Positions 1 to 64,000 of a DNA stretch of 64,000 nucleotides are shown one piece after another. The notes under the pieces were generated by a model. The model did no database searches, was not told the origin of the DNA, and saw only the letters and a list, made by a program, of their open reading frames with translations. The stretch spans positions 2,976,001 through 3,040,000 of the forward strand of contig CP001622.1 in the NCBI GenBank assembly GCA_000023185.1, written 5' to 3'. Both the position numbers and the translations under genes were made by a program. Positions within the stretch are counted from its first letter, which is position 1; each line of letters starts with the position of its first letter. The stretch comes from Rhizobium leguminosarum bv. trifolii WSM1325 (GTDB taxonomy: Bacteria > Pseudomonadota > Alphaproteobacteria > Rhizobiales > Rhizobiaceae).

Positions 1-1199
1 TAACCAGTCTTCCGTCATGGCGGTTCATGACGATCGGCCGGATCGCCGAAGACCGGCTGACAGCGATCCGCGAAAGCCTTCAATTCGGCGCTGCGCCGCT
101 TCAGCCTCTACCGCTCGACCCCATCAGGAACCTCGGCGACAGCCTTGATGTCGTTGAGATCGTCATGCCCGGCGATGCAGGGAAAACCAGGTTTCTCGAT
201 GTCGGGATGCCGGTTCCCGCAACTGGATGGCAGTTGCAGCATCTCGTGGCGCTCGGGCCATCCGTCGATGCGGGAATTCGCGAATCCCGCATGCTGGCAT
301 TGCTCATACTCCTGCCGCTGCTGGCCGGAGCAGCCTTCCTGTTGCGCCGCCGCCATGCGATCACCCTGCGGATCTCTCGAGAACAGCAAGCGCGGGAGGA
401 ACTGGAACGGCGTGTGAGCGAGCGCACACTGGATCTCAGCCAGGCGCGGGATCGGCTGCAGGCTGAAATCATCGGCCACAAGAGCACGGAGCAGAAATTG
501 CAGGCGGTGCAACAGGATCTGGTGCAGGCCAACCGGTTGGCCATCCTGGGTCAGGTGGCCGCCGGCGTTGCCCATGAGATCAACCAGCCGGTGGCGACCA
601 TCCGTGCCTATGCCGATAATGCCCGCACCTTCCTCGATCGCGGCCAGACGGCGCCTGCCGGCGAAAATCTCGAAAGCATCGCGGCGCTCACGGAGCGCAT
701 AGGTTCGATCACCGAGGAGCTGAAGACCTTTGCCCGCAAAGGCCGGGGCAGCGCCGAACCAACCGGATTGAAGGACGTCATCGAGGGGGCGGTGATGTTG
801 TTGCGCAGCCGGTTTGCCGGCCGCATGGATACGCTCGACATCGACCTGCCGCCCGACGAACTGCAGGTGATGGGAAACCGGATCCGCCTCGAGCAGGTGC
901 TCATCAACCTGCTTCAGAATGCCCTGGAGGCGGTGGCACCGAAGGCCGGAGAGGGTCGCGTCGAGATCAGAACATCAACCGATGCGGGGATGGTAACGGT
1001 GACGGTCGCCGACAACGGCCCCGGCATTCCGCCGGAGATCCGCAAAGGCTTGTTCACGCCATTCAACACCTCGAAGGAAAGCGGCCTCGGCCTTGGCCTC
1101 GTCATCTCAAAGGATATCGTCGGCGACTATGGCGGCCGGATGGAGGTTGCAAGCGACAGCGGTGGAACCCGGTTCATCGTTCAGCTGAGGAAGGCTTGA
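1..1199 (+). CDS. dctB: C4-dicarboxylate sensor histidine kinase DctB (5' end outside window)
   Basis: Sensor kinase of the DctB/DctD pair that detects external succinate, malate and fumarate and drives dctA transport. The reading frame is already open at base 3 and continues upstream of the first in-window ATG at 27, so only the end of the periplasmic sensor domain, the second membrane segment (about 285-350), the linker coiled coil and the kinase core are present. Visible motifs are the H-box with phospho-acceptor His in VAHEINQP (codon 573-575), the N-box [10 protein letters not shown], and the G1/G2 boxes DNGPGIPP and GLGLGLVIS. It ends four bases before dctD, so the two are one operon. 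Family identity comes from the motifs plus the sigma54 activator next door. The usual dctA partner is not in the window and would lie to the left. Confidence 0.92.
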
Positions 1200-1203
1200 G
1201 GTC

Positions 1204-2550
1204 ATGGACACACTGATGCCCGTTGCGCTGATCGACGACGACAAGGATCTACGCCGTGCCACCGCGCAGACGCTCGAACTCGCCGGATTTTCCGTATCCG
1301 CCTATGACGGTGCGAAAGCCGCGCTGGCGGACCTGCCGGCGGACTTTGCCGGCCCCGTCGTCACCGATATCCGCATGCCGGAGATCGACGGACTGCAACT
1401 CTTCGCCACGCTGCAAGGTATGGATGTCGACTTGCCGGTGATCCTGATGACCGGCCACGGCGATATTCCCATGGCCGTTCAGGCGATCCAGGACGGCGCC
1501 TATGATTTCATCGCCAAGCCCTTCGCAGCCGATCGGCTCGTGCAGAGCGTGCGTCGCGCAAGCGAGAAGCGGCGGCTTGTTCTGGAAAACCGCATGCTGC
1601 GGAAGGCAGCCGAAGATGCGCAGGAGAATTTGCCGCTGATCGGCCAGACGCCTGTCATGGAAAACCTCAGAAACATTCTTCGCCACATCGCCGATACCGA
1701 TGTGGACGTGCTCGTCGCCGGCGAAACGGGCAGCGGCAAGGAAGTGGTTGCCCAGCTCCTGCATCAGTGGAGCCACCGCCGGAAGGGCAATTTCGTGGCG
1801 CTGAACTGTGGCGCCCTGCCCGAAACCGTCATCGAAAGCGAACTGTTCGGTCACGAGGCCGGCGCCTTCACCGGTGCCCAGAAGCGCCGCACGGGCCGCA
1901 TCGAACATGCAAGCGGCGGCACGCTGTTCCTCGACGAGATCGAAAGCATGCCGGCCGCCACGCAGGTCAAGATGCTGAGAGTGCTGGAGATGCGCGAAAT
2001 CACGCCGCTCGGCACCAACGAGGTGCGTCCTGTCGATCTTCGCGTCGTCGCGGCTGCCAAGATCGACCTCGGGGATCCCGCGGTGCGCGGCGATTTTCGC
2101 GAGGATCTCTATTACAGGCTGAATGTCGTGACGATCTCCATTCCGCCGCTGAGAGAACGCCGCGACGATATTCCGCTGCTGTTTTCCCACTTCGCCGCTC
2201 GCGCCGCGGAGCGCTTCCGTCGCGATGTGCCGCCGCGTTCACCTGAAGTGCGGCGGCATCTCGCCTCGCATACATGGCCGGGCAATGTCCGCGAGCTCTC
2301 ACATTATGCCGAGCGCGTGGTGCTTGGCGTAGAAGGCGGCGGAGCGGCAGCGGTCCCTCCGCATCCGACAGGCGAGACACTTCCGGAACGGCTGGAACGC
2401 TACGAGGCGGAAATCATTCGCGACGCGCTGTCGGCCAATGACGGCGACGTGCGCCGTACCATCGAGGCGCTCGGCATTCCGAGAAAGACGTTTTACGACA
2501 AGCTCCAGCGCCACGGCATCAATCGGGCCGGCTATATTTCGCGCAAGTAG
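1204..2550 (+). CDS. dctD: C4-dicarboxylate sigma54-dependent response regulator DctD
   Basis: NtrC-family activator, 448 aa, phosphorylated by DctB and expected to activate the sigma54 promoter of dctA. Receiver domain at residues 1-120 has the acidic pocket LIDDD and phospho-acceptor D55 in VTDIRMPE. The central AAA+ domain (about 145-370) carries Walker A GETGSGKE and the sigma54-contact motif GAFTGA. A C-terminal Fis-type helix-turn-helix (about 405-440) ends with [13 protein letters not shown]. The start ATG lies four bases after the dctB stop. All domains are complete and the length is typical. Confidence 0.95.
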
Positions 2551-2582
2551 TTGGCGATGACGTTTACTCTGTCGAAGTGGTC

Positions 2583-3050
2583 TTAGACTTCTACCAGTCC
2601 CAGCTTCTTCACCTGCCTGATCGTCAGCATGGTGCGCACGGTATCGACATGTTCGTTCGCCGTCAGCACCTCGATGACGAAATCCTGAAAGCGGGTAAGG
2701 TTCTCCGCCACGCAATGCAACAGGAAATCGCTGTCGCCGGAGACCATCCAGGCCTGCCGCACCAGCGGCCATTCGGTGGTGGCGGCGGCGAAGGCCTTGA
2801 GATTGCCTTCCGACTGGTGCTTGAGGCCGACCATACAAAAAGCGACGAGGTCGAAGCCGAGCTTCGGGCTGTTCAGCATCGCGTGGTAGCCCTCGATAAT
2901 GCCGGCTTCCTCGAGCTTGCGCACCCGGCGCAGGCAAGGCGGCGCCGAGATGCCGACGCGATCGGCAAGCTCCACATTGGTCATGCGGCCGTCGGCCTGC
3001 AGCTCCCGGAGGATCTTTATGTCGATGACGTCGAGTTCCGCGCGACCCAC
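2583..3050 (-). CDS. Lrp/AsnC family transcriptional regulator
   Basis: Feast/famine-type DNA-binding regulator of about 155 aa. An N-terminal winged helix-turn-helix (MTNVELADRVGIS, then PPCLRRVRKLEEAGII) is followed by the RAM/AsnC ligand-binding and oligomerisation domain (SGDSDFLLHCVAENL). The open frame runs back to 3236, but I place the start at the GTG at 3050-3048. It has AAAGAAAGG upstream at a workable distance and gives the usual family length; the upstream extension is not Lrp-like. It is divergent from trxB across roughly 230 bp. The effector is not predictable from sequence; homologues respond to amino acids such as leucine. Confidence 0.85.
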   Translation of the reverse strand: MGRAELDVIDIKILRELQADGRMTNVELADRVGISAPPCLRRVRKLEEAGIIEGYHAMLNSPKLGFDLVAFCMVGLKHQSEGNLKAFAAATTEWPLVRQAWMVSGDSDFLLHCVAENLTRFQDFVIEVLTANEHVDTVRTMLTIRQVKKLGLVEV

Positions 3051-3280
3051 ATCATTGCCTTTCTTTAATTCTCCGCGGGGAGCTTCTATATAAAGCCGCG
3101 GAATACGCAAGAAAGTTTCACGCCGATGACGGATTCTTGCATATCCGGGCGATTTGCCTTGTTGGTAACGCAAGGCTGCCCTTGAATAAAAGCATTGGAC
3201 GTTCATAAATGGCGCAGGGACGCGAAACGGCCGCAATCGCTACTTAGCCGCCGCCCTTCTGCCAGTCGAAAGGAAATGAC

Positions 3281-4255
3281 ATGCCTGCCCGCCACACCAA
3301 GGTGCTCATCATCGGTTCCGGACCTGCAGGCTATACTGCCGCGGTCTATGCCGCGCGCGCCATGCTGAAACCGGTTTTGATCGCCGGTCTCGAACAGGGC
3401 GGCCAGTTGATGATCACCACCGATGTCGAGAACTATCCGGGCTTTGCCGATCCGATCCAGGGTCCCTGGTTGATGGAACAGATGCTGCAGCAGGCAAAAC
3501 ATGTCGGCGCCGAGATCGTCAACGATCTCGTGACCGAAGTCGACATGAATCAGCGTCCTTTCGTCGCCCGCACCGACAGCGGCCAGGTCTGGACCACCGA
3601 TACGCTGATCATCGCCACCGGCGCCAAGGCCAAGTGGCTCGGCATCGAGAGCGAGCAGCATTTCCAGGGCTTCGGCGTTTCGGCCTGCGCCACTTGCGAC
3701 GGCTTCTTCTATCGCAACAAGGATGTGATCGTGGTTGGCGGCGGCAACAGCGCCGTCGAAGAGGCGCTCTATCTCTCCAACATCGCCAAGTCGGTCACAT
3801 TAGTGCACCGCCGCGACTTCTTCCGAGCCGAGAAGATCCTGCAGGAGCGCCTGTTCTCCAAGGACAATGTCAAGGTTCTGTGGAATACCGAAGTGGCCGA
3901 AATAACAGGAACGCCGGCCAAGCCGCCGATGCCGCAATCCGTATCCGGCGCGCGCCTGCGCGACGTCAGAACCGGCACGATCACCGACGTGGTGATCGAT
4001 GGCGTCTTCGTCGCCATCGGCCATGCGCCGGCAACCGAGCTCTTCAAAGACAAGCTGAAGCTGAAGGACAATGGTTATCTCTGGACCGCGCCGGATTCGA
4101 CTGCAACCAGCCTGGACGGTGTCTATGCCGCGGGCGACGTGACGGATGATACGTTCCGCCAGGCGATCACTGCCGCCGGCCTGGGGTGCATGGCAGCGCT
4201 TGAAGCCGAGCGATATCTGACGGGCCACATGCCCGTCGCCGTGGCCGCGGAGTAA
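3281..4255 (+). CDS. trxB: Thioredoxin-disulfide reductase
   Basis: NADPH-dependent FAD enzyme that reduces oxidised thioredoxin in the cytoplasm, 324 aa, full length. The FAD-binding motif is IGSGPAGYTAAVYAARA (residues 11-27). The redox-active disulfide is C136-A-T-C139. The NADPH-binding GGGNSAVEEA motif lies near 153-162 and the C-terminal FAD motif YAAGDV near 280. It is followed after a few bases by the redox-related LysR regulator gene, an arrangement conserved in Rhizobiaceae. Confidence 0.96.
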   Translation: MPARHTKVLIIGSGPAGYTAAVYAARAMLKPVLIAGLEQGGQLMITTDVENYPGFADPIQGPWLMEQMLQQAKHVGAEIVNDLVTEVDMNQRPFVARTDSGQVWTTDTLIIATGAKAKWLGIESEQHFQGFGVSACATCDGFFYRNKDVIVVGGGNSAVEEALYLSNIAKSVTLVHRRDFFRAEKILQERLFSKDNVKVLWNTEVAEITGTPAKPPMPQSVSGARLRDVRTGTITDVVIDGVFVAIGHAPATELFKDKLKLKDNGYLWTAPDSTATSLDGVYAAGDVTDDTFRQAITAAGLGCMAALEAERYLTGHMPVAVAAE

Positions 4256-4277
4256 GATCGGCATGAGGGGTGGGGGA

Positions 4278-5174
4278 ATGCCATTGGATTGGGACAAGCT
4301 GCGTATTTTTCACGCAGCTGCCGAGGCGGGTTCGTTCACGCATGCGGCGGATAAACTGCATCTGTCCCAATCCGCCATCAGCCGCCAGGTCAGCGCGCTG
4401 GAGCACGATGTCGGCACCAAGCTGTTTCACCGCCATGCGCGCGGCCTGATTCTGACGGAACAGGGCGAGTTGCTTTACCGCACCGCCCATGACGTGCTGC
4501 TGAAGCTCGAAACCGTGAAGATGCAGCTTACCGAAACGACGGAAACTCCGTCTGGCAAACTGCGCGTCACCACGACGGTCGGTCTCGGCCAGGGCTGGCT
4601 GACCGACAAGATCCAGGAATTCCTGCAGCTTTATCCCGATGTGCAGATCCAGCTGATCCTCGACAATGAGGAAGTGGATGTGAACATGCGTCATGCCGAC
4701 TGCGCGATCCGCCTGCGCCAGCCGCAACAGTCCGACCTCATCCAGCGCAAGCTCTTCACCGTGCACATGCATGTCTATGCGGCCCCGTCCTACATCAACC
4801 GCCACGGCGAGCCGCAGAAGGTCGAGGATCTCGACAATCACCGCATCATCACTTTCGGTGAGCCGGCGCCGAGTTACCTGCTCGATGTCAACTGGCTTGA
4901 GGTCGCCGGCCGCTCGTCCGACAACAAGCGTATTCCGCATCTGCAGATCAACAGCCAGACCTCGATCAAGCGCGCCGCCCTGCTCGGCATCGGCGTCGCC
5001 TGCCTGCCGGATTACATCGTCGGCCGCGACCCCGGCCTGATTCAGCTGGCGATCAATGCCGACGTACCCTCCTTCGACACCTATTTCTGCTATCCCGACG
5101 AGATCAAGAACGCCGCCAAGCTGAAAGCCTTCCGCGATTTCATCGTCAGCAAGGCCAGAAACTGGAACTTTTAA
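4278..5174 (+). CDS. lsrB: LysR-type regulator LsrB/VtlR
   Basis: LysR family regulator of about 298 aa with an N-terminal winged helix-turn-helix (residues 1-60; AGSFTHAADKLHLSQSAIS) and a periplasmic-binding-protein-like effector domain. Location directly after trxB and directly before two AbcR-type sRNAs, plus the DWDKLRIFHAAAEAGS start, matches LsrB (Sinorhizobium) and VtlR (Brucella, Agrobacterium). These are known for roles in oxidative stress, LPS, symbiosis or virulence and for control of AbcR sRNAs. Only three cysteines are visible (DCAIR, VACLP, YFCYP), consistent with a reported thiol-sensing role in the family. I chose the ATG at 4278, preceded by AGGGGTGGGGGA; an in-frame ATG at 4263 is the alternative. 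Confidence 0.88.
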   Translation: MPLDWDKLRIFHAAAEAGSFTHAADKLHLSQSAISRQVSALEHDVGTKLFHRHARGLILTEQGELLYRTAHDVLLKLETVKMQLTETTETPSGKLRVTTTVGLGQGWLTDKIQEFLQLYPDVQIQLILDNEEVDVNMRHADCAIRLRQPQQSDLIQRKLFTVHMHVYAAPSYINRHGEPQKVEDLDNHRIITFGEPAPSYLLDVNWLEVAGRSSDNKRIPHLQINSQTSIKRAALLGIGVACLPDYIVGRDPGLIQLAINADVPSFDTYFCYPDEIKNAAKLKAFRDFIVSKARNWNF

Positions 5175-5212
5175 GCTTGGTTTTATTGATGAATTGCCGA
5201 CTATGCAGAACA

Positions 5213-5233
5213 CGCATGACTGGCATGCACAAA
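5213..5233 (+). promoter_or_regulatory. Candidate LysR operator upstream of first AbcR RNA
   Basis: Dyad GCAT-N7-ATGC followed by CACAAA. It matches the box at 5437-5457 in 17 of 21 positions, and both CATGCACAAA cores begin exactly 51 nt before the start of the respective sRNA. Being next to lsrB suggests LsrB binding; that is inference. Confidence 0.5.
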
Positions 5234-5274
5234 TGAGGGTTGCCGTTTGCCCATTAAACCACCATATCGCACAT

Positions 5275-5390
5275 AGCTGATGCACATGGTGGCTTTTCCT
5301 CCCAGTTCCACCGCATTAGCTGTTCCCCTCTGGAGGTTTTTGACCTTCACACTTATAAGGGCCCTGGTTTTCCAGTGGCCCTCTTTTTTT
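5275..5390 (+). ncRNA. abcR1: AbcR1-type trans-acting small RNA (alpha-r15 family), copy 1
   Basis: About 116 nt, nearly identical to the RNA at 5499-5613. It carries the pyrimidine-rich anti-Shine-Dalgarno segment TTTTCCTCCCAG, a second CCCCTCTGGAGG segment, and a Rho-independent terminator with stem GGGCC/GGCCC ending in seven T (5384-5390). Tandem copies downstream of lsrB match the AbcR1/AbcR2 (alpha-r15) Hfq-binding RNAs, which repress many ABC-transporter substrate-binding-protein mRNAs. The 5' end is set by where similarity with copy 2 begins (AGCTGATGC). Which copy corresponds to AbcR1 or AbcR2 of other species is not settled here. Confidence 0.88.
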
Positions 5391-5436
5391 GCCCTTGCTC
5401 CCTCGATAAATGCCGCACCGCAAAAAAATTGTGCGA

Positions 5437-5457
5437 CGCATAGCAGACATGCACAAA
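5437..5457 (+). promoter_or_regulatory. Candidate LysR operator upstream of second AbcR RNA
   Basis: Second copy of the dyad-containing box (GCAT-N7-ATGC followed by CACAAA), lying between the terminator of the first RNA and the start of the second. Its distance to the RNA start matches the first box exactly (51 nt from the CATGCACAAA core). The intervening promoter sequences are otherwise diverged, so conservation of box and spacing suggests function. Confidence 0.5.
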
Positions 5458-5498
5458 AAAGCATTGAAACCTGCTCAAGGAAGCACCATATCTCTCTC

Positions 5499-5613
5499 AG
5501 CTGATGCATCTTGTGGTTTCTCTCCCAGTACCACCGCATTAGCTGTTCCCCTCTGGAGGTTTTTGACCTTCACAATTACAAGGGCCCTGGTTTTCCGGTG
5601 GCCCTCTTTTTTT
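5499..5613 (+). ncRNA. abcR2: AbcR2-type trans-acting small RNA (alpha-r15 family), copy 2
   Basis: About 115 nt paralogue of the RNA at 5275-5390. It shares an almost unbroken block from CCACCGCATTAGCTG through the terminator; differences are concentrated near the 5' stem. It has an exposed TCTCCCAG anti-Shine-Dalgarno segment, then CCCCTCTGGAGG, then a GC stem with a T-run at 5607-5613. The terminator of copy 1 separates the two, so each is probably transcribed from its own promoter. Confidence 0.88.
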
Positions 5614-5682
5614 GCCTAAAATTTGCGCACTCACTAAACACCGCAGCCTCACGCCTCCGTGATTTGCATATCGAAGGCTGAC

Positions 5683-5698
5683 GATCGATATATCGGTC
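5683..5698. promoter_or_regulatory. Candidate ArsR autoregulatory dyad
   Basis: Sixteen-base near-perfect palindrome (seven of eight pairs, centre CGATATATCG) 30 nt before the ArsR start codon. Short AT-centred dyads of this kind are typical operators for ArsR-family repressors; assignment is by position only. Confidence 0.4.
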
Positions 5699-5727
5699 AG
5701 ACACGATTTATAATTCGGCAAACGACG

Positions 5728-6021
5728 ATGGACAAAGACGAAATTATTAAGGCGCTCGCCCATCCCGCCCGGATGGACATTCTCAACTGGCTGAAAAATC
5801 CCGAGGAGCATTTCCCCTCGCAGGAGCATCCTTTCGAAATGGGCGTCTGCGCCAGCCAGTTCGAGCGCTGCGGCCTGTCGCAGTCGACTGTCTCGGCCCA
5901 TCTCGGCACGCTGCATCGCGCCGGCCTCGTCACCACCAAACGCGTCGGCCAGTGGATCTTTTACAAGCGCAACGAGGAAACCATCGCCGTCTTCCTCAAG
6001 CAACTGACGCAGGATCTTTAG
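5728..6021 (+). CDS. ArsR family helix-turn-helix regulator
   Basis: Small (97 aa) winged-helix repressor. It opens with the ArsR hallmark ALAHPARMDILNWL and has the recognition helix SQSTVSAHLGTLHRAGLV followed by the wing TKRVGQWIFYKRNEE. The open frame begins at 5659, but the ATG at 5728 gives the family length. Cysteines occur at GVCASQFERCG, but no clear metal-binding ELCVCDL-type site is present, so a metal-independent ligand is likely. The MFS gene starts one base after its stop, so it probably controls the following exporter and reductase. Confidence 0.85.
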   Translation: MDKDEIIKALAHPARMDILNWLKNPEEHFPSQEHPFEMGVCASQFERCGLSQSTVSAHLGTLHRAGLVTTKRVGQWIFYKRNEETIAVFLKQLTQDL

Positions 6022-6022
6022 A

Positions 6023-7189
6023 ATGCCCCTCGCCCTCCTCGTTCTTGCCTTGAGCTCATTTGCGATAGGCACCACTGAATTCGTCATCATGGGTCTGTTG
6101 CCGGAGGTCGCCGCCGATCTCTCGGTCAGCATCCCGCAGGCCGGATGGCTGGTGACCGGTTATGCCCTGGCGGTCGCGATCGGCGCCCCTGTGATGGCGA
6201 TTTCGACCGCGAAGTTGAAGCGCCGTACCGCCCTGATTGCGCTGATGGCCTTCTTCATCGCCGGCAACCTGCTGTGCGCTCTGGCGAGCGACTACTGGGT
6301 GCTGATGATCGCCCGTGTCGTGACAGCACTCTGCCACGGCGCCTTCTTCGGCATCGGCTCGGTGGTCGCCGCCGGCCTCGTCGCCGAAGACCGCAAGGCC
6401 CGAGCCGTCGCGCTGATGTTCACTGGCCTGACGCTCGCCAACGTTCTCGGCGTGCCGCTCGGCACCGCGATCGGTCAGGCCTATGGCTGGCGCGCCACCT
6501 TCGGCGTCGTCACCGTCATCGGTATCTTCACCATATCAGGCCTGATCGCCATCCTGCCCAGGGACAAGCAGCAAGAAAACGGCAGCATCCTGCGCGAGAT
6601 TGCGGCACTCAGGAATGGCGGTCTGTGGCTAGCACTCTCCACCACCGTCTTCTTCGCCGCCTCTATGTTCACCCTCTTCACCTATATCGCGCCGCTGCTG
6701 CGCGACGTCACCGGCGTTTCGCCGGAAGGCGTCACCTGGACGCTGTTCCTGATCGGCCTCGGGCTGACCATCGGCAACCTCGTCGGCGGCAAGCTTGCCG
6801 ATTGGCGGCTCGGCGCGACGCTAGCCGGGGTCTTTGCCGCGATCGCCATCACTTCGATCGCCTTCAGCTATACGAGCCGCTTCTTCATCCCGGCTGAAAT
6901 CACCCTCTTCCTCTGGGCGATGGCAAGCTTTGCCGCCGTACCGGCGCTGCAAGTCGGCGTCGTCGGCTTCGGCAAGGACGCCCCGAACCTCGTCTCGACG
7001 ATCAACATCGGCGCCTTCAACACCGGCAATGCGCTCGGCGCATGGGTGGGTGGCTTGGTCATCGACGCCGGCTTCGATCTGACCCGCGTTCCGCTCGCCG
7101 CGGCCTTGATGGCCCTGATCGGCCTCGGGGCGACGGCGCTCACCTATCTCTCCGCCAGGGGCCGGGCTGCCCTCGCCCCTGCCGAGTGA
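6023..7189 (+). CDS. MFS transporter, AraJ/drug-efflux type
   Basis: Inner-membrane permease of 388 aa with about twelve predicted hydrophobic segments. The N-terminus LALSSFAIGTTEFVIMGLLP is the signature of the DHA1/AraJ-YdhP branch of the major facilitator superfamily, which mostly export sugars or small toxic compounds. Motif A-like charged loop AKLKRRTAL sits between segments 2 and 3. It is directly downstream of the ArsR gene and 25 bp upstream of an Old Yellow Enzyme gene. This suggests a regulator-exporter-detoxification cassette; the substrate cannot be read from sequence. Confidence 0.85.
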   Translation: MPLALLVLALSSFAIGTTEFVIMGLLPEVAADLSVSIPQAGWLVTGYALAVAIGAPVMAISTAKLKRRTALIALMAFFIAGNLLCALASDYWVLMIARVVTALCHGAFFGIGSVVAAGLVAEDRKARAVALMFTGLTLANVLGVPLGTAIGQAYGWRATFGVVTVIGIFTISGLIAILPRDKQQENGSILREIAALRNGGLWLALSTTVFFAASMFTLFTYIAPLLRDVTGVSPEGVTWTLFLIGLGLTIGNLVGGKLADWRLGATLAGVFAAIAITSIAFSYTSRFFIPAEITLFLWAMASFAAVPALQVGVVGFGKDAPNLVSTINIGAFNTGNALGAWVGGLVIDAGFDLTRVPLAAALMALIGLGATALTYLSARGRAALAPAE

Positions 7190-7214
7190 TCCTCCCGCAA
7201 AAGAAAGGACCATC

Positions 7215-8339
7215 ATGGCCAAGCTTTTCGAACCCACGAAAGTCGGCGACATATCCGTTAAGAACCGCATCGTCATGGCGCCACTCACCCGTAACCGCTC
7301 GCCGGGCGCAATCCCCAACGACCTCAACGTCGAATATTACCGCCAGCGCGCCACATCAGGCCTGATCATCACCGAAGCAACCGCGATCACCCATCAGGGC
7401 CAGGGTTATGCTAACGTGCCTGGTCTCTACAGCAAAGAGGCTCTCGACGGCTGGAAGCGCGTGACCGACGCCGTTCACGCAGCCGGCGGCAAGATCGTCG
7501 TCCAGATGTGGCATGTCGGCCGTATCTCGCACACGACGCTGCAGCCGAACGACGGCAAGCCGGTTTCCTCGACCAACCGCATCGCCAAGGCCAAGACCTA
7601 TCTGGTCAATGCCGACGGCACCGGCAGCTTTGCCGACACCTCCGAGCCGCGCGCGCTCGAAACCGCCGAAATCCCCGGCATCATCGAGGATTACCGCAAG
7701 GCTGCCCGGGCGGCGATCGACGCCGGCTTCGACGGTGTCGAGATCCACGGCGCCAACGGCTATCTGCTCGACCAGTTCATCCGCGACGGTATCAACGACC
7801 GCACAGACCAATATGGCGGCTCGATCGAAAATCGTACCCGTCTGACCTTCGAAGTCGTCGATGCCGTGGTCAAGGAAATCGGCGCCGGCCGCACTGCAAT
7901 CCGCATCTCGCCGGTGACGCCATCAGGCGAAAGCTACGATTCCAATCCGCAAGCGACCTTCGCAAATGTCGTCGAAGGACTGGCCAAATACGATCTCGCC
8001 TATATCCATGTCATCGAAGGCCAGACCGGCGGCGACCGCGACTACAAGCAGGGCGACAATCCCGCCTTCGATTACAAAGCGCTGCGCCAGACCTATGAAA
8101 AGGCCGGCGGTAAGGCCGACTGGATGGTCAACAACGGCTACGATCGCAATCTGGCGATCGACGCCGTCGAAAGCGGTCGCGCCGATCTCGTCGCCTTCGG
8201 CAAGCCCTTCATCGCCAATCCCGATCTCGTCGAGCGCCTGGTACACAATCTGCCGCTCAACACGCCCGACCAGTCGACCTTCTATGGCGGCACCGGCAAG
8301 GGCTATATCGACTATCCCATTCTCGAAAAGGTCGCCTGA
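7215..8339 (+). CDS. Old Yellow Enzyme family alkene reductase (NemA-like)
   Basis: FMN- and NADPH-dependent ene-reductase of 374 aa, a single TIM barrel. Family signatures are the start LFEPTKVGDISVKNRIVMAP, the WHVGRISH segment, and VEIHGANGYLLDQF followed by DQYGGSIENR. The C-terminal phosphate-binding region reads DLVAFGKPFIANPDL. It reduces activated C=C bonds or nitro groups of electrophiles such as N-ethylmaleimide or nitrate esters. A strong Shine-Dalgarno (AAAGAAAGGA) precedes the ATG. It is probably cotranscribed with the upstream ArsR and MFS genes. Confidence 0.92.
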   Translation: MAKLFEPTKVGDISVKNRIVMAPLTRNRSPGAIPNDLNVEYYRQRATSGLIITEATAITHQGQGYANVPGLYSKEALDGWKRVTDAVHAAGGKIVVQMWHVGRISHTTLQPNDGKPVSSTNRIAKAKTYLVNADGTGSFADTSEPRALETAEIPGIIEDYRKAARAAIDAGFDGVEIHGANGYLLDQFIRDGINDRTDQYGGSIENRTRLTFEVVDAVVKEIGAGRTAIRISPVTPSGESYDSNPQATFANVVEGLAKYDLAYIHVIEGQTGGDRDYKQGDNPAFDYKALRQTYEKAGGKADWMVNNGYDRNLAIDAVESGRADLVAFGKPFIANPDLVERLVHNLPLNTPDQSTFYGGTGKGYIDYPILEKVA

Positions 8340-8354
8340 CCTTCACGCGAACGC

Positions 8355-8378
8355 AAATCCCGCCGAAAGGCGGGATTT
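8355..8378 (+). terminator. Terminator-like hairpin after alkene reductase
   Basis: Perfect 10-bp stem AAATCCCGCC/GGCGGGATTT closed by a GAAA tetraloop, 15 bases after the reductase stop. Only three T follow within the stem end, so termination strength is uncertain. Confidence 0.75.
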
Positions 8379-8410
8379 CCATCTTCGACGCGTTTTTGTA
8401 GGGTGCCGCC

Positions 8411-9211
8411 ATGTTTGCTCCCTATCTTGATCGCTGGTCGCTGATATCAGACGGCGAGCCCATCATCACCCATTCCAGCCGCCTGCTGCCGGTCCTCTGG
8501 CAGGACAGACCTGCCATGCTGAAAGTGGCGGCCGATATCGACGAATGATACGGCGCGCTTCTGATGCAGTGGTGGGACGGTGACGGCGCAGCCTATGTCT
8601 ATGCCCATGAAGGCGATGCCGTGCTGCTCGAAAGGGCGACGGGAAAACGCTCGCTGCTTGCCATGGCGATGAACGGCGCGGACGATGAGGCAAGCCGCAT
8701 CCTCTGCCGCACCGCGGCCCGGCTGCATGCGCCGCGAGAAAAACCGCTTCCCGATCCCATCTCCCTTACCCGTTGGTTCCGTGATCTGGAGCCGGCAGCA
8801 GGCAAGCATGGCGGCACGCTTGCCGATTGCTCGGCGATAGCCAACGTCCTCCTTGCCGATCAGCGTGATCTCACCATCCTCCACGGCGACATCCACCACG
8901 ACAATATCCTCGATTTCGAGGCGCGCGGCTGGCTGGCGATCGATCCCAAGCGGCTCCACGGCGAGCGAGGCTTCGATTTCGCCAATATCTTCGCCAACGA
9001 GGAACTGCCGACCATCACCGATCCCGCCCGTTTCCGCCGCCAGCTCGCCGTCGTCTCGGCGGAGGCGAAGCTGGAGCCGAAGCGGCTTTTGCAATGGATC
9101 GCCGCCTATTCTGGCCTTTCCGCTGCCTGGTTCCTCGGCGATCCGAACATTCAGCAGGCCGAGACGGCGTTGACGGTCGCCCGGATCGCCCTGGCCGAAC
9201 TTCAGACCTAA
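8411..9211 (+). pseudogene. Aminoglycoside/streptomycin 6-phosphotransferase-like gene with in-frame stop
   Basis: A single frame of 267 codons reads as an APH(6)-type antibiotic kinase, but codon 46 (8546-8548) is TGA. Before it the frame encodes MFAPYLDRWSLISDGE and the nucleotide-loop strand AMLKVAADIDE. After it come YGALLMQWWDGDGAA, the catalytic loop LHGDIHHDNIL and the metal-binding AIDPKRLHGERGFD. The expected codon is CGA (Arg), one C-to-T change away. Everything downstream is intact, so the lesion looks recent, or is a sequencing error. Re-initiation at the ATG at 8564 would lack the P-loop-like N-lobe. Confidence 0.8.
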
Positions 9212-10230
9212 CCCGCGCTCTCAGGCAACTGCCTGATCAAGGCAGCGGTCGTCTCGCGATGCAGTTCGGGCAGGCAGCCAAGCGCCACGAGCGAGGCCCG
9301 AACCGCCTCGTCGATCGGTGTCTGCGGTTCCCTGCCGAGTTCAGCCGTAAGCCTGGCGTTCCGCATCCGCAGCGGCACCTTCCAGAGATAGCGCATCTCC
9401 TTGATCTCCCGCATCACAGGAACGAAAGGAGCGGCAAACGGCACGATCCACCAGGGAAAGCCACCGATCTTCGCCTTGCCGCCGGCAATGCGCTTGATCG
9501 CTTCGGCCATCTGCATGCCATCCGCATCCCAGAAGCCCTCCATGTGATAGACGGCGAAGTCCGGCAGCAGATCGGCCCGCTCGATGAGCTGGGCGATGGT
9601 TTCCGCCATGTCTGGCAGGTAGGTCCATTGATGACCGACACCGCGCCGACCTGGGTTCCTGATCGTGCCGACCGGCTTGCCTGGGGTCACGAGGCCAGAC
9701 GAAAACCAGCTATTGGCCGTCGTGCCTGGGCCGAAGAAATCCCCCGCCCTGACAATGATGACGCCGGCACCGGACTGTGACGCCGCCTTCAGCCGCTTCT
9801 CCATTTCGACCCGGATCGCCCCCTTCTTCGTTACCGGATGCTGCGGGCTTTCTTCCGTCGGCGCCGGCAGGGCGTCGGGACCGAAATTATAGACGTTGCC
9901 CGGCAGCACGATGCGCACGCCGACAGCGCGAGCAGCCGCGATGGTATTGTCGAGCATCGGCAGCACCAGTGTTTCCCAGTCGCGGTAGCCGGGCGGATTG
10001 ACGGCATGGACGATCAGGCTGACGCCTTCGGCCGCCCTCAGGACGTCACCGGCATTCATCGCATCGCCCTGCACCCATTCGAACGCCGGCTCGCTCCTCG
10101 ACGCCTTGGCGACGTCACGGTTGAGCGCCCGGATGCTCCAGCCGCGCGCAAGCAGCTTGCGGGCAACCGCGCTGCCGATACCGCCGGTCGCGCCGAGAAC
10201 GAGGGCGGTCGTCTTCATTTCGCTGCTCAT
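9208..10230 (-). CDS. NAD(P)-dependent atypical short-chain dehydrogenase/epimerase
   Basis: About 340 aa Rossmann-fold protein of the extended/atypical SDR (NmrA/epimerase-like) group. The nucleotide-binding motif VLGATGGIGSAVARKLL is at the N-terminus; the family's usual YxxxK dyad is replaced around GNVYNFGPDALP. The start was placed at the ATG at 10230, because AAGGAGA lies eight bases upstream; the upstream ATG at 10239 overlaps that ribosome site. It is divergent from a LysR gene about 95 bp away, which likely controls it. Substrate unknown. Confidence 0.8.
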   Translation of the reverse strand: MSSEMKTTALVLGATGGIGSAVARKLLARGWSIRALNRDVAKASRSEPAFEWVQGDAMNAGDVLRAAEGVSLIVHAVNPPGYRDWETLVLPMLDNTIAAARAVGVRIVLPGNVYNFGPDALPAPTEESPQHPVTKKGAIRVEMEKRLKAASQSGAGVIIVRAGDFFGPGTTANSWFSSGLVTPGKPVGTIRNPGRRGVGHQWTYLPDMAETIAQLIERADLLPDFAVYHMEGFWDADGMQMAEAIKRIAGGKAKIGGFPWWIVPFAAPFVPVMREIKEMRYLWKVPLRMRNARLTAELGREPQTPIDEAVRASLVALGCLPELHRETTAALIRQLPESAG

Positions 10231-10324
10231 GATAATCATCTCCTTCGATCGGATGAGAGGATCATGCCATCAGAATGGCATAAACGAAATTGACGAAAGA
10301 AATGTATCTACTATACAAAAATAT

Positions 10325-11224
10325 ATGAGCGTGGAACCGAGCTGGGATTTCTACCGCAGTTTTCTGACCGTGCTTCAGCAGGGGTCGCTTTCGGCCGCCG
10401 CCCGCGAACTGGGGCTGACGCAGCCGACCATAGGCCGCCATGTCGATGCACTGGAACTGGCGATCGGCGCCGAACTCTTCACCCGCTCACCGAACGGCCT
10501 GCTGCCGACCGACGCCGCACTGGCGCTGAAGCCCTATGCCGAGACGCTGGCTGCAACCGCGGCCGCGCTTTTGCGTACCGCATCCGGCCAGCGCGAGCAC
10601 GTGGCAGGAACGGTCAGGGTCAGCGCCAGCGAGGTCATCGCCGTCGAAGTGCTGCCGGCGATTCTCGGACCGCTACAGGAGACCTATCCCGAACTGCAGA
10701 TCGAGCTCTCGGCATCCGATATGATCGAGGACCTGATGAATCGCGAGGCCGATATTGCCGTGCGCATGGCCGAACCGCAGCAGGCTGCACTCGTCGTGCG
10801 CCGCATCGGCGATATCCCCCTCGGCTTTCATGCTCATCGCCGCTATCTCGAACGACACGGCATTCCGCAAACCCTGGCTGACCTCACAAACCACCGGCTC
10901 ATCGGCTTCGACCGGCAGACGGCCTATGTCCGCATGGCGATGAAACGCTATGCAGTGCCTGACATCAAATTCTCTTACCGGACCGACAGCAATCTTGCCC
11001 AACTCTCGGCGATCCGCGCCGGCGTCGGCATCGGTCTCTGCCAGATCGGACTTGCCCGGGGGAACCCTGACCTGGTGCACGTCCTGCCCGATGCCTTCGC
11101 CATTCCGCTCGGCACGTGGGTGGCGATGCATGAGAGCTTGAAGACTTCGCCGCGCTGCCGCGCCACTTTCGACGCGCTGGTCAAGGGCCTGCAGGACTAT
11201 CATCGATATTCGACCGGTGCGTGA
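10325..11224 (+). CDS. LysR family transcriptional regulator
   Basis: 299 aa. The N-terminal winged HTH reads LSAAARELGLTQPTIGRHVDALE, followed by a LysR substrate-binding domain (EADIAVRMAEPQQAALVVRRIG). The open frame extends back to 9998 across the start of the SDR gene, so I chose the ATG at 10325, where LysR similarity begins. It is divergent from the SDR gene; LysR regulators typically control the divergently transcribed neighbour, so this is its most likely target. Confidence 0.85.
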   Translation: MSVEPSWDFYRSFLTVLQQGSLSAAARELGLTQPTIGRHVDALELAIGAELFTRSPNGLLPTDAALALKPYAETLAATAAALLRTASGQREHVAGTVRVSASEVIAVEVLPAILGPLQETYPELQIELSASDMIEDLMNREADIAVRMAEPQQAALVVRRIGDIPLGFHAHRRYLERHGIPQTLADLTNHRLIGFDRQTAYVRMAMKRYAVPDIKFSYRTDSNLAQLSAIRAGVGIGLCQIGLARGNPDLVHVLPDAFAIPLGTWVAMHESLKTSPRCRATFDALVKGLQDYHRYSTGA

Positions 11225-11225
11225 C

Positions 11226-11300
11226 CGCGAAAATCGAAATCGATTTTCCGAAAGAATCATGCGCAAACTACAGAATAGCGGAGCGTTCTGAGCGCATCCT
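11226..11300. repeat. Rhizobial interspersed repeat, copy A
   Basis: Begins with a palindromic block CGAAAATCG-AAAT-CGATTTTCG, followed by GAAAGAATCATGCGCAAACTAC and AATAGCGGAGCG. A related copy occurs at 25095-25165 with the same block order (GAAAATCGA, GAAAG, ATGCGCAA, GAATAG, GCGT). It resembles the short intergenic palindromic elements scattered through Rhizobium genomes. Confidence 0.5.
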
Positions 11301-11332
11301 ATCGGACGGGCGGCGCTCGAGCGGGACGGGAA

Positions 11333-11848
11333 ATGAGAATACACAATCCGGTTGAACTCGTACCCAACGATCCGCAATGGCCGCAATCCTTCCGGCGAAT
11401 CCGCAACAGGTTGCTGGCCTTGCTGCCGCAGGCGCTTTTCATCGATCACATCGGCAGCACATCCATACCGGGCATGATCGCCAAGCCGCTCATCGATATC
11501 GACATCGTTCTTCCCGGCCTCGAGCACATCGAGGACGCCACAGGCGTGCTTCTGGCCGAAGGCTACGAGCCACGCGGCAATCGCTATGACGACGAGGTCT
11601 GGGCGTTTCTATCGAAAGGTTCGGTGCCGGCAGAACGGGTCTACCTTTGCCCTTCCGGCAACGGCACGCATCGAAACAGGCTGGCTTTCCGGGATTATCT
11701 CATCGCACATCCACTGGCGGCGGCCGATTATGCCGCTCTCAAACGCAGGCTGGCGGCCGAATTCCGGATGGACGGCGACGGCTATACTGCGCATAAGCGC
11801 GAATTCGTCGATGCGATCGTCGCACGGGCATTGGCGGGAGATGGTTAG
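11333..11848 (+). CDS. GrpB family (UPF0157) nucleotidyltransferase-like protein
   Basis: 171 aa. The signature VELVPNDPQWPQSF followed by IDHIGSTSIPGMIAKPLIDI is diagnostic of the GrpB/UPF0157 family, which has a nucleotidyltransferase fold with the GSTS and DxD-like (IDIDI) elements. The biochemical role in bacteria is not established; in other proteins the domain is fused to dephospho-CoA kinase. Its stop overlaps the stop of the convergent DUF2188 gene by four bases. Confidence 0.88.
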   Translation: MRIHNPVELVPNDPQWPQSFRRIRNRLLALLPQALFIDHIGSTSIPGMIAKPLIDIDIVLPGLEHIEDATGVLLAEGYEPRGNRYDDEVWAFLSKGSVPAERVYLCPSGNGTHRNRLAFRDYLIAHPLAAADYAALKRRLAAEFRMDGDGYTAHKREFVDAIVARALAGDG

Positions 11849-12132
11849 CTGCCGATGCCTTGCGAGGCCTCGGCCGGGCGATCCTTCCACTGGCCGTCCA
11901 CCACCTCGGTTTCCGGCCTGTCGCCGCCTTCGGCATATTCCTCATGCCACTTGCCGTTCTCGTCCTGCCAACTGATCTCGGCGGAATCGCCGCCGACCTG
12001 CTGTTCGGCCGCGACGATGCGCGCAGCTTCAAGCGCGTCGGCATGGGTCGGGAATGCCTCGGAATAGACACCTCCCAGCCTGTAGGCCCAGCCGCCGTCA
12101 TGCGGCACGACTTCGTAGACCACCTTGATCAT
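11845..12132 (-). CDS. DUF2188 family small protein
   Basis: 95 aa soluble protein. The N-terminal half (VVYEVVPHDGGWAYRLGGV, then AFPTHADALEAARIVAAEQ) matches the DUF2188 fold of small bacterial proteins with no known function. A charged tail (WQDENGKWHEEYAEGGDRP) follows. The start ATG at 12132 fits the domain start. The stop overlaps the end of the convergent GrpB-like gene. No signal peptide. Confidence 0.8.
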   Translation of the reverse strand: MIKVVYEVVPHDGGWAYRLGGVYSEAFPTHADALEAARIVAAEQQVGGDSAEISWQDENGKWHEEYAEGGDRPETEVVDGQWKDRPAEASQGIGS

Positions 12133-12363
12133 GCATCCGTCTCCTCATCTTCTTGTTGCGCATTCGCACGCTTCCGGAAAAGATCCGGATCATCGCGGCC
12201 GCTTGACGAGAATTCGAGGACGCCGCGATCTGCTTTCCGGCCCCGATGAGGTTCAGTATTCCATTAAACGCCGAAGACTGCAAATGGCACTCGACCAGCA
12301 CTTGCTTGATAGGCGAAATCAGTGACTTAGATAGAACGCATGAATCGGGACAGGAGCTAAGGC

Positions 12364-13461
12364 TTGAGGATCGCGTCACGCTTTAAAGAGGAAAAGTTTC
12401 TGGTCGCCGCACTTGTCGTTGCAGCGATCGCCTATCTCTTGGAACACGCGGTGATCGGGATGGGGCGCGGCGTCGCGCTGATTGCCGCCGCTGGCCTGGT
12501 CGGCACGATCGTGCTCGCCTCGATCCGCGTTGCCCATCATGCCGAGCTGATCGCCGTCAAGGTCGGCGATCCCTATGGCACGATGATCCTGACGCTCTCG
12601 GCCGTCGCCGTCGAAGTCATCATCCTCGCCATCATGATGAGCGGCGAAAGCTCGCCGACGCTGGTGCGCGACACGATCTATTCGGCCTTGATGCTGGATA
12701 TCAACGGCATTCTCGGCCTGGCCGCCCTGCTCGGCGGTCTCAAGCACGGCGAACAGCCCTATAACGACAATTCCGGCAAGACCTATGGCGTGATGATCCT
12801 CACCGCCATGGGCATTTCGATGATCGTGCCGGAATTCGTGCCCAGCGACAAATGGCACTATTATTCCGCCTTCACCATCGTCGCAATGATCGCGCTTTAT
12901 GGCCTCTTTCTGCGCATGCAGGTCGGCCAGCACAGCTATTTCTTCAGTTACAGCTATCCGCGCTCCGAACGGAAGAAAGAAAGTCCGGACGAGCATGGCC
13001 CCGACGAGTCGGCCGCGATCTCGATCGCCACCATTCTCGTCGGCGTCGTCATCATCGGCCTGCTCGCAGAGTTCATGGCCGCCTTCATGACCGAAGGCCT
13101 GCGCGACAGCGGTGCGCCGATCCCCGTCACCGCCGTGGTCGTCGCAGCGATTTCGGCCGCCCCCGAAATCCTGACCGCGTTGAGGGCGGCACTCAGGAAC
13201 CGCATGCAGGCGACGGTCAATATCGCCATGGGCGCCTCGCTGTCGACGGTCATCCTGACGGTGCCCGTCATGGAGGTGATCGCGCTCTATACCGGCCAGC
13301 CCTTCATCATGGCGATGACCCCGGTACAGACGGTGATGGTGGCTATCACGCTGATTGCCGCGGCGATCAACCTCAACGACGGCGAGACCAACGCCATCGA
13401 GGGCATGACGCATTTCATCCTCTTCGCCACCTTCGTCATGCTGACCGCGCTGGGGCTTTGA
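12364..13461 (+). CDS. Ca2+/H+ antiporter, ChaA type
   Basis: 365 aa inner-membrane cation exchanger of the CaCA superfamily. The two inverted alpha-repeats with conserved acidic residues are visible: TLSAVAVEVIILAIMM (N-terminal half) and AAISAAPEILTALR...MGASLSTVILTVPV (C-terminal half). They are separated by a hydrophilic loop near residues 195-215 (ERKKESPDEHGPDES). Translation likely starts at the TTG at 12364, because AGGAG lies seven bases upstream and no ATG is close by. Expected to exchange Ca2+ or Na+/K+ for protons under alkaline or salt stress. Confidence 0.88.
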   Translation: MRIASRFKEEKFLVAALVVAAIAYLLEHAVIGMGRGVALIAAAGLVGTIVLASIRVAHHAELIAVKVGDPYGTMILTLSAVAVEVIILAIMMSGESSPTLVRDTIYSALMLDINGILGLAALLGGLKHGEQPYNDNSGKTYGVMILTAMGISMIVPEFVPSDKWHYYSAFTIVAMIALYGLFLRMQVGQHSYFFSYSYPRSERKKESPDEHGPDESAAISIATILVGVVIIGLLAEFMAAFMTEGLRDSGAPIPVTAVVVAAISAAPEILTALRAALRNRMQATVNIAMGASLSTVILTVPVMEVIALYTGQPFIMAMTPVQTVMVAITLIAAAINLNDGETNAIEGMTHFILFATFVMLTALGL

Positions 13462-13565
13462 AGGCTTCGTCTTCCCGACAGGGGACGGAGAGCAGTTATC
13501 CGCACGCGTAACGTCAACTCACAGAGCAGCCTGACAGCCCACCTTTTGAGGAGAGCTTTCGACAG

Positions 13566-14435
13566 TCATTCCTTCGACTTTTCGAGGAAACGCTGCTTGC
13601 GGGTTTTCGGCTTGAAGCGCCGGAAGAAACCCTCGATGGCGCGGATGGATTTGGTGACGGACATGAGCCTGTCGATCTGGCTATTTGCGTTGTGGAGCCG
13701 CTCCGACAGGACTTCGGCCGCCGTCATCGCAATCTCGATTGGCGGCACCTGTGGAAACCGTCTGGCAATTGCCGCATAGGGGCTGGCATCCACGCCGCCC
13801 ATCATCGAGATCGTGCCCATCCGTGCAAAGAGACGCAGGAAGATCTGCTCGAACGTCCAGTCGTGCACGTCGAAGACCTTCCACTTCTCGCTCCTCTTCG
13901 CCGAAAAACCGGCAAGCAGGACCTTGCCCGGCAGTTGCAACTCGGCGAGCCACAGCGCTACCGCAAAACCACTCGTCGCGATCTTGCCCACCGGATAGAG
14001 ATCGACGAGCATTTTCGTCAGATCAAGGTGACGGGTTTCAGCGCCTTCGAAGCGGCCCTCCTCGCTGAAGTTTTCCTCCGGAGAGACTCGAATGTTGACG
14101 ACGCCCAAAAAATCGTCGCCGGCAAAAAAGCGTAGGACTTCCGCCGCCTCGCGCCGGTGGACGATATTGGCGCCCATCACGCCGCTGCGGGCAAACAGCA
14201 CCGCATGGCCGGCGAAGGGCTCGTCGAGCACCTTATAGACATTGTTGAAGAAGACGTAGAGCGCCGTCTCCGGCAATTCGCTTCGCAGCCGTTTGAAATC
14301 GACGGCCTCGCTGTTGGCCACCAGCACAATGTGGGAATAGTGCGACAACAGCGCCTTCCACGCATCCGGCGTCAGAAAATTGAAGCCGCTATCCGAGGCG
14401 GCCATGGTCTGCGTGTCGCTGGGGATTGCTTCCAT
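13566..14435 (-). CDS. Putative glycosyltransferase, possibly GT29 (sialyltransferase-like)
   Basis: 289 aa, no membrane segment. The middle carries TSGFAVALWLAEL, LLAGFSAKRSEKWKVFD and then VHDWTFEQ. This order (TG/SGF turn, GF strand, HxxxE) resembles the S and VS motifs of eukaryotic-type sialyltransferases (GT29), but the match is by eye and the L motif is not convincing. The C-terminus is basic (RRFKPKTRKQRFLEK). It lies 46 bp downstream of the GT8 gene on the same strand, so both may act on one surface polysaccharide. It could equally be an uncharacterised rhizobial family. Confidence 0.5.
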   Translation of the reverse strand: MEAIPSDTQTMAASDSGFNFLTPDAWKALLSHYSHIVLVANSEAVDFKRLRSELPETALYVFFNNVYKVLDEPFAGHAVLFARSGVMGANIVHRREAAEVLRFFAGDDFLGVVNIRVSPEENFSEEGRFEGAETRHLDLTKMLVDLYPVGKIATSGFAVALWLAELQLPGKVLLAGFSAKRSEKWKVFDVHDWTFEQIFLRLFARMGTISMMGGVDASPYAAIARRFPQVPPIEIAMTAAEVLSERLHNANSQIDRLMSVTKSIRAIEGFFRRFKPKTRKQRFLEKSKE

Positions 14436-14481
14436 ATCGGCTCACATGCACTTTCCAAGGACGATGCGCTCTGCCGTCCCA

Positions 14482-15408
14482 CTAGCTGTTGCTGAAATAA
14501 GCGCGTGTTCGTGCCAGCCGCGCCAGCCCGCCGATCCGCTTTCCCAAATGCGAAAGAAACCCCGCGATCCGGCCCGTCATCGACGGCTGCCTGCAGAAGG
14601 AAGCCCACGGCGTATTGGCGAGATCCTCGACATAACGCTTGGCCATCCGGCGATGCACCCACGGCACAGTCGCCTGCCACGGTTTTTTCCGGCCGGTGAA
14701 ATGGATGATCGCCGGCTGGCCGACGAAAGGCAGGAGGCCGGTCTGCGTGTTCCAGCGCGGGTCGAGCACCAGCCAGTCGCCATCGAAAGTGACGTTCAGC
14801 GCATCCTGGTCGTTATTCTCGAAAAGATACGACCGCTCCTCGAAAATCTCCCGTGTCCTGGCAAAAAGCCCCCTCGCCCGGCAGGCTGACCAGTCGAACA
14901 GCAGCACGCCGGCATTGAAATAACGACCACCCTCGCGCATGCCGATCTTCCGCTGCCGTGCACCGGCCTTCTCGGGAAAGGCCATGACATAATCGTCTAT
15001 GGCGGCAAGCGCCTTGCCCTGCAAATCCATGGCGAAGAGGTCGTCGACCGGCGCAACCGCAAGCACATCGGCATCGAGATAGAGCAGCCGCTCGACATGA
15101 TCGGGAATGTACAGATCCATGTAGAGCCGCGCCAGCGTCGCGCCCGACCAGCGGCCCCGCGCCTGCAGCGTATCCGGCGTATTGTAGGGCAGCACCTTGA
15201 TTGTCATGCCGTGCAGGCGCGCGAAATTTCCGACCTCGGCGATCTCGTTCGGCTTGAGGTCGATGCCGAGAAGCAGAAATTCCACCGCAGGACCTGAGAG
15301 ATTGCGCTTGACGGAAAGCAGGGTGCAGCAGGCGGCCGGCAGCATGTTGACATCCGAACAGACGATCACGGCACTCTGCTGCAAAATCCCGGCCTCCCGA
15401 AGCGGCAA
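14482..15408 (-). CDS. Glycosyltransferase family 8 protein (LgtC/RfaJ-like)
   Basis: 308 aa retaining glycosyltransferase. Features are a nucleotide-sugar-binding N-terminus (VIVCSDVNMLPAACCTLLSV), the metal-binding DXD motif in LLYLDADVL, the YFNAGVLLFDW segment and the C-terminal HFTGRKKPW motif. All are standard for family 8 galactosyl- or glucosyltransferases acting on lipopolysaccharide cores. No membrane segment. It is upstream of the putative GT29-like gene and likely cotranscribed. Acceptor unknown. Confidence 0.88.
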   Translation of the reverse strand: MPLREAGILQQSAVIVCSDVNMLPAACCTLLSVKRNLSGPAVEFLLLGIDLKPNEIAEVGNFARLHGMTIKVLPYNTPDTLQARGRWSGATLARLYMDLYIPDHVERLLYLDADVLAVAPVDDLFAMDLQGKALAAIDDYVMAFPEKAGARQRKIGMREGGRYFNAGVLLFDWSACRARGLFARTREIFEERSYLFENNDQDALNVTFDGDWLVLDPRWNTQTGLLPFVGQPAIIHFTGRKKPWQATVPWVHRRMAKRYVEDLANTPWASFCRQPSMTGRIAGFLSHLGKRIGGLARLARTRAYFSNS

Positions 15409-15565
15409 CTAGACTTAATGCCGGATATCTAGTTGGTTTGATGCCAACCCGCAACCGCAGATCACCCGCCGGACCGTCACTCTGCGTCACGTTTTGAATC
15501 GGAATTCAACGACTTGCGAGGCAAAGCGGATTCAGATGAGGAGCATATTGAATCGGAACGTGAAC

Positions 15566-15952
15566 TTAGAGCCGCAGCGCCAATGGATGATCGACGAGCA
15601 GTCGGTCGACTGTCGCAAGCTGCAGTCCCTCGACCTTGCATTGCGCAAGCAGCAAGCGATCGAAGGGATCGCGCGTCTCCGGGTCGGGGTCGGCGGCGGT
15701 GATGACGTGCGCGATATCGATGGGCAGGATCGTCAGCCCCGTGCCCTGCAGGTAGGCTGGAATAACGTCCAGGGTTAGTCCCGGCTGCAACTTGCCAAGT
15801 CGTGTCTTGATCGCGATTTCCCAAAGGCTCGCGACGCTGACGAAACCTTTGGTCGTAGCGTGCAAAAGCACGCGTTGGACATCAGGAAAACGGTCGGTCA
15901 ACTTTCGTTGGACGATTGCGATGATCATATGCGTGTCGAGTAGCACACGCAT
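15566..15952 (-). CDS. vapC: PIN-domain toxin of VapC type
   Basis: 128 aa PIN-fold endoribonuclease, the toxin half of a type II toxin-antitoxin pair. The acidic active-site residues are present: D6 in LLDTH, E in LWEIAIK, and D residues in RDPFDRLL and TVDRLL. The start codon lies four bases after the stop of the upstream antitoxin gene, so translation is probably coupled. The start codon and the first eleven codons lie inside a perfect 14-bp inverted repeat (see 15923-15958). VapC toxins generally cleave tRNA or rRNA; the target here is unknown. Confidence 0.9.
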   Translation of the reverse strand: MRVLLDTHMIIAIVQRKLTDRFPDVQRVLLHATTKGFVSVASLWEIAIKTRLGKLQPGLTLDVIPAYLQGTGLTILPIDIAHVITAADPDPETRDPFDRLLLAQCKVEGLQLATVDRLLVDHPLALRL

Positions 15953-15958
15953 ATGATC
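15923..15958 (-). promoter_or_regulatory. Perfect 14-bp hairpin enclosing the vapC start codon
   Basis: On the mRNA strand, GATCATATGCGTGT pairs with ACACGCATATGATC across an eight-base loop. The 5' arm contains the vapC ATG and starts inside the phd TGA stop codon. A folded stem would hide the start, and ribosomes finishing phd would open it. This reading is inference from base pairing. Confidence 0.65.
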
Positions 15959-16217
15959 ACGGCAGCGGTTTGAGAAGAAAATCTTCCGGCAAAGGATCGT
16001 CGAAGTCGTCGGCGATATACATCTCCGTCCGCGTGATACCCTTGGAACGAAGATAGGCTTCGCCGGCCTCCAGGTTCAAACCGCCGCGTTTTTGATGCGG
16101 CACGAGATCGAACACCGGCCGACCGTTGCGTGTCACGACAATGGTTTCACCTTCCTCGACCTCACGGGCGAGTTCGGTCAGGCGGTTCTTCGCATCACGG
16201 ATCGAAACGGTCTTCAT
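15957..16217 (-). CDS. Phd/YefM family antitoxin
   Basis: 86 aa. The N-terminal Phd/YefM DNA-binding domain (SIRDAKNRLTELAREVEEGE, TIVVTRNGRPVFDLVPH) is followed by a short acidic tail (ADDFDDPLPEDF) that typically wraps the toxin. The ATG at 16217 was chosen because it gives the family start MKTVSIRDAK; the longer frame to 16442 runs into the aspartate aminotransferase gene. It precedes the VapC gene by four bases and would autoregulate the operon. Confidence 0.9.
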   Translation of the reverse strand: MKTVSIRDAKNRLTELAREVEEGETIVVTRNGRPVFDLVPHQKRGGLNLEAGEAYLRSKGITRTEMYIADDFDDPLPEDFLLKPLP

Positions 16218-16262
16218 GACGGAAAATGTAGCTACATGCAGCCACATCGTCAACGCCGCCAA

Positions 16263-16293
16263 CAAAAAAGGCCCGCCGTCGCCGGCAGGCCTT
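16263..16293 (-). terminator. Rho-independent terminator of aspartate aminotransferase gene
   Basis: On the minus strand an AAGGCC-rich stem (AAGGCCTGCCG pairing with CGGCGGGCCTT) is followed by a run of T. It lies 25 bases beyond the aminotransferase stop and just upstream of phd. Confidence 0.85.
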
Positions 16294-16317
16294 CGATTGG
16301 TGTTTTTGAAAACCCGC

Positions 16318-17904
<1,587 letters not shown>

Positions 17905-20280
17905 ATGTTTCTGGAAGATGAGTTTATCATAGGGCGCATTCGTGCGCGCCGAATTTCCGTTTCAGTCCTTGTTGCCGTCACCGCCTTTGCAGCCTGCATC
18001 GCCGCGATGCTGGCGCTTGCCTCCGCCGCCCGCGCCGCCGAGCCGCAGGCATCCGCACAGCTCGCAGCGCTTGTCCGGCCGAACGACGTCAATAGCGGCT
18101 CGCTGCTCTTTCCGTCGAAGGAGCCTGGCTTCTATGTCGAAGCGCCGCGGCTGAAGACCGATGTCGCCATCGATGTCTCCGGCCCGATCGCCAGGGTGAA
18201 GGTGACGCAGCGCTTCCAGAATCCGAGCCAGGGTTGGGTCGAAGGCACCTACGTCTTTCCGCTGCCGGACAATTCCGCCGTTGACGCGCTGAAAATGCAG
18301 ATCGGCGAACGTTTCATCGAAGGCCAAATCAAGCCCCGCCAGGAAGCCCGCGAGATCTACGAGCAAGCCAAGGCCGAAGGCAAAAAGACGGCGTTGCTCG
18401 AACAGCAGCGGCCGAACATCTTCACCAACCAGGTCGCCAATATCGGTCCCGGCGAAACCATCGTCGTCCAGATCGAATACCAGCAGACCATCCACCAGTC
18501 GGGTGGCGAGTTCTCGCTGCGCTTCCCGATGGTCGTCGCCCCGCGGTACAATCCGGCGCCGATCGTCCAGACTGTCGAGTTCAACAACGGCGCCGGTTTT
18601 GCCACGCCGCGCGACCCGGTGGAAAACCGCGACAAGATCGCTGCCCCCGTGCTTGATCCGCGTGAGAACGCCAGGATCAATCCGGTTTCGCTGACCGTCG
18701 ACCTCCGGGCTGGTTTCCCGCTCGGCGATGTCAAATCGTCCTTCCATGCGGTCGATATCAACCAGGATGGCGACCAGGCGAGGACGATCAGCCTGAAGGC
18801 GGACACCGTTCCCGCCGACAAGGATTTCGAGCTCACCTGGAAGGCCGCCGCCGGCAAGATGCCGAGTGCCGGCCTCTTCCGCGAAGTGATTGATGGTAAG
18901 ACCTATCTGCTTGCCTTCGTCACCCCGCCCGCGGCCCCGGACACGGCAGCGCCGCCGGCAAAACGCGAGGTGGTCTTTGTCATCGACAATTCCGGCTCCA
19001 TGTCCGGCCCGTCGATCGAGCAGGCCCGCCAGAGCCTGGCGCTTGCCATCTCCAAGCTGAACCCCGACGACCGCTTCAACGTCATCCGTTTCGACGATAC
19101 GATGACTGACTATTTCAAGGGTCTCGTCACTGCCACCCCTGACAATCGCGAAAAGGCGATCGGCTATGTCAGAGGCCTGACCGCCGACGGCGGCACGGAA
19201 ATGCTGCCTGCCTTGCAGGCTGCGCTGCGCAACCAGGGACCGGTCGCAAGCGGAGCGCTGCGCCAGGTCGTGTTCCTGACCGATGGCGCGATCGGCAACG
19301 AACAGCAGCTTTTCCAGGAAATCACCGCAAATCGCGGCGATGCCCGGGTCTTCACCGTCGGCATCGGTTCGGCGCCGAACACCTATTTCATGACCAAGGC
19401 CGCCGAGATGGGCCGCGGCACCTTCACGGCGATCGGCTCGACCGATCAGGTGGCAAGCCGCATGGGCGAGCTTTTCGCCAAGCTGCAGAACCCAGCCATG
19501 ACCGATATCGCTGCCACCTTCGAAGGCATCAAAGCCGAAGATATCACGCCGAACCCGATGCCGGACCTCTATAGCGGTGAGCCCGTCGTGCTGACCGCGC
19601 AGTTGCCCGAGAACAATGCCGGCAAGCTGCAGATCATCGGCAAGACAGGCGACCAGCCCTGGCGCGTCGAGATGGATATCGCCAACGCCGCCGACGGCAG
19701 CGGCATTTCCAAGCTCTGGGCGCGCCGCAAGATCGACGATTTCGAGGCCCGCGCCTATGAGCGTCAGGATCCGGCCGCGCTCGACAAGGATATCGAGACG
19801 GTGGCGCTCGCCCATCACCTCGTCTCCCGCGTCACCAGCCTGGTCGCCGTCGATGTCACTCCGTCGCGCCCGGCCGATCAGCCGCTCGGCTCGGCCAAGC
19901 TGCCGCTCAACCTGCCGGATGGTTGGGACTTCGATAAAGTCTCCGGCGAAAACGCTGCCCCTCTTGGCGGCGCGGAACGCCATGGCTCGGCTACGCCGGC
20001 TGGAAACGCCGGACCGGAGCAGGCCGAAACACAGGCACTTGTCGCATCGCCTGAGATCGCAAACATGATGGCCGCAGCCCCGACTGCCAAGGCGGCCACC
20101 ATGATCGCGCAGAAGAGCTCGACCGTGAACCTGCCGCAGACGGCGACGCGCGCCGACGAGCAGATCATCCGCGGGCTTACCATGCTGCTCCTGGCGCTGA
20201 CGGCGGCAAGCGGGCTGGCCGTCTGGCGGCGGCGCCTCAAGCGCATTATCACGGTCGGAGCCGAGCGCGATGGTCTCTAG
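17905..20280 (+). CDS. VIT and von Willebrand A domain protein, class GN sortase substrate
   Basis: About 791 aa envelope protein. A basic N-terminus and hydrophobic signal/anchor (residues 19-45, ending AARAAEPQ) lead to a VIT domain (about 65-190; VTQRFQNPSQGWVEGTYVFPLP). A vWA domain follows (about 355-530) with the MIDAS motif DNSGSMS. The tail has the sortase layout: LPQTA at about 743-747, a hydrophobic span (GLTMLLLALTAASGLAVW) and a basic end (RRRLKR). This matches the proteobacterial sortase-target family. I chose the ATG at 17905, with GAGGG seven bases upstream. Its end overlaps the sortase gene by 11 bases. Function unknown; surface adhesion is a guess. Confidence 0.9.
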   Translation: MFLEDEFIIGRIRARRISVSVLVAVTAFAACIAAMLALASAARAAEPQASAQLAALVRPNDVNSGSLLFPSKEPGFYVEAPRLKTDVAIDVSGPIARVKVTQRFQNPSQGWVEGTYVFPLPDNSAVDALKMQIGERFIEGQIKPRQEAREIYEQAKAEGKKTALLEQQRPNIFTNQVANIGPGETIVVQIEYQQTIHQSGGEFSLRFPMVVAPRYNPAPIVQTVEFNNGAGFATPRDPVENRDKIAAPVLDPRENARINPVSLTVDLRAGFPLGDVKSSFHAVDINQDGDQARTISLKADTVPADKDFELTWKAAAGKMPSAGLFREVIDGKTYLLAFVTPPAAPDTAAPPAKREVVFVIDNSGSMSGPSIEQARQSLALAISKLNPDDRFNVIRFDDTMTDYFKGLVTATPDNREKAIGYVRGLTADGGTEMLPALQAALRNQGPVASGALRQVVFLTDGAIGNEQQLFQEITANRGDARVFTVGIGSAPNTYFMTKAAEMGRGTFTAIGSTDQVASRMGELFAKLQNPAMTDIAATFEGIKAEDITPNPMPDLYSGEPVVLTAQLPENNAGKLQIIGKTGDQPWRVEMDIANAADGSGISKLWARRKIDDFEARAYERQDPAALDKDIETVALAHHLVSRVTSLVAVDVTPSRPADQPLGSAKLPLNLPDGWDFDKVSGENAAPLGGAERHGSATPAGNAGPEQAETQALVASPEIANMMAAAPTAKAATMIAQKSSTVNLPQTATRADEQIIRGLTMLLLALTAASGLAVWRRRLKRIITVGAERDGL

Positions 20281-21043
20281 GCTCTCTGCAAGCCAGAACG
20301 AGGAGGCGGCAGAATTCGAGCCGCTTCCGACCTATCTGGAACTCGCCATGGCCGCCGCCACGGCCTATGACAGGCCGAAGCCTCGCCGGCGGAAGGGGTT
20401 CTTCCTCTGGCGTCTTTCCTCGATCGAAAAGACGATCGCCTTTGCCATCGCCGGCCTTGCCTTCTATGGCTTGGCACTGATCGGCGACGGTTTCCTGCTG
20501 AAGGCGAAAGCGGAGCTCTCCCAGATCCTGCTGAAACGCGCCTTCGCCGCGGAGTTGCAGGGGAAGGAGACAAAACCCTGGCCCTGGGCGGATTTCACCA
20601 CGGAGGCCAAGGTGCGCGCGCCGCGCCTCGGCAAGGAGGCGATCGTGCTCTCCGGCGCCTCTGGCGAGGCTCTGGCCTTCGGTCCGGCCTGGCTCGTCAA
20701 CACGCCGCAGCCCGGCGAGGAAGGCACCTCCGTCATTGCCGCCCATCGCGACACGCATTTCCGCTGGCTGCAATACATAAAGCCCGGCGATACGATCGAG
20801 GTCACCCGCCGCGACGGAAAACTATTGACCTTCAAGGCCGGCGAGGGCCGCATCGCCCCGTGGGATGCCAACGGCATCGATCCCTCCTCCGATGGCCACC
20901 GCCTGGTGCTGACCACCTGCTGGCCCTTCAATGCCACCGAACGCGGGCCGCTACGCTACATCCTTGAGGCAGAATTGGTCGACGACCAGGCGACGGGCTC
21001 GGTTCAACCGGTAAACACAAAGCCGTTATTGCAGGTCGAATGA
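20270..21043 (+). CDS. Class GN (Gram-negative) sortase
   Basis: 257 aa transpeptidase. One membrane segment (about residues 55-75) precedes a sortase beta-barrel. The catalytic triad is visible: H159 in IAAHRDTHF, C217 in LTTCWPF and R229 in GPLRYIL. The ORF overlaps the VIT/vWA gene, its presumed only substrate, by 11 bases, the dedicated pairing typical of class GN. Sortases cut the LPxT motif and transfer the protein to an amine acceptor; the acceptor in Gram-negative bacteria is not established. Confidence 0.93.
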   Translation: MVSRLSASQNEEAAEFEPLPTYLELAMAAATAYDRPKPRRRKGFFLWRLSSIEKTIAFAIAGLAFYGLALIGDGFLLKAKAELSQILLKRAFAAELQGKETKPWPWADFTTEAKVRAPRLGKEAIVLSGASGEALAFGPAWLVNTPQPGEEGTSVIAAHRDTHFRWLQYIKPGDTIEVTRRDGKLLTFKAGEGRIAPWDANGIDPSSDGHRLVLTTCWPFNATERGPLRYILEAELVDDQATGSVQPVNTKPLLQVE

Positions 21044-21102
21044 GGGTTGAAGCCCTTCCCTGCACGCTCCACGTTCCACATGGAGAAACGACGGGGAGCA
21101 AG

Positions 21103-22245
21103 ATGAAGAGAATATCCGCCTTCCATTTCGCCTCAGCGCTGGTCCTGTTCGGCGCCATGTCCGCGGATGCGGCCGACATCGTCAACACGCAGGATCTCGC
21201 GGTCCGTGTCGACAAGCTCGCCGACGGCCTCCAACATCCCTGGGCGGTCGAAGTGTTGCCCGACGGGGCCTATCTCGTCACCGAGCGGCCGGGCCGCATG
21301 CGCATCGTCCGCGACGGCAAGGTTTCCGAGCCGATCGGCGGCGTACCCAAGGTCAGCGCTCGTGGTCAGGGCGGCCTGATGGACGTGGCGCTCGCGCCGG
21401 ACTTTGCGAAATCTCGCAAGCTCTATTTCACCGCCGCCATCGCCAACAGCCAGGGCTCCGGCACCGAAGCCTTCAGCGCCGCGCTTTCCACTGACGAGAA
21501 GACACTCGACGCCGTGAGGCCTATCTTCAGCATGCGGCGCTTCACGTCGGGCAATATCCAGTACGGCTCGCGCATCGCGATTGCCTCAGACGGTACGCTG
21601 TTCATCAGCGTCGGTGATCGCGGCAACCGCGACCGCTCGCAAGACTGGCAGGACGATGCCGGCTCGATCATCCACATCAACGCCGATGGCAGCATTCCTG
21701 CCGACAATCCATTCAAGGAAGGCGGCAAGGCGCTGCCGGAAATCTGGTCGAAAGGTCACCGCAACCCGCAGGGCATCACCTTCGACGCCAAAGATGGCAA
21801 GCTCTATACCGTCGAACACGGTGCGCGCGGCGGCGACGAGATCAACCAGCCCGAGGCCGGCAAGAATTACGGCTGGCCGATCATCACCTATGGCCGCGAC
21901 TATTCGGGTGCCGAGATCGGTGAAGGCACCGCCAAGGACGGGCTGGAACAGCCGCTCCATTACTGGGATCCTTCGATCGCACCAGGCGCCCTCGTCGTCT
22001 ATCGTGGCGCCATGTTCCCGGAATGGGACGGCAATTTCCTCGTCGCGGCGCTGAAGTTCCAACTGCTCTCGCGCATGCAGCGCGACGACGGCGGCGCCTT
22101 CGTCACCGAAGAGCGCCTGTTCGAGGGCGAATACGGCCGCATCCGCGACGTCGTCGTCGCCCCCGACGGCGCCCTGCTGATGGTGACGGATGAGGACAAC
22201 GGCGCGCTGCTCAGGATATCCCGAGCGCAAGCCCGCAACGGCTGA
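21103..22245 (+). CDS. PQQ-dependent aldose sugar dehydrogenase (YliI-like)
   Basis: About 380 aa periplasmic six-bladed beta-propeller of the soluble glucose/sorbosone dehydrogenase family. A signal peptide (KRISAFHFASALVLFGAMSADA) is followed by the family start LADGLQHPWAVEVLPDG. Then come GRMRIVRDGK, GLMDVALAPDF, SVGDRGNRD, GHRNPQGITF and EHGARGGDEIN, which include the PQQ-contact histidine and the catalytic region. I moved the start from 21040 to the ATG at 21103, where GGGGAG precedes it and a signal peptide begins. It oxidises aldoses to lactones using PQQ. It lies downstream of the sortase pair on the same strand, but no functional link is evident. Confidence 0.88.
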   Translation: MKRISAFHFASALVLFGAMSADAADIVNTQDLAVRVDKLADGLQHPWAVEVLPDGAYLVTERPGRMRIVRDGKVSEPIGGVPKVSARGQGGLMDVALAPDFAKSRKLYFTAAIANSQGSGTEAFSAALSTDEKTLDAVRPIFSMRRFTSGNIQYGSRIAIASDGTLFISVGDRGNRDRSQDWQDDAGSIIHINADGSIPADNPFKEGGKALPEIWSKGHRNPQGITFDAKDGKLYTVEHGARGGDEINQPEAGKNYGWPIITYGRDYSGAEIGEGTAKDGLEQPLHYWDPSIAPGALVVYRGAMFPEWDGNFLVAALKFQLLSRMQRDDGGAFVTEERLFEGEYGRIRDVVVAPDGALLMVTDEDNGALLRISRAQARNG

Positions 22246-22249
22246 GACG

Positions 22250-22720
22250 TCATAGCGAGCCGCGCAGTTCCTTGCGGATGACGAATTTCAACCCAGACCA
22301 GATCTCGTCGACGGCGCAGACCTTGACGTCGACCAGGCCAGTTGGGAGCAGAACCTCCCGCAGCACGTCCTCGGTGATATCGGTCGAAACCCGTGAACTC
22401 TTCTTCGGCCAGGATATCCAGACCATCCCGTCCGGTCTGAGGACGAGAAAAAGCGCGGGCGCGATGGCCTCCAGTGCCGCCCGTTCTGTCGTAAACAGAT
22501 GCACATAGTCGAATGCACGGTGAGGCATCTCGGGAAGCGTGTGGACGACCGAAGCAAAACCGTCGAAACCATTGATGTCGCCGATCGTTTCGGGAATACC
22601 GAGAAGTGCGGCTGCCTGCCCCTCTGCAAGACCGAGTTTCCTGGCGAGCGGCGTGCCGGAATAGCCTACCGTCCCAGGCGCCACCGCACCGCCGGCCGGC
22701 TTCCGTTCTTCGCCTCGCAT
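22250..22720 (-). CDS. DUF3052 family protein
   Basis: 156 aa soluble protein. The core (GYSGTPLARKLGL, FDYVHLFTTERAALE, LRPDGMVWISWPKKSS) fits the DUF3052 family, small proteins of unknown function that superficially resemble a methyltransferase half-fold. The ATG at 22720 has GAGG seven bases upstream and is preferred over the frame start at 22795. It is convergent with the sugar dehydrogenase gene five bases away. Confidence 0.75.
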   Translation of the reverse strand: MRGEERKPAGGAVAPGTVGYSGTPLARKLGLAEGQAAALLGIPETIGDINGFDGFASVVHTLPEMPHRAFDYVHLFTTERAALEAIAPALFLVLRPDGMVWISWPKKSSRVSTDITEDVLREVLLPTGLVDVKVCAVDEIWSGLKFVIRKELRGSL

Positions 22721-22819
22721 GTCTTCACCTCCGTCAACCGCCACGAAGTCTTCACCCTTGCCGAAAGGAAACGCAACTGCTAACCGCTTGGGCACATCTC
22801 CCTTCCCCTCGAGGACGAC

Positions 22820-23683
22820 ATGACGCGCGTTCAGGCGAACCTCCTCCTATTGCTTGCAGCCGCCATCTGGGGCGGCGGCTTCGTCGCGCAGTCGACGGCG
22901 ATGAAGGCGATCGGCCCCTTCTGGTTCATCGGCCTGCGGTTTGCCGTCGCCACGCTGGCCGTACTGCCCTTCGTCCTTTTTGAAGCGCGCAAGGCAAAGG
23001 AAAAGACCAGCGCACGCCATGCCAAGCTCTATATCCTGATCGGCCTTGCCCTTTTCGGCGGCGCAGCCACGCAACAGGTCGGCCTGCAGACGACGACGGT
23101 GACGAATTCCAGCTTCATCACCGGCCTCTATGTCGTCTTCGTACCTGTTATCGCCGTCTTCTTCCTTCGCCGTGCCCCGCATTGGATCATCTGGCCGGGG
23201 GCGCTGATGGCGGTCAGCGGCATCTATCTCCTGTCCGGCGGCCATCTCTCGGCGCTGACACCTGGCGATCTGCTGACCGTCGTCTGTGCCGTCTTCTGGG
23301 CGATCCAGATCACCCTTGCCGGCACCACCGTTTCGGAGACAGGAAGGCCGCTTGCGCTCTCCGCCACGCAATTTGCCGTCACCGCAGTCTGTGCGCTGGC
23401 CGTTGCCGCAGCCGTCGAACCTGTCAGCCTTTCGGCGATACGGGCCGCTGCGCCGGAGATCCTTTATGTCGGCATCTTCTCCTCGGGCGTGGCTTTCGTG
23501 CTGCAGGTGATCGGCCAGCGCTACACCACGCCCTCGCAAGCCGCGATCTTTCTTTCTTCCGAAGCACTCTTCGGTGCCTCGCTTGCCGCACTTCTGCTCG
23601 GCGAGACGATGCCGGTAACAGGTTATGCAGGTTGCGCACTAATGTTTATCTCTATGCTTGTGGTCGAGCTCGTGCCGGATTGA
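22820..23683 (+). CDS. EamA/DMT family transporter (RhaT/YdcZ-like permease)
   Basis: 287 aa, ten hydrophobic segments arranged as two EamA repeats, characteristic of the drug/metabolite transporter superfamily. Visible landmarks are the start LLLLLAAAIWGGGFVAQ, GLQTTTVTNSSFITGLYVV in the first repeat and TTPSQAAIFLSSEALFGA in the second. Exports or imports small metabolites; substrate not predictable. It is divergent from the DUF3052 gene. Confidence 0.88.
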   Translation: MTRVQANLLLLLAAAIWGGGFVAQSTAMKAIGPFWFIGLRFAVATLAVLPFVLFEARKAKEKTSARHAKLYILIGLALFGGAATQQVGLQTTTVTNSSFITGLYVVFVPVIAVFFLRRAPHWIIWPGALMAVSGIYLLSGGHLSALTPGDLLTVVCAVFWAIQITLAGTTVSETGRPLALSATQFAVTAVCALAVAAAVEPVSLSAIRAAAPEILYVGIFSSGVAFVLQVIGQRYTTPSQAAIFLSSEALFGASLAALLLGETMPVTGYAGCALMFISMLVVELVPD

Positions 23684-24147
23684 CCCGCCGACGCCTGCCA
23701 GCCACGTGAACACGCGTCCAAATATGGGTGAGTCACACATCGGAAAAAAAATTATCGGATGCGGGAGACGCGTTCACGTTGCATTTTTGGGAAAATCTGC
23801 TCGGAATTTATATTGCAGACAATATAAAACGTTAATCATTCCCTATCGGCGAAGGAAATTTTGCGTTTTTGCGCAAATTGGATATCGGCAGGGATGTGCC
23901 AGGAACGACACGTTAAAAAACTTTTGCTTGCCAAAGTCCTTTAAACGCAGCACTCTCAGCGTGTTCGGGCATTTTGCGAGCATGGGAAGTCCTTAAGTAT
24001 TTGCGCGCCGGGAACGCTAATATCCCGGTCAGCCGGTTCCGAAAATGGCGGGCGAAAGTCCTGCCTGGAACAGGTCGAGGTAGAGGGGACCTTTTTCTCA
24101 AATTTCAAGAATTGCCTGCCAACACCTCCCGCAAGGAGGGCAATGCT
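23684..24147. other. Long AT-rich intergenic region upstream of cold-shock gene
   Basis: About 460 bp noticeably richer in A/T than the surroundings, with no supported protein gene. It contains a perfect dyad TTTATATTG-CAGA-CAATATAAA at 23807-23828. It probably includes the promoter and long untranslated leader of the cold-shock gene, as is usual for cspA-type genes. Confidence 0.55.
23807..23828. promoter_or_regulatory. Perfect 9-bp inverted repeat, possible operator
   Basis: TTTATATTG and CAATATAAA separated by CAGA. It lies about 125 bp after the EamA gene and about 370 bp before the cold-shock gene. It may be a protein-binding site or a weak hairpin; no family match is recognised. Confidence 0.35.
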
Positions 24148-24192
24148 ATGATGCTGCCCGTGTGGATGGCGGGCAGAGAGAAAAGGACCTGA
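24148..24192 (+). CDS. Candidate 14-residue leader peptide upstream of cold-shock gene
   Basis: ATG ATG tandem start with a near-perfect Shine-Dalgarno (AAGGAGGG) seven bases upstream. It encodes MMLPVWMAGREKRT and stops three bases before the cold-shock ATG. The downstream gene's own ribosome site (AAGGA) lies inside this ORF. A hairpin CTGCCCG/CGGGCAG spans 24154-24176 within it. These features suggest translational coupling or a control peptide. No homologue is known to me, and the ORF could be chance. Confidence 0.4.
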   Translation: MMLPVWMAGREKRT

Positions 24193-24195
24193 GGC

Positions 24196-24411
24196 ATGGC
24201 AGAGACTGGCACTGTAAAATTCTTCAATACCGACAAAGGCTTCGGCTTCATCAAGCCGGACCGGGGCGGCGCCGATATCTTCGTTCACATTTCTGCCGTT
24301 CAGGCCTCCGGCCTGGCCGGTCTGACGGAAAACCAGAAGGTAAGCTTCGACACGGAGCCGGATCGCCGCGGCAAGGGCCCGAAGGCCGTCAATCTGCAGA
24401 TTGCGGGCTGA
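24196..24411 (+). CDS. Cold-shock protein, CspA family
   Basis: 71 aa single cold-shock domain. The RNP1 and RNP2 nucleic-acid-binding motifs are KGFGFIKPD and DIFVHIS, preceded by the standard start TGTVKFFNTDKG. It acts as an RNA chaperone or antiterminator. A long structured leader and a short upstream ORF precede it, fitting post-transcriptional control. A terminator follows directly. Confidence 0.93.
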   Translation: MAETGTVKFFNTDKGFGFIKPDRGGADIFVHISAVQASGLAGLTENQKVSFDTEPDRRGKGPKAVNLQIAG

Positions 24412-24444
24412 ACCCTTAACAAGGCTGGCGAATTCGAGTTGAAG

Positions 24445-24466
24445 CCCGGCAGCAATGCCGGGTTTT
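24445..24466 (+). terminator. Rho-independent terminator of cold-shock gene
   Basis: Perfect stem CCCGGCA/TGCCGGG with GCAA loop followed by TTTT, 34 bases after the cold-shock stop. Confidence 0.88.
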
Positions 24467-24551
24467 GTCGTTCAGCCTTGGTTCAGCTACAAATCTCTAC
24501 GACTGTGACCATCGAGAAAGGAACCGGCGTTCGGTTCCCGGGATTAGGATT

Positions 24552-25007
24552 ATGATGATGAACAGGCTCGCCAAGACCCTTCTGCTGACGGCAACCGCTG
24601 CCGCACTCACGCTTTCCGCCATCGGTGAAGCGTCGGCCCGCGACCGCCACTGGCGCCATGGCAATCACGGCAACAACGATGCGTGGGTCGGCGGCGCCGT
24701 CGGCCTTGCCACCGGGCTGATCGTCGGTTCGGCCATCGCCAATGCCAATAACGGTCCGGTTTACGAAGAGCGCCGTTACATCGACCCAGCCTACGAGCCG
24801 GATTACTACGAGCCCGCTCCGGTCTATCGCGCGCCGCGCCGCGTCTATGTCGATCAGCCGGAATATTACGCGCCGGTCCGCACGGCGGTAGAGCCCTGGT
24901 CGCCGCAATGGCAGCGTTACTGCTCCTACCGCTACCGCTCCTTCGATCCGCGCAGCGGCACCTATATCGGCAATGACGGCCGCAGCCACTTCTGCACCGC
25001 CGGCTGA
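24552..25007 (+). CDS. BA14K family exported protein
   Basis: About 151 aa. A signal peptide (MNRLAKTLLLTATAAALTLS, cleavage near ASA) leads to a His-rich stretch (RHWRHGNHGNND), a glycine-rich hydrophobic span (GGAVGLATGLIVGSAIA) and a Tyr/Pro-rich middle. The C-terminal BA14K motif is YCSYRYRSFDPRSGTYIG with cysteines at both ends. BA14K was described as an immunoreactive lectin-like protein in Brucella; its role in rhizobia is unclear. Three in-frame ATGs sit at 24552, 24555 and 24558, and the last has the best spacing to AGGAT. Confidence 0.82.
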   Translation: MMMNRLAKTLLLTATAAALTLSAIGEASARDRHWRHGNHGNNDAWVGGAVGLATGLIVGSAIANANNGPVYEERRYIDPAYEPDYYEPAPVYRAPRRVYVDQPEYYAPVRTAVEPWSPQWQRYCSYRYRSFDPRSGTYIGNDGRSHFCTAG

Positions 25008-25030
25008 TCTCCCGATATCCTCAATGCCAA

Positions 25031-25059
25031 GCGCCGCTTCTCAGCGGCGCGTTCTTTTT
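25031..25059 (+). terminator. Rho-independent terminator of BA14K gene
   Basis: Perfect GCGCCGC/GCGGCGC stem with TTCTCA loop, followed by a T-rich tail (GTTCTTTTTG), 24 bases after the stop. Confidence 0.85.
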
Positions 25060-25094
25060 GTCTACCCGTCGGCTGATGTTTTCCAGCCCATGAC

Positions 25095-25165
25095 ACCGAA
25101 AATCGAATCGACTTCGGAAAGCAATATGCGCAATTCGAAGGAATAGAGCGTGTCCGCGTCGCAAT
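25095..25165. repeat. Rhizobial interspersed repeat, copy B
   Basis: Diverged relative of the element at 11226-11300: CGAAAATCGAATCGACTTCG palindromic start, then GAAAG, ATGCGCAA and GAATAGAGCGT in the same order. It lies between the BA14K terminator and the chemoreceptor gene. Confidence 0.45.
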
Positions 25166-25232
25166 GCTCAATGCTCAAACGATCGATACCAGCAAGGCAT
25201 CGGGCCTGATTTGGTGGTGTTTATGGAGCGGT

Positions 25233-27230
25233 TCAAAGAAACACTTTCGCGATGGAAGCACCGCAACCATCGCGAAACGAGGCAAACGTCAGAACTCTTG
25301 CCAGTCGTTCAATGCCACGCTTGACGCTAGGCTCTCCGAATGCCTTCGCGACCCTGCTTCCCAACACTCTGGCGGGAGAATCAACCTGCGGGCTCCGCGC
25401 CTCCGCAACATAGACGCGCGGACCCGTTGACCCCTGCCGAATAACCGCAGCGACCTTGAAGGGCGCGACCAGTTGCTTCAGCTTCGCTGATTCCTGGGCA
25501 AGAGTAGCGGCAGCTGCTGTGGACTCTTCCACCATGGCGGCGTTCTGCTGCGTCACCTGATCCATCGTATTAACCGCGGTGTTGACCTCAGACAGCCCGA
25601 CGGATTGCTCCTTTGCCGCGACAGTGATTGCGTCCATATGAGTATTGATCTGGCCGATGAGCCCGCCGATCGAGTCAAGCGACTGACGCGTATCGCGGAC
25701 GAGTTTAACGCCGCTTTGAACTTCCGTGGACGAATTCTGAATCAGGCCTTTGATCTCCTTGGCGGCTCGTGCAGCGCGCTGGGCGAGTTCTCGCACCTCT
25801 TGTGCAACCACCGCAAACCCCTTCCCCGCATCGCCCGCGCGCGCGGCTTCCACGCCAGCGTTGAGCGCCAGTAGGTTCGTTTGGAACGCAATTTCGTCGA
25901 TCACCCCAATTATGTTGGAGATCTGTTGCGAGCTTTCCTCGATCCGACGCATGGCATCCTCGGCGTCGGAGACGACCTCGGCAGATTTCGCAGCGCTGTG
26001 ATTGGCTTGCGTTGCGACCCGACGTGCTTCCTCCGTGAGCTTGGCAGATGAGCCGACGTTGACCGTGATCTCATCCAGGGCTGCTGCGGTCTCTTCCAAG
26101 GAGGCGGCCTGTTGTTCGGTTCTTTTTGCGAGATCATGAGCGCCTGACGCAATTTCGGACGTCCCGCTATCCATCGTTGAAATGCTGTCTACGATTGCTG
26201 AAAGAGCGGTCCCGAGCTGCTGCACCGATTGATTGAAATCGTGACGCAACGGCTCGAAATCAGGAGCGAATGCTTCCTCCAACTGGAAGGCGAGATCCCC
26301 CGCGGCCAACCGCTTTAAGCCCCCGCCAATGCCCGAAGTTGCCGCCCTGAGACGTTCATTGGCTGCCGCTTCGGCCGACTGCTGAACAGCGATGCGATTT
26401 GCTTCCTGGAGATTGCGGCCAGTCTCAGCTTCTTCTTCCAAGCGAGCATTGGTGATCGCGGCCTGGCGGAATACTTCCACCGCCGCGGCCATGGCGCCAA
26501 TCTCGTCGGCGCGCCCCGCGAAGGGAATCTTCACGCTGGTGTCGCCGGATGCGAGCTTGCGCATCGCGGCCGTTATCTTCGTGGCCAGGTCGGCGATGGC
26601 GTACACGGCAAAAGCCGCGGCGGCTGCGACCAAGATCAGGCTGACCAAAAGAATGATGAAAGTGAAATTCAGGGTCGAGCCATAAACCTGAAGGCTGGTC
26701 TGGTGAGCCTGCTGACCTCTTTCCATGGCGGATTTCACCAGATCATTGGCTAACGCAGTCATTTTATCAGCGATATTCTTAACATCGGTCGCAAAGACGC
26801 CTGTGGCGGCTTGTCCGTTGCCTTCATAAGAATAATCCATCATTTCCCGCAGAGGTTTGTCATAGTCCTTCGCGACTGCTTGCATTTTTTCAAAGATTTC
26901 TCTCTCGTGCGGCGTCGTAATCAGGGGCTCGTATGCCTTGATCTCTTCGTTCAGTTTCGTCTTCTGGGAGGAGACGAGCGTTTCTGCAAATTTCTTCTGG
27001 TCTTGCGTTGCCTGCAACAGATGGTTGGCCGCCAAGATGCCTAGCTCGAATCTCGCCTGAGCAATTTGATGAGCCTGATGCACGCTTGGAAGGTAGCTCT
27101 CGCTAAACTCCTCGGTCTGCTCGTTGAGTATCCGCATGCCGCTGATGGCGGCGTATCCGAATGCCGCGACGAGACATCCTAATAAGAAGAAGATGCCAAC
27201 CATGGCCACTTTGATACTCGGTCTTTGCAC
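25233..27230 (-). CDS. Methyl-accepting chemotaxis protein
   Basis: 665 aa chemoreceptor. TM1 is at about residues 8-30, followed by a periplasmic four-helix-bundle sensor (about 31-190; ARFELGILAANHLL), TM2 (about 193-215) and HAMP (about 215-270). A second HAMP-like linker precedes the cytoplasmic signalling hairpin, whose tip reads IDEIAFQTNLLALNAGVEAARAGD. Methylation helices contain the usual EE/QQ pairs. The C-terminal 60 residues extend past the signalling domain without the CheR-tethering pentapeptide. The ligand is unknown. It is transcribed toward the BA14K gene. Confidence 0.93.
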   Translation of the reverse strand: MQRPSIKVAMVGIFFLLGCLVAAFGYAAISGMRILNEQTEEFSESYLPSVHQAHQIAQARFELGILAANHLLQATQDQKKFAETLVSSQKTKLNEEIKAYEPLITTPHEREIFEKMQAVAKDYDKPLREMMDYSYEGNGQAATGVFATDVKNIADKMTALANDLVKSAMERGQQAHQTSLQVYGSTLNFTFIILLVSLILVAAAAAFAVYAIADLATKITAAMRKLASGDTSVKIPFAGRADEIGAMAAAVEVFRQAAITNARLEEEAETGRNLQEANRIAVQQSAEAAANERLRAATSGIGGGLKRLAAGDLAFQLEEAFAPDFEPLRHDFNQSVQQLGTALSAIVDSISTMDSGTSEIASGAHDLAKRTEQQAASLEETAAALDEITVNVGSSAKLTEEARRVATQANHSAAKSAEVVSDAEDAMRRIEESSQQISNIIGVIDEIAFQTNLLALNAGVEAARAGDAGKGFAVVAQEVRELAQRAARAAKEIKGLIQNSSTEVQSGVKLVRDTRQSLDSIGGLIGQINTHMDAITVAAKEQSVGLSEVNTAVNTMDQVTQQNAAMVEESTAAAATLAQESAKLKQLVAPFKVAAVIRQGSTGPRVYVAEARSPQVDSPARVLGSRVAKAFGEPSVKRGIERLARVLTFASFRDGCGASIAKVFL

Positions 27231-27717
27231 GATCCTAGCCTCTCTATGCTTTTGCAGTTCGCTTCCGCTGCGGGTTCTCTCAAGGTGGTGGAACCGCTGC
27301 TGGTGATCCCGAACGAAAGCCGATTAACTCGCTCCTCGCGGTTAACGATTGCGCACAGAATCTATGGTTGAAACGAAAGATGCGCCTAGCGGATAGAGCC
27401 TGCGTCTGTCGAACAGGCATGCGTTGCGCTCGTTTCGTCATGCGCGAGTGAAAAGCTGGACAGCGCGATAATCTAACCCCTCAGGTAACGCATTGCGTAG
27501 AGCTTGACGCGCAGAGATTTGTGCAGTCAGCGCTTCGGGACTCGTCATTGACCGGGAAGAGAGCGCAATCTGAAACCGGACGAAGGCGGCTTACGCCAGA
27601 GATAATGCAGGCCGGTTGGGTAATGCTTGATAAGGCCGACATGCTGGGCCGGTTCACCTTGAAAGCGATCTCGTAAAACCAGACTCAAGGGAGATCGCCC
27701 CACGCCTCCGAAATTTC
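27231..27717. other. Gene-poor stretch between chemoreceptor and AraC pseudogene
   Basis: About 490 bp without a supported gene. A minus-strand open frame at 27545-27808 has no recognised domain and overlaps the AraC-like gene. The chemoreceptor promoter must lie in the left part. Nothing else was identified. Confidence 0.5.
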
Positions 27718-28689
27718 CTAGCCTCTCTTGGAAAGGGTTTGAGAAGGCAATTCGCCAAATCGGGAATGATAGTCTGCTGCGAAACGACCCAATTGGAAAA
27801 ACTGCCATGTTTGGGCAACCTGGGCAATCGTTCTCACATTGTCACCCGTCAGGAGTTCTTTGCGAACGGCTTCCAGTCGAAGATCCTTAAGATAACGCAT
27901 TGGACTCGTGAACTTAAATTGTTGGAAACCTAGTTGTAGTGCACGCGTGCTGCCCCCTGATGCCTGCACGATTTGTTCCAAAGTAAGGACCTCGTGCAGA
28001 TGAGCGCGCATAAACTCGATTGCCCTTTTTACTTGGCGAGGTGACGCGGTCGGCCCCCCGGCATGCAATCGATCGGAGAAGGAATGTTGTAGCGAGCCGA
28101 GCGCGAGGTTGAAGAATGCGTCCGACAGGCTCGCGAACACGCTTGGTGGCAGCGACGTAACATTTGACCCACCCTCGAAGATGAGATTGGCCAATTGGCC
28201 GAGCAGATACCCGGCACCATTGCTTAGGTCGATCTCGGGATGAAACGCGAAATTGTCTCCAACGGATGTCTCCAGGATGACTGAAAGCCGACGTTGCATT
28301 TCGGTTCGATCGACAGCTACGGTCAAGTGCCCGCGCCGCTCGGCGATGTCGAAGCCCCTATTATGCGCCGCGTCAACTATCACTCCTTTTCCCGGAGCTT
28401 ATGCGAAGTCCTCGGAAAGACCCCGTATATTTGCAGTGCCTTCGTCCGGGAGAACGACAAGCAGTTTGTCCCCCTCCGCATGTCTGGTGTTGCGCATGCG
28501 TCCTTCATAGGCTGCTTTTATCAGAGTCATCGGTCCGAGGGTGACCATGTCACAACGAAAAGACAGCTTTCCTTTATCCAAGGGCTCGACCGTCACCGAC
28601 GATGCCGAAGTCGAAAGGAGGTGCGCCAGCTTATCCGGGTCGTTGCCGCTTTCGGCCGCCCGGATAAGCGTCGGACTATTTTTCTTCAA
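27718..28689 (-). pseudogene. AraC family regulator interrupted by an in-frame stop
   Basis: One frame of about 323 codons encodes an AraC-type regulator. The N-terminal ligand-binding half contains LIKAAYEGRMRNTRHAEGDK and LLVVLPDEGTANI. The C-terminal HTH half contains VKRAIEFMRAHLHEVLTLEQ and RYLKDLRLEAVRKELL, ending FQLGRFAADYHSRFGELPSQ. The frame is broken only by a TAA at 28401-28399, after SEDFA and before APGKGVIVDAAH; both sides read on in the same frame. A substitution is the simplest cause. The HTH half could be translated alone from the GTG at 28383, but without its sensor part. Confidence 0.8.
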
Positions 28690-28883
28690 TGGGATCTGCC
28701 TTCCGTCAATTTTGTAACATCACGTAAGCGCGCTTTCACTCTTTGAACAAGAACCGCAAAGAGCCCAAGGACGGCCTGCGGACCGCCGCTTTCTTTCTGT
28801 CGAACCGTCAATTGGCCTCTCCCGACCCTCCGCTTTCTCGACATTGCGCACCGCACCACGCGTCCCCGCGGCCGAGGAAAAAT

Positions 28884-28906
28884 ATTTCTACAAATTCCAT
28901 AGAAAT
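28884..28906. promoter_or_regulatory. Inverted repeat upstream of sulfonate-type ABC operon
   Basis: Perfect ATTTCTA-N9-TAGAAAT dyad about 77 bp before the substrate-binding-protein start, in an AT-rich segment. Position suits an operator or activator site; no regulator is identified. Confidence 0.4.
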
Positions 28907-28982
28907 AGAAGTTATAAGTTTCTCGCCCGTCACCAGTGCCCGTAGAACGTATCGATGGCAATCGTAGGGAGAGGAATAAGTT

Positions 28983-29951
28983 ATGGGCGTGTTTCGTTCG
29001 GCGATAATCGGCGCCGCGGTTGCCTTGGGACTGGGGCTGTCATCGGCTGAGGCTGCCGATCTTTCGGAAATCAGGATCGACTGGGCGACGTATAATCCCG
29101 TCAGCGTTCTTCTGAAAAAGGAAGGCCTGCTCGAAAAGGAATTCGCCAAGGACAATATCAGCATTCGCTGGGTGCAGTCCGCCGGCTCGAACAAGGCGCT
29201 GGAATTCCTGAACGCCGGATCGATCGATTTCGGCTCGACGGCGGGTGCGGCGGCACTGATCGCGCGGGTCAACGGCAATCCGATCACATCCATCTATGTG
29301 TATTCGCGCCCCGAATGGACGGCTCTGGTCACCCGCGCCGACAGTCCGATTTCCACCGTTCAGGATCTGAAGGGCAAGACGATCGCGGTGACGCGCGGCA
29401 CCGATCCGCATGTCTTTCTCGTCCGTGCCCTGGCCGATGCCGGCCTGAAACAATCGGACGTGAAGCTGGTCCTGCTGCAGCATGCCGATGGCAAGCTGGC
29501 GCTTCTGCGCGGCGATGTCGATGCGTGGGCCGGGCTCGATCCGCTGATGGCGGCCGCCGAAGTGGACGACAAGGCAAAGCTCTTCTATCGCAAGCCGGAA
29601 AACAACAGCTGGGGCGTGCTCAATACGACCGAGACCTTTGCCGCGAACCATCCCGATATCATCAAGCGCGTCATCGCCGTCTATGAGCAGGCACGGGCGG
29701 AGGCGCTCGCCGATCCTGCGGCACTCAAGGCGGCACTGGTGGAAGCGGCAAAGCTGCCGGACGACGTGATCGCCAAGCAGCTGGAGCGGACGGACATATC
29801 GCAATCGACGATCGGCGATCTGCAGCGCGATACGATCTCGAAAGCGGGCATCGCCCTGCAAAGCGCCGGTGTCCTGCCAGCAGACGTCGACATTCCCAAA
29901 GTCACGAACGAGCTGATCGACGATCGTTTTGCGGTCGGGAAAACCCAATAA
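28983..29951 (+). CDS. ABC transporter substrate-binding protein, SsuA/aliphatic sulfonate family
   Basis: 322 aa periplasmic protein. A signal peptide (residues 1-24, ending SSAEAA) precedes a two-lobed NMT1/SsuA-type fold. Landmarks are IDWATYNPVSVLLKKEG, ALEFLNAGSIDFGSTAGAAA and LKGKTIAVTRGTDPHVFLV. These proteins bind sulfonates, taurine or related organics. It is the first gene of an SBP-permease-ATPase operon with a strong Shine-Dalgarno (GGGAGAGGA). The exact ligand is not determined. Confidence 0.88.
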   Translation: MGVFRSAIIGAAVALGLGLSSAEAADLSEIRIDWATYNPVSVLLKKEGLLEKEFAKDNISIRWVQSAGSNKALEFLNAGSIDFGSTAGAAALIARVNGNPITSIYVYSRPEWTALVTRADSPISTVQDLKGKTIAVTRGTDPHVFLVRALADAGLKQSDVKLVLLQHADGKLALLRGDVDAWAGLDPLMAAAEVDDKAKLFYRKPENNSWGVLNTTETFAANHPDIIKRVIAVYEQARAEALADPAALKAALVEAAKLPDDVIAKQLERTDISQSTIGDLQRDTISKAGIALQSAGVLPADVDIPKVTNELIDDRFAVGKTQ

Positions 29952-29970
29952 CAGAGCATAGATCATCGCG

Positions 29971-30813
29971 ATGACGGACTTGACCGAAACCGGTATCAAG
30001 ACGGAAACGAGGACGCTGCGCTTGGTCGCGGCGTCTATCTTTTATGGAGTGAGCAACAAGGTGGCAGTGGCTGTTCTGCTACCGGCGCTCGGGCTCTTGT
30101 TCTGGGAGATTGCCATTGCGGCCGGCTGGTTCTCAGGCCGTCTCATGCCACCGCCATCCAGGGTCGCCGCGACGCTATGGGTGCTCTTGAAGTCTGGTGA
30201 ACTGCTCAATCATATCGGCATCACCACGGTACGGGTGTTTTTCGGATTTGCGATCGGCGCCGTCACGGCCACGATCGCCGGCGCTATAACTGGATATTTT
30301 GGGCTCGCCCGTCGACTGATCGATCCATCGCTTCAGGCGCTCCGCTCCATTCCGTCAATCGCCTGGGTACCGCTCTTCATTCTCTGGTTCGGGATCTTCG
30401 AGACATCGAAAGTGGCCTTGATCGCCGTGGGAGTCTTTTTTCCGGTCTATCTCGGCATCTCGGGCGCAATCCTCTCGGTTGATCGCAAGATTGTCGAGGT
30501 CGGGCGCATCTTCAGGCTTTCCGGCTTCACGCTGGTGCGGCGGGTCATGCTGCCTGCGGTCTTCCCGGCCTATGTGACTGCCTTGCGATCCGGCCTCGGT
30601 CTCGGTTGGATGTTCGTCGTCGCAGCGGAATTCATGGGAGCTTCGGAGGGCCTCGGCTATCTTCTCGTCGATGGCCAGCAAATGGGCAAGCCGGACCAGA
30701 TCATGGCTGCCATCATCGCCTTCGCGGTCGTCGGCAAGTTGACGGACAGTCTGCTGCTTGCGGCGACGACACCTTTCCTGACCTGGCAGGACAGTTACAG
30801 GCGTGAGGGATGA
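29971..30813 (+). CDS. ABC transporter permease, SsuC type
   Basis: 280 aa inner-membrane permease with about six membrane segments and a BPD_transp_1 domain. The EAA loop that docks the ATPase lies around ILSVDRKIVEVGRIFRLSG. It starts 19 bp after the substrate-binding gene and overlaps or abuts the ATPase gene. By family it moves sulfonates, taurine or nitrate-like solutes. Confidence 0.9.
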   Translation: MTDLTETGIKTETRTLRLVAASIFYGVSNKVAVAVLLPALGLLFWEIAIAAGWFSGRLMPPPSRVAATLWVLLKSGELLNHIGITTVRVFFGFAIGAVTATIAGAITGYFGLARRLIDPSLQALRSIPSIAWVPLFILWFGIFETSKVALIAVGVFFPVYLGISGAILSVDRKIVEVGRIFRLSGFTLVRRVMLPAVFPAYVTALRSGLGLGWMFVVAAEFMGASEGLGYLLVDGQQMGKPDQIMAAIIAFAVVGKLTDSLLLAATTPFLTWQDSYRREG

Positions 30814-30817
30814 GTTG

Positions 30818-31555
30818 ATGCTGACGCTGCGAAATTTGGAAAAAACCTATGCAAATGGGGTTCGTGCTCTGGAGGGTTTCTCGCTCGGGCTGGCTCCGGG
30901 AGAAATCGTCGCCGTCATCGGCGGATCCGGCTGCGGCAAGAGCACGTTGCTGCGCTTGATCAGCGGCCTCGACATTCCCACGCAAGGAACAGTCGAGCTG
31001 AACGGCGAAAAGGTTACCAAGCCGCATCCGCTGATCAATCTAATCTTTCAGGAGCCGCGCCTGTTTCCATGGCTAAGTGTCGCAAACAATGTTGGCTTCG
31101 GCCTCGCCGAACTCGAAGGCGATAATCGCAGGCAGCAGATAGAGGCTGCATTGGAAAAGGTGGGCCTCGGGAAATTGGGCGGACGGTGGCCGAAGGAGTT
31201 GTCAGGTGGCCAGGCCCAGAGAGTAGCAATCGCCCGCGCGCTGATTACCCGACCGGAAGTGCTGCTGCTGGATGAGCCCTTTTCGGCCCTCGATGCCTTC
31301 ACGCGCGCCGATCTGCAGGATCACCTGCTCGACATATGGGCCGAAACGCGCCCAACGCTCGTGCTGGTGACGCATGATATTGACGAGGCGCTTGTCCTCG
31401 CCGACCGAATTATCGTGATGCGACCATGGCCCGGTCGCATTCTCGAGGAGATCGGCATTGACCTGCCGAGAAAGCGTGATCGGGCATCGGCATCGTTCGA
31501 GGCCGCGAAAAGACAGTTGCTCATGTCGCTCAATGTATCGCTGCGGTCCACCTGA
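30818..31555 (+). CDS. ABC transporter ATP-binding protein, SsuB type
   Basis: About 245 aa. Walker A is GGSGCGKST, the Q-loop is in LIFQEPRLFPW, the signature is ELSGGQAQR, Walker B is VLLLDEPFSAL and the switch His is in THDIDEAL. The start is set at the ATG at 30818 with GAGG upstream; an in-frame GTG at 30803 overlapping the permease is the alternative. It energises the permease encoded directly upstream. Confidence 0.92.
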   Translation: MLTLRNLEKTYANGVRALEGFSLGLAPGEIVAVIGGSGCGKSTLLRLISGLDIPTQGTVELNGEKVTKPHPLINLIFQEPRLFPWLSVANNVGFGLAELEGDNRRQQIEAALEKVGLGKLGGRWPKELSGGQAQRVAIARALITRPEVLLLDEPFSALDAFTRADLQDHLLDIWAETRPTLVLVTHDIDEALVLADRIIVMRPWPGRILEEIGIDLPRKRDRASASFEAAKRQLLMSLNVSLRST

Positions 31556-31583
31556 TATGCCGCCGATTTGGCGCAGCCCCTGC

Positions 31584-32960
31584 CTAAGCCGGGATGCGGA
31601 TCGTTGCCCTCAGCCCACCGAGCGGGCTGTCACTGAGCGTGACGTTGCCGCCGTGGCTGCGGGCAATGTCGCGGGCGATCGCAAGGCCGAGCCCGGTCCC
31701 TGATGCATCGAGGTTGCGCGCCGAATCCAGCCGGAAGAACGGCTTGAACACGTCCTCACGGTTCTTTTCGGGAATGCCGGGCCCGTCATCGTCGAAGATG
31801 ACGGTCAGCCATTTGGCATTGTGCTTGGCCTCAATGTCGAGACTATCGGCATACCGGCGCGCGTTCGAGGCAAGGTTAGTGACGAGACGCATGAAGGCGT
31901 TCGGTCTGACGGAAATATCGTCATCGCCTTCGATCGAATAGCTGAATTTTTTACCGTACAGGGCGAAATCGGATTCCAGCTTTGCGAAGATCTCGCTGAG
32001 TTTCAGCTCGCCGACACCCTCTTCGACCTCGCCGCGTGCAAAGGCCATGTAGGCCTCCAGCATGGTCTGCATGTCGTTGACGTCATCGTTGAGGCCATGC
32101 AGGTCGGGATTGTCGCCGGCCAGTGCCAGCTGCAGCTTGAAGCGGGTGAGGATGGTGCGCAAATCATGGCTGACGCCGGAGAGCATCGCGGTACGCTGCT
32201 CGATCTGCCGTTCGATTCGCTCGCGCATTAGGATGAAGGCAAGACCGGCGCGCCTGACCTCGTCAGCCCCGCGCGGATAGAAATTATCGGGCTTCTGCCC
32301 CTTGCCGAAGCTTTCGGCGGCGCGCGCCAAGGTGAGGATCGGCCGAATCTGCCCGCGCAGGAAGAGGATAGAGATGCCGATCAGCACCAGCGAGGTGCCG
32401 ACCATCCAGACGATAAAGATATGCGTGTTCGAGGCATAGGTCTGGCTGCGCTTCGTCAGCACCCGCAGGATCTTGTTGTCGAGTTTGATGCGAATCTCGA
32501 CGAGGTTCGAGTTGCCGACCGTGTCGATCCAGAAAGGCCGATGGATCTCGTCGGTGATCTCGTCACTGAGGATGCCATCGAGGATCGAGAAGAACGGCTT
32601 GACGCGCGGCGGCGGCAGGTCGCCATCCGGCTCGATCGAGATCTGCAGGCTGAGCTGGTCGCGAGCGATGCGGATGATTTCGCTATAGTCCGAATTCTGC
32701 GGATAGGTCTCGATGATCTCGATGATCGCGGCGATGTCACGGGTGACCGCAAGCGACAGCCGCTCCGTCACCATTTGCCAGTGGCGCTCCATGAAGACGG
32801 CGGCGACGACGGATTGCAAGAGCACCATCGGAATGATGATGATCAGCAGCGAGCGTGCGTAAAGTCCGGTCGGCAGCCGCCGGCGCAGCCAGCGGACGAT
32901 CGAACGCCAGCCCGGCGCAGAAGTGCGGTCTTCCCGCCGCAAGCTGTCGATCGTCACCAT
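31584..32960 (-). CDS. EnvZ-like sensor histidine kinase
   Basis: 458 aa inner-membrane kinase. TM1 is at about residues 37-58, followed by a periplasmic sensor, TM2 (about 180-203), HAMP (about 203-255), DHp and ATPase domains. The H-box reads SGVSHDLRTILTRFK, with Ile where E. coli EnvZ has Pro; this is usual in alphaproteobacterial EnvZ-like kinases. G boxes are FDDDGPGIP and GTGLGLAIA. It is the third gene of a MarR-response regulator-kinase cluster. Osmotic or envelope sensing is inferred from homology. Confidence 0.9.
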   Translation of the reverse strand: MVTIDSLRREDRTSAPGWRSIVRWLRRRLPTGLYARSLLIIIIPMVLLQSVVAAVFMERHWQMVTERLSLAVTRDIAAIIEIIETYPQNSDYSEIIRIARDQLSLQISIEPDGDLPPPRVKPFFSILDGILSDEITDEIHRPFWIDTVGNSNLVEIRIKLDNKILRVLTKRSQTYASNTHIFIVWMVGTSLVLIGISILFLRGQIRPILTLARAAESFGKGQKPDNFYPRGADEVRRAGLAFILMRERIERQIEQRTAMLSGVSHDLRTILTRFKLQLALAGDNPDLHGLNDDVNDMQTMLEAYMAFARGEVEEGVGELKLSEIFAKLESDFALYGKKFSYSIEGDDDISVRPNAFMRLVTNLASNARRYADSLDIEAKHNAKWLTVIFDDDGPGIPEKNREDVFKPFFRLDSARNLDASGTGLGLAIARDIARSHGGNVTLSDSPLGGLRATIRIPA

Positions 32961-32984
32961 CAGCGCCGGTCCCGAACCTTGAGT

Positions 32985-33686
32985 TTAGTCGATGCTCAGC
33001 CTGTATCCGATACCGCGCACGGTCTGCAGCCAGACCGGATTGGCGGGATCATCCTCGATCTTACGCCGCAGCCGATTGATCTGCACGTCGATCGTCCGCT
33101 CGCCGACTTCGGTATCGTTGCCGATCAGTTCATGGCGCGGGATCGTGTCGCCGGCACGGCGCGCAAAGAGCAGCATGATCTCCTGCTCGCGGTCGGTGAG
33201 CCGGATCACCTCACTGGCTTTCTTCAGTTCCTTGCGGGTCAGCGAGAAGGTGTAGGGGCCGAACATCACCTGTTCGATCTTCGGTCCCTCGCCGCCGGCG
33301 TTGCGACGCAGGATGTTGTTGATGCGCAGCACCAGTTCGCGCGGGTCGAAGGGCTTGGAAAGATAGTCGTCGGCGCCTGCCTCGAGGCCCTCGATGCGGT
33401 TGCCCGATTCTGCCAACGCCGTCAGCATGATGATCGGCACGTTCTTGATGGCGCGAAGTCCGCGGGTGACGTCGATGCCGGATTCGCCAGGCATCATCAC
33501 GTCCATGATGATGAGGTCGAAATCGAGACCCGCAAGCTTGCGCTGCGCCTCGGCGCCGTCGGCGGCGACGGTAACGCGGAAGCCGTTCTCGGCGAGATAA
33601 CGATTGAGCAGCGCGCGGATGCGGGAGTCGTCATCGACCACCAGCAAGTGCGCCGCATCGTCGGAAATACCTGTCTTGACCGCCAT
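32985..33686 (-). CDS. OmpR/PhoB family response regulator
   Basis: 233 aa. The receiver domain (residues 10-125) has DDD near the N-terminus, the phospho-acceptor Asp in LIIMDVMMPG and the conserved Lys in YLSKPF. A C-terminal winged helix (about 135-230) contains LTDREQEIMLLFARRAGD and IDVQINRLRRKIEDD. It lies between the MarR gene (directly abutting) and the kinase gene (24 bp), so all three form one transcription unit. Partner of the EnvZ-like kinase. Confidence 0.93.
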   Translation of the reverse strand: MAVKTGISDDAAHLLVVDDDSRIRALLNRYLAENGFRVTVAADGAEAQRKLAGLDFDLIIMDVMMPGESGIDVTRGLRAIKNVPIIMLTALAESGNRIEGLEAGADDYLSKPFDPRELVLRINNILRRNAGGEGPKIEQVMFGPYTFSLTRKELKKASEVIRLTDREQEIMLLFARRAGDTIPRHELIGNDTEVGERTIDVQINRLRRKIEDDPANPVWLQTVRGIGYRLSID

Positions 33687-34178
33687 TCAATCCGCCCTCT
33701 GTCTGTCCCGCATTCCGCTGAGGAAAGCTTTTACGCCCTCCCGCACCTCCGCAGAAGCCCCTTCGAATGCCCGCTCAATGCGGCGCGATTGCGGCTCAGC
33801 AAGGGCAAGCGCCAGCTCTCGTCCCGATTTCGTTGGATAAAGCTTGCGTTGCCGCCGGTCCTCGGGACCTGCCACCTGGCGAATATAGCCTGAATCGATC
33901 AGCTGTTTCAGCACCCTTGCAAGGCTCTGCTTGGTGATCTTCAGCGTATCGAGAAGATCGGCCACCGTCATGCCGGGATTGCGGTTGACAAAATGCACGA
34001 CGCGGTGATGCGCCCGGCCGAAGCCGCTCTTTTCGAGGATGGCGTCAGGATCGGAAACGAAGTCGCGATAGGCGAAGAAGAACAGCTCGATGATCTCGAA
34101 ATCGATGATATCAGTATCTTCCATCGGCGTGGCCAGCGGCTCTGGCTTGCCTGCTTTCGGGCCGGTCTGTCGTGACAC
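33687..34178 (-). CDS. MarR family transcriptional regulator
   Basis: About 163 aa winged-helix regulator. The recognition helix region reads VADLLDTLKITKQSLARVLKQL and the wing reads QVAGPEDRRQRKLYPTKSG. An N-terminal hydrophobic helix (IELFFFAYRDFV) mediates dimerisation. The frame is open far upstream (to 34658), but the GTG at 34178 has AAAGGA eight bases upstream and gives the usual length; the ATG at 34124 is an alternative. Its stop abuts the response-regulator ATG. Confidence 0.85.
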   Translation of the reverse strand: MSRQTGPKAGKPEPLATPMEDTDIIDFEIIELFFFAYRDFVSDPDAILEKSGFGRAHHRVVHFVNRNPGMTVADLLDTLKITKQSLARVLKQLIDSGYIRQVAGPEDRRQRKLYPTKSGRELALALAEPQSRRIERAFEGASAEVREGVKAFLSGMRDRQRAD

Positions 34179-34441
34179 TCGGCATTTCCTTTCTTTTCCG
34201 CGCGCGGCGGGAAACTTTCGCGAAGATATGCCAGCTTTATTGATATAAATTTGCGTCGCTATCAGCTTCCGCGAACTCTGCGGGAGCCCCGCACGGCTCT
34301 CATTTCCCTGGCACTTCCCGGGAAACCAAGACCCGTCCGGCACTCCGACGCAATACGCGTTTTCCCTTGCGTCTGTGGATAAAACGTAATGGGGACAACA
34401 ATCAACAGGCATGGCGCTTGAAGCGCCGGAGGATTTTGGGA

Positions 34442-34749
34442 ATGGCTTCGATCCCTTTGGATCAGTTGGACGGGGGCGCAGGCCAACCGCATCAATGTCG
34501 CCATCGCCATCTGGCAATGGGGCAGCTATTTCAACCCGACCGAAAAGCTGAAGGGCATCCGCCTCGATATCGCCGAATGCCGCCGTCCCGATCCGAAGAC
34601 GGCGCCCTGCGCCTCCAAGGCTGCCGGTCTCTACATGATCTGCACCATTTCCAAGCACGCCGCCGAAGCCGAGAGCTAAGCCGATGCGATGATGCTCGAT
34701 GAACGACTACATGAAGGAAGTCTATCCGGCGGCAATCGCCGCCGAATAA
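34442..34749 (+). pseudogene. Decayed branched-chain amino-acid aminotransferase gene (ilvE relic)
   Basis: Three collinear fragments of a BCAT survive. First is the N-terminus MASIPLDQLDG (34442-34474). After a frame change comes a middle block (about 34479-34679) with QANRINVAIAIWQWGSYF, KLKGIRLDIAE and AAGLYMICTISKHAAEA, ending in a TAA where the family has Gly-Tyr. It continues ADAMMLD. A second deletion then joins the C-terminus MNDYMKEVYPAAIAAE with its own stop at 34747-34749. The PLP lysine region and most of the fold are gone. A functional ilvE must exist elsewhere. Confidence 0.75.
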
Positions 34750-34774
34750 AGTCCTCACGCAATCGGTCTGGCCA

Positions 34775-34878
34775 CTGCATAATTCCTTAAATCGGAATCT
34801 ATTTAAGGCTAAAATTATGCAGTAGTTCAAAGTGCTACAGCGTCCTTTGCGCGTCTCAAAAGACGCGCGACGCTGTAG
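34775..34878. repeat. Rhizobial intergenic repeat with two hairpins
   Basis: The first palindrome (34775-34822) has nested arms CTGCATAATT/AATTATGCAG and CCTTAAAT/ATTTAAGG. The second (34835-34878) has CTACAGCG/CGCTGTAG and GCGCGTCT/AGACGCGC around CAAA. I recognise this as a multicopy intergenic element of Rhizobium genomes; only this copy is in the window. It sits directly after the ilvE relic. Confidence 0.65.
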
Positions 34879-34902
34879 ATACAGACCCGTGGGGCCGTTT
34901 AT

Positions 34903-35174
34903 CTATGCGCCCGTGCCATGACCAGTCCGGCGAGCGTCGAGAGGATGCCGCCGCCGATCAGGCCGCCGATGCCGTCGGCGATCAGGCCGGTCATAGCCGC
35001 TTCTCCACCGACCATGCTGAGCAGCATACCGCCGGCGACGCCGCCGATCGCACCGGCGATCGTCCGAGCGACGACATTGATCGCCTGCTGCTCTGCTTCA
35101 AAGCGGCGCTCGCGGCGTTGCCGCCGATTGCACCGGCAATCAATTGTGTGATGAGCGGAAGTAGCGCTTCCATG
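34903..35174 (-). pseudogene. Small glycine-rich membrane protein gene with frameshift
   Basis: It starts at the ATG at 35174 with an excellent ribosome site (GAGGAGG) and encodes MEALLPLITQLIAGAIGGN followed by AASAALKQ. The frame then becomes non-hydrophobic. A second frame resumes from about 35091 with QAINVVARTIAGAIGGVAGG, GEAAMTGLIADGIGGLIGGG and LAGLVMARA, stopping at 34903. The span is 272 bases (not a multiple of three), so one base appears lost near AAGCAGAGCAGCAGG. Repeated AGAIGG glycine-zipper segments suggest a membrane protein. A programmed shift or sequencing error is possible. Confidence 0.65.
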
Positions 35175-35356
35175 ATTTCCTCCTCTGGCGATCTCCCCGA
35201 TCGCCGATCCATGCCGACCTTCGGCATATTAGTATTTTATCATATTTTGGAGGAAAGCGTTAAGAAAAATCAACCGATGCGGGATTAAGGCAGCGAGAAG
35301 CGCCACGGAACGAGGCGGCCCAACGTCCGCCTCGACCTCAGTTTCTATCGATCACG

Positions 35357-35974
35357 TCATTGATAGACGTAGACGATCCGGCGTGTACCGGGATCGACCA
35401 GCACCGGCCGATCGTTGATCCTCGTATAACGGTATTCGTAGTCGGGAATCGTCTGGAAGGTGACGTCCGCAGGCACCTCTGCGCCGACGACGACATCGCC
35501 GCCAAGCTGCACCGTCTCACCCGGATTGGTGTCGATATAGGTGCGCACCGTCTCCGGCGGGGTGATAGTCTCGACCGACCCGACGGGGCCGAGCAACTCG
35601 TCGCCCGGCGCCGGCTGCGGATCGACCGGAACGACACTCGCGGTCGACTCGTAAGTCACGCTGGGAACGCCGATCTCGGCGCGGTGCTGCTCGACGATAA
35701 CAGAGCTGCCGCCGTGATCGACCTGCAGATAATCAGCATAGACCCAGCCGCGCATGCCGTTGACGTCGACACGGCACCAGCGGCTGCCTTCGATGCAACC
35801 GTCGAGCATTGCGGTGGAACCGCGGGTGGCAAGACCGACCGAGGGATATTGCGGGCCGGGGCCAGCACGGACGTTGAGATCGTTGACCGTCGTCGCCATC
35901 ATCTCCGCCTGCGCAAGACCGCCGCTCGCCAGGAGCACGGCTCCAGCCAACAGTATGTTTCTCTTCAAGGTCAT
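35357..35974 (-). CDS. Exported SH3-domain and DUF1236 protein
   Basis: 205 aa. A signal peptide (KRNILLAGAVLLASGGLAQA) precedes a bacterial SH3 domain (about 25-90; VNDLNVRAGPGPQYPSVG, WCRVDVNGMRGWVYADYL). A Pro-rich linker follows, then a C-terminal DUF1236 motif (PDYEYRYTRINDRPVLVDP, RRIVYVY). Such proteins are common in rhizobia, and SH3b domains often contact peptidoglycan; the function is unknown. The ATG at 35974 has AAGGAGA eight bases upstream. Confidence 0.88.
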   Translation of the reverse strand: MTLKRNILLAGAVLLASGGLAQAEMMATTVNDLNVRAGPGPQYPSVGLATRGSTAMLDGCIEGSRWCRVDVNGMRGWVYADYLQVDHGGSSVIVEQHRAEIGVPSVTYESTASVVPVDPQPAPGDELLGPVGSVETITPPETVRTYIDTNPGETVQLGGDVVVGAEVPADVTFQTIPDYEYRYTRINDRPVLVDPGTRRIVYVYQ

Positions 35975-36260
35975 GTGAGCGTCTCCTTGGTTTCGATGGG
36001 CTGACAACGCGCGGGCTTCCACGATGTTCCCATGCGCGCCGCCCAGCGAAACACTACTTGCGGGAGATTTCATGCAAACGTTTGGAAGAATTGAGAAAAG
36101 CTCGATTTTCTCGCCCTGCGACGATGGCGAAGAGGGCATAAATTCTTGTTGCGGTCCGTCTTTTTACCGTGAGGCACACCGCCAATGTGACAAGATTCCG
36201 GCTGTCCTTGCCGCGGTTTCGGACTATACCGAAGCAGCAGAGACACCAAGCGAGGCACTT

Positions 36261-36920
36261 ATGGGCATGCTCCAGGCCGGCATCATTCCGGTGACACCCT
36301 TCCAGCAAAACTGCACGATCTTCTTCGATCCCGACACCAAGGAAGGCGTCGTCGTCGATCCCGGCGGCGACGTGCCACTCATCCTGCAGGCGATTGCCCA
36401 GAACGGCCTGACCATCAAGGAAATCTGGCTGACACACGGCCATCTCGACCATGCCGGCGGCGCCAGTGAATTGAAGGAAGCTCTCGGCATCGACGTGATC
36501 GGCCCACATCAGGACGACCTGCCGCTGCTGCAGCGGATCGAAACCCAGGCTGAAAAATACGGCATGTCAGGATTGCGTAACGTCGTGCCCGACCGCTGGC
36601 TGAAAGACGGCGATAAGATTTCTTTCGGCGCCCATGAATTCGAGGTCCATCACACGCCCGGCCATGCCCCCGGCCACGTCATCTATTTCAACCGCGCGCA
36701 GAATTTCGCTCATCTCGGCGATGTGCTTTTCAACGGCTCGATCGGCCGCACCGACCTGCCCGGCGGCGATCATCAGCAGCTTCTCGATTCGATCCGCGAC
36801 AAGGTATTGCCGCTCGGCGACGACGTCGGCTTCATCTGCGGCCACGGCCCCGGCAGCCGCATCGGCGACGAGCGGCGAAGCAATCCATTCCTGCAGGAGA
36901 TCAAACCTCGGAGTATCTGA
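36261..36920 (+). CDS. MBL-fold metallo-hydrolase, YcbL/glyoxalase II-like
   Basis: 219 aa. The metal-binding motif THGHLDHAGG is followed by further ligands in HHTPGHAPGH, HLGDVLF and CGHGPG, and by the family insert GSIGRTDLPGG. It resembles hydroxyacylglutathione hydrolase-like type I enzymes, which cleave thioesters. The open frame begins at 36024, but the ATG at 36261 gives the typical start MLQAGIIPVTPFQQNCT and has GAGG upstream. It is convergent with the tRNA-binding protein gene. Confidence 0.9.
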   Translation: MGMLQAGIIPVTPFQQNCTIFFDPDTKEGVVVDPGGDVPLILQAIAQNGLTIKEIWLTHGHLDHAGGASELKEALGIDVIGPHQDDLPLLQRIETQAEKYGMSGLRNVVPDRWLKDGDKISFGAHEFEVHHTPGHAPGHVIYFNRAQNFAHLGDVLFNGSIGRTDLPGGDHQQLLDSIRDKVLPLGDDVGFICGHGPGSRIGDERRSNPFLQEIKPRSI

Positions 36921-36933
36921 TGCGAGCTCACGC

Positions 36934-37275
36934 TCACATCATCTTTCGGCCGTTCGGCACCGGCTGTTCGACCGCAGCAAGCACGATCGCGCCGTTCTCG
37001 TCCTCGAAACCCAGCGTCAGCACTTCCGAGCGGAATGGCCCGATCTGGCGCGGCGGGAAGTTGACGACGCCGAGCACCTGCCGGCCGATCAGGCTTTCCG
37101 GCGTATAATGCACGGTGATCTGCGCTGAGGATTTTTTCGTGCCGATCTCAGGACCGAAATCGATCAGGAGTTTAAACGCCGGCTTGCGTGCCTCCGGAAA
37201 GGGACCGGCCTCGATGATCGTGCCAACACGAATATCGACACGCTCGAAATCGAGGTAGGTGATCTCTTCTGCCAT
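36934..37275 (-). CDS. CsaA-like tRNA-binding domain protein
   Basis: 113 aa OB-fold (EMAP/tRNA-binding) protein. The family pattern is visible in [23 protein letters not shown] split by [17 protein letters not shown], then [18 protein letters not shown] and [16 protein letters not shown]. CsaA proteins are proposed chaperones or tRNA-binding proteins. It starts ten bases after proC on the same strand, so it is probably the last gene of the ybjN-proC unit. Confidence 0.88.
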
Positions 37276-37285
37276 ATGGTCTCCG

Positions 37286-38113
37286 TCAGCCGGCCAGTTC
37301 CTCGGCCCGCTTGCGCGCCGCCGCAAGGGCTGCGTCGAACAAGGGCTGCATGCCGTCTTCGGCCATCAGCACGGCGAGCGCCGCCGCCGTCGTGCCGCCG
37401 GGAGAGGTCACATTCTCCCGCAGCCGCGAAGCGTCGTCGGGGGACTGGTGCATGAGTTCACCAGCCCCCGCGACTGTTTCCCGCGCAAGACGCATGGCGA
37501 GGTCCGCCTGCAGGCCGAGTTTACGGCCTGCCTCCGCCATACATTCGACGAGATAGAATACATAAGCCGGACCGCTGCCCGAAAGCGCCGTCACGGCATC
37601 GATATCGGCTTCCGCCGGCACCCATTCGACCGGCCCCGAGACGCGCAGAAGGGAATGCACGCGCTCGCGCTGCTGGTCGTTCACGCCAGCATTGGCAAAG
37701 GCGCCGGTGACGCCGCGCCCGACCATGGCCGGCGTGTTCGGCATGGCCCGCACCATGGCGGCCTTGCCGAGATGTCTTTCAAGGAAACCGAGCGTCTTGC
37801 CGGCCGCGACCGAGACGACGACCGTCTCCGGCCCGACGGCACTCTTCACCGCCGGCAGCACCGTCTCCATCACCTGCGGCTTGACCGCGAGGAACAGCAC
37901 GCTTGCCTTCAAATCCGTGGGAAGTGCGGTCAGATGGGTCGCGCCAGCCTCGCTGATCGTCGAAAGCATCGCCGGCGACGGGCCTGGATCGACAACGATG
38001 ACGGCCGAGCCTGGAACGCCGCTTTTCAGCCAGCCGGAGAGCATCGCCCCGCCCATGTTTCCGGCACCGATCAGAACGACGGGATGTGTCGAGGAGAAAG
38101 CCTTCGTCGGCAT
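37286..38113 (-). CDS. proC: Pyrroline-5-carboxylate reductase
   Basis: 275 aa NADPH-dependent enzyme for the last step of proline synthesis. The Rossmann motif is [17 protein letters not shown]. Other family markers are [22 protein letters not shown] and the C-terminal dimer/active-site block [19 protein letters not shown] split from [12 protein letters not shown]. The ATG at 38113 lies one base after the stop of the YbjN gene, indicating an operon. The longer frame to 38311 only overlaps that gene. Confidence 0.95.
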
Positions 38114-38114
38114 C

Positions 38115-38615
38115 TCAAGCCTCGCCGACCGTTTCGAACAGCACGGCTTCCATCGCCTTCGTCGCTTCCATGCCGGACCAGACGACGAACTGGAATGCCT
38201 GGAAATAGGCCTCGCAGGTGTCGAGCGCGCTGGAAAGCAGCACCTCAACCTGGCGATTGGTAGGCTCCGCGCCGCCGGCAAGCAGCAGCGATTGGCGGAA
38301 AATGACGACATCTTCCTGGCGCCAGAGGTCGAAATGACCCATCAGCACCTGCCCGTTGATCGCCGAGAGCAGCTTGACCACCTCGTTGACCCTGATGTCG
38401 GGAACTTTGATATCGAAGGCGCAGCCAAGATGCAGCGCCTCGAATTCCTCCATCCAGGAGAAGGAGACGTGGTAGTCCGTCCAGCGGCCCTCGACCGTCA
38501 TTGCGATCTCGTCCTCGCCGGACCGTTCGAACGACCAGTCGTTGTTGGAGGCAACATACTCGATCATATCGACCGGGTTCGACTGACGCTCGACTTCCAA
38601 TTCCATCAGGTTCAT
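38115..38615 (-). CDS. YbjN domain-containing protein
   Basis: 166 aa soluble protein with the YbjN fold (SNNDWSFERSGEDEIAMTVEG, WTDYHVSFSWMEEFEALHLG, GQVLMGHFDLWRQEDVVIF). The fold resembles type III secretion chaperones, but the family's role is not established; in E. coli it affects motility and stress. It is the first gene of a unit with proC and the CsaA-like gene. The ATG at 38615 fits the domain start. Confidence 0.82.
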   Translation of the reverse strand: MNLMELEVERQSNPVDMIEYVASNNDWSFERSGEDEIAMTVEGRWTDYHVSFSWMEEFEALHLGCAFDIKVPDIRVNEVVKLLSAINGQVLMGHFDLWRQEDVVIFRQSLLLAGGAEPTNRQVEVLLSSALDTCEAYFQAFQFVVWSGMEATKAMEAVLFETVGEA

Positions 38616-38923
38616 GCAGCACCTTCTTGACCGGAACGAATGCGACCTAACTTGGTGTACGAACACAAGCAAGACACACGCAAAATACCGGAACCACCAC
38701 TCGGATGATCGTTGAACCGCTGCCAGACTTAACGCAGATAACCTGCCCGGAGCTTACCACGTCGCTTCGAATCATCATTTAAAATCAGTGTATAGCGCCC
38801 CTGGTCCCCTGCCAGCCCCCTGAACGGAAAATAGGACCGGCCACTGTGGAAAGGCTCTTCGAAATTCAATTCAGAAGGGAGAATAAGCGACTCTGCGAAT
38901 TGGCTTTTTTGGCAGTGTCCACA

Positions 38924-38948
38924 GGTGGAAAACTCACCTGGTTTTTTT
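38924..38948 (+). terminator. Orphan plus-strand terminator-like hairpin
   Basis: CAGGTG-GAAAACT-CACCTG followed by GTTTTTTT. The nearest plus-strand gene ending upstream is about 2 kb away, so it may terminate an unannotated small RNA. Confidence 0.5.
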
Positions 38949-38953
38949 ACGGA

Positions 38954-38989
38954 AGATGCGGCGTGTGGCATGAAGGCCACGCCGCATCT
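38954..38989 (-). terminator. Strong hairpin downstream of ubiK
   Basis: Perfect 12-bp stem AGATGCGGCGTG/CACGCCGCATCT with a 12-base loop, 15 bases beyond the ubiK stop. No T-run follows on the minus strand, so it may stabilise the mRNA end rather than terminate. Confidence 0.45.
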
Positions 38990-39004
38990 GTGTCGTATCG
39001 GGAC

Positions 39005-39265
39005 TTAAGTGCCCTCGCCGGCAAGCTTTGCCTCGAGTGCTGCGATGCGGGCGGCAAGTGCCTCGTTCTCGTCGCGTGCCTTGATCGCCATCTCGCGCAC
39101 GGCCTCGAACTCCTCTCGCTTGACGATGTCCATGCTGTTCAGCCAACGCTCGGCCTGGGCGTTGAAGGCGGTCTCGATCTCCTTGCGGACGCCCTGGGCG
39201 GCACCGGCCGCATCGGTCATCAGCTTGGCGAATTCGTCCATGATGCGGTTCGTTCCGGTCGTCAT
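39005..39265 (-). CDS. ubiK: Ubiquinone biosynthesis accessory factor UbiK (BMFP family)
   Basis: 86 aa coiled-coil protein of the membrane fusogenic BMFP/YqiC family. It is helical throughout, with the C-terminal heptad segment ENEALAARIAALEAKLAGEG. UbiK assists the cytoplasmic ubiquinone-synthesis complex with UbiJ and associates with lipids. Start at the ATG at 39265 with GGGAG upstream. It is divergent from lgt. Confidence 0.82.
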   Translation of the reverse strand: MTTGTNRIMDEFAKLMTDAAGAAQGVRKEIETAFNAQAERWLNSMDIVKREEFEAVREMAIKARDENEALAARIAALEAKLAGEGT

Positions 39266-39466
39266 GGCGTTTTTCTCCCTTCGCATGAGGTGAATTCAGC
39301 CCTTCGGGGCCTCGAGGATTGAGGTAGGGCTTCGCCATCGACGATGCAAGCGCTTTGCACGGGATAAGCTTGCCGGAACAGGCCGGGAATGGGCCATCAC
39401 GAACAATGGACTTGACCGTCCGGGATCGCAACGGCATGTTCCGCGCAACTCAACAGGTGGAAAACC

Positions 39467-40315
39467 TTGCCGACAGCAGCCGATCTCCTTGCCATCATGC
39501 CTTTCCCGGATATCGATCCGATCGCCTTTTCGATCGGTCCGCTGGCGATTCATTGGTATGGTCTCGCCTATGTTGCCGGCATCCTGCTCGGCTGGGCCTA
39601 TGCGCGCCGCCTCGCCGCCAATGAAAGTCTCTGGCCCGGCAACGTCTCGCCGATAACAAAGGTGCAGCTCGACGATTTCATCGTCTGGGCAGCGCTTGGT
39701 GTCGTCCTCGGCGGTCGTCTCGGCTATATTTTCTTTTATGATCTCCCCGCTGTCCTGCGCAGTCCCGTCCGTGCGCTCGAGATCTGGAACGGTGGCATGT
39801 CCTTCCATGGCGGCCTGACCGGCACGACGATCGCCATGATCCTCTTTGCCCGCCGCAACGCCATCCCGATCTGGAGCCTGTTCGACATCGTCGCCGCGGT
39901 CGTTCCCTTCGGCCTCTTCTTCGGCCGCATCGCCAATTTCATCAATGGCGAGCTCTGGGGCCGTTTGACCGACGTGCCCTGGGCCGTGGTCTTCCCGACC
40001 GGCGGCCCCTTCGCCCGCCACCCAAGCCAGCTCTACGAAGCCGGCCTCGAAGGCATCGTTCTGCTCCTGGGGCTGGCCGCTTTCATCTTTGGCATGCGCG
40101 CACTGAAAAGCCCCGGCTTCATTACAGGCGTCTTCGTTTGCGGTTATGCGCTGTCGCGCATCTTCGTCGAATTCTTCCGCGAGCCTGACGCCCAGCTCGG
40201 TTACCTCCTCGGCACGAACTGGCTGACCATGGGCATGGTGCTCTCCTCCCCGATGATCCTGCTTGGCCTCTGGGCGATGCTGCGGGCTCGCCGCCAGGCT
40301 GCGCTGCAGCTCTGA
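39467..40315 (+). CDS. lgt: Prolipoprotein diacylglyceryl transferase
   Basis: 282 aa inner-membrane enzyme transferring diacylglycerol from phosphatidylglycerol to the lipobox cysteine. It has about seven membrane segments. Signature motifs are IHWYGLAY, the essential-histidine region GGMSFHGGL, and the Lgt signature [14 protein letters not shown], followed by RHPSQLYEA. The start is taken at the TTG at 39467, which has AGGTGG six bases upstream; the ATG at 39497 is an alternative. It is followed by the MidA-like gene 17 bp later. Confidence 0.95.
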
Positions 40316-40331
40316 AACGGCAGGACGCGAC

Positions 40332-41432
40332 ATGACCACCGCTCTAGGCGAAAAGATCAAGGCGATTATCCAGGCCAACGGCCCGATCAGCGTCACCGAT
40401 TATTTCTCGCTCTGCCTCGCGGACCCCGAACACGGCTATTACCGCACCCGCGAGCCCTTCGGCCGTTCCGGTGATTTCGTCACCGCGCCCGAGGTCAGCC
40501 AGATCTTCGGCGAGATGATCGGCGTCTTCATCGTCCATGCGTGGCAGCGCCATGGCACACCGACAGACGTCCGCCTCGTCGAGATCGGCCCCGGCCGCGG
40601 CACCATGATATCAGACATGCTGCGCGTCATCTCCCGCATCGCTCCACCGCTTTTCGACGTCATGACCGTGCATCTTGTCGAAACCAGCGAGCGGCTGCGC
40701 GATGTCCAGAGCCAGACGCTCGAACCCCACGGCGAGAAGATCACCTGGCATAATGGCTTCGACGAAGTACCTCCCGGCTTCACGCTGATTGCCGCCAACG
40801 AACTCTTCGACGCCATCCCGATCCGCCAGTTCGTTCGCATGGCGACGGGTTTTCGCGAGCGCATGGTCGGCATCGACGCCGACGGCGAGCTGACCTTCGC
40901 CCCCGGCGTCGCCGGCATCGATCCCACGCTTCTTCCCGAACCGGTGCAGAACGTGCCGGTCGGCACACTCTTCGAGATCTCGCCTGCCCGCCAGGCGGTG
41001 ATGATGGCGATCTGCGAGCGGTTGCGCGCCTTCGGCGGCACGGCGCTTGCGATCGACTACGGCCATCTCGTCACCGGCTTCGGCGATACGCTGCAGGCCG
41101 TGCGCATGCATGAATTCGACCCGCCGCTCGCGCATCCAGGCGAAGCCGATCTGACGAGCCATGTCGACTTCCAGCAACTCGCCGAAACAGCGCTTGCGGC
41201 TGGCCTCTATCTGAACGGCGCCCTGCACCAAGGTGATTTTCTGACCGGCCTCGGCATCCTCGAGCGCGCAACCGCTCTCGGCCGTGATCGCGAGCCGCAC
41301 ACCCAGCAGGTCATCCAGGCGGCGGTCGAAAGGCTTGCCGGCGCCGGTGAAGGCCGGATGGGCGAACTCTTCAAGGTGATGGCGGTCTCTTATCCCGCCA
41401 TCGATCTCATGCCCTTTCGTCCGGTGGATTGA
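40332..41432 (+). CDS. Class I SAM-dependent methyltransferase, MidA/NDUFAF7 family
   Basis: 366 aa. The family start ISVTDYFSLCLADPEHGYY is followed by FGRSGDFVTAPEVSQIFGE, the SAM-binding motif LVEIGPGRGTMISDML, and IAANELFDAIPIRQF. Mitochondrial NDUFAF7 dimethylates an arginine of complex I NDUFS2; the bacterial role is assumed similar but unproven. It is downstream of lgt and upstream of pgeF, an order common in Rhizobiales. Confidence 0.9.
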   Translation: MTTALGEKIKAIIQANGPISVTDYFSLCLADPEHGYYRTREPFGRSGDFVTAPEVSQIFGEMIGVFIVHAWQRHGTPTDVRLVEIGPGRGTMISDMLRVISRIAPPLFDVMTVHLVETSERLRDVQSQTLEPHGEKITWHNGFDEVPPGFTLIAANELFDAIPIRQFVRMATGFRERMVGIDADGELTFAPGVAGIDPTLLPEPVQNVPVGTLFEISPARQAVMMAICERLRAFGGTALAIDYGHLVTGFGDTLQAVRMHEFDPPLAHPGEADLTSHVDFQQLAETALAAGLYLNGALHQGDFLTGLGILERATALGRDREPHTQQVIQAAVERLAGAGEGRMGELFKVMAVSYPAIDLMPFRPVD

Positions 41433-41543
41433 CAGGGCGCACGCGGCTGGTTCAACATCCGCCCGAAACAAGAACTTGAAGCGCGCCGCATATGCGATGC
41501 GCTTGGGATAACAACAAACCCCTCGAAAACCCCGGAATCACAG

Positions 41544-42338
41544 ATGCAGGACGCGGCCTCTCCCGCACCGATCGAAAGCGCGCTGCTGAACGAAGCGGCG
41601 GGCGCCACGATCCGGCACGGTTATTTCACTCGGACCGGCGGCGTTTCCGAAGGGCTGTATCGTGGCCTTAACGTCGGCCTCGGCTCCGGCGACGAACGCG
41701 ACAAGGTCTTGGAAAACCGCCGTCGCGTCGCCGCCTGGTTCGGCTTGCCGGTCGAGCGGCTGGCAACCGTGCATCAGGTCCATTCCCCCGATGTCGTGAC
41801 TATTGGCGCCGATTACGACGGCGCCCGCCCCGACGCGGATGCGATGGTAACGCGCACCCCTGGCATTGCGCTTGGCGTGCTCGCCGCCGATTGCGGACCC
41901 ATCCTGTTTGCCGACCCGGACAATCGCGTCATCGGTGCCGCCCACGCCGGCTGGAAGGGCGCGTTGACGGGCGTGCTCGAAAATACCGTCGCTGCCATGG
42001 AGGCGCTGGGTGCTGACCGCGCCAGCATCGTCGCCTGCCTTGGCCCCTCGATCAGCCAGACAAGCTATGAGGTCGGTCCCGAATTCGTCGAGCGTTTCGT
42101 CGCCGAAAACCCGGACGACGAGCGCTTTTTCGTGCCTTCCACAACGCCTGGCCGCGCCATGTTCGACCTGCCGGCACTGACCGTCGACCGGCTGACGAAA
42201 GCCGGCGTGCGTGCCGAAAGCCTCGGCCTCTGCACTTATCCGGACAACGAGCGCTTCTTTTCCTACCGCAGGACGACACATCGCAAGGAGCCGGATTACG
42301 GCCGCCAGATTTCCGCGATATCAATCAGGGAGACTTGA
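41544..42338 (+). CDS. pgeF: Polyphenol oxidase family protein PgeF (YfiH/LACC1-type)
   Basis: 264 aa. It carries the family motifs YFTRTGGVSEGLYRGLN, TVHQVHSPDV, LGVLAADCGPILFAD and the metal-ligand motif GAAHAGWKGAL. E. coli YfiH removes wrongly added L-Ser from peptidoglycan precursors, and related enzymes act on purine nucleosides. It is followed by the M24 peptidase gene within six bases. Confidence 0.9.
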   Translation: MQDAASPAPIESALLNEAAGATIRHGYFTRTGGVSEGLYRGLNVGLGSGDERDKVLENRRRVAAWFGLPVERLATVHQVHSPDVVTIGADYDGARPDADAMVTRTPGIALGVLAADCGPILFADPDNRVIGAAHAGWKGALTGVLENTVAAMEALGADRASIVACLGPSISQTSYEVGPEFVERFVAENPDDERFFVPSTTPGRAMFDLPALTVDRLTKAGVRAESLGLCTYPDNERFFSYRRTTHRKEPDYGRQISAISIRET

Positions 42339-42343
42339 GCAGA

Positions 42344-43495
42344 ATGGCACTGCATTTCGAAAAGGCCGAATTCGCAAGCCGGCTTGCGCGCCTCACCGAG
42401 AAGATGAAGGAAGAAAAGCTCGACGCCTTGCTGCTCTTCGCCCAGGAAAGCATGTACTGGCTGACCGGCTACGACACCTTCGGCTATTGCTTCTTCCAGA
42501 CGCTGGTCGTCAAGAGCGACGGCACCATGGCGCTGATCACCCGCTCGGCTGATCTTCGCCAGGCCAGGCATACCTCGATCCTCGAGGACATCCATATCTG
42601 GGTCGACCGGGTCAATGCCGACCCGACGCTCGACCTGAAGAACCTGCTGGTTGAGCTGGACCTGCTCGGCGCCCGCATCGGCATCGAATATGATACCCAC
42701 GGCATGACCGGCCGCGTCGCCCGGCTGCTCGACGCGCAATTGACCACCTTCGGCCAGATCGTCGACGCCTCCTACCTCGTCAGCCGGCTGCGCCTGATCA
42801 AGAGCCCGACGGAGGTCGCCTATGTCGAGCGCGCCGCCGCTCTCGCCGACGATGCGCTCGATGCCGCGATCCGGTTGACAAAGCCCGGCGCCGACGAGGC
42901 GGATATCCTCGCTGCCATGCAGGGTGCGATTTTTTCCGGCGGCGGCGACTATCCCGCCAACGAGTTTATCATCGGCTCCGGCGCCGACGCGCTGCTCTGC
43001 CGCTACAAGGCCGGCCGCCGCAAGCTCGACGCCAACGACCAGTTGACGCTCGAATGGGCTGGCGCCTATGCGCATTACCATGCCGCCATGATGCGCACGA
43101 TCGTCATCGGCGAGCCGACGCATCGCCACCGCGAGCTTTACAACGCCTGCCGCGAAACCATCGAGGCGATCGAAACCGTGCTGAAGCCCGGCCAGACCTT
43201 TGGCGATGTCTTCGACATGCATGCCAGGATCATCGACGAGCGCGGCCTGGCTCGCCACCGGCTGAATGCCTGCGGTTATTCGCTCGGCGCCCGCTTCTCG
43301 CCCTCCTGGATGGAGCATCAGATGTTCCATGTCGGCAATCCGCAGCCGATCGAGCCGAACATGTCGCTCTTCGTGCACATGATCATCGCCGACTCAGATA
43401 CGGGCACGGCGATGACGCTCGGCCAGACCTATCTGACGACAGCGGATGCGCCGCGCGCGCTATCCTGCCATCCGCTCGATTTCATCGGGCTCTGA
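42344..43495 (+). CDS. Xaa-Pro aminopeptidase/M24 family metallopeptidase
   Basis: 383 aa. A creatinase-type N-terminal domain (KLDALLLFAQESMYWLTGYD) precedes the pita-bread M24 catalytic domain. The catalytic pattern departs from textbook dinuclear peptidases: the first-Asp position reads LTLEWAGAYAHYHAAMMRT, with Glu where Asp is usual. Creatinase, ectoine-hydrolase and other non-classical members show such changes, so the activity may be amidinohydrolase- or hydrolase-like rather than Xaa-Pro cleavage. It is coupled to pgeF. Confidence 0.85.
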   Translation: MALHFEKAEFASRLARLTEKMKEEKLDALLLFAQESMYWLTGYDTFGYCFFQTLVVKSDGTMALITRSADLRQARHTSILEDIHIWVDRVNADPTLDLKNLLVELDLLGARIGIEYDTHGMTGRVARLLDAQLTTFGQIVDASYLVSRLRLIKSPTEVAYVERAAALADDALDAAIRLTKPGADEADILAAMQGAIFSGGGDYPANEFIIGSGADALLCRYKAGRRKLDANDQLTLEWAGAYAHYHAAMMRTIVIGEPTHRHRELYNACRETIEAIETVLKPGQTFGDVFDMHARIIDERGLARHRLNACGYSLGARFSPSWMEHQMFHVGNPQPIEPNMSLFVHMIIADSDTGTAMTLGQTYLTTADAPRALSCHPLDFIGL

Positions 43496-43527
43496 CCGGT
43501 GAGAATCCGGAATTGACAGACGACCGT

Positions 43528-43553
43528 CCCCACCCGCATAAATTCGGGTGGGG
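43528..43553 (+). terminator. Hairpin after M24 peptidase gene
   Basis: Perfect 9-bp stem CCCCACCCG/CGGGTGGGG with an eight-base loop, 32 bases after the stop. No T-run follows, so a mRNA-stabilising role is possible. Confidence 0.5.
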
Positions 43554-43586
43554 CTGATTGCGATTGCGGGAAGGACGGACCAAGGG

Positions 43587-44408
43587 ATGACGCGAGCTGC
43601 GATTGTGCCCACGCTCCTGTTCGTCATGGCTCTATTGACAGCCTGCAACACGACCGATGCGCTTACGCCGCAGGTCGATATCGGCAATTCCTCCGGGGAC
43701 GCCCCGTCGAGCCCGGTGACGCAGAGCGAAGCCGAGAGTTTGGCAGGCACCCGCCAGCCGCGTTTCTCGGGAAGCTCGCAGCAGGGCGGCTACCATCCAG
43801 CCTATGATCAGTCGCAGCGGGCCTATCGGCCCGGCACCGGCGCGGCGCCGACGACGATGCAGGAACAGGCAGACGCCCTGTCGAGAAGCGGCTCCTCACC
43901 GGCCGCCTCTGCCCCGATCGACGGACAATCGCTGCCCCCGTCGGCGGCCAGTGGTGAGCTTGCCGCACAGCCGGCTCCGCCGGCCGAGGCGCAACAGCCG
44001 CAGCAGACCGCCGCTCTCCCCCCCAATTCCTCCACCGCCCGCGGCAATACCGTACGCTTCCTGCCGATCATCGGCGCGCCGGTGCAGGCCGTGACACCAC
44101 TCTCGCGCCAGCTCGGCGCCGAGGCGCGCTCGCATGGCCTTTCCATCAAGAGCTCGACCGATGGGAGCAGCGATTACATCCTCAAAGGCTATCTCTCCGC
44201 CTTCAGCGATGCCGGCAAGGTTACCGTGGTCTATGTCTGGGACGTTCTCGACAGCGGCGGCGCCCGCCTGCACCGCATCCAGGGCCAGGAAAGCGTGCCG
44301 ACGGCCGCGGCCGATCCCTGGGCGGGTGTTCCAGCCTCGGTGATGCAGCAAATCGGCTCAAAAACCATCGCGGAATTCTCCTCCTGGCGGCAGACAAAGG
44401 GCGGTTAG
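43587..44408 (+). CDS. Putative lipoprotein of unknown function
   Basis: 273 aa. A lipoprotein signal peptide has lipobox LLTAC (VPTLLFVMALLTACN). A long low-complexity Ser/Pro/Gln/Ala-rich region (about 25-155) follows. A compact C-terminal domain (about 155-265) reads VRFLPIIGAPVQAVTPLSR, LSIKSSTDGSSDYILKGYL and VVYVWDVLDSGGARLHRI. I do not recognise the domain beyond recurring rhizobial lipoproteins of this layout. It is presumably processed by Lgt, encoded nearby. Confidence 0.8.
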   Translation: MTRAAIVPTLLFVMALLTACNTTDALTPQVDIGNSSGDAPSSPVTQSEAESLAGTRQPRFSGSSQQGGYHPAYDQSQRAYRPGTGAAPTTMQEQADALSRSGSSPAASAPIDGQSLPPSAASGELAAQPAPPAEAQQPQQTAALPPNSSTARGNTVRFLPIIGAPVQAVTPLSRQLGAEARSHGLSIKSSTDGSSDYILKGYLSAFSDAGKVTVVYVWDVLDSGGARLHRIQGQESVPTAAADPWAGVPASVMQQIGSKTIAEFSSWRQTKGG

Positions 44409-44513
44409 TCACAAACTTTTTGCAAATATGGAAGCCTGTGGCGCCTTTGCCCTTGCATTCACGGGGAAGCTGACTAAAAAGCGCGGCTATCAGCGCGTAA
44501 CAGGCGGACCAAA

Positions 44514-45446
44514 ATGAAGGTTTTCGCAGGCAATTCGAACCGGCAACTCGCCGAAGCGATCTGCAACTATCTCAATGTTCCCTTGGGGAAAGCCAGTGTC
44601 CGGAGGTTTGCCGATCAGGAAATCTTCGTGGAAATCCAGGAAAATGTGCGCGGCGAGGACGTTTTCCTCGTACAGCCCACCGCCTTTCCTGCCAACGACC
44701 ACCTGATGGAATTGCTGATCATGATCGACGCGATGCGTCGTTCATCGGCCCGCCGCATCACCGCCGTCCTACCCTATTTCGGCTATGCCCGTCAGGACCG
44801 TCGTGCTTCAGGCCGCACACCGATCTCCGCCAAGCTGGTTGCAAACCTCATTACCGAAGCCGGCGCCGACCGTGTCATGACGCTCGATCTCCATGCCGGG
44901 CAGATCCAGGGCTTCTTCGATATCCCGACCGACAATCTCTTCGCCATGCCCGTGCTGACGCGCGACATCAAGAGCCATTATGACCTCAGCAACGTCGTGG
45001 TCGTCTCGCCTGACGTCGGTGGTGTGGTTCGCGCCCGCGCGCTGGCCAAGCGGCTGGACTGTCTTCTGGCCATCGTCGACAAGCGTCGCGAGCGGCCGGG
45101 TGAATCCGAAGTCATGAACATCATCGGTGACATCACCGGCAAAGATTGTCTGCTGATCGACGACATTGTCGATTCCGGCGGCACGCTCTGCAACGCGGCC
45201 GACGCGATGTTGGCCAAGGGCGCATCCAGTGTCACCGCCTATATCACCCACGGCGTTCTCTCGGGCGGCGCAGTCACCCGCGTCACTTCCTCGAAGCTTC
45301 GCGAACTCGTCATCACGGATTCGATCCAGCCGACCACGGCGGTTCTCTCGGCGCACAATATCCGCATCGTGACCACGGCCCCTCTGATCGGCGAAGCCAT
45401 CAGCCGAACGGCTCAGGAAGAGTCCGTCTCTAGCCTGTTCGATTAA
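44514..45446 (+). CDS. prs: Ribose-phosphate pyrophosphokinase
   Basis: 310 aa enzyme making PRPP from ribose 5-phosphate and ATP, feeding nucleotide, His and Trp synthesis. Motifs are the N-terminal [15 protein letters not shown], the ATP loop [25 protein letters not shown], and the PRPP-binding motif [19 protein letters not shown]. Length is standard. It has a terminator right after the stop. Confidence 0.96.
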
Positions 45447-45476
45447 AAAGAGCCGGCATTCGACCGGCTCTTTCAA
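45446..45476 (+). terminator. Rho-independent terminator of prs
   Basis: AAAGAGCCGG pairs with CCGGCTCTTT around a CATTCGA-type loop directly after the prs stop, ending in a short T stretch. Confidence 0.85.
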
Positions 45477-45612
45477 TTTCTGCATCAGATGGACCAAGCT
45501 ATTACCGGGCATTTCTCCAAGCCGCATGAATTGCTGGCCCGTTGATTGTCGCCGAGCCGCGTTCGGTGACAACGAAAGCCCAGAATAAACCGCCGTTGCG
45601 ATCGTTGGGCAC

Positions 45613-45637
45613 AAAAAAGCCGGCACAAGGCCGGCTT
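45613..45637 (-). terminator. Rho-independent terminator of the downstream secreted-protein gene
   Basis: On the minus strand AAGCCGGCC-TTGT-GCCGGCTT runs into six T, 30 bases after the stop at 45668. Confidence 0.88.
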
Positions 45638-45667
45638 CCTTTCATTTCTGATCCCAATTGATAAGGC

Positions 45668-47218
45668 TCAAGGCTGCTGCGGCGGCGCAGGTACCGTGTC
45701 CTGACCCTGATCCGGTTCCTGCTCCTGGTCTGGCTCCAGCCCCTGATCTTGATTTTGATCCGGACCATCCGGCCCCTTGACCACCTGGCCGTTGACGGCG
45801 ATCGCGCCGTCGCGGCCGACGCTGATGTCCCAGCGCGAACGACCATCTGCATCGGTCTTCGCGAAACCCTTCACCATCATGATGCCGAAGGAGACCTGGT
45901 TGAGATCGGGATCCGTCTTGGCAAGCTCCTGAACCGCGGCAATCGTCTTGTCGAGATCACGGGCAAGGATCGTCGCCTCCATGGAATAGTCCTTTTCGGT
46001 GTCGACCCGCCCCTCGATCTTGCCGGTCATATCGAGGTCGTAGACGTCGGATTTGGCGCTGACCTTCGGAAACTCGACGGCGAGCCGGCCGTCGCGGAAG
46101 AGCTTCTTGCTCATCTCCTCGCCGCTCGTCTCCGGCGCCTTGTCATTGAAATCCATCGCCATGAGGGCTTCGCCGAAGGTGGCGAAATCCAGATTCGGCA
46201 TGGCGAGTTGCAGCTCGAAGCTGGTCGGCATGAAAGGCGAATAGCTTGGCGGAATCAGCGGGCTGTCGAGGCTGATGTCCTGCGCATTGATGCCGAAGCC
46301 GAAACGCATGGCGTCGCTCGGCCCATCGATGGCCAGGTTGTAACCGAACGCCTTGACGCCGCCATTGCCCATCTGGCTGCTGATGGTCAGATTATTGACC
46401 CCGATCGTCTCGCTGAACGAGGCAAGAATCGGGAAGGCTTCCTTCAGCATTCCCTTAATCTTGCCGCTATTCTCCGGGCCTAGTTCCTTCTCCTCGAGAT
46501 GGTCGAGAACGAAAAGGACGATCTCGCGGATTTGTTTGGCCGGCAGGCCGTTCACCTTCGCATCGAAATCGATCGAATCGGCACGGATTTCGACAGGCGG
46601 CATTTGCAGGCCGGAAACCTGCTCGACGAAAGTCGACATCGAGCCGCTGCCCGCAAAATCGATACGCCCGTTGCCGCCTGCGCTGTCCGTCGAACTCAGC
46701 TTTTGGTCGATCGCGGCGATGCTGGCATGGACTTCCTCGGTGTCGGACTTGCTGGTGACCTTGATGTCCTTGCCGGTGAAGGTGCCGGAGCGCAGATAGC
46801 TGATCGCCGGGTCGAAGACGCCGGTATAGACAAGCGAAGCGATGGAGTAGGAAAAATCCGTCGGCTTCTGGTCGGGGCCTTTGAAATGGCCGGAAACGTT
46901 GAGGTTGTTGTCACCCTCGATGTTCCAGAGCCCGCTATCGAGCGGCGTGGCGAACATCGAGAACGGCGTCAGCCCGTTGATCGCGAATGTCGCCGGATCG
47001 GCTTTGGCAAGCAGCTTCGCCAGATCGTAAATGATCTCGTATCGCGCCCCCGCCGGATTGACGGTGATCAGGCCGCTCTTGGCCAGATCCTCGGGAAGCA
47101 GCTTCGTCAGCGTGTCCTTGACCGCATTGGCGCCATCCTGATTGATCTCGACACCCTGGGCCGTGGTGACAAGGCAAAGTGCCAGCAAGCTCGTTGCCGT
47201 GACAAGTTTGAGACGCAT
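45668..47218 (-). CDS. Secreted protein of unknown function (DUF2125-like)
   Basis: 516 aa. A signal peptide (RLKLVTATSLLALCLVTTAQ) leads to a long domain of alternating beta-rich segments (WNIEGDNNLNVSGHFKG, FSYSIASLVYTGVFDPAISY, DMTGKIEGRVDTEKDYSM). This layout resembles DUF2125/AsmA-like envelope proteins of Rhizobiales. The tail is a Gln/Asp/Pro-rich low-complexity segment (DQNQDQGLEPDQEQEPDQ). No catalytic motif is visible. Start at the ATG at 47218, where the signal peptide begins. It has its own terminator. Confidence 0.6.
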   Translation of the reverse strand: MRLKLVTATSLLALCLVTTAQGVEINQDGANAVKDTLTKLLPEDLAKSGLITVNPAGARYEIIYDLAKLLAKADPATFAINGLTPFSMFATPLDSGLWNIEGDNNLNVSGHFKGPDQKPTDFSYSIASLVYTGVFDPAISYLRSGTFTGKDIKVTSKSDTEEVHASIAAIDQKLSSTDSAGGNGRIDFAGSGSMSTFVEQVSGLQMPPVEIRADSIDFDAKVNGLPAKQIREIVLFVLDHLEEKELGPENSGKIKGMLKEAFPILASFSETIGVNNLTISSQMGNGGVKAFGYNLAIDGPSDAMRFGFGINAQDISLDSPLIPPSYSPFMPTSFELQLAMPNLDFATFGEALMAMDFNDKAPETSGEEMSKKLFRDGRLAVEFPKVSAKSDVYDLDMTGKIEGRVDTEKDYSMEATILARDLDKTIAAVQELAKTDPDLNQVSFGIMMVKGFAKTDADGRSRWDISVGRDGAIAVNGQVVKGPDGPDQNQDQGLEPDQEQEPDQGQDTVPAPPQQP

Positions 47219-47320
47219 AGTCCGATTTCTCCTCAGCCGCTTTTTTGAATGCGGGCCATCCAAAGATGCGAAGCGCGCCGATGTCAACCTCAGCTGCGGC
47301 AGAGAATGGCAATTTGCCGC

Positions 47321-49405
47321 TCACGCGGCCGCGGATTTTTTCACGGCCGGCGCAAGAACCGTTTCCTGCTGTGCGGCCGGCACCTCGCCGTTGACGATCG
47401 CCTCGATGCCCGAGCGCGGTCCCGGCTTACCGAAGAGGAAGCCCTGCACCTGCAGGCAGCCTTCCCGTCGCAGGAAGTCGATATGGTCTTCGTTTTCGAC
47501 GCCTTCAGCAAGCACCGGTATGTCGAGGCTTGCTGCAAGAATAAGCGTCGAACGCACGATTGCCGCAGACTGCTTGTTGGTGACGACGCCGTCGACGAAG
47601 GCGCGGTCGATCTTGATCTTGTCGAACGGGAAGCTCTGCAGTGTCGACAGTGACGAATAACCGGTGCCGTAATCGTCCATCGCCACCTTGACGCCGAGCG
47701 CCTTCAGCCGGCGGATGGCCTGAAGCGCATGTTGATGATCGGCGATGATGCCGGATTCGGTGATCTCGATCTCGAGTCGCGCCGCCGGCAGGCCGGTCTC
47801 AAGCAGGATCTGATGCACGATCTGCGGTAGGCGGTTGTCGCCGAGCTGCTGCGGCGCGACGTTGACGGCGATGCGTAACGGGTTCTTCCATGTCGCCGCT
47901 TCCGCGCAAGCGGCCCGCAGCACCCATTCACCAAGCTCAATGATAAAGCCGGTCTTCTCCGCGATCGGAATGAATTCGACGGGTGAGATGTAGCCGCGCA
48001 CAGGATGTCTCCAGCGCAGGAGCACTTCCAGGCCAACGATGTCGCGCGTCACCGTGTCATTCTGCTGCTGGTAGAACAGCTCGAATTCGCCGCGCGCCAA
48101 TCCCTCCCGCATCTCGCTCGCCAACGCGTTGCGTTCGCGCGCTGCCTGATCCATCGAGGGCTCGTAGAAGCATATGCTGTTGGTCGCTGTCGATTTTGCC
48201 CGATACATGGCGATATCGGCCTGTGACAGCAGGTCGTCCAAAGTGTCCGCCTGTCCGGGATAGGTGGAGATACCGATACTGGAGCCGACGGTCAGCGCAT
48301 GGCCGTTCCATTCGATCGGCCGGGCGATCTCGTCGAGCATGCGTTGTGCCAGTCCCTTGGCGTCCGAACGGACGAAATAATCGCACATGACGGCGACGAA
48401 CTCGTCGCCGCCGACCCGCGCCACGAACTGGCCGTTCAGCATGATCTTGGACAGCCGTTCGGCGACGGCGCGCAGCACGGCATCGCCGGCGGCGTGGCCG
48501 TGAACGTCGTTGATTTCCTTGAAACGGTCGAGGTCGAAGGAGAGCACGGCAATATTGGCCGTCATGTCCTTCGGCTTGTTGACCAGCGCCGACAGATGCT
48601 CGTTGAAGGCGGCGCGATTGGCAAGATTGGTCAGCGGGTCATGCAGCGACAGATGGCGATAACGCTCGACGGCTGCCTGCGTCGACTGCATGTCGATAAT
48701 ATAGGTGGAGGCGCCCAGCACCAGGATGATGATCATGACGGCGCTGACGAGACCGGTCATGATGCCGTCCGAGATGATCTCGGTGGGTGCCGCAACAGTG
48801 GCATCCGGCAGGATCGTCAGCCCCGCCATGCCGGTGAAATGCGTGAGCACGATCGCAAGGATCAGCGAAAGGGCAGCCCCGTGGCGGCAGAAACGCGTGA
48901 TCGGCCGGCAGACGCGATTGGTGGCGACTGCGCCGAACAAGCCGGCGAAGACCAGCGAGGCGACGACATAAGAGGTCTGCCATTCGAGACGACCCTCGAT
49001 CTCGTAACCGGCGATCCCGACATAGTGCATTACCGCGATGCCGAGGCCGACGATAACGCCGCCTGCCTCGATAAGCGGGCTCTTCTGCGCGATTGACGCG
49101 ATGGTAAAGCCGGTCATCGTCGTCGCGACGGCGGCAAACAGCGACAGCAGCGTCAACGTCGGCTCATAGCCGTTCGCCACCGGCGTCTGGTAACCGAGCA
49201 TGGCGATGAAATGCGTCGTCCAGATGGTCGAGCCGCCAACAAAACCAGAGAGAAACAACCAGTTGGTTTTCTGCAACCCCTGCGATCGGCGCACCCGGGT
49301 GAAGAGGCGCATCGACAGCATCGATCCGAGCACACAAATAACGGTGGCGAAGATCAGATGCGGAAGGCTGTGTTCGACGGTGATGCAGGAAAGGACACGC
49401 AACAT
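47321..49405 (-). CDS. MHYT-GGDEF-EAL protein (c-di-GMP turnover)
   Basis: About 694 aa. The membrane part (residues 1-240) holds seven hydrophobic helices with MHYT-type motifs (TTHFIAMLGY, AVMHYVGIAGY, LTHFTGMAGL), thought to bind metal and sense gases. A GGDEF domain (about 255-420) has intact RVGGDEFVAV. A C-terminal EAL domain (about 430-680) has first signature GLEVLLRW, Val in place of Ala, with other catalytic segments (NVAPQQ, EITES, MDDYGTGYSSL, EGVEN) present. It is probably bifunctional or phosphodiesterase-dominant. Start at the ATG at 49405. Confidence 0.9.
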   Translation of the reverse strand: MLRVLSCITVEHSLPHLIFATVICVLGSMLSMRLFTRVRRSQGLQKTNWLFLSGFVGGSTIWTTHFIAMLGYQTPVANGYEPTLTLLSLFAAVATTMTGFTIASIAQKSPLIEAGGVIVGLGIAVMHYVGIAGYEIEGRLEWQTSYVVASLVFAGLFGAVATNRVCRPITRFCRHGAALSLILAIVLTHFTGMAGLTILPDATVAAPTEIISDGIMTGLVSAVMIIILVLGASTYIIDMQSTQAAVERYRHLSLHDPLTNLANRAAFNEHLSALVNKPKDMTANIAVLSFDLDRFKEINDVHGHAAGDAVLRAVAERLSKIMLNGQFVARVGGDEFVAVMCDYFVRSDAKGLAQRMLDEIARPIEWNGHALTVGSSIGISTYPGQADTLDDLLSQADIAMYRAKSTATNSICFYEPSMDQAARERNALASEMREGLARGEFELFYQQQNDTVTRDIVGLEVLLRWRHPVRGYISPVEFIPIAEKTGFIIELGEWVLRAACAEAATWKNPLRIAVNVAPQQLGDNRLPQIVHQILLETGLPAARLEIEITESGIIADHQHALQAIRRLKALGVKVAMDDYGTGYSSLSTLQSFPFDKIKIDRAFVDGVVTNKQSAAIVRSTLILAASLDIPVLAEGVENEDHIDFLRREGCLQVQGFLFGKPGPRSGIEAIVNGEVPAAQQETVLAPAVKKSAAA

Positions 49406-49701
49406 GAGAGGCAACCGGCAAATTGAGACGGCCCTGCTTATATTGGCCGGCAAACGCAGGATCTATTAATCGCCGCCGATTTCGTTTTCGATGGTTAAAC
49501 CTTGGCGAAAGCGTGTATATGGGCGAAAAACAACCCAAATCCGCAACTTGCGTTTCCGATCGACTTATAATATAGGCCACCGGTCCGTGTAGACACCCTT
49601 GGAGGCAACGCGGATGAGGTCGGGTCATACCGCCTCCGGTTCGTCGGAACAAGGCTTTTGCCCGCCGCCGAACTCTCCAAATAACCTCGAAAGGAATAGC
49701 C

Positions 49702-50310
49702 ATGAGCCAGGAAACTTACGAGCTCAAGGCCGAGGCGCGCGAACGGGTTGGTAAGGGGTCCGCCCGTGAACTTCGCCGCAACGGTTTGATTCCCGCTGTC
49801 ATCTATGGTGACAAGCAGGCCCCCATTGCCATCGCTCTCAACACCAATGAGGTGACGAAGCGCATTCACGCCGGTGGTTTCATGACCACCGTGGCGACGA
49901 TCGACGTCGACGGCAAGAAGCACAAGGTTCTGCCGAAGGACTACCAGCTCGATCCGGTCCGTGACTTCACCATGCATGTCGATTTCCTGCGCGTCTCCGG
50001 CAACACCCAGGTGACCGTCGAAATCCCCGTGCACTTCATCAACGAAGAGAAGTCCCCGGGCCTCAAGGTCGGCGGTGTTCTGAACATCGTTCGCCATGAA
50101 GTCGAAGTTCATTGCCCGGCCGATGCAATCCCTGAGTTCTTCAACATCGACCTCAGCGGCAAGAAGATCGGTGACAGCATCCATATCGCGGAAGTCACCC
50201 TGCCGAAGGGTGTCACTCCTGTGATCGACCGCGACTTCACGATCGCGACCATCATTGCCCCGGCTGGCGGCATTGACGAGAGTGCTGCGGAAGGTGGAGC
50301 CGAAGCCTGA
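49702..50310 (+). CDS. rplY: 50S ribosomal protein L25/general stress protein Ctc
   Basis: 202 aa two-domain L25 (CTC type). The N-terminal 5S-rRNA-binding domain ([35 protein letters not shown]) is followed by the C-terminal TL5 beta domain ([19 protein letters not shown]). The tail is Gly/Ala/Glu-rich. Shine-Dalgarno GAAAGGA precedes the ATG. Rhizobiales usually have pth close downstream; here about 3.4 kb separate them. Confidence 0.95.
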
Positions 50311-50338
50311 TCGCTTCGACCAATTTGTAAAGCATATG

Positions 50339-50367
50339 GCCCGCTTTCCCCTGGAAAGCGGGCTTTT
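50339..50367 (+). terminator. Rho-independent terminator of rplY
   Basis: Perfect 11-bp stem GCCCGCTTTCC/GGAAAGCGGGC with a three-base loop and TTTT, 28 bases after the stop. Confidence 0.9.
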
Positions 50368-50495
50368 CATTGTCCGGAAACGCCCCGTTTCAGCAACATT
50401 TAACAAATTCGTGAAAGCATGTTTCGTCAGCTGCGAAGAAGCCCGCCTCAACGCGCGACAGCAAATATGGCCGGCCTGGGGGAGTAGACGGAACC

Positions 50496-52847
50496 ATGAA
50501 CAATTCCGTTGAGAACAGATTTTTTGCGATAGTTTGCGGAGCGCTGCTCGTCTTTGTCGCTCCCCTCTTTGTTCTCTTCCTATTTCTTTCCTCGGAACGG
50601 GCCGACAAGGAAATACGCGACCATATCTCCGTTCTTCTTGTCGCCAATGCCCAGGCGCTGGCCAAACCGCTGTGGGATCTCGATGAGGAGAGCGTCACTC
50701 AGATCAGCGCGACGGTCGTTTCCCAGGGCGCCATCGTCAAGGTCGAAGTGCGTGACCAGTCAGGCCAGCTCGACGTCAGCCAGTCCACCATTCCGCGCTC
50801 CTTCGACGGCAAGCTGGTGCAGGTGTCGCGCGCCATCATCTACAACACCGTCGACGGTCCGAAGAACCTCGGCAGCATCAGCGTCTATTATCCTGCGCTC
50901 GGCCTGTTTTCCGGCCTGAAGCAGGAAGAGGTTGTCTTCATCTCGATCTTCATCTTCGCGGTGCTGACCGTTTTCGGCACGGCGCTGATCGGCAACCGCT
51001 TCTTCGTCATCCAGCCGTTGATGCGGCTGACGGCGGCGATCGAGGCCACCCGCCAGCTGGGCTCCCGCCACCATGTCGACTGGCAGTCGAACGACGAGAT
51101 GGGGCGGCTTGCCCATAGCTTCAACGAGATGCAGACCAAGCTCGAAAGCGAGGAAAAGGAGCTGAAGCTTGCCCACCGCCGCGCCACCGACATCTACAAT
51201 CTGACGCCCGCCATGCTCTTCTCGCTCGACGAGGAAGACCGCATCACCGCCGTCAGCGATTATTGGCTGCTTGCCACGGGTTACAACCGCGCCGCCATCA
51301 TCGGCCGCAACTTCGCCGATCTCGTCACTCCCCCGACCCGCGACAAATTCGTCAAGCGCCGCCAGGGCGAAAGCGGCATGACCGTCACCGTCAAGTTCAT
51401 CTGCCTGGATGGCCGCACCATGGACGTCCTTATTATGGAATCGGAGGCGGGCGCTGGCGCTCAAGACCGCCTCTCGCTATCGGTCATGGCCGATGTGACC
51501 GAACTCAAGGCCTCCGAGGACCGCAACCACCGCCAGGCAATCACCGATCACCTGACCGGTCTTCTCAATCGCCAGGGCTTCGAAGCCGTACTCGACAACA
51601 AGATCGCCGCCGCCGACGCTGCCGGCCACGAACTCGCCTGCCTCTTCGTCGATCTCGACCGCTTCAAGTGGATCAACGACAATATGGGCCACGCCGCCGG
51701 CGACATGGCGCTGATCGAGCTCGTCGAGCGCCTGAAGACCCATCTTGCCCCCTCCGACGAGGCCGCCCGTCTCGGCGGCGACGAATTTGCCATCCTGCTG
51801 CCGGCGAAGGACGCCGAAAAACGCGCCAAGGTGATGTGCGAGCAGATTGCCTCGATCTTCGAAACGCCGTTCGCCCCCGACATGCATCTGAGCGCTTCCG
51901 TCGGCATCGCCATCTATCCGCATCATGCCGCAACCGCGGCCGAACTGCTCCAGAAATCCGACATGGCGATGTATGCCAAGAAACGCGACGGCAAGAACGG
52001 CGCGCAGCTCTTCGACAATGCCATGCTCGACCGTGCCCGCAGCCGCGCCGAAATCGAGGCCAATATCGAAGCCGGCCTCGTCGACAACTGGTTCGAAGCC
52101 TTTCTGCAGCCGATCGTTACCCTGAACGGCCGAGGCATTGCCGGTTTCGAGGCGCTGATGCGCCTCAACCATCCGCAGAAGGGCTTGATGCCGCCGGCCG
52201 AGATCATCAGCGTCGCCGAGGAAACGGCAAAGATCGTCCGCGTCGGCAACGTCATCATGGAAAAGGCGATCGCCAACCTCGCGGAGATTTCCCGCATATC
52301 AGGCATGCAGGATACCTATCTCGCCATCAACTTCTCGCCGTTGCAGTTCGAGCCGGCGCTGCCGGCCCGTCTTGCCGCCATCGTCGGTCGCCACGGCATC
52401 CGCCCCGAGCGCATCGTCGTCGAGATCACCGAAGCCGTGCTGATGCACGACAACCCGCAGATCCGCATGATCGTCACGGAGCTTCGTCGCTTCGGTTGCC
52501 GCATCGCGCTTGACGATTTCGGCACCGGCTATTCGTCGCTGAGCTACCTCAACCGCTTCCCCGTCGACATCATCAAGATCGACCAGTCCTTCACCCGCGC
52601 GATCAACGACGGCGACGACGACGTGCGCCAGAAGAGCCGCATGCTGATCGAAGGCATCACCACGCTTTCCCACAAGATGAACTGCACCGTCATTGCCGAG
52701 GGCATCGAGACCGAAGAGGAATGCCGCACGCTCCACCAGATGGGGCTTGACTATGGTCAGGGCTATCTCTTCCATCGTCCACAGCACGCAGCCACGCTGA
52801 TCGAGCAACTGATGGCCTTGCAGTCGGCCGTCGCACGCGCCTCGTAA
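50496..52847 (+). CDS. HAMP-PAS-GGDEF-EAL c-di-GMP signalling protein
   Basis: 783 aa. TM1 is at about residues 10-32, then a periplasmic sensor of about 110 residues, TM2 (about 145-165), HAMP (about 165-220) and PAS (about 230-340; TDIYNLTPAMLFSLDEEDRI). The GGDEF domain (about 350-510) has intact ARLGGDEFAIL and a DLDRFKWINDNMGH metal/substrate segment. The EAL domain (about 530-775) has intact FEALMRLNHP, NFSPLQ, DDFGTGYSSL and EGIE. Both activities look possible. It is followed 25 bp later by a periplasmic solute-binding protein gene, perhaps a partner. Confidence 0.92.
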   Translation: MNNSVENRFFAIVCGALLVFVAPLFVLFLFLSSERADKEIRDHISVLLVANAQALAKPLWDLDEESVTQISATVVSQGAIVKVEVRDQSGQLDVSQSTIPRSFDGKLVQVSRAIIYNTVDGPKNLGSISVYYPALGLFSGLKQEEVVFISIFIFAVLTVFGTALIGNRFFVIQPLMRLTAAIEATRQLGSRHHVDWQSNDEMGRLAHSFNEMQTKLESEEKELKLAHRRATDIYNLTPAMLFSLDEEDRITAVSDYWLLATGYNRAAIIGRNFADLVTPPTRDKFVKRRQGESGMTVTVKFICLDGRTMDVLIMESEAGAGAQDRLSLSVMADVTELKASEDRNHRQAITDHLTGLLNRQGFEAVLDNKIAAADAAGHELACLFVDLDRFKWINDNMGHAAGDMALIELVERLKTHLAPSDEAARLGGDEFAILLPAKDAEKRAKVMCEQIASIFETPFAPDMHLSASVGIAIYPHHAATAAELLQKSDMAMYAKKRDGKNGAQLFDNAMLDRARSRAEIEANIEAGLVDNWFEAFLQPIVTLNGRGIAGFEALMRLNHPQKGLMPPAEIISVAEETAKIVRVGNVIMEKAIANLAEISRISGMQDTYLAINFSPLQFEPALPARLAAIVGRHGIRPERIVVEITEAVLMHDNPQIRMIVTELRRFGCRIALDDFGTGYSSLSYLNRFPVDIIKIDQSFTRAINDGDDDVRQKSRMLIEGITTLSHKMNCTVIAEGIETEEECRTLHQMGLDYGQGYLFHRPQHAATLIEQLMALQSAVARAS

Positions 52848-52872
52848 ACGACGAACCAAGGAGATGATACAG

Positions 52873-53586
52873 ATGAAAAAGCTCCTGCTTCTCGCATGTC
52901 TGGCGCTGCCCTGCACCGCCCATGCGCAAACGGTGACGTTCACGACCGAGGACTATGCCCCTTTCAACTATCGCGAAGGCAAGGAGATCAAAGGCGCGAC
53001 CGTCGAGCAAGTCGAAAAGGTGATGGCCGCGATCGGCGTCGATTACACGATCGAGATCATGCCCTGGGCGCGCGCTTTTAGCCTTGCCCGCACGGCGCCG
53101 ATGACCTGTGTCTTCGCGACCGCCCACAATGGCGCACGCGACCCGTTGTTCAAATGGGTCGAGCCGCTGCTCATCGACCGCAACATCCTGATCACCCGCA
53201 AGGGCTCGGGCGTCACCGCCGACAATCTGGACAAGGCGAAGAAATATACGGTCGGCACGCAGCGCGAGGATTACACCGAGACGATCCTGAAAGAGAAAGG
53301 CTTCACCAAGCTCGATGTCGCCAGCGACTTCAACGCGACGCTGCGCAAACTGCTTGGCGGGCGCATCGACATGATGCCGATCTCCGAACTCTATTTCGAG
53401 AAGTTGCGGGTCGACCAGCCGGTGGAGATAGTGACCGTGCTCTCCTCCCAGCCGATGGGCATCGCCTGCGAGAAGAACTTTCCAGACGATCTGCTCACCA
53501 GGATGCAGGCTGCCCTCGACAAGCTGATCGCCGATGGCGACCAGAAGCAGATCTTCCTAAAATACGGCATGAACCTGTCGGAATGA
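52873..53586 (+). CDS. Family 3 periplasmic solute-binding protein
   Basis: About 237 aa. A signal peptide (KKLLLLACLALPCTAHAQ) precedes an amino-acid-type binding fold: FTTEDYAPFNYREGKEIKG, MPWARAFSLARTAPMTCVF and GTQREDYTETILKEKGF. No permease or ATPase gene is adjacent; the upstream gene encodes a sensor with a periplasmic domain. It may therefore act as a signalling co-receptor rather than a transporter part (inference). The ATG at 52873 has AAGGAGA eight bases upstream. Confidence 0.85.
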   Translation: MKKLLLLACLALPCTAHAQTVTFTTEDYAPFNYREGKEIKGATVEQVEKVMAAIGVDYTIEIMPWARAFSLARTAPMTCVFATAHNGARDPLFKWVEPLLIDRNILITRKGSGVTADNLDKAKKYTVGTQREDYTETILKEKGFTKLDVASDFNATLRKLLGGRIDMMPISELYFEKLRVDQPVEIVTVLSSQPMGIACEKNFPDDLLTRMQAALDKLIADGDQKQIFLKYGMNLSE

Positions 53587-53654
53587 CCCTGGCGACAACT
53601 GCCCTTTCCGCTTGACTTTGCTTTCATTTCGCGGTGGTGAACGGCGGTAAGTTC

Positions 53655-53760
53655 TAAAGCGCGTCGGGATCTTTCAGATTCGCTTATCGCGCCTTAGGTC
53701 TTTGTTTTTACGCATGTCGTTGTCGCAAAACCGCTGCACACTTTTGCACGACATGCTTTA
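53655..53760. repeat. Rhizobial intergenic repeat upstream of pth
   Basis: A 5' part (AAGCGCGTCGGGATCTTTC, ATTCGCTTATCGCGCCTTA) is followed by a hairpin at 53712-53756 with arms GCATGTCGT/ACGACATGC and inner GCAAAA/TTTTGC. I recognise the TTTTTACGCATGTCG...GACATGC block as a frequent intergenic element in Rhizobium and Agrobacterium. It lies directly before the pth ribosome site and would be in its leader. Confidence 0.65.
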
Positions 53761-53777
53761 GCGAGGAAAGACAGGCC

Positions 53778-54509
53778 ATGCTGATCATCGCGGGTCTCGG
53801 CAATCCCGGCGGCAAATACGCCGGCAACCGCCACAATATCGGCTTCATGGCCGTCGACGCCATCCATCGGCGCCACGGCTTCTCGCCCTGGTCGAAGAAG
53901 TTCCGGGCCGAGATCGCCGAGGGCGAGGTCGCCGGCGAGAAGGTGCTGCTGATCAAGCCGCAAACCTTCATGAACCTCTCCGGTGAGTCCGTCGGCGAGG
54001 CGATGCGCTTCTATAAGCTCCAGCCCACCGATCTTGTAGCGATCTACGACGAACTCGACCTTCCCCAGGGCAAGGCGCGGCTGAAGACCGGCGGCGGCCA
54101 TAACGGCCACAATGGCATCAAGTCGCTCGATGCGCATTGCGGCAGGGAATACCGCCGGCTGCGCCTCGGTATCGGCCATCCCGGCATCAAGGAAATGGTG
54201 CAGAACCATGTGCTCGGCGATTTCGCCAAGGCCGACAAGGCCTGGCTGGAGCCGCTTCTCGACACGCTCGCCGACAATGCCGACATGCTGGTGCGAAACG
54301 AGGATTCGCAGCTGATGAACAAGATCGCGCTGGCGCTCGGCGGCAAGGCCGAGGAGGAGAAACCGGCGAAGGAAAAGAAGGACGCCGAGAAGAAGCCGGC
54401 CGGCCAGTCGCATATCCATCAGGCCCGCAACCACAATCAGCCGAAGCTGCCGGCCTCCGGCCCGATGGCCGACATGTTGAAGAAGATGTTCGGCAACAAG
54501 GGGGAATGA
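53778..54509 (+). CDS. pth: Peptidyl-tRNA hydrolase
   Basis: 243 aa enzyme releasing tRNA from prematurely dropped peptidyl-tRNA. The N-terminal signature [19 protein letters not shown] includes the catalytic histidine. Further motifs are [27 protein letters not shown] and [11 protein letters not shown]. It exceeds the usual 190 residues by a Lys/Glu/Ala-rich tail ([18 protein letters not shown]) and ends in KKMFGNKGE, an extension common in Rhizobiales. The GNAT gene overlaps it by four bases (ATGA). Confidence 0.95.
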
Positions 54510-54967
54510 GACCGGTGCCGCACGAAGATTTCGCCATCCGTGCCGCAGCCGCCGGCGACCTTCCCGGGCTGACCATCCTCTACCAGCACTTGAACCAGAC
54601 CGATCCGGTTCTCGACAGGGCCCTGGCTGAAGAGCGCTTCTCCACCATCCTCGCCCAGCCCGGCATGACCGTTTTCATCGGCTTCGCCGGCGATCTCGCC
54701 GTTGCAACCGCCACCCTGATCGTCGTGCCGAACATGACGCGCAACGGCGCCTCCTATGCGCTGATTGAAAACGTCGTCACCAACGCCGATCACCGCCAGC
54801 GCGGTTATGCCGGCGCCGTCATCGGCCATGCAGTGACGCAGGCTTGGAAGGCCGGCTGCTACAAGGTGATGCTGCTCACCGGCTCGAAGAGCCCGGCGAC
54901 GCTGCGCTTCTACGAGAATTGCGGCTTCGTTCAGGACAAGACCGGCTATCAGATCCGCCGGCCCTGA
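54506..54967 (+). CDS. GNAT family N-acetyltransferase
   Basis: 153 aa. The acetyl-CoA-binding motif A is [21 protein letters not shown]; motif B contains [19 protein letters not shown]. Substrate unknown. It starts within the pth stop (ATGA overlap), so it is translationally coupled. An in-frame GTG at 54515 could also serve as start. Confidence 0.88.
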
Positions 54968-54978
54968 ACCCGAAATGC

Positions 54979-55290
54979 CTATTCCTCCGGCTCCGCGGTG
55001 AACATCAGCGGATAGCCCATGCCCTTGGCAAGGTCGATGCCCTCCTTGGCCTTGGTCTCCGCGATGTCCTTGGCGCAGACCACGACCACGCATGAACCGA
55101 GCTTGTGCGCCGTCATCATCACCCGGTAGCCGGTCTCCTCGCTCATGCGGAAGACGGCCTTCAGGATCATGATCACCAATTCGCGCGGCGTATAATCGTC
55201 ATTGACGAGGATGACCTTGTAGAGCTTCGGCTTATCCAGCTTCGGCTTCACCTTGGTCTTCGGTTTCAGGGCAATGTCATTGTCACTCAT
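54979..55290 (-). CDS. clpS: ATP-dependent Clp protease adaptor ClpS (ClpS2-like)
   Basis: 103 aa N-end-rule adaptor delivering substrates to ClpAP. The core LYKVILVNDDYTPRELVIMI forms the start of the substrate-binding pocket; the middle reads RMSEETGYRVMMTAHKLGSC and the end GMGYPLMFTAEPEE. A Lys-rich N-terminal extension (KPKTKVKPKLDKPK) precedes it. Rhizobia usually have two clpS genes; this one resembles the ClpS2 form, and no clpA is adjacent. Confidence 0.92.
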   Translation of the reverse strand: MSDNDIALKPKTKVKPKLDKPKLYKVILVNDDYTPRELVIMILKAVFRMSEETGYRVMMTAHKLGSCVVVVCAKDIAETKAKEGIDLAKGMGYPLMFTAEPEE

Positions 55291-55632
55291 CGGAAAAATC
55301 CACCCGTTGATGACATGGAGTTGGTAATCTTCAAAACCAGCTAATCATTGTCGATGACGAATTTTCGACGGTCAACCGGCGCGGCTCCCGGCCTCAAACA
55401 GGCAGGGGCAGGTCGCCGGCTTCGATACTGAGAGGGGCAACTGCGTCCATGCGAACAGCGACCGGCATTCTGATGAAATCAGCAATATGTCGAAATCTCC
55501 ATCGCTTTCAAGAATAGGCCAGCACCGATCCATCGGCAAGTGAGCGACGTTAAAAGCTCTCTAAGACTTGACCATAATGCTCCTTTATCCCATAGGCACC
55601 AGCAAGGAATTCAAGAACAGCAGGTTTTAGCG
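55291..55632. other. Intergenic region between clpS and ychF
   Basis: About 340 bp without a gene. It must hold divergent promoters. CTTGAC at 55567-55572 is a fair -35 element for ychF, but no convincing -10 follows at the standard distance. No RNA structure stands out. Confidence 0.45.
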
Positions 55633-56736
55633 ATGGGCTTCAAATGCGGTATCGTCGGGCTGCCGAATGTCGGCAAATCGACCCTCTTCAACGCGCTCAC
55701 CAAGACGGCGGCGGCACAGGCGGCGAATTATCCCTTCTGCACCATCGAGCCGAACACCGGCGAAGTCGCCGTTCCCGATCCGCGCATGCGCAAGCTTGCC
55801 GACATCGCCAAGTCCAAGGAACTAATCCCGACCCGCATCTCCTTCGTCGACATTGCCGGCCTGGTGCGCGGCGCCTCGAAGGGTGAAGGCCTCGGCAACC
55901 AGTTCCTCGCCAATATCCGCGAAGTCGACGCCATCGTCCATGTGCTACGCTGCTTCGAAGACAGCGACATCACGCATGTCGAGGGGCGCATCAACCCGGT
56001 CGCCGATGCCGAGACGATCGAGACCGAGCTGATGCTTGCCGACCTCGAAAGCCTGGAGCGCCGCACCGAGCAGACGCGCAAGCGCGCCACCGGCAAGGAC
56101 AAGGAATCGGTGGCGATGCTGCCGATCATGGATGCCTCGCTGAAGCTGCTCAACGAAGGCAAGCCGGTTCGCACGCTGCTGTCGACGCTCGATGCGGAAG
56201 AAATCGTCATCCTCAAGAGCCTCAATCTTCTGACCTCGCATCCGGTGCTCTACGTCTGCAACGTCGCCGAAGGCGATGCTTCGACCGGCAACGAATTCAC
56301 CGAGGCTGTTGCCGTCATGGCGAAGGAACAGGGTGCCGAAACCGTCGTCATCTCGGCGGCGATCGAATCGGAGGTTGCCCAGCTTCCCGAAGAAGAAGCC
56401 AAGGAATTCCTCTCCGCCCTCGACCTTGACGAGGCCGGCCTCGACCGGCTGATCCGGGCCGGCTACAAGCTGCTCCACCTCATCACCTATTTCACTGTCG
56501 GCCCGAAGGAAACGCGCGCCTGGACGATCGAGCGCGGCACCAAGGCGCCACAGGCCGCCGGCGTCATCCATTCGGATTTCGAGCGTGGCTTCATCCGCGC
56601 AAACACCATCGCCTATGACGACTACATCAAATACAACGGCGAAGTCGGCGCCAAGGATGCCGGCAAGGCGCGCGACGAAGGCAAGGAATACGTCGTCCAA
56701 GACGGCGACGTCATCCATTTCCGCTTCAACACCTGA
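55633..56736 (+). CDS. ychF: Redox-regulated ATPase/GTPase YchF (OLA1 family)
   Basis: 367 aa TRAFAC-class P-loop protein. The G1 motif is [15 protein letters not shown] and the G3 motif is [20 protein letters not shown]. In place of NKxD it has the YchF variant (YVCNVAEGD), consistent with ATP preference. A coiled coil (about 130-200) and a C-terminal TGS domain (about 280-365; [15 protein letters not shown]) follow. It binds ribosomes and affects stress responses. The frame starts at 55540, but the ATG at 55633 gives the universal start [12 protein letters not shown]. Confidence 0.95.
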
Positions 56737-56772
56737 TCGCAGACCGCTGCTGTCTCGACCAATGCATCTCGT

Positions 56773-56793
56773 CCAAACCGCTCGGCGGTTTGG
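56773..56793. terminator. Hairpin between ychF and the convergent membrane-protein gene
   Basis: Perfect 9-bp stem CCAAACCGC/GCGGTTTGG with TCG loop between two convergent genes. No T-run; it may be a bidirectional mRNA-end structure. Confidence 0.5.
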
Positions 56794-56808
56794 GCGAAAT
56801 CATAAGGT

Positions 56809-57921
56809 CTACGATACCGCCCCCGCGACGGCAGGCGGCAATCTCTGCGAGATTACCAGCGGCAGCGCCCGCAGCACGATACGGCGCAGCGGCATCCAGC
56901 CTGTTCCGATGATGAGCACGATCGCTCCAACGACGATCAGCGTCGTGAAGATATAGGTATCAACAGTCGCACTCCCTTGGCGGAAAATGCCGTAGATCGC
57001 AAAACCGAGCGACAGCAGGCCTGACGTGACGAAGGCGCGCCGGTCGATGACAAGGCCGATCAGCATCAACACCGCCACGCTGATGACAATGATGGGCGTC
57101 TTGATCGACACGGCCCGGGCAACATCCAGCAAATTGCCGTCGAACGACATCAGCAGCCTTACGCTGAAGAGCAGTGCCGGTGCCGCACCCAGATGAAGCC
57201 AGAAGGCGATATCGGAGCGTATCGTCCGGCGCAACCGGTCGCCGAGGTCGAAATAGAGCGCCGTTGCAAACAGCCCGAGCGCGCAAACGAGGAAGACCAC
57301 CGCGAACAGGAGGGGATGGTTGGAGAAGAATTGCGGATCGCCACTCGCCCATTGCATGAGGCGCAATAGCAAGGTGAACACCAGTGCAAGGGCCGAGGTG
57401 ATGCAGAGCGCCAGCGACAGCGGCACGCGGTACCGGGCATAATAGAGGCCGAGAACGATCGGGAAGCCGGCGACGAACTGCGTCGCCTCCGCCCCAATAT
57501 TATTGAAGGCTGATGTTCCCGGTTTGAAGAAGAAGGACATCAGCAGGAATGTCCAGCAGAACAGCGCGATCGTCAGGCTGACGGCCGGCAGGGCAAGCCG
57601 CTGGCGGCGCACCAGGATTTCCGAAAGCACGATGATCGTAGGCAGTACGGCATAAAGTGCGGCAAGCCCCCAGAGGCCGCCGAGCGCCACCACGACGCCG
57701 ATGGTGATCAGCACGTCGTGGAAGCCGCGCACGAAGCTTGGCGTCTCTGTATCCGACCAGGCCTGCCCCTCCGCCGCCATTGCCGGCTGTGCCTCAGCGA
57801 CGCCGCCCCCGACGACGGCGACCCCGCGCTCCATCAGGAACGGCAAAAGCCGCCCGCCCGCCTCCGGCGAAATCAGCTCCTGGCGCACGGCCTCGTCAAG
57901 TATCGACCTTAGTTCAGTCAT
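56809..57921 (-). CDS. Multi-pass membrane protein (DUF2157-like)
   Basis: 370 aa. A soluble N-terminal helical segment (TELRSILDEAVRQELISPEA) is followed by about ten hydrophobic segments from residue 68 to 355, with short loops and no catalytic motif. The layout resembles DUF2157 proteins, which have an N-terminal cytoplasmic part and many membrane helices; that match is by eye. Function unknown. It is convergent with ychF and divergent from the MaoC genes. Confidence 0.65.
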   Translation of the reverse strand: MTELRSILDEAVRQELISPEAGGRLLPFLMERGVAVVGGGVAEAQPAMAAEGQAWSDTETPSFVRGFHDVLITIGVVVALGGLWGLAALYAVLPTIIVLSEILVRRQRLALPAVSLTIALFCWTFLLMSFFFKPGTSAFNNIGAEATQFVAGFPIVLGLYYARYRVPLSLALCITSALALVFTLLLRLMQWASGDPQFFSNHPLLFAVVFLVCALGLFATALYFDLGDRLRRTIRSDIAFWLHLGAAPALLFSVRLLMSFDGNLLDVARAVSIKTPIIVISVAVLMLIGLVIDRRAFVTSGLLSLGFAIYGIFRQGSATVDTYIFTTLIVVGAIVLIIGTGWMPLRRIVLRALPLVISQRLPPAVAGAVS

Positions 57922-58002
57922 GCCGGTTTATCTCCCCGGAATCATTGAGCCCGGGCGGATGCTATTGTAAGCATTGTGCGCTGCATATGGCGGGAGGAAC
58001 GA

Positions 58003-58494
58003 ATGTCGGCAGAAAAGCTTTCCTTCGAGGATTTCCAGCTCGACCGCCGCTTCGCGCTTGGCCCGAAGCTGGTGACCACCGAGGAAATCATTGAGTTCGC
58101 AAGCGAATTCGACCCGCAACCGATGCATATCGATGAGGCTGCCGGCCGCGCCAGCATTCTCGGCGGCCTTGCCGCTTCCGGATGGCATACCTCTTCTATG
58201 TTCATGCGCATGATGGCCGACAGTTATGTGCTGCATTCGCTCTGCGAAGGTGCGCCGGGCGTCGATCTGATGGAATGGCGAAAGCCGGTGCTTGCCGGCG
58301 ACACGCTATCTGGCCATTCGACCGTGCTTGAAGCCCGGCCGATGCGCTCGCGCCCTGGCATAGGCATCGTCAAGTTTCGCCACGAGGTAGAAAACCAGCG
58401 CGGCGAACTCGTCTGCGTCTCGGAGAATTCAGTCATGTTCGGCATGCGTGCCCGGCCCGCGGATATCGGCATAAGCCCGGAGACATCAGCATGA
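58003..58494 (+). CDS. MaoC family hot-dog dehydratase-like protein, first copy
   Basis: 163 aa hot-dog fold. The hydratase region FASEFDPQPMHIDEAAG has the Asp/His pair of R-specific enoyl-CoA hydratases, followed by GGLAASGWHTSSMFMRM. It is translated as a pair with the next MaoC gene, whose ATG overlaps its stop by four bases. Two such subunits may form a heterodimer acting on acyl-CoA thioesters. Start at the ATG at 58003. Confidence 0.88.
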   Translation: MSAEKLSFEDFQLDRRFALGPKLVTTEEIIEFASEFDPQPMHIDEAAGRASILGGLAASGWHTSSMFMRMMADSYVLHSLCEGAPGVDLMEWRKPVLAGDTLSGHSTVLEARPMRSRPGIGIVKFRHEVENQRGELVCVSENSVMFGMRARPADIGISPETSA

Positions 58495-58958
58495 GGATGT
58501 CCGAGCTTTACGCGGTTGGCGAGAAGGCCGAGATCGGCAAGTACACTTTTACCGAGGAAAACATCATCCGTTTCGCGACGCGCTACGATCCGCAGCGTTT
58601 CCACGTCGACAAAGAAGCCGCCAAAGACACCCTCTTCGGCGATCTCTGCGCCTCGGGCTGGCACACCGCCGCCGCCTGGATGCGGACCTTCCTCGCCTTT
58701 TGGGAAAGGCAAAGCGCCGCACTCGCGCAAAAGGGCCAGACGTCACCGAACCTCGGCCCCTCACCCGGTTTCCAGAAACTGCAATGGCTGCGGCCGGTTT
58801 TCGCAGGCGACGTCGTGACCTATTCCGTCGCCTTCCTCTCCAGCCGGGCGCTCGCGTCGCGGCCGGGATGGCACCTCAACACCATCCTCTGCGAGGGCGT
58901 CAATCAAAACGGCGATACCGTTATCCGCTTCGAAAGCGGCGTGCTCGAATTCGACTGA
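58491..58958 (+). CDS. MaoC family hot-dog dehydratase-like protein, second copy
   Basis: 155 aa paralogue of the preceding gene, overlapping it by ATGA. The active-site-like segment FATRYDPQRFHVDKEAA is followed by LCASGWHTAAAWMRTF, with Asp and His retained. Sequence similarity between the two suggests an old tandem duplication and a heteromeric enzyme. Substrate unknown. Confidence 0.88.
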   Translation: MRMSELYAVGEKAEIGKYTFTEENIIRFATRYDPQRFHVDKEAAKDTLFGDLCASGWHTAAAWMRTFLAFWERQSAALAQKGQTSPNLGPSPGFQKLQWLRPVFAGDVVTYSVAFLSSRALASRPGWHLNTILCEGVNQNGDTVIRFESGVLEFD

Positions 58959-58982
58959 CGCTGCAGGCACGAGGACGAGGGC

Positions 58983-59525
58983 TCAGTGGCCGGAAAATTC
59001 GACCAGCGTGTGCACGACGACGCCGAGCTCTTCCAGCTTCTTGCGTCCGCCGAGGTCCGGCAGATCGATGACGAAGCAAGCGCCGACCACTTCCGCGCCG
59101 ATCTGGCGCAGCAGCTTCGTCGCGCCGACCGCCGTGCCGCCGGTGGCGATCAGGTCGTCGACCAGGATCACCTTCTCGCCGGGCTGGACAGCATCGCGAT
59201 GCATCTCCATCTCGTCGACGCCATATTCCAGGCTGTAGGCGATGCGCACGGTCTCGTGCGGCAGCTTGCCCTTCTTGCGGATCGGCACGAAGCCTGAGGA
59301 GAGCTGGTGCGCCACCGCGCCGCCGAGGATGAAGCCGCGCGCCTCCATGCCGGCGATCTTGTCGATCTTCGTGCCTGCATAGGGCTGCACGAGCTCATCG
59401 ACCGCCCGGCGGAAAGCGCGTGGGTTGCCGAGCAGTGTGGTGATGTCGCGGAAAATGATGCCGGGTTTGGGGTAGTCGGGAATGGAGCGGATGCTGGCTG
59501 CAAGCTCCGAAGTCGTATTGTTCAT
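58983..59525 (-). CDS. apt: Adenine phosphoribosyltransferase
   Basis: 180 aa type I phosphoribosyltransferase salvaging adenine with PRPP. Motifs are [17 protein letters not shown] at the N-terminus, [17 protein letters not shown], and the PRPP loop [17 protein letters not shown]. The ATG at 59525 was chosen over the frame start at 59594, which overlaps the pet-operon terminator. Confidence 0.95.
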
Positions 59526-59592
59526 GGAAAATCCATATCTGCGAAGGCATGAAACTGGCCGGACTTTATCAATTGCCAGGGGCGGAACCAAC

Positions 59593-59619
59593 AAAAAAGG
59601 CGGCCCGCAGGCCGCCTTT
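59593..59619 (-). terminator. Rho-independent terminator of the petABC operon
   Basis: On the minus strand AAAGGCGGCC-TGCG-GGCCGCCTTT runs into T residues, 22 bases after the cytochrome c1 stop and before apt. Confidence 0.9.
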
Positions 59620-59640
59620 CGAAATCTGGCGGGGAACCGC

Positions 59641-60525
59641 TCAGTGTTCCTTATTGGCGTAGATCGAGCGCTTCGTCAGGTAGATCAGCACCGTGAAGAT
59701 CGCCAGGAAGATCATGACCATGAAGCCCGTGCGCTTGCGCTCCTCGAGATGCGGCTCGGCGGCCCACATCAGGAAGGCGGAGACGTCCCTCGAATACTGG
59801 TCGACCGTCGCCGGCGCGCCATCGTCATAGGTCACCTGACCGTCGGAGAGCGGCTTCGGCATGGCAAGGACGGCGGCAGCGTGAAAATAAGGATTGTAAT
59901 GTGAACCCTGCGCCACCTGGAAGCCGGCCGGCGGCTCTTCATAGCCGGTCAGCAGCGCGTGGATGTAATCCGGGCCACCTTCCTGATACTGCGTGAAGAT
60001 GTCGAAGACGAATTGCGGGAAGCCGCGCTCGACCTCGCGAGCCTTTGCAATCAGCGAAAAGTCAGGCGGAGCCGCACCGTTGTTGGAGGCAGCAGCGGCC
60101 TCCGCATTGGCGAAAGGCGCCGGGAAGTGGTCGGAGGGGACCGCCTTGCGGGTAAACATCTCGCCGGTGGCGTTCGGGCCGTCCTGGACCTCGTAGTTCG
60201 CGGCGAAAGCCTTCACCTGCGCCTCGGAATAACCGAGCTCATCAAGCATGCGGAAGGGCACGAGGTTCATCGAATGGCAGGCGGAACAGACTTCGGTGTA
60301 AACCTTGAGGCCGCGCTGAAGCTGACCCTTGTCGTAGTGGCCGAACGGACCGGCAAAAGTCCATTCCTCCTCCTTCGGCTCCTTCAGCGGATAGTGCGGC
60401 GTCTCACTTTCCGCGTGATGGGCCGGAGCCGCACCGTTGGCGGGCGTCGCCTCCTGGGCCAGCACCGCACTGCCGAGACCGGCGGCAAATGCGAGCGAGA
60501 GAATGCTTGTAACAAGCGTTTTCAT
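59641..60525 (-). CDS. petC: Cytochrome c1 subunit of the bc1 complex
   Basis: 294 aa periplasm-facing c-type cytochrome anchored at its C-terminus. A signal peptide ([20 protein letters not shown]) is followed by the heme-attachment motif CSACHSM. A candidate axial Met is in [10 protein letters not shown], and a C-terminal membrane helix reads [19 protein letters not shown]. It receives electrons from the Rieske protein and passes them to soluble or membrane cytochrome c. Third gene of the pet operon, 25 bp after petB. Confidence 0.95.
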
Positions 60526-60550
60526 ATTTCTATTCCCTTCCGTCGCTCGC

Positions 60551-61819
60551 TTATGCCTTGACCGCTACGGTCTTGTTGCGCTTTTCGAGCACCGCTTCGG
60601 TGATCGAGTTCGGGATGCGACGCGGTGTTTCCACCAAGCCGAGAACCGGCATCGCGACCAGGAAGAAAGCGAAGTAGAGGAGCGTGCAGATCTGCGAGAT
60701 CGTGGTGAACAAGCCTTCCGCCGGCTGCGAACCGAGCCAGCCGAGGATGATCGCGTTGATCACGAACAGCCAGTAGAACAGCTTGTACCAGGGGCGGTAG
60801 ACGGCGGAACGGACCTTTGAGGTATCGAGCCAGGGCAGGAAGAACAGCACGATGATCGCGCCGAACATCACGAGCACGCCGCCGAGCTTGGAGTCGATCG
60901 GGCCGACGTTGAAGGTGATCGAGCGCAGCATCGCGTAGAACGGCAGGAAGTACCATTCCGGAACGATGTGGGCCGGCGTCTTCAGCGGGTCGGCCGGGAT
61001 GTAGTTGTCGGCATGGCCTAGGAAGTTCGGCAGGTAGAAGACGAAATAGGCATAGACCATCAGGAAGATTGAGACGCCGAGCGCATCCTTCATCGTCGCA
61101 TAAGGCGTGAAGCGCACCGTGTCCGTCTTCGTCTTGACCTCGACGCCCGTCGGGTTCGTCTGGCCGACGACGTGCAGCGCCCAAATGTGCAGGATGACGA
61201 CGCCGGCGATCATGAAGGGCAGCAGGTAGTGCAGCGAGAAGAAGCGGTTCAGCGTCGGGTTTTCGACCGCAAAGCCGCCGAGTAGGAACTGCTGCACCCA
61301 TTCGCCGACCAGCGGAAAGGCGGAGAAGAAGCCGGTGATGACGGTGGCGCCCCAGAAGGACATCTGGCCCCAGGGCAGAACATAGCCCATGAAGCCGGTC
61401 GCCATCATCAGGAGGTAGATGACCACGCCGAGGATCCAGAGGATTTCGCGGGGCGCCTTGTAGGAGCCGTAATAGAGGCCTCGGGCGATGTGCAGGTAGA
61501 CCGCGACGAAGAAGAAGGATGCGCCGTTGGCATGCATATAGCGCAGCAGCCAACCGTGGTTCACGTCACGCATGATCTTTTCGACGGAGTTGAAGGCAAC
61601 CGACGATTCGGCCGCATAGTGCATGGCGAGCGTAACACCCGTCAGGATCTGCACCACCAGCATAACGGCGAGCATGGCGCCGAAGGTGTAGGCGTAGTTC
61701 AGGTTACGCGGAACCGGATAGGCGACGAAGCTGTCATAGACCATGCGCGGCAGCGGAAGGCGCGCATCGACCCATTTCTCGAGGCCGGTTGATGGCTCGT
61801 AGCTGGAATGGCCACTCAT
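60551..61819 (-). CDS. petB: Cytochrome b subunit of the bc1 complex
   Basis: 422 aa, eight membrane helices carrying both b hemes and the Qo and Qi quinone sites. Heme-ligand histidines are seen in LAMHYAAES and [12 protein letters not shown] (helix B) and in [11 protein letters not shown] and LHIWALHV (helix D). The Qo-site PEWY motif is in [12 protein letters not shown]. Between petA (14 bp) and petC. Confidence 0.97.
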
Positions 61820-61833
61820 TAATCAGTCTCCCC

Positions 61834-62412
61834 TCAACCGATCTTGATCTTGGTATCGGACAAAAATGAAAAGGTCGGAATCGCCAGGTTCTGCGGCGCC
61901 GGGCCTTTGCGGATGCGGCCGGCCGTGTCGTAGACCGAGCCATGACAGGGACAGAACCAACCATTGTATTCGCCGGCCTGGCCGAGCGGCACGCAACCGA
62001 GATGCGTGCAGGTGCCGATCATGACGATCCAGTTTTCCTTGCCCTTGCCGCCCGAACGGTCAACACCCGTTGCCTGAGCGTCGACAGGAAGGTTTGCATT
62101 GCGCGCGACCGGGTCCTTCAGATCAGCAAGCTGGACGGCATTTGCCGCTTCCACTTCCTCAGGCGTGCGGTTGCGGATGAAGATCGGCTTGCCGCGCCAT
62201 TTAACCGTCAGGGACATGCCGGGCTCGAGGCTGGCAACGTCGACTTCGATGGAGGCGAGAGCAAGCGTCGAAGCGTCAGGACGCATCTGATCAATGAACG
62301 GCCAAGCGACCGCGACGGCGCCGACGGCGCCTGCCATACCAGTGGTGAGATAAAGGAAATCACGGCGAGTGGGTTCGCCCATGCCCTCGCTTGTCGTTTC
62401 GTGTTCGCTCAC
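61834..62412 (-). CDS. petA: Rieske iron-sulfur subunit of the bc1 complex
   Basis: 192 aa. A twin-arginine signal-anchor (TRRDFLYLTTGMAGAVGAVA) precedes the periplasmic 2Fe-2S domain. Cluster ligands are in CTHLGC and CPCHGS. Translation most likely starts at the GTG at 62412, because GAGG lies nine bases upstream; the ATG at 62421 directly overlaps that site. First gene of petABC. Confidence 0.94.
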   Translation of the reverse strand: MSEHETTSEGMGEPTRRDFLYLTTGMAGAVGAVAVAWPFIDQMRPDASTLALASIEVDVASLEPGMSLTVKWRGKPIFIRNRTPEEVEAANAVQLADLKDPVARNANLPVDAQATGVDRSGGKGKENWIVMIGTCTHLGCVPLGQAGEYNGWFCPCHGSVYDTAGRIRKGPAPQNLAIPTFSFLSDTKIKIG

Positions 62413-62696
62413 GGCTAACATCCTCTGCGCAATTTTCGCGGAATTCCGCCCTGCCCCCTCTACCGGCGAATCTCTCTGGACACAATTCGGCCATAGATTC
62501 CCCGGCAATCCGGCGCGTTCTATGCTTGATCGCAAATTATGTCCAGCCTTGGCAAGGGGATGAGGGCACAATGTCGCGGGAAATTTCGGATGAATTTTTT
62601 AAGGCAAACACGCGCTTGCCATTATGTTGCATTGCAACAAAAACGCCCTCGTGATAGGCGCAGTCCAAGCCATGCCAGTGAGCCGGACCGGAGCGG

Positions 62697-63629
62697 ATGA
62701 GAGACACGATTTTTTGCGTATTCAGCGTTCTCACGACCCTCGTTCTCGCCATTATCTCCCTGCGATACGTCACCGATTTCTATCTGCTATCTTTCTTTTA
62801 CAGCTTCCAGGTCCATCTGGCGGTGGCCGGCACTGTGGCCTCGGTCGCTGCCCTTCTCGTCAAGCGGCACTGGTATGGCCTGCTGACCCTCGCAATATCG
62901 GTGGTCCTTGCCGTCCACGGTGTCGTGATGATGCGCGAATTCGTCGAACCATCCGTCGAGGAGAGCCGCCCGGCCCTGTTCAGGCTGATGTCCTTCAATA
63001 TCGAGAACGATAATTTTGCAAACGGCCCTGACATCGCCGACATGGTCATTGGCTCGGGTGCGGACGCCGTCAACATCCTGGAGGCTGAACCGCTGCTGTC
63101 GGAACTGCCACGGTTGCTGAAGACCTATCCCTATTACGTCGGCTGCGGCGTCGGCATGGAGCAATGCGACACGCTGGTGCTGTCGAAACGTCCGCTGATC
63201 GAACCCCGCATCCGCAATCTCGGCCTGCTCTGGCGCAACCGGCTGACGATCTCGACGATCGATTTCGATGGCCAGAAGGTCAATTTCCTCGCCGCGCACC
63301 TGACCAAACCTTATTACGACGAATTCCACGGCCTCGAAATCTGGGATCTCGCGGAGATCATCCCTACCCTTTCGGGACCACTCGTTCTCGCCGGTGATTT
63401 CAATACGTCGATTCTCGCGCCCGACGTGCAGTATCTCATGCGCACTCAAGCCCTGGGCACGGTATCGCTGGAACCCGCGACATGGCCGATCCGCGCCGGC
63501 GCCTTCGGCATTCCGATCGATCATATCTTTACCCGGGCGCCGCTGCGGCTGAAATCGGTTCGCCGCATCGAGAATGGCTTCGGGTCAAATCATTTTGGCC
63601 TCATGGCGGAATTCGTCATCGACCCTTGA
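62697..63629 (+). CDS. Endonuclease/exonuclease/phosphatase family protein, membrane-anchored
   Basis: 310 aa. Three N-terminal hydrophobic segments (about residues 1-85) are followed by an EEP fold. The start is [10 protein letters not shown], where the metal-binding Glu normally sits in a similar context; later [10 protein letters not shown] and the catalytic end PIDHIFTR are visible. Members act as phosphodiesterases on nucleic acids or lipids; the substrate is unknown. Its 3' end overlaps the convergent ABC transporter gene by 45 bases. Confidence 0.85.
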
Positions 63630-64000
63630 GCCCGCATCCTCGTCTGTAGCAAGGAAGCCGCCGGACTGGCGCGCCCAAAGTTCGGCATAGAGCCCGCCGT
63701 GGCGAAGCAGTTGGTCATGGCTGCCTTCCTCGATGATCCGCCCGAGATCGATGACGATCAGCCGGTCGAGCGCGGCGATCGTCGACAGCCGATGGGCGAT
63801 CGCAAGCACTGTCTTGCCTTCCATGATCCGATGGAGATTGGACTGGATCGCCTCTTCCACTTCCGAATCGAGCGCCGACGTCGCTTCGTCGAGAACGAGG
63901 ATCGGCGCGTCCTTCAGCATGACCCGGGCAATAGCGATACGCTGCCGCTGCCCGCCTGACAGTTTGACGCCGCGTTCGCCGACATGCGCATCGAAACCTC
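63585..64000 (-). CDS. ABC exporter ATP-binding/permease protein, C-terminal part
   Basis: About 138 codons of the nucleotide-binding domain, cut by the right window edge; the frame stays open through 63998. Visible are [14 protein letters not shown] (signature), [16 protein letters not shown] (Walker B and D-loop) and [10 protein letters not shown] (switch His). These are typical of MsbA/type IV fused exporters. The membrane domain and Walker A lie outside. The tail overlaps the convergent EEP gene. Confidence 0.92.

Follow-up and report, generated by a model that had tools for sequence, protein, structure and literature searches.

The closest described systems are those of the LysR-type regulators LsrB in S. 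meliloti and VtlR in A. tumefaciens. In S. meliloti, the abcR1 promoter carries the LsrB consensus GCAT-N3-TG-N3-T at -61 to -49, and removal of the predicted motif lowers promoter activity more than 22-fold; AbcR1 is undetectable in an lsrB mutant, and LsrB gel-shifts the promoter (PMC8844928). The tandem abcR genes of this species have lsrB and SMc01226 as neighbours. The second promoter, PabcR2, is LsrB-independent and driven by RpoH1, so that a redox regulator has charge of one AbcR RNA and a heat-shock sigma factor of the other (PMC8844928). A comparison of PabcR2 from several alphaproteobacteria, possibly including Rhizobium (Fig. S1), gave no further motif according to the available portion of that paper. 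S. meliloti nfeR1 requires LsrB and the site TGCA-N6-GCAT, to which NtrC also binds; a point mutation of the box blocked LsrB binding, and class I activation was proposed (PMC10746234). In A. tumefaciens, the gene order is trxB, vtlR, abcR1, abcR2 (Fig. 7 legend), and VtlR binds the abcR1, atu1667, and vrsA promoters, while DNA of PabcR2 failed as a competitor for VtlR (PMC7486931). A search of the literature, mostly without subscription papers, found no LsrB control of a second AbcR RNA in Rhizobium.

The window, that is, the whole stretch of 64,000 nucleotides that was analysed, is part of the 4.77-Mb Rhizobium chromosome contig C1. It contains, in this order, trxB (3281-4255), lsrB, two ar15 RNAs, and an ORF of the ArsR family. 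The LysR-type gene (4263..5174, + strand) begins 7 nt past trxB and encodes a protein of 303 aa, the proposed activator, with the Pfam domains HTH_1 and LysR_substrate; no NCBIfam model was above cut-off among the best 25 of 55 models. The name lsrB/vtlR is used because the gene order trxB-vtlR-abcR1-abcR2 is the same as in A. tumefaciens. AbcR1 with its terminator lies at 5275..5387 (+; Rfam RF02345, 127 bits), and the second AbcR RNA, in the abcR2 position, lies at 5499..5610 (+; RF02345, 119 bits). Both exceed the RF02345 gathering score of 40 and match model positions 1-112 of 112, terminator covered. Their 3' parts are identical at 66/69 positions, in line with the near-identical 3' halves that an earlier note on this DNA had described. 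The RNA starts are the starts of the RF02345 model, and they are supported by PMC8844928, where the box, counted from the transcription starts of S. meliloti, is placed at -61 to -49 and thereby on the same bases. At the end of the island, in the SMc01226 position, the ArsR-family regulator ORF (5659..6021, +) scores above cut-off with NCBIfam NF033788, and its first in-frame ATG lies further inside. It is followed by an MFS transporter gene (6023-7189) with 319 bits for the Cmx/CmrA family, below the cut-off of 400. A sensor kinase and a response regulator of the NtrC type, a pair that we take to be DctB/DctD-like, occupy 27-2550 of the window.

Each of the two RNAs is preceded by a palindrome. 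Putative LsrB box 1, GCATGACTGGCATGC (5214..5228, no strand assigned), spans -61 to -47 of RNA 1 and fits the published GCAT-N3-TG-N3-T, and putative LsrB box 2, GCATAGCAGACATGC (5438..5452, likewise), spans -61 to -47 of RNA 2 and has A, not T, on its axis. Both continue into an ACAAA extension (5229..5233 and 5453..5457, +). GCAT begins at 5214 and 5438, which is -61 from the RNA start in both cases, and the core CATGCACAAA begins at 5224 and 5448, so that its equal distance, given as 51 nt in the earlier note, is borne out. From the start of GCAT, TTG follows at +26 nt and CCATAT at +48 nt in both promoters. By this spacing geometry, promoter 1 has the -35 hexamer TTGCCG (5240..5245, +) and the -10 hexamer CATATC (5263..5268, +), and TTG occurs at the same -35 place in 79/80 copy-1 promoters of the named loci (best 80 of 457 relatives; the 79 with a hexamer recorded). 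Promoter 2 has TTGAAA (5464..5469, +) and CATATC (5487..5492, +), its -35 hexamer having been read against the RpoH1 consensus in the consulted part of PMC8844928. The 21-mers 5213-5233 and 5437-5457 are identical at 17/21 positions, whereas the copies agree at only 18/58 positions upstream of them (-120 to -63); the claim of a box kept amid diverged upstream sequence is correct.

Within the window, GCAT-N7-ATGCACAAA with at most one mismatch gives 2 matches against 0.10 expected. Since 2 of 100 window shuffles also gave 2 matches, one may suppose that two short stretches are alike by chance. This has next to no probability, as the distance is the same in both copies, the tandem AbcR RNAs are the only places in the 7.4-Mb genome where the 19-mer GCATNNCWGNNATGCACAA occurs without a mismatch, once at each, and the box is kept across the genus, by which chance is refuted. 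With at most one mismatch the 19-mer has 4 matches genome-wide, and the extra sites are located at C3:36115, before a third AbcR RNA, and at C1:4296787, before an ar14 RNA.

The classic LysR operator form is T-N11-A inside a dyad. In box 1, T-N11-A is readable from T5217 to A5229, yet these two bases are not symmetric partners in the GCAT/ATGC dyad. Palindromes with GCAT arms do not look like the classic form, and the VtlR box is itself called divergent in PMC7486931. The box might on these grounds belong to another regulator shared by both promoters, which is very improbable: LsrB/VtlR binding to promoters with the consensus has been shown in A. tumefaciens and S. meliloti (available portions of PMC7486931, PMC8844928, and PMC10746234), and it was the nfeR1 box mutation that prevented LsrB binding (PMC10746234).

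Conservation was examined in the named loci, that is, in those 80 of 457 relatives that matched best; their titles name 65 Rhizobium, 13 'Rhizobiales bacterium', 1 Metarhizobium, and 1 Hyphomicrobiales. Among these best 80 of 457, the full 11/11 palindrome is present in 79/80 copy-1 and 74/79 copy-2 promoters, and the remaining copies score 9 or 10 of 11. The box stands at -61 in 77/80 and 76/79 copies of the same best 80 of 457, and conservation of box and spacing is what the earlier note had named as support for its reading. A palindrome score of at least 10 was reached by 2 of 19,100 shuffled upstreams and by 0 of 382 real upstreams around -110. After removal of near-copies, the conservation profile rests on 42/80 copy-1 and 41/79 copy-2 rows (best 80 of 457 loci), and the 19-nt box window holds 1.42 (copy 1) and 1.35 (copy 2) bits per position versus 0.31 and 0.40 at -120 to -76. 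The earlier note had proposed to test whether the box is the most conserved upstream element. Among the blocks that lie upstream of -35 it is conserved best, but overall it is not, as the box window ranks 12/102 in copy 1 and 4/102 in copy 2, with core-promoter windows ahead. When copy 1 and copy 2 of the same locus are compared, agreement is 87-95% at ten of the box's eleven fixed positions and 28% at the axis, versus 25-27% over the flanking bases -120 to -63; a TGC at -27 to -25 is common to both copies in 96-99%.

The exact 19-mer is found in 132/148 genus genomes and is absent from 16/148, with two occurrences in 87, one in 34, and three or four in 11 genomes (hand-tallied; genomic places are known for part of the matches only). 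The backwards control 19-mer has 0 occurrences in all 148. Among Rhizobium AbcR copies on other contigs, 14/17 score 9 or 10, one scores 8, and two score 5, and ACAA follows the box in 17/17. One of them is the third ar15 RNA of this genome (C3:36115-36286; positions 1440-1611 of locus L003; the other copies are L200-L215), which has GCATAGCTGCGTTGCACAAAA at -61. Contig C3 (660,973 bases) is probably a plasmid.

The dyad centre is position 8 of 15. Among offset-0 boxes of the named loci (best 80 of 457), the axis base is T in 71/77 and A in 6/77 for copy 1, and A in 53/76, T in 21/76, and C in 2/76 for copy 2. In this genome, copy 1 fits the published consensus exactly, and copy 2 departs from it by a single letter, the axis base, which is A and not T. 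The published GCAT-N3-TG-N3-T is matched by 71/80 copy-1 boxes and by 21/79 copy-2 boxes, the low figure for copy 2 being due to the axis base, and the symmetric form GCATNNCWGNNATGC is matched by 79/80 and 74/79 (best 80 of 457 in all cases). Axis T and A are one base pair seen from either strand; therefore W, flanked by C and G, is a better notation than the published T. The published consensus was too strict as a search term for copy 2, and the symmetric form was used instead. As GCATNNCWGNNATGC was derived from the same alignments in which it was counted, the ar15 counts are descriptive, and the ar14 and small-ORF sites described below are a more independent check.

Eight ar14 matches are present in the genome. 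Five of the six examined have a palindrome of 10-11/11, two of them at -56 and three at -93 as counted from the start of the model: C1:107063, C1:4296749 (-), C5:119313, C6:2409 (-), and C3:28645 (within L295-L300). The sixth, C1:1697156 (-), has no palindrome. In the genus, the best ar14 match was taken from each of 30 of 40 genomes, with the start assumed at locus base 1501; 10/11 is found at -56 in 11 of these 30 loci, at -59 in one, and at -93 in one. The other 17/30 score 6 to 8 and by their first letters are seemingly other ar14 kinds. NfeR1 of S. meliloti is presumably an ar14-family RNA, and its LsrB site differs from the present ones in that it belongs to a different RNA family from ar15/AbcR.

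The palindrome alone occurs at 16 places in the genome, and 12 of these are away from any ar15 or ar14 RNA. The AbcR boxes account for two, and another two precede ar14 RNAs; one lies before a 48-aa ORF, and one is inside an ar35 RNA; three (C1:724428, C1:2072101, and C1:2715384) sit between longer ORFs. Seven, including window 52294-52308, are inside ORFs of more than 400 codons and were taken as chance. The ar35 case (C3:466330; L238 1501-1515) is a palindrome within, not upstream of, the small RNA (RF02346). At C1:2929865 (L231 1501-1515), the palindrome has the same -35/-10 spacing and precedes the 48-aa ORF, which is conserved. This stretch has a match in 24/60 genus genomes, each with 10-11/11 (L269-L292), and 36 are without match; in the four most distant matches the alignment starts at the box (query position 61). 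The Pfam scan gave no family for the 48-aa ORF, which is possibly the counterpart of the VtlR target atu1667.

Beyond the genus, 60 family loci from 26 other genera were hand-picked among the matches listed, one per genome, with tandem or likely chromosomal loci preferred; 60/247 genomes had no match in the family search, and weak matches were left out. Four weaker loci (L216-L219) stand outside the counts, of which L216, L218, and L219 have lsrB and no resolved RNA start, and L217 has neither an nhmmer nor a tblastn match. The named loci L121, L123, and L135 are apparently the same as L165, L158, and L150 (identical RNAs), and the two sets overlap by these three. In 60/60 chosen loci lsrB precedes the first copy in the same orientation at a distance of 82 to 672 nt, and the lsrB-adjacent copy has a box of at least 9/11 (38 full, 20 at 10, and 2 at 9). 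The chosen loci contain 45 later copies, 39 of them with a resolved start; 12 are boxed (4 genera) and 27 are boxless (scores 4-7). A TTGAA-N15..18-CCATAT core is found in 19/27 boxless later copies, 0/12 boxed later copies, and 6/60 first copies. Later AbcR copies thus fall into a boxed and a boxless kind; those of Rhizobium belong to the former, with some cores leaning to RpoH1. One locus (L174) has four tandem ar15 copies past lsrB, of which copies 1, 3, and 4 are boxed and copy 2 is boxless. In a tree of the RNAs (167 rows, 117 columns; short RNAs), copies within a genus tend to group, weakly; the second copy of Rhizobium may be either an orthologue of the RpoH-type abcR2 or a duplicate that arose later from abcR1.

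Promoter 2 of this genome reads ATTGAA-N16-ACCATAT, which is spaced like CTTGAA-N16-CCTATAT, the RpoH1 consensus of S. meliloti, and matches 10/13 of its letters. LsrB might accordingly operate at copy 1 only; box 2 would then be a relic left by the tandem duplication, and abcR2 would depend on RpoH1, as it does in S. meliloti. The abcR2 promoters of the relatives speak for such a relic, being LsrB-independent in S. meliloti (PMC8844928) and not competing for VtlR in A. tumefaciens (PMC7486931), and so does the -35 TTGAA, found in 56/79 named copy-2 versus 14/80 copy-1 promoters (best 80 of 457). However, a relic is expected to decay, and the copy-2 palindrome is full in its 74/79 promoters (best 80 of 457) despite the turnover of the flank, which by eye is complete in the R. 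tropici group. In other genera, moreover, the RpoH-like core is confined among later copies to boxless ones (19 of the 27 boxless among 39, and 0 of the 12 boxed), and the -10 form [CT]CCATAT of the boxless copies (20/27) is found in just 1/79 named copy-2 promoters (best 80 of 457). A relic is therefore improbable. An S. meliloti-type abcR2 promoter would have an RpoH1 core and no LsrB box, whereas copy 2 here has the full palindrome.

A different arrangement, compatible with LsrB activation of both promoters, is that the copy-2 promoter of R. leguminosarum/etli is a hybrid of an LsrB box and a core readable by RpoH1, responding to redox as well as to heat or stationary stress. Box, TTGAA, and RpoH1 spacing do occur together, and TTGAA-N15..18-CCATAT is present in 37/79 named copy-2 promoters (best 80 of 457). 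On the other hand, the RpoH1 consensus is matched at 10/13 letters only, ATTGCG stands in 15/79 copy-2 promoters, and the identical TTGAA core is present in 14/80 copy-1 promoters (best 80 of 457 for both), so that the hybrid is best regarded as a tentative proposal.

The reading that we prefer, with a probability of roughly 88%, is that the box is the LsrB/VtlR operator through which both tandem AbcR promoters are activated in Rhizobium, where binding by LsrB is predicted from the DNA. The candidate operator of the earlier note is supported by consensus and position, by the 79/80 and 74/79 full copies (best 80 of 457), by the linkage to lsrB in 60/60 loci, and by 5/6 ar14 RNAs. The regulator is itself conserved: residues 7-66, the DNA-binding domain, are 94.5% identical versus 84.1% in the effector domain (63 loci), which fits a conserved operator, and the whole protein is 100% identical in 7/80 named loci, including R. 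leguminosarum, R. sophorae, and R. ruizarguesonis (best 80 of 457). Several observations were counted against the operator reading, namely the core-promoter windows that equal or exceed the box in conservation, the misfit of copy 2 to the published consensus, the abcR2 promoters of relatives that are LsrB-independent or do not compete for VtlR, and the 16/148 genomes without the 19-mer. The 2/17 other-contig copies at 5/11 and the one at 8/11, as well as the 12/16 palindromes off ar15/ar14, were counted likewise. The same applies to LsrB residues 36-52, taken as the recognition-helix region, which at 85.8% identity overall are hardly above the effector domain; 36-44 are nearly invariant and the rest is variable (63 loci).

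LysR proteins usually place a second dimer on promoter-proximal half-sites. From the box position and from LysR proteins in general, an LsrB dimer would occupy the 15-bp palindrome at -61 to -47, and a second dimer would occupy ACAAA together with the conserved TGC at -27 to -25. Bound LsrB would then contact RNA polymerase and activate the adjoining promoter. With both tandem promoters so activated, LsrB would drive two AbcR RNAs beside its own gene, and probably also the AbcR copy on the other contig and several ar14 RNAs. We infer the binding at copy 2, the tetramer, and the regulon alike. It is conceivable, although doubtful, that LsrB in Rhizobium acts mainly as a master switch for small RNAs, with one operator at the tandem AbcRs, the AbcR of the other replicon, and several ar14 RNAs, and that the second promoter of R. 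leguminosarum/etli joins this operator to an RpoH1-type core, with one RNA for two signals.

Compared with the known systems, the operator of copy 1 is already described, and the new part is the box at the second AbcR promoter in Rhizobium. The statement of the earlier note that LsrB/VtlR is known in relatives to control AbcR RNAs is accordingly valid for copy 1 and not for copy 2; in the available texts, the second RNA is not under LsrB/VtlR in S. meliloti or A. tumefaciens, and box 2 therefore falls outside what is known in relatives. If both RNAs are under LsrB, the S. meliloti results are not transferable to Rhizobium symbionts, and the duplicate RNA must serve another purpose, such as dose or different targets; if the promoter is fused, one RNA combines two signals that in S. 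meliloti act on different RNAs. TGCATGGCTGGCAT satisfies both published descriptions, that of abcR1 and that of nfeR1, and the two motifs may therefore be parts of one palindrome. A symmetric consensus may in this way bring both motifs under one description, and LsrB targets would be predicted more sharply with it. The Brucella VtlR motif CAATGCAGCCATGCA (quoted in PMC12595884), taken as its reverse complement, agrees with the palindrome in the left arm and at the centre, but its right arm has TTG where the palindrome has ATG. The A. tumefaciens VtlR system is similar in its consensus and in the order trxB-vtlR-abcR1-abcR2. It differs in the non-competing abcR2 promoter DNA and in the VtlR box centre, given as TG only in the accessible portion of the source. 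S. meliloti PabcR1 shares the box consensus, the position at -61 to -49, and the tandem AbcR RNAs adjoining lsrB. In S. meliloti, however, the box is described at abcR1 and abcR2 is RpoH1-dependent, whereas in Rhizobium the box is present at both.
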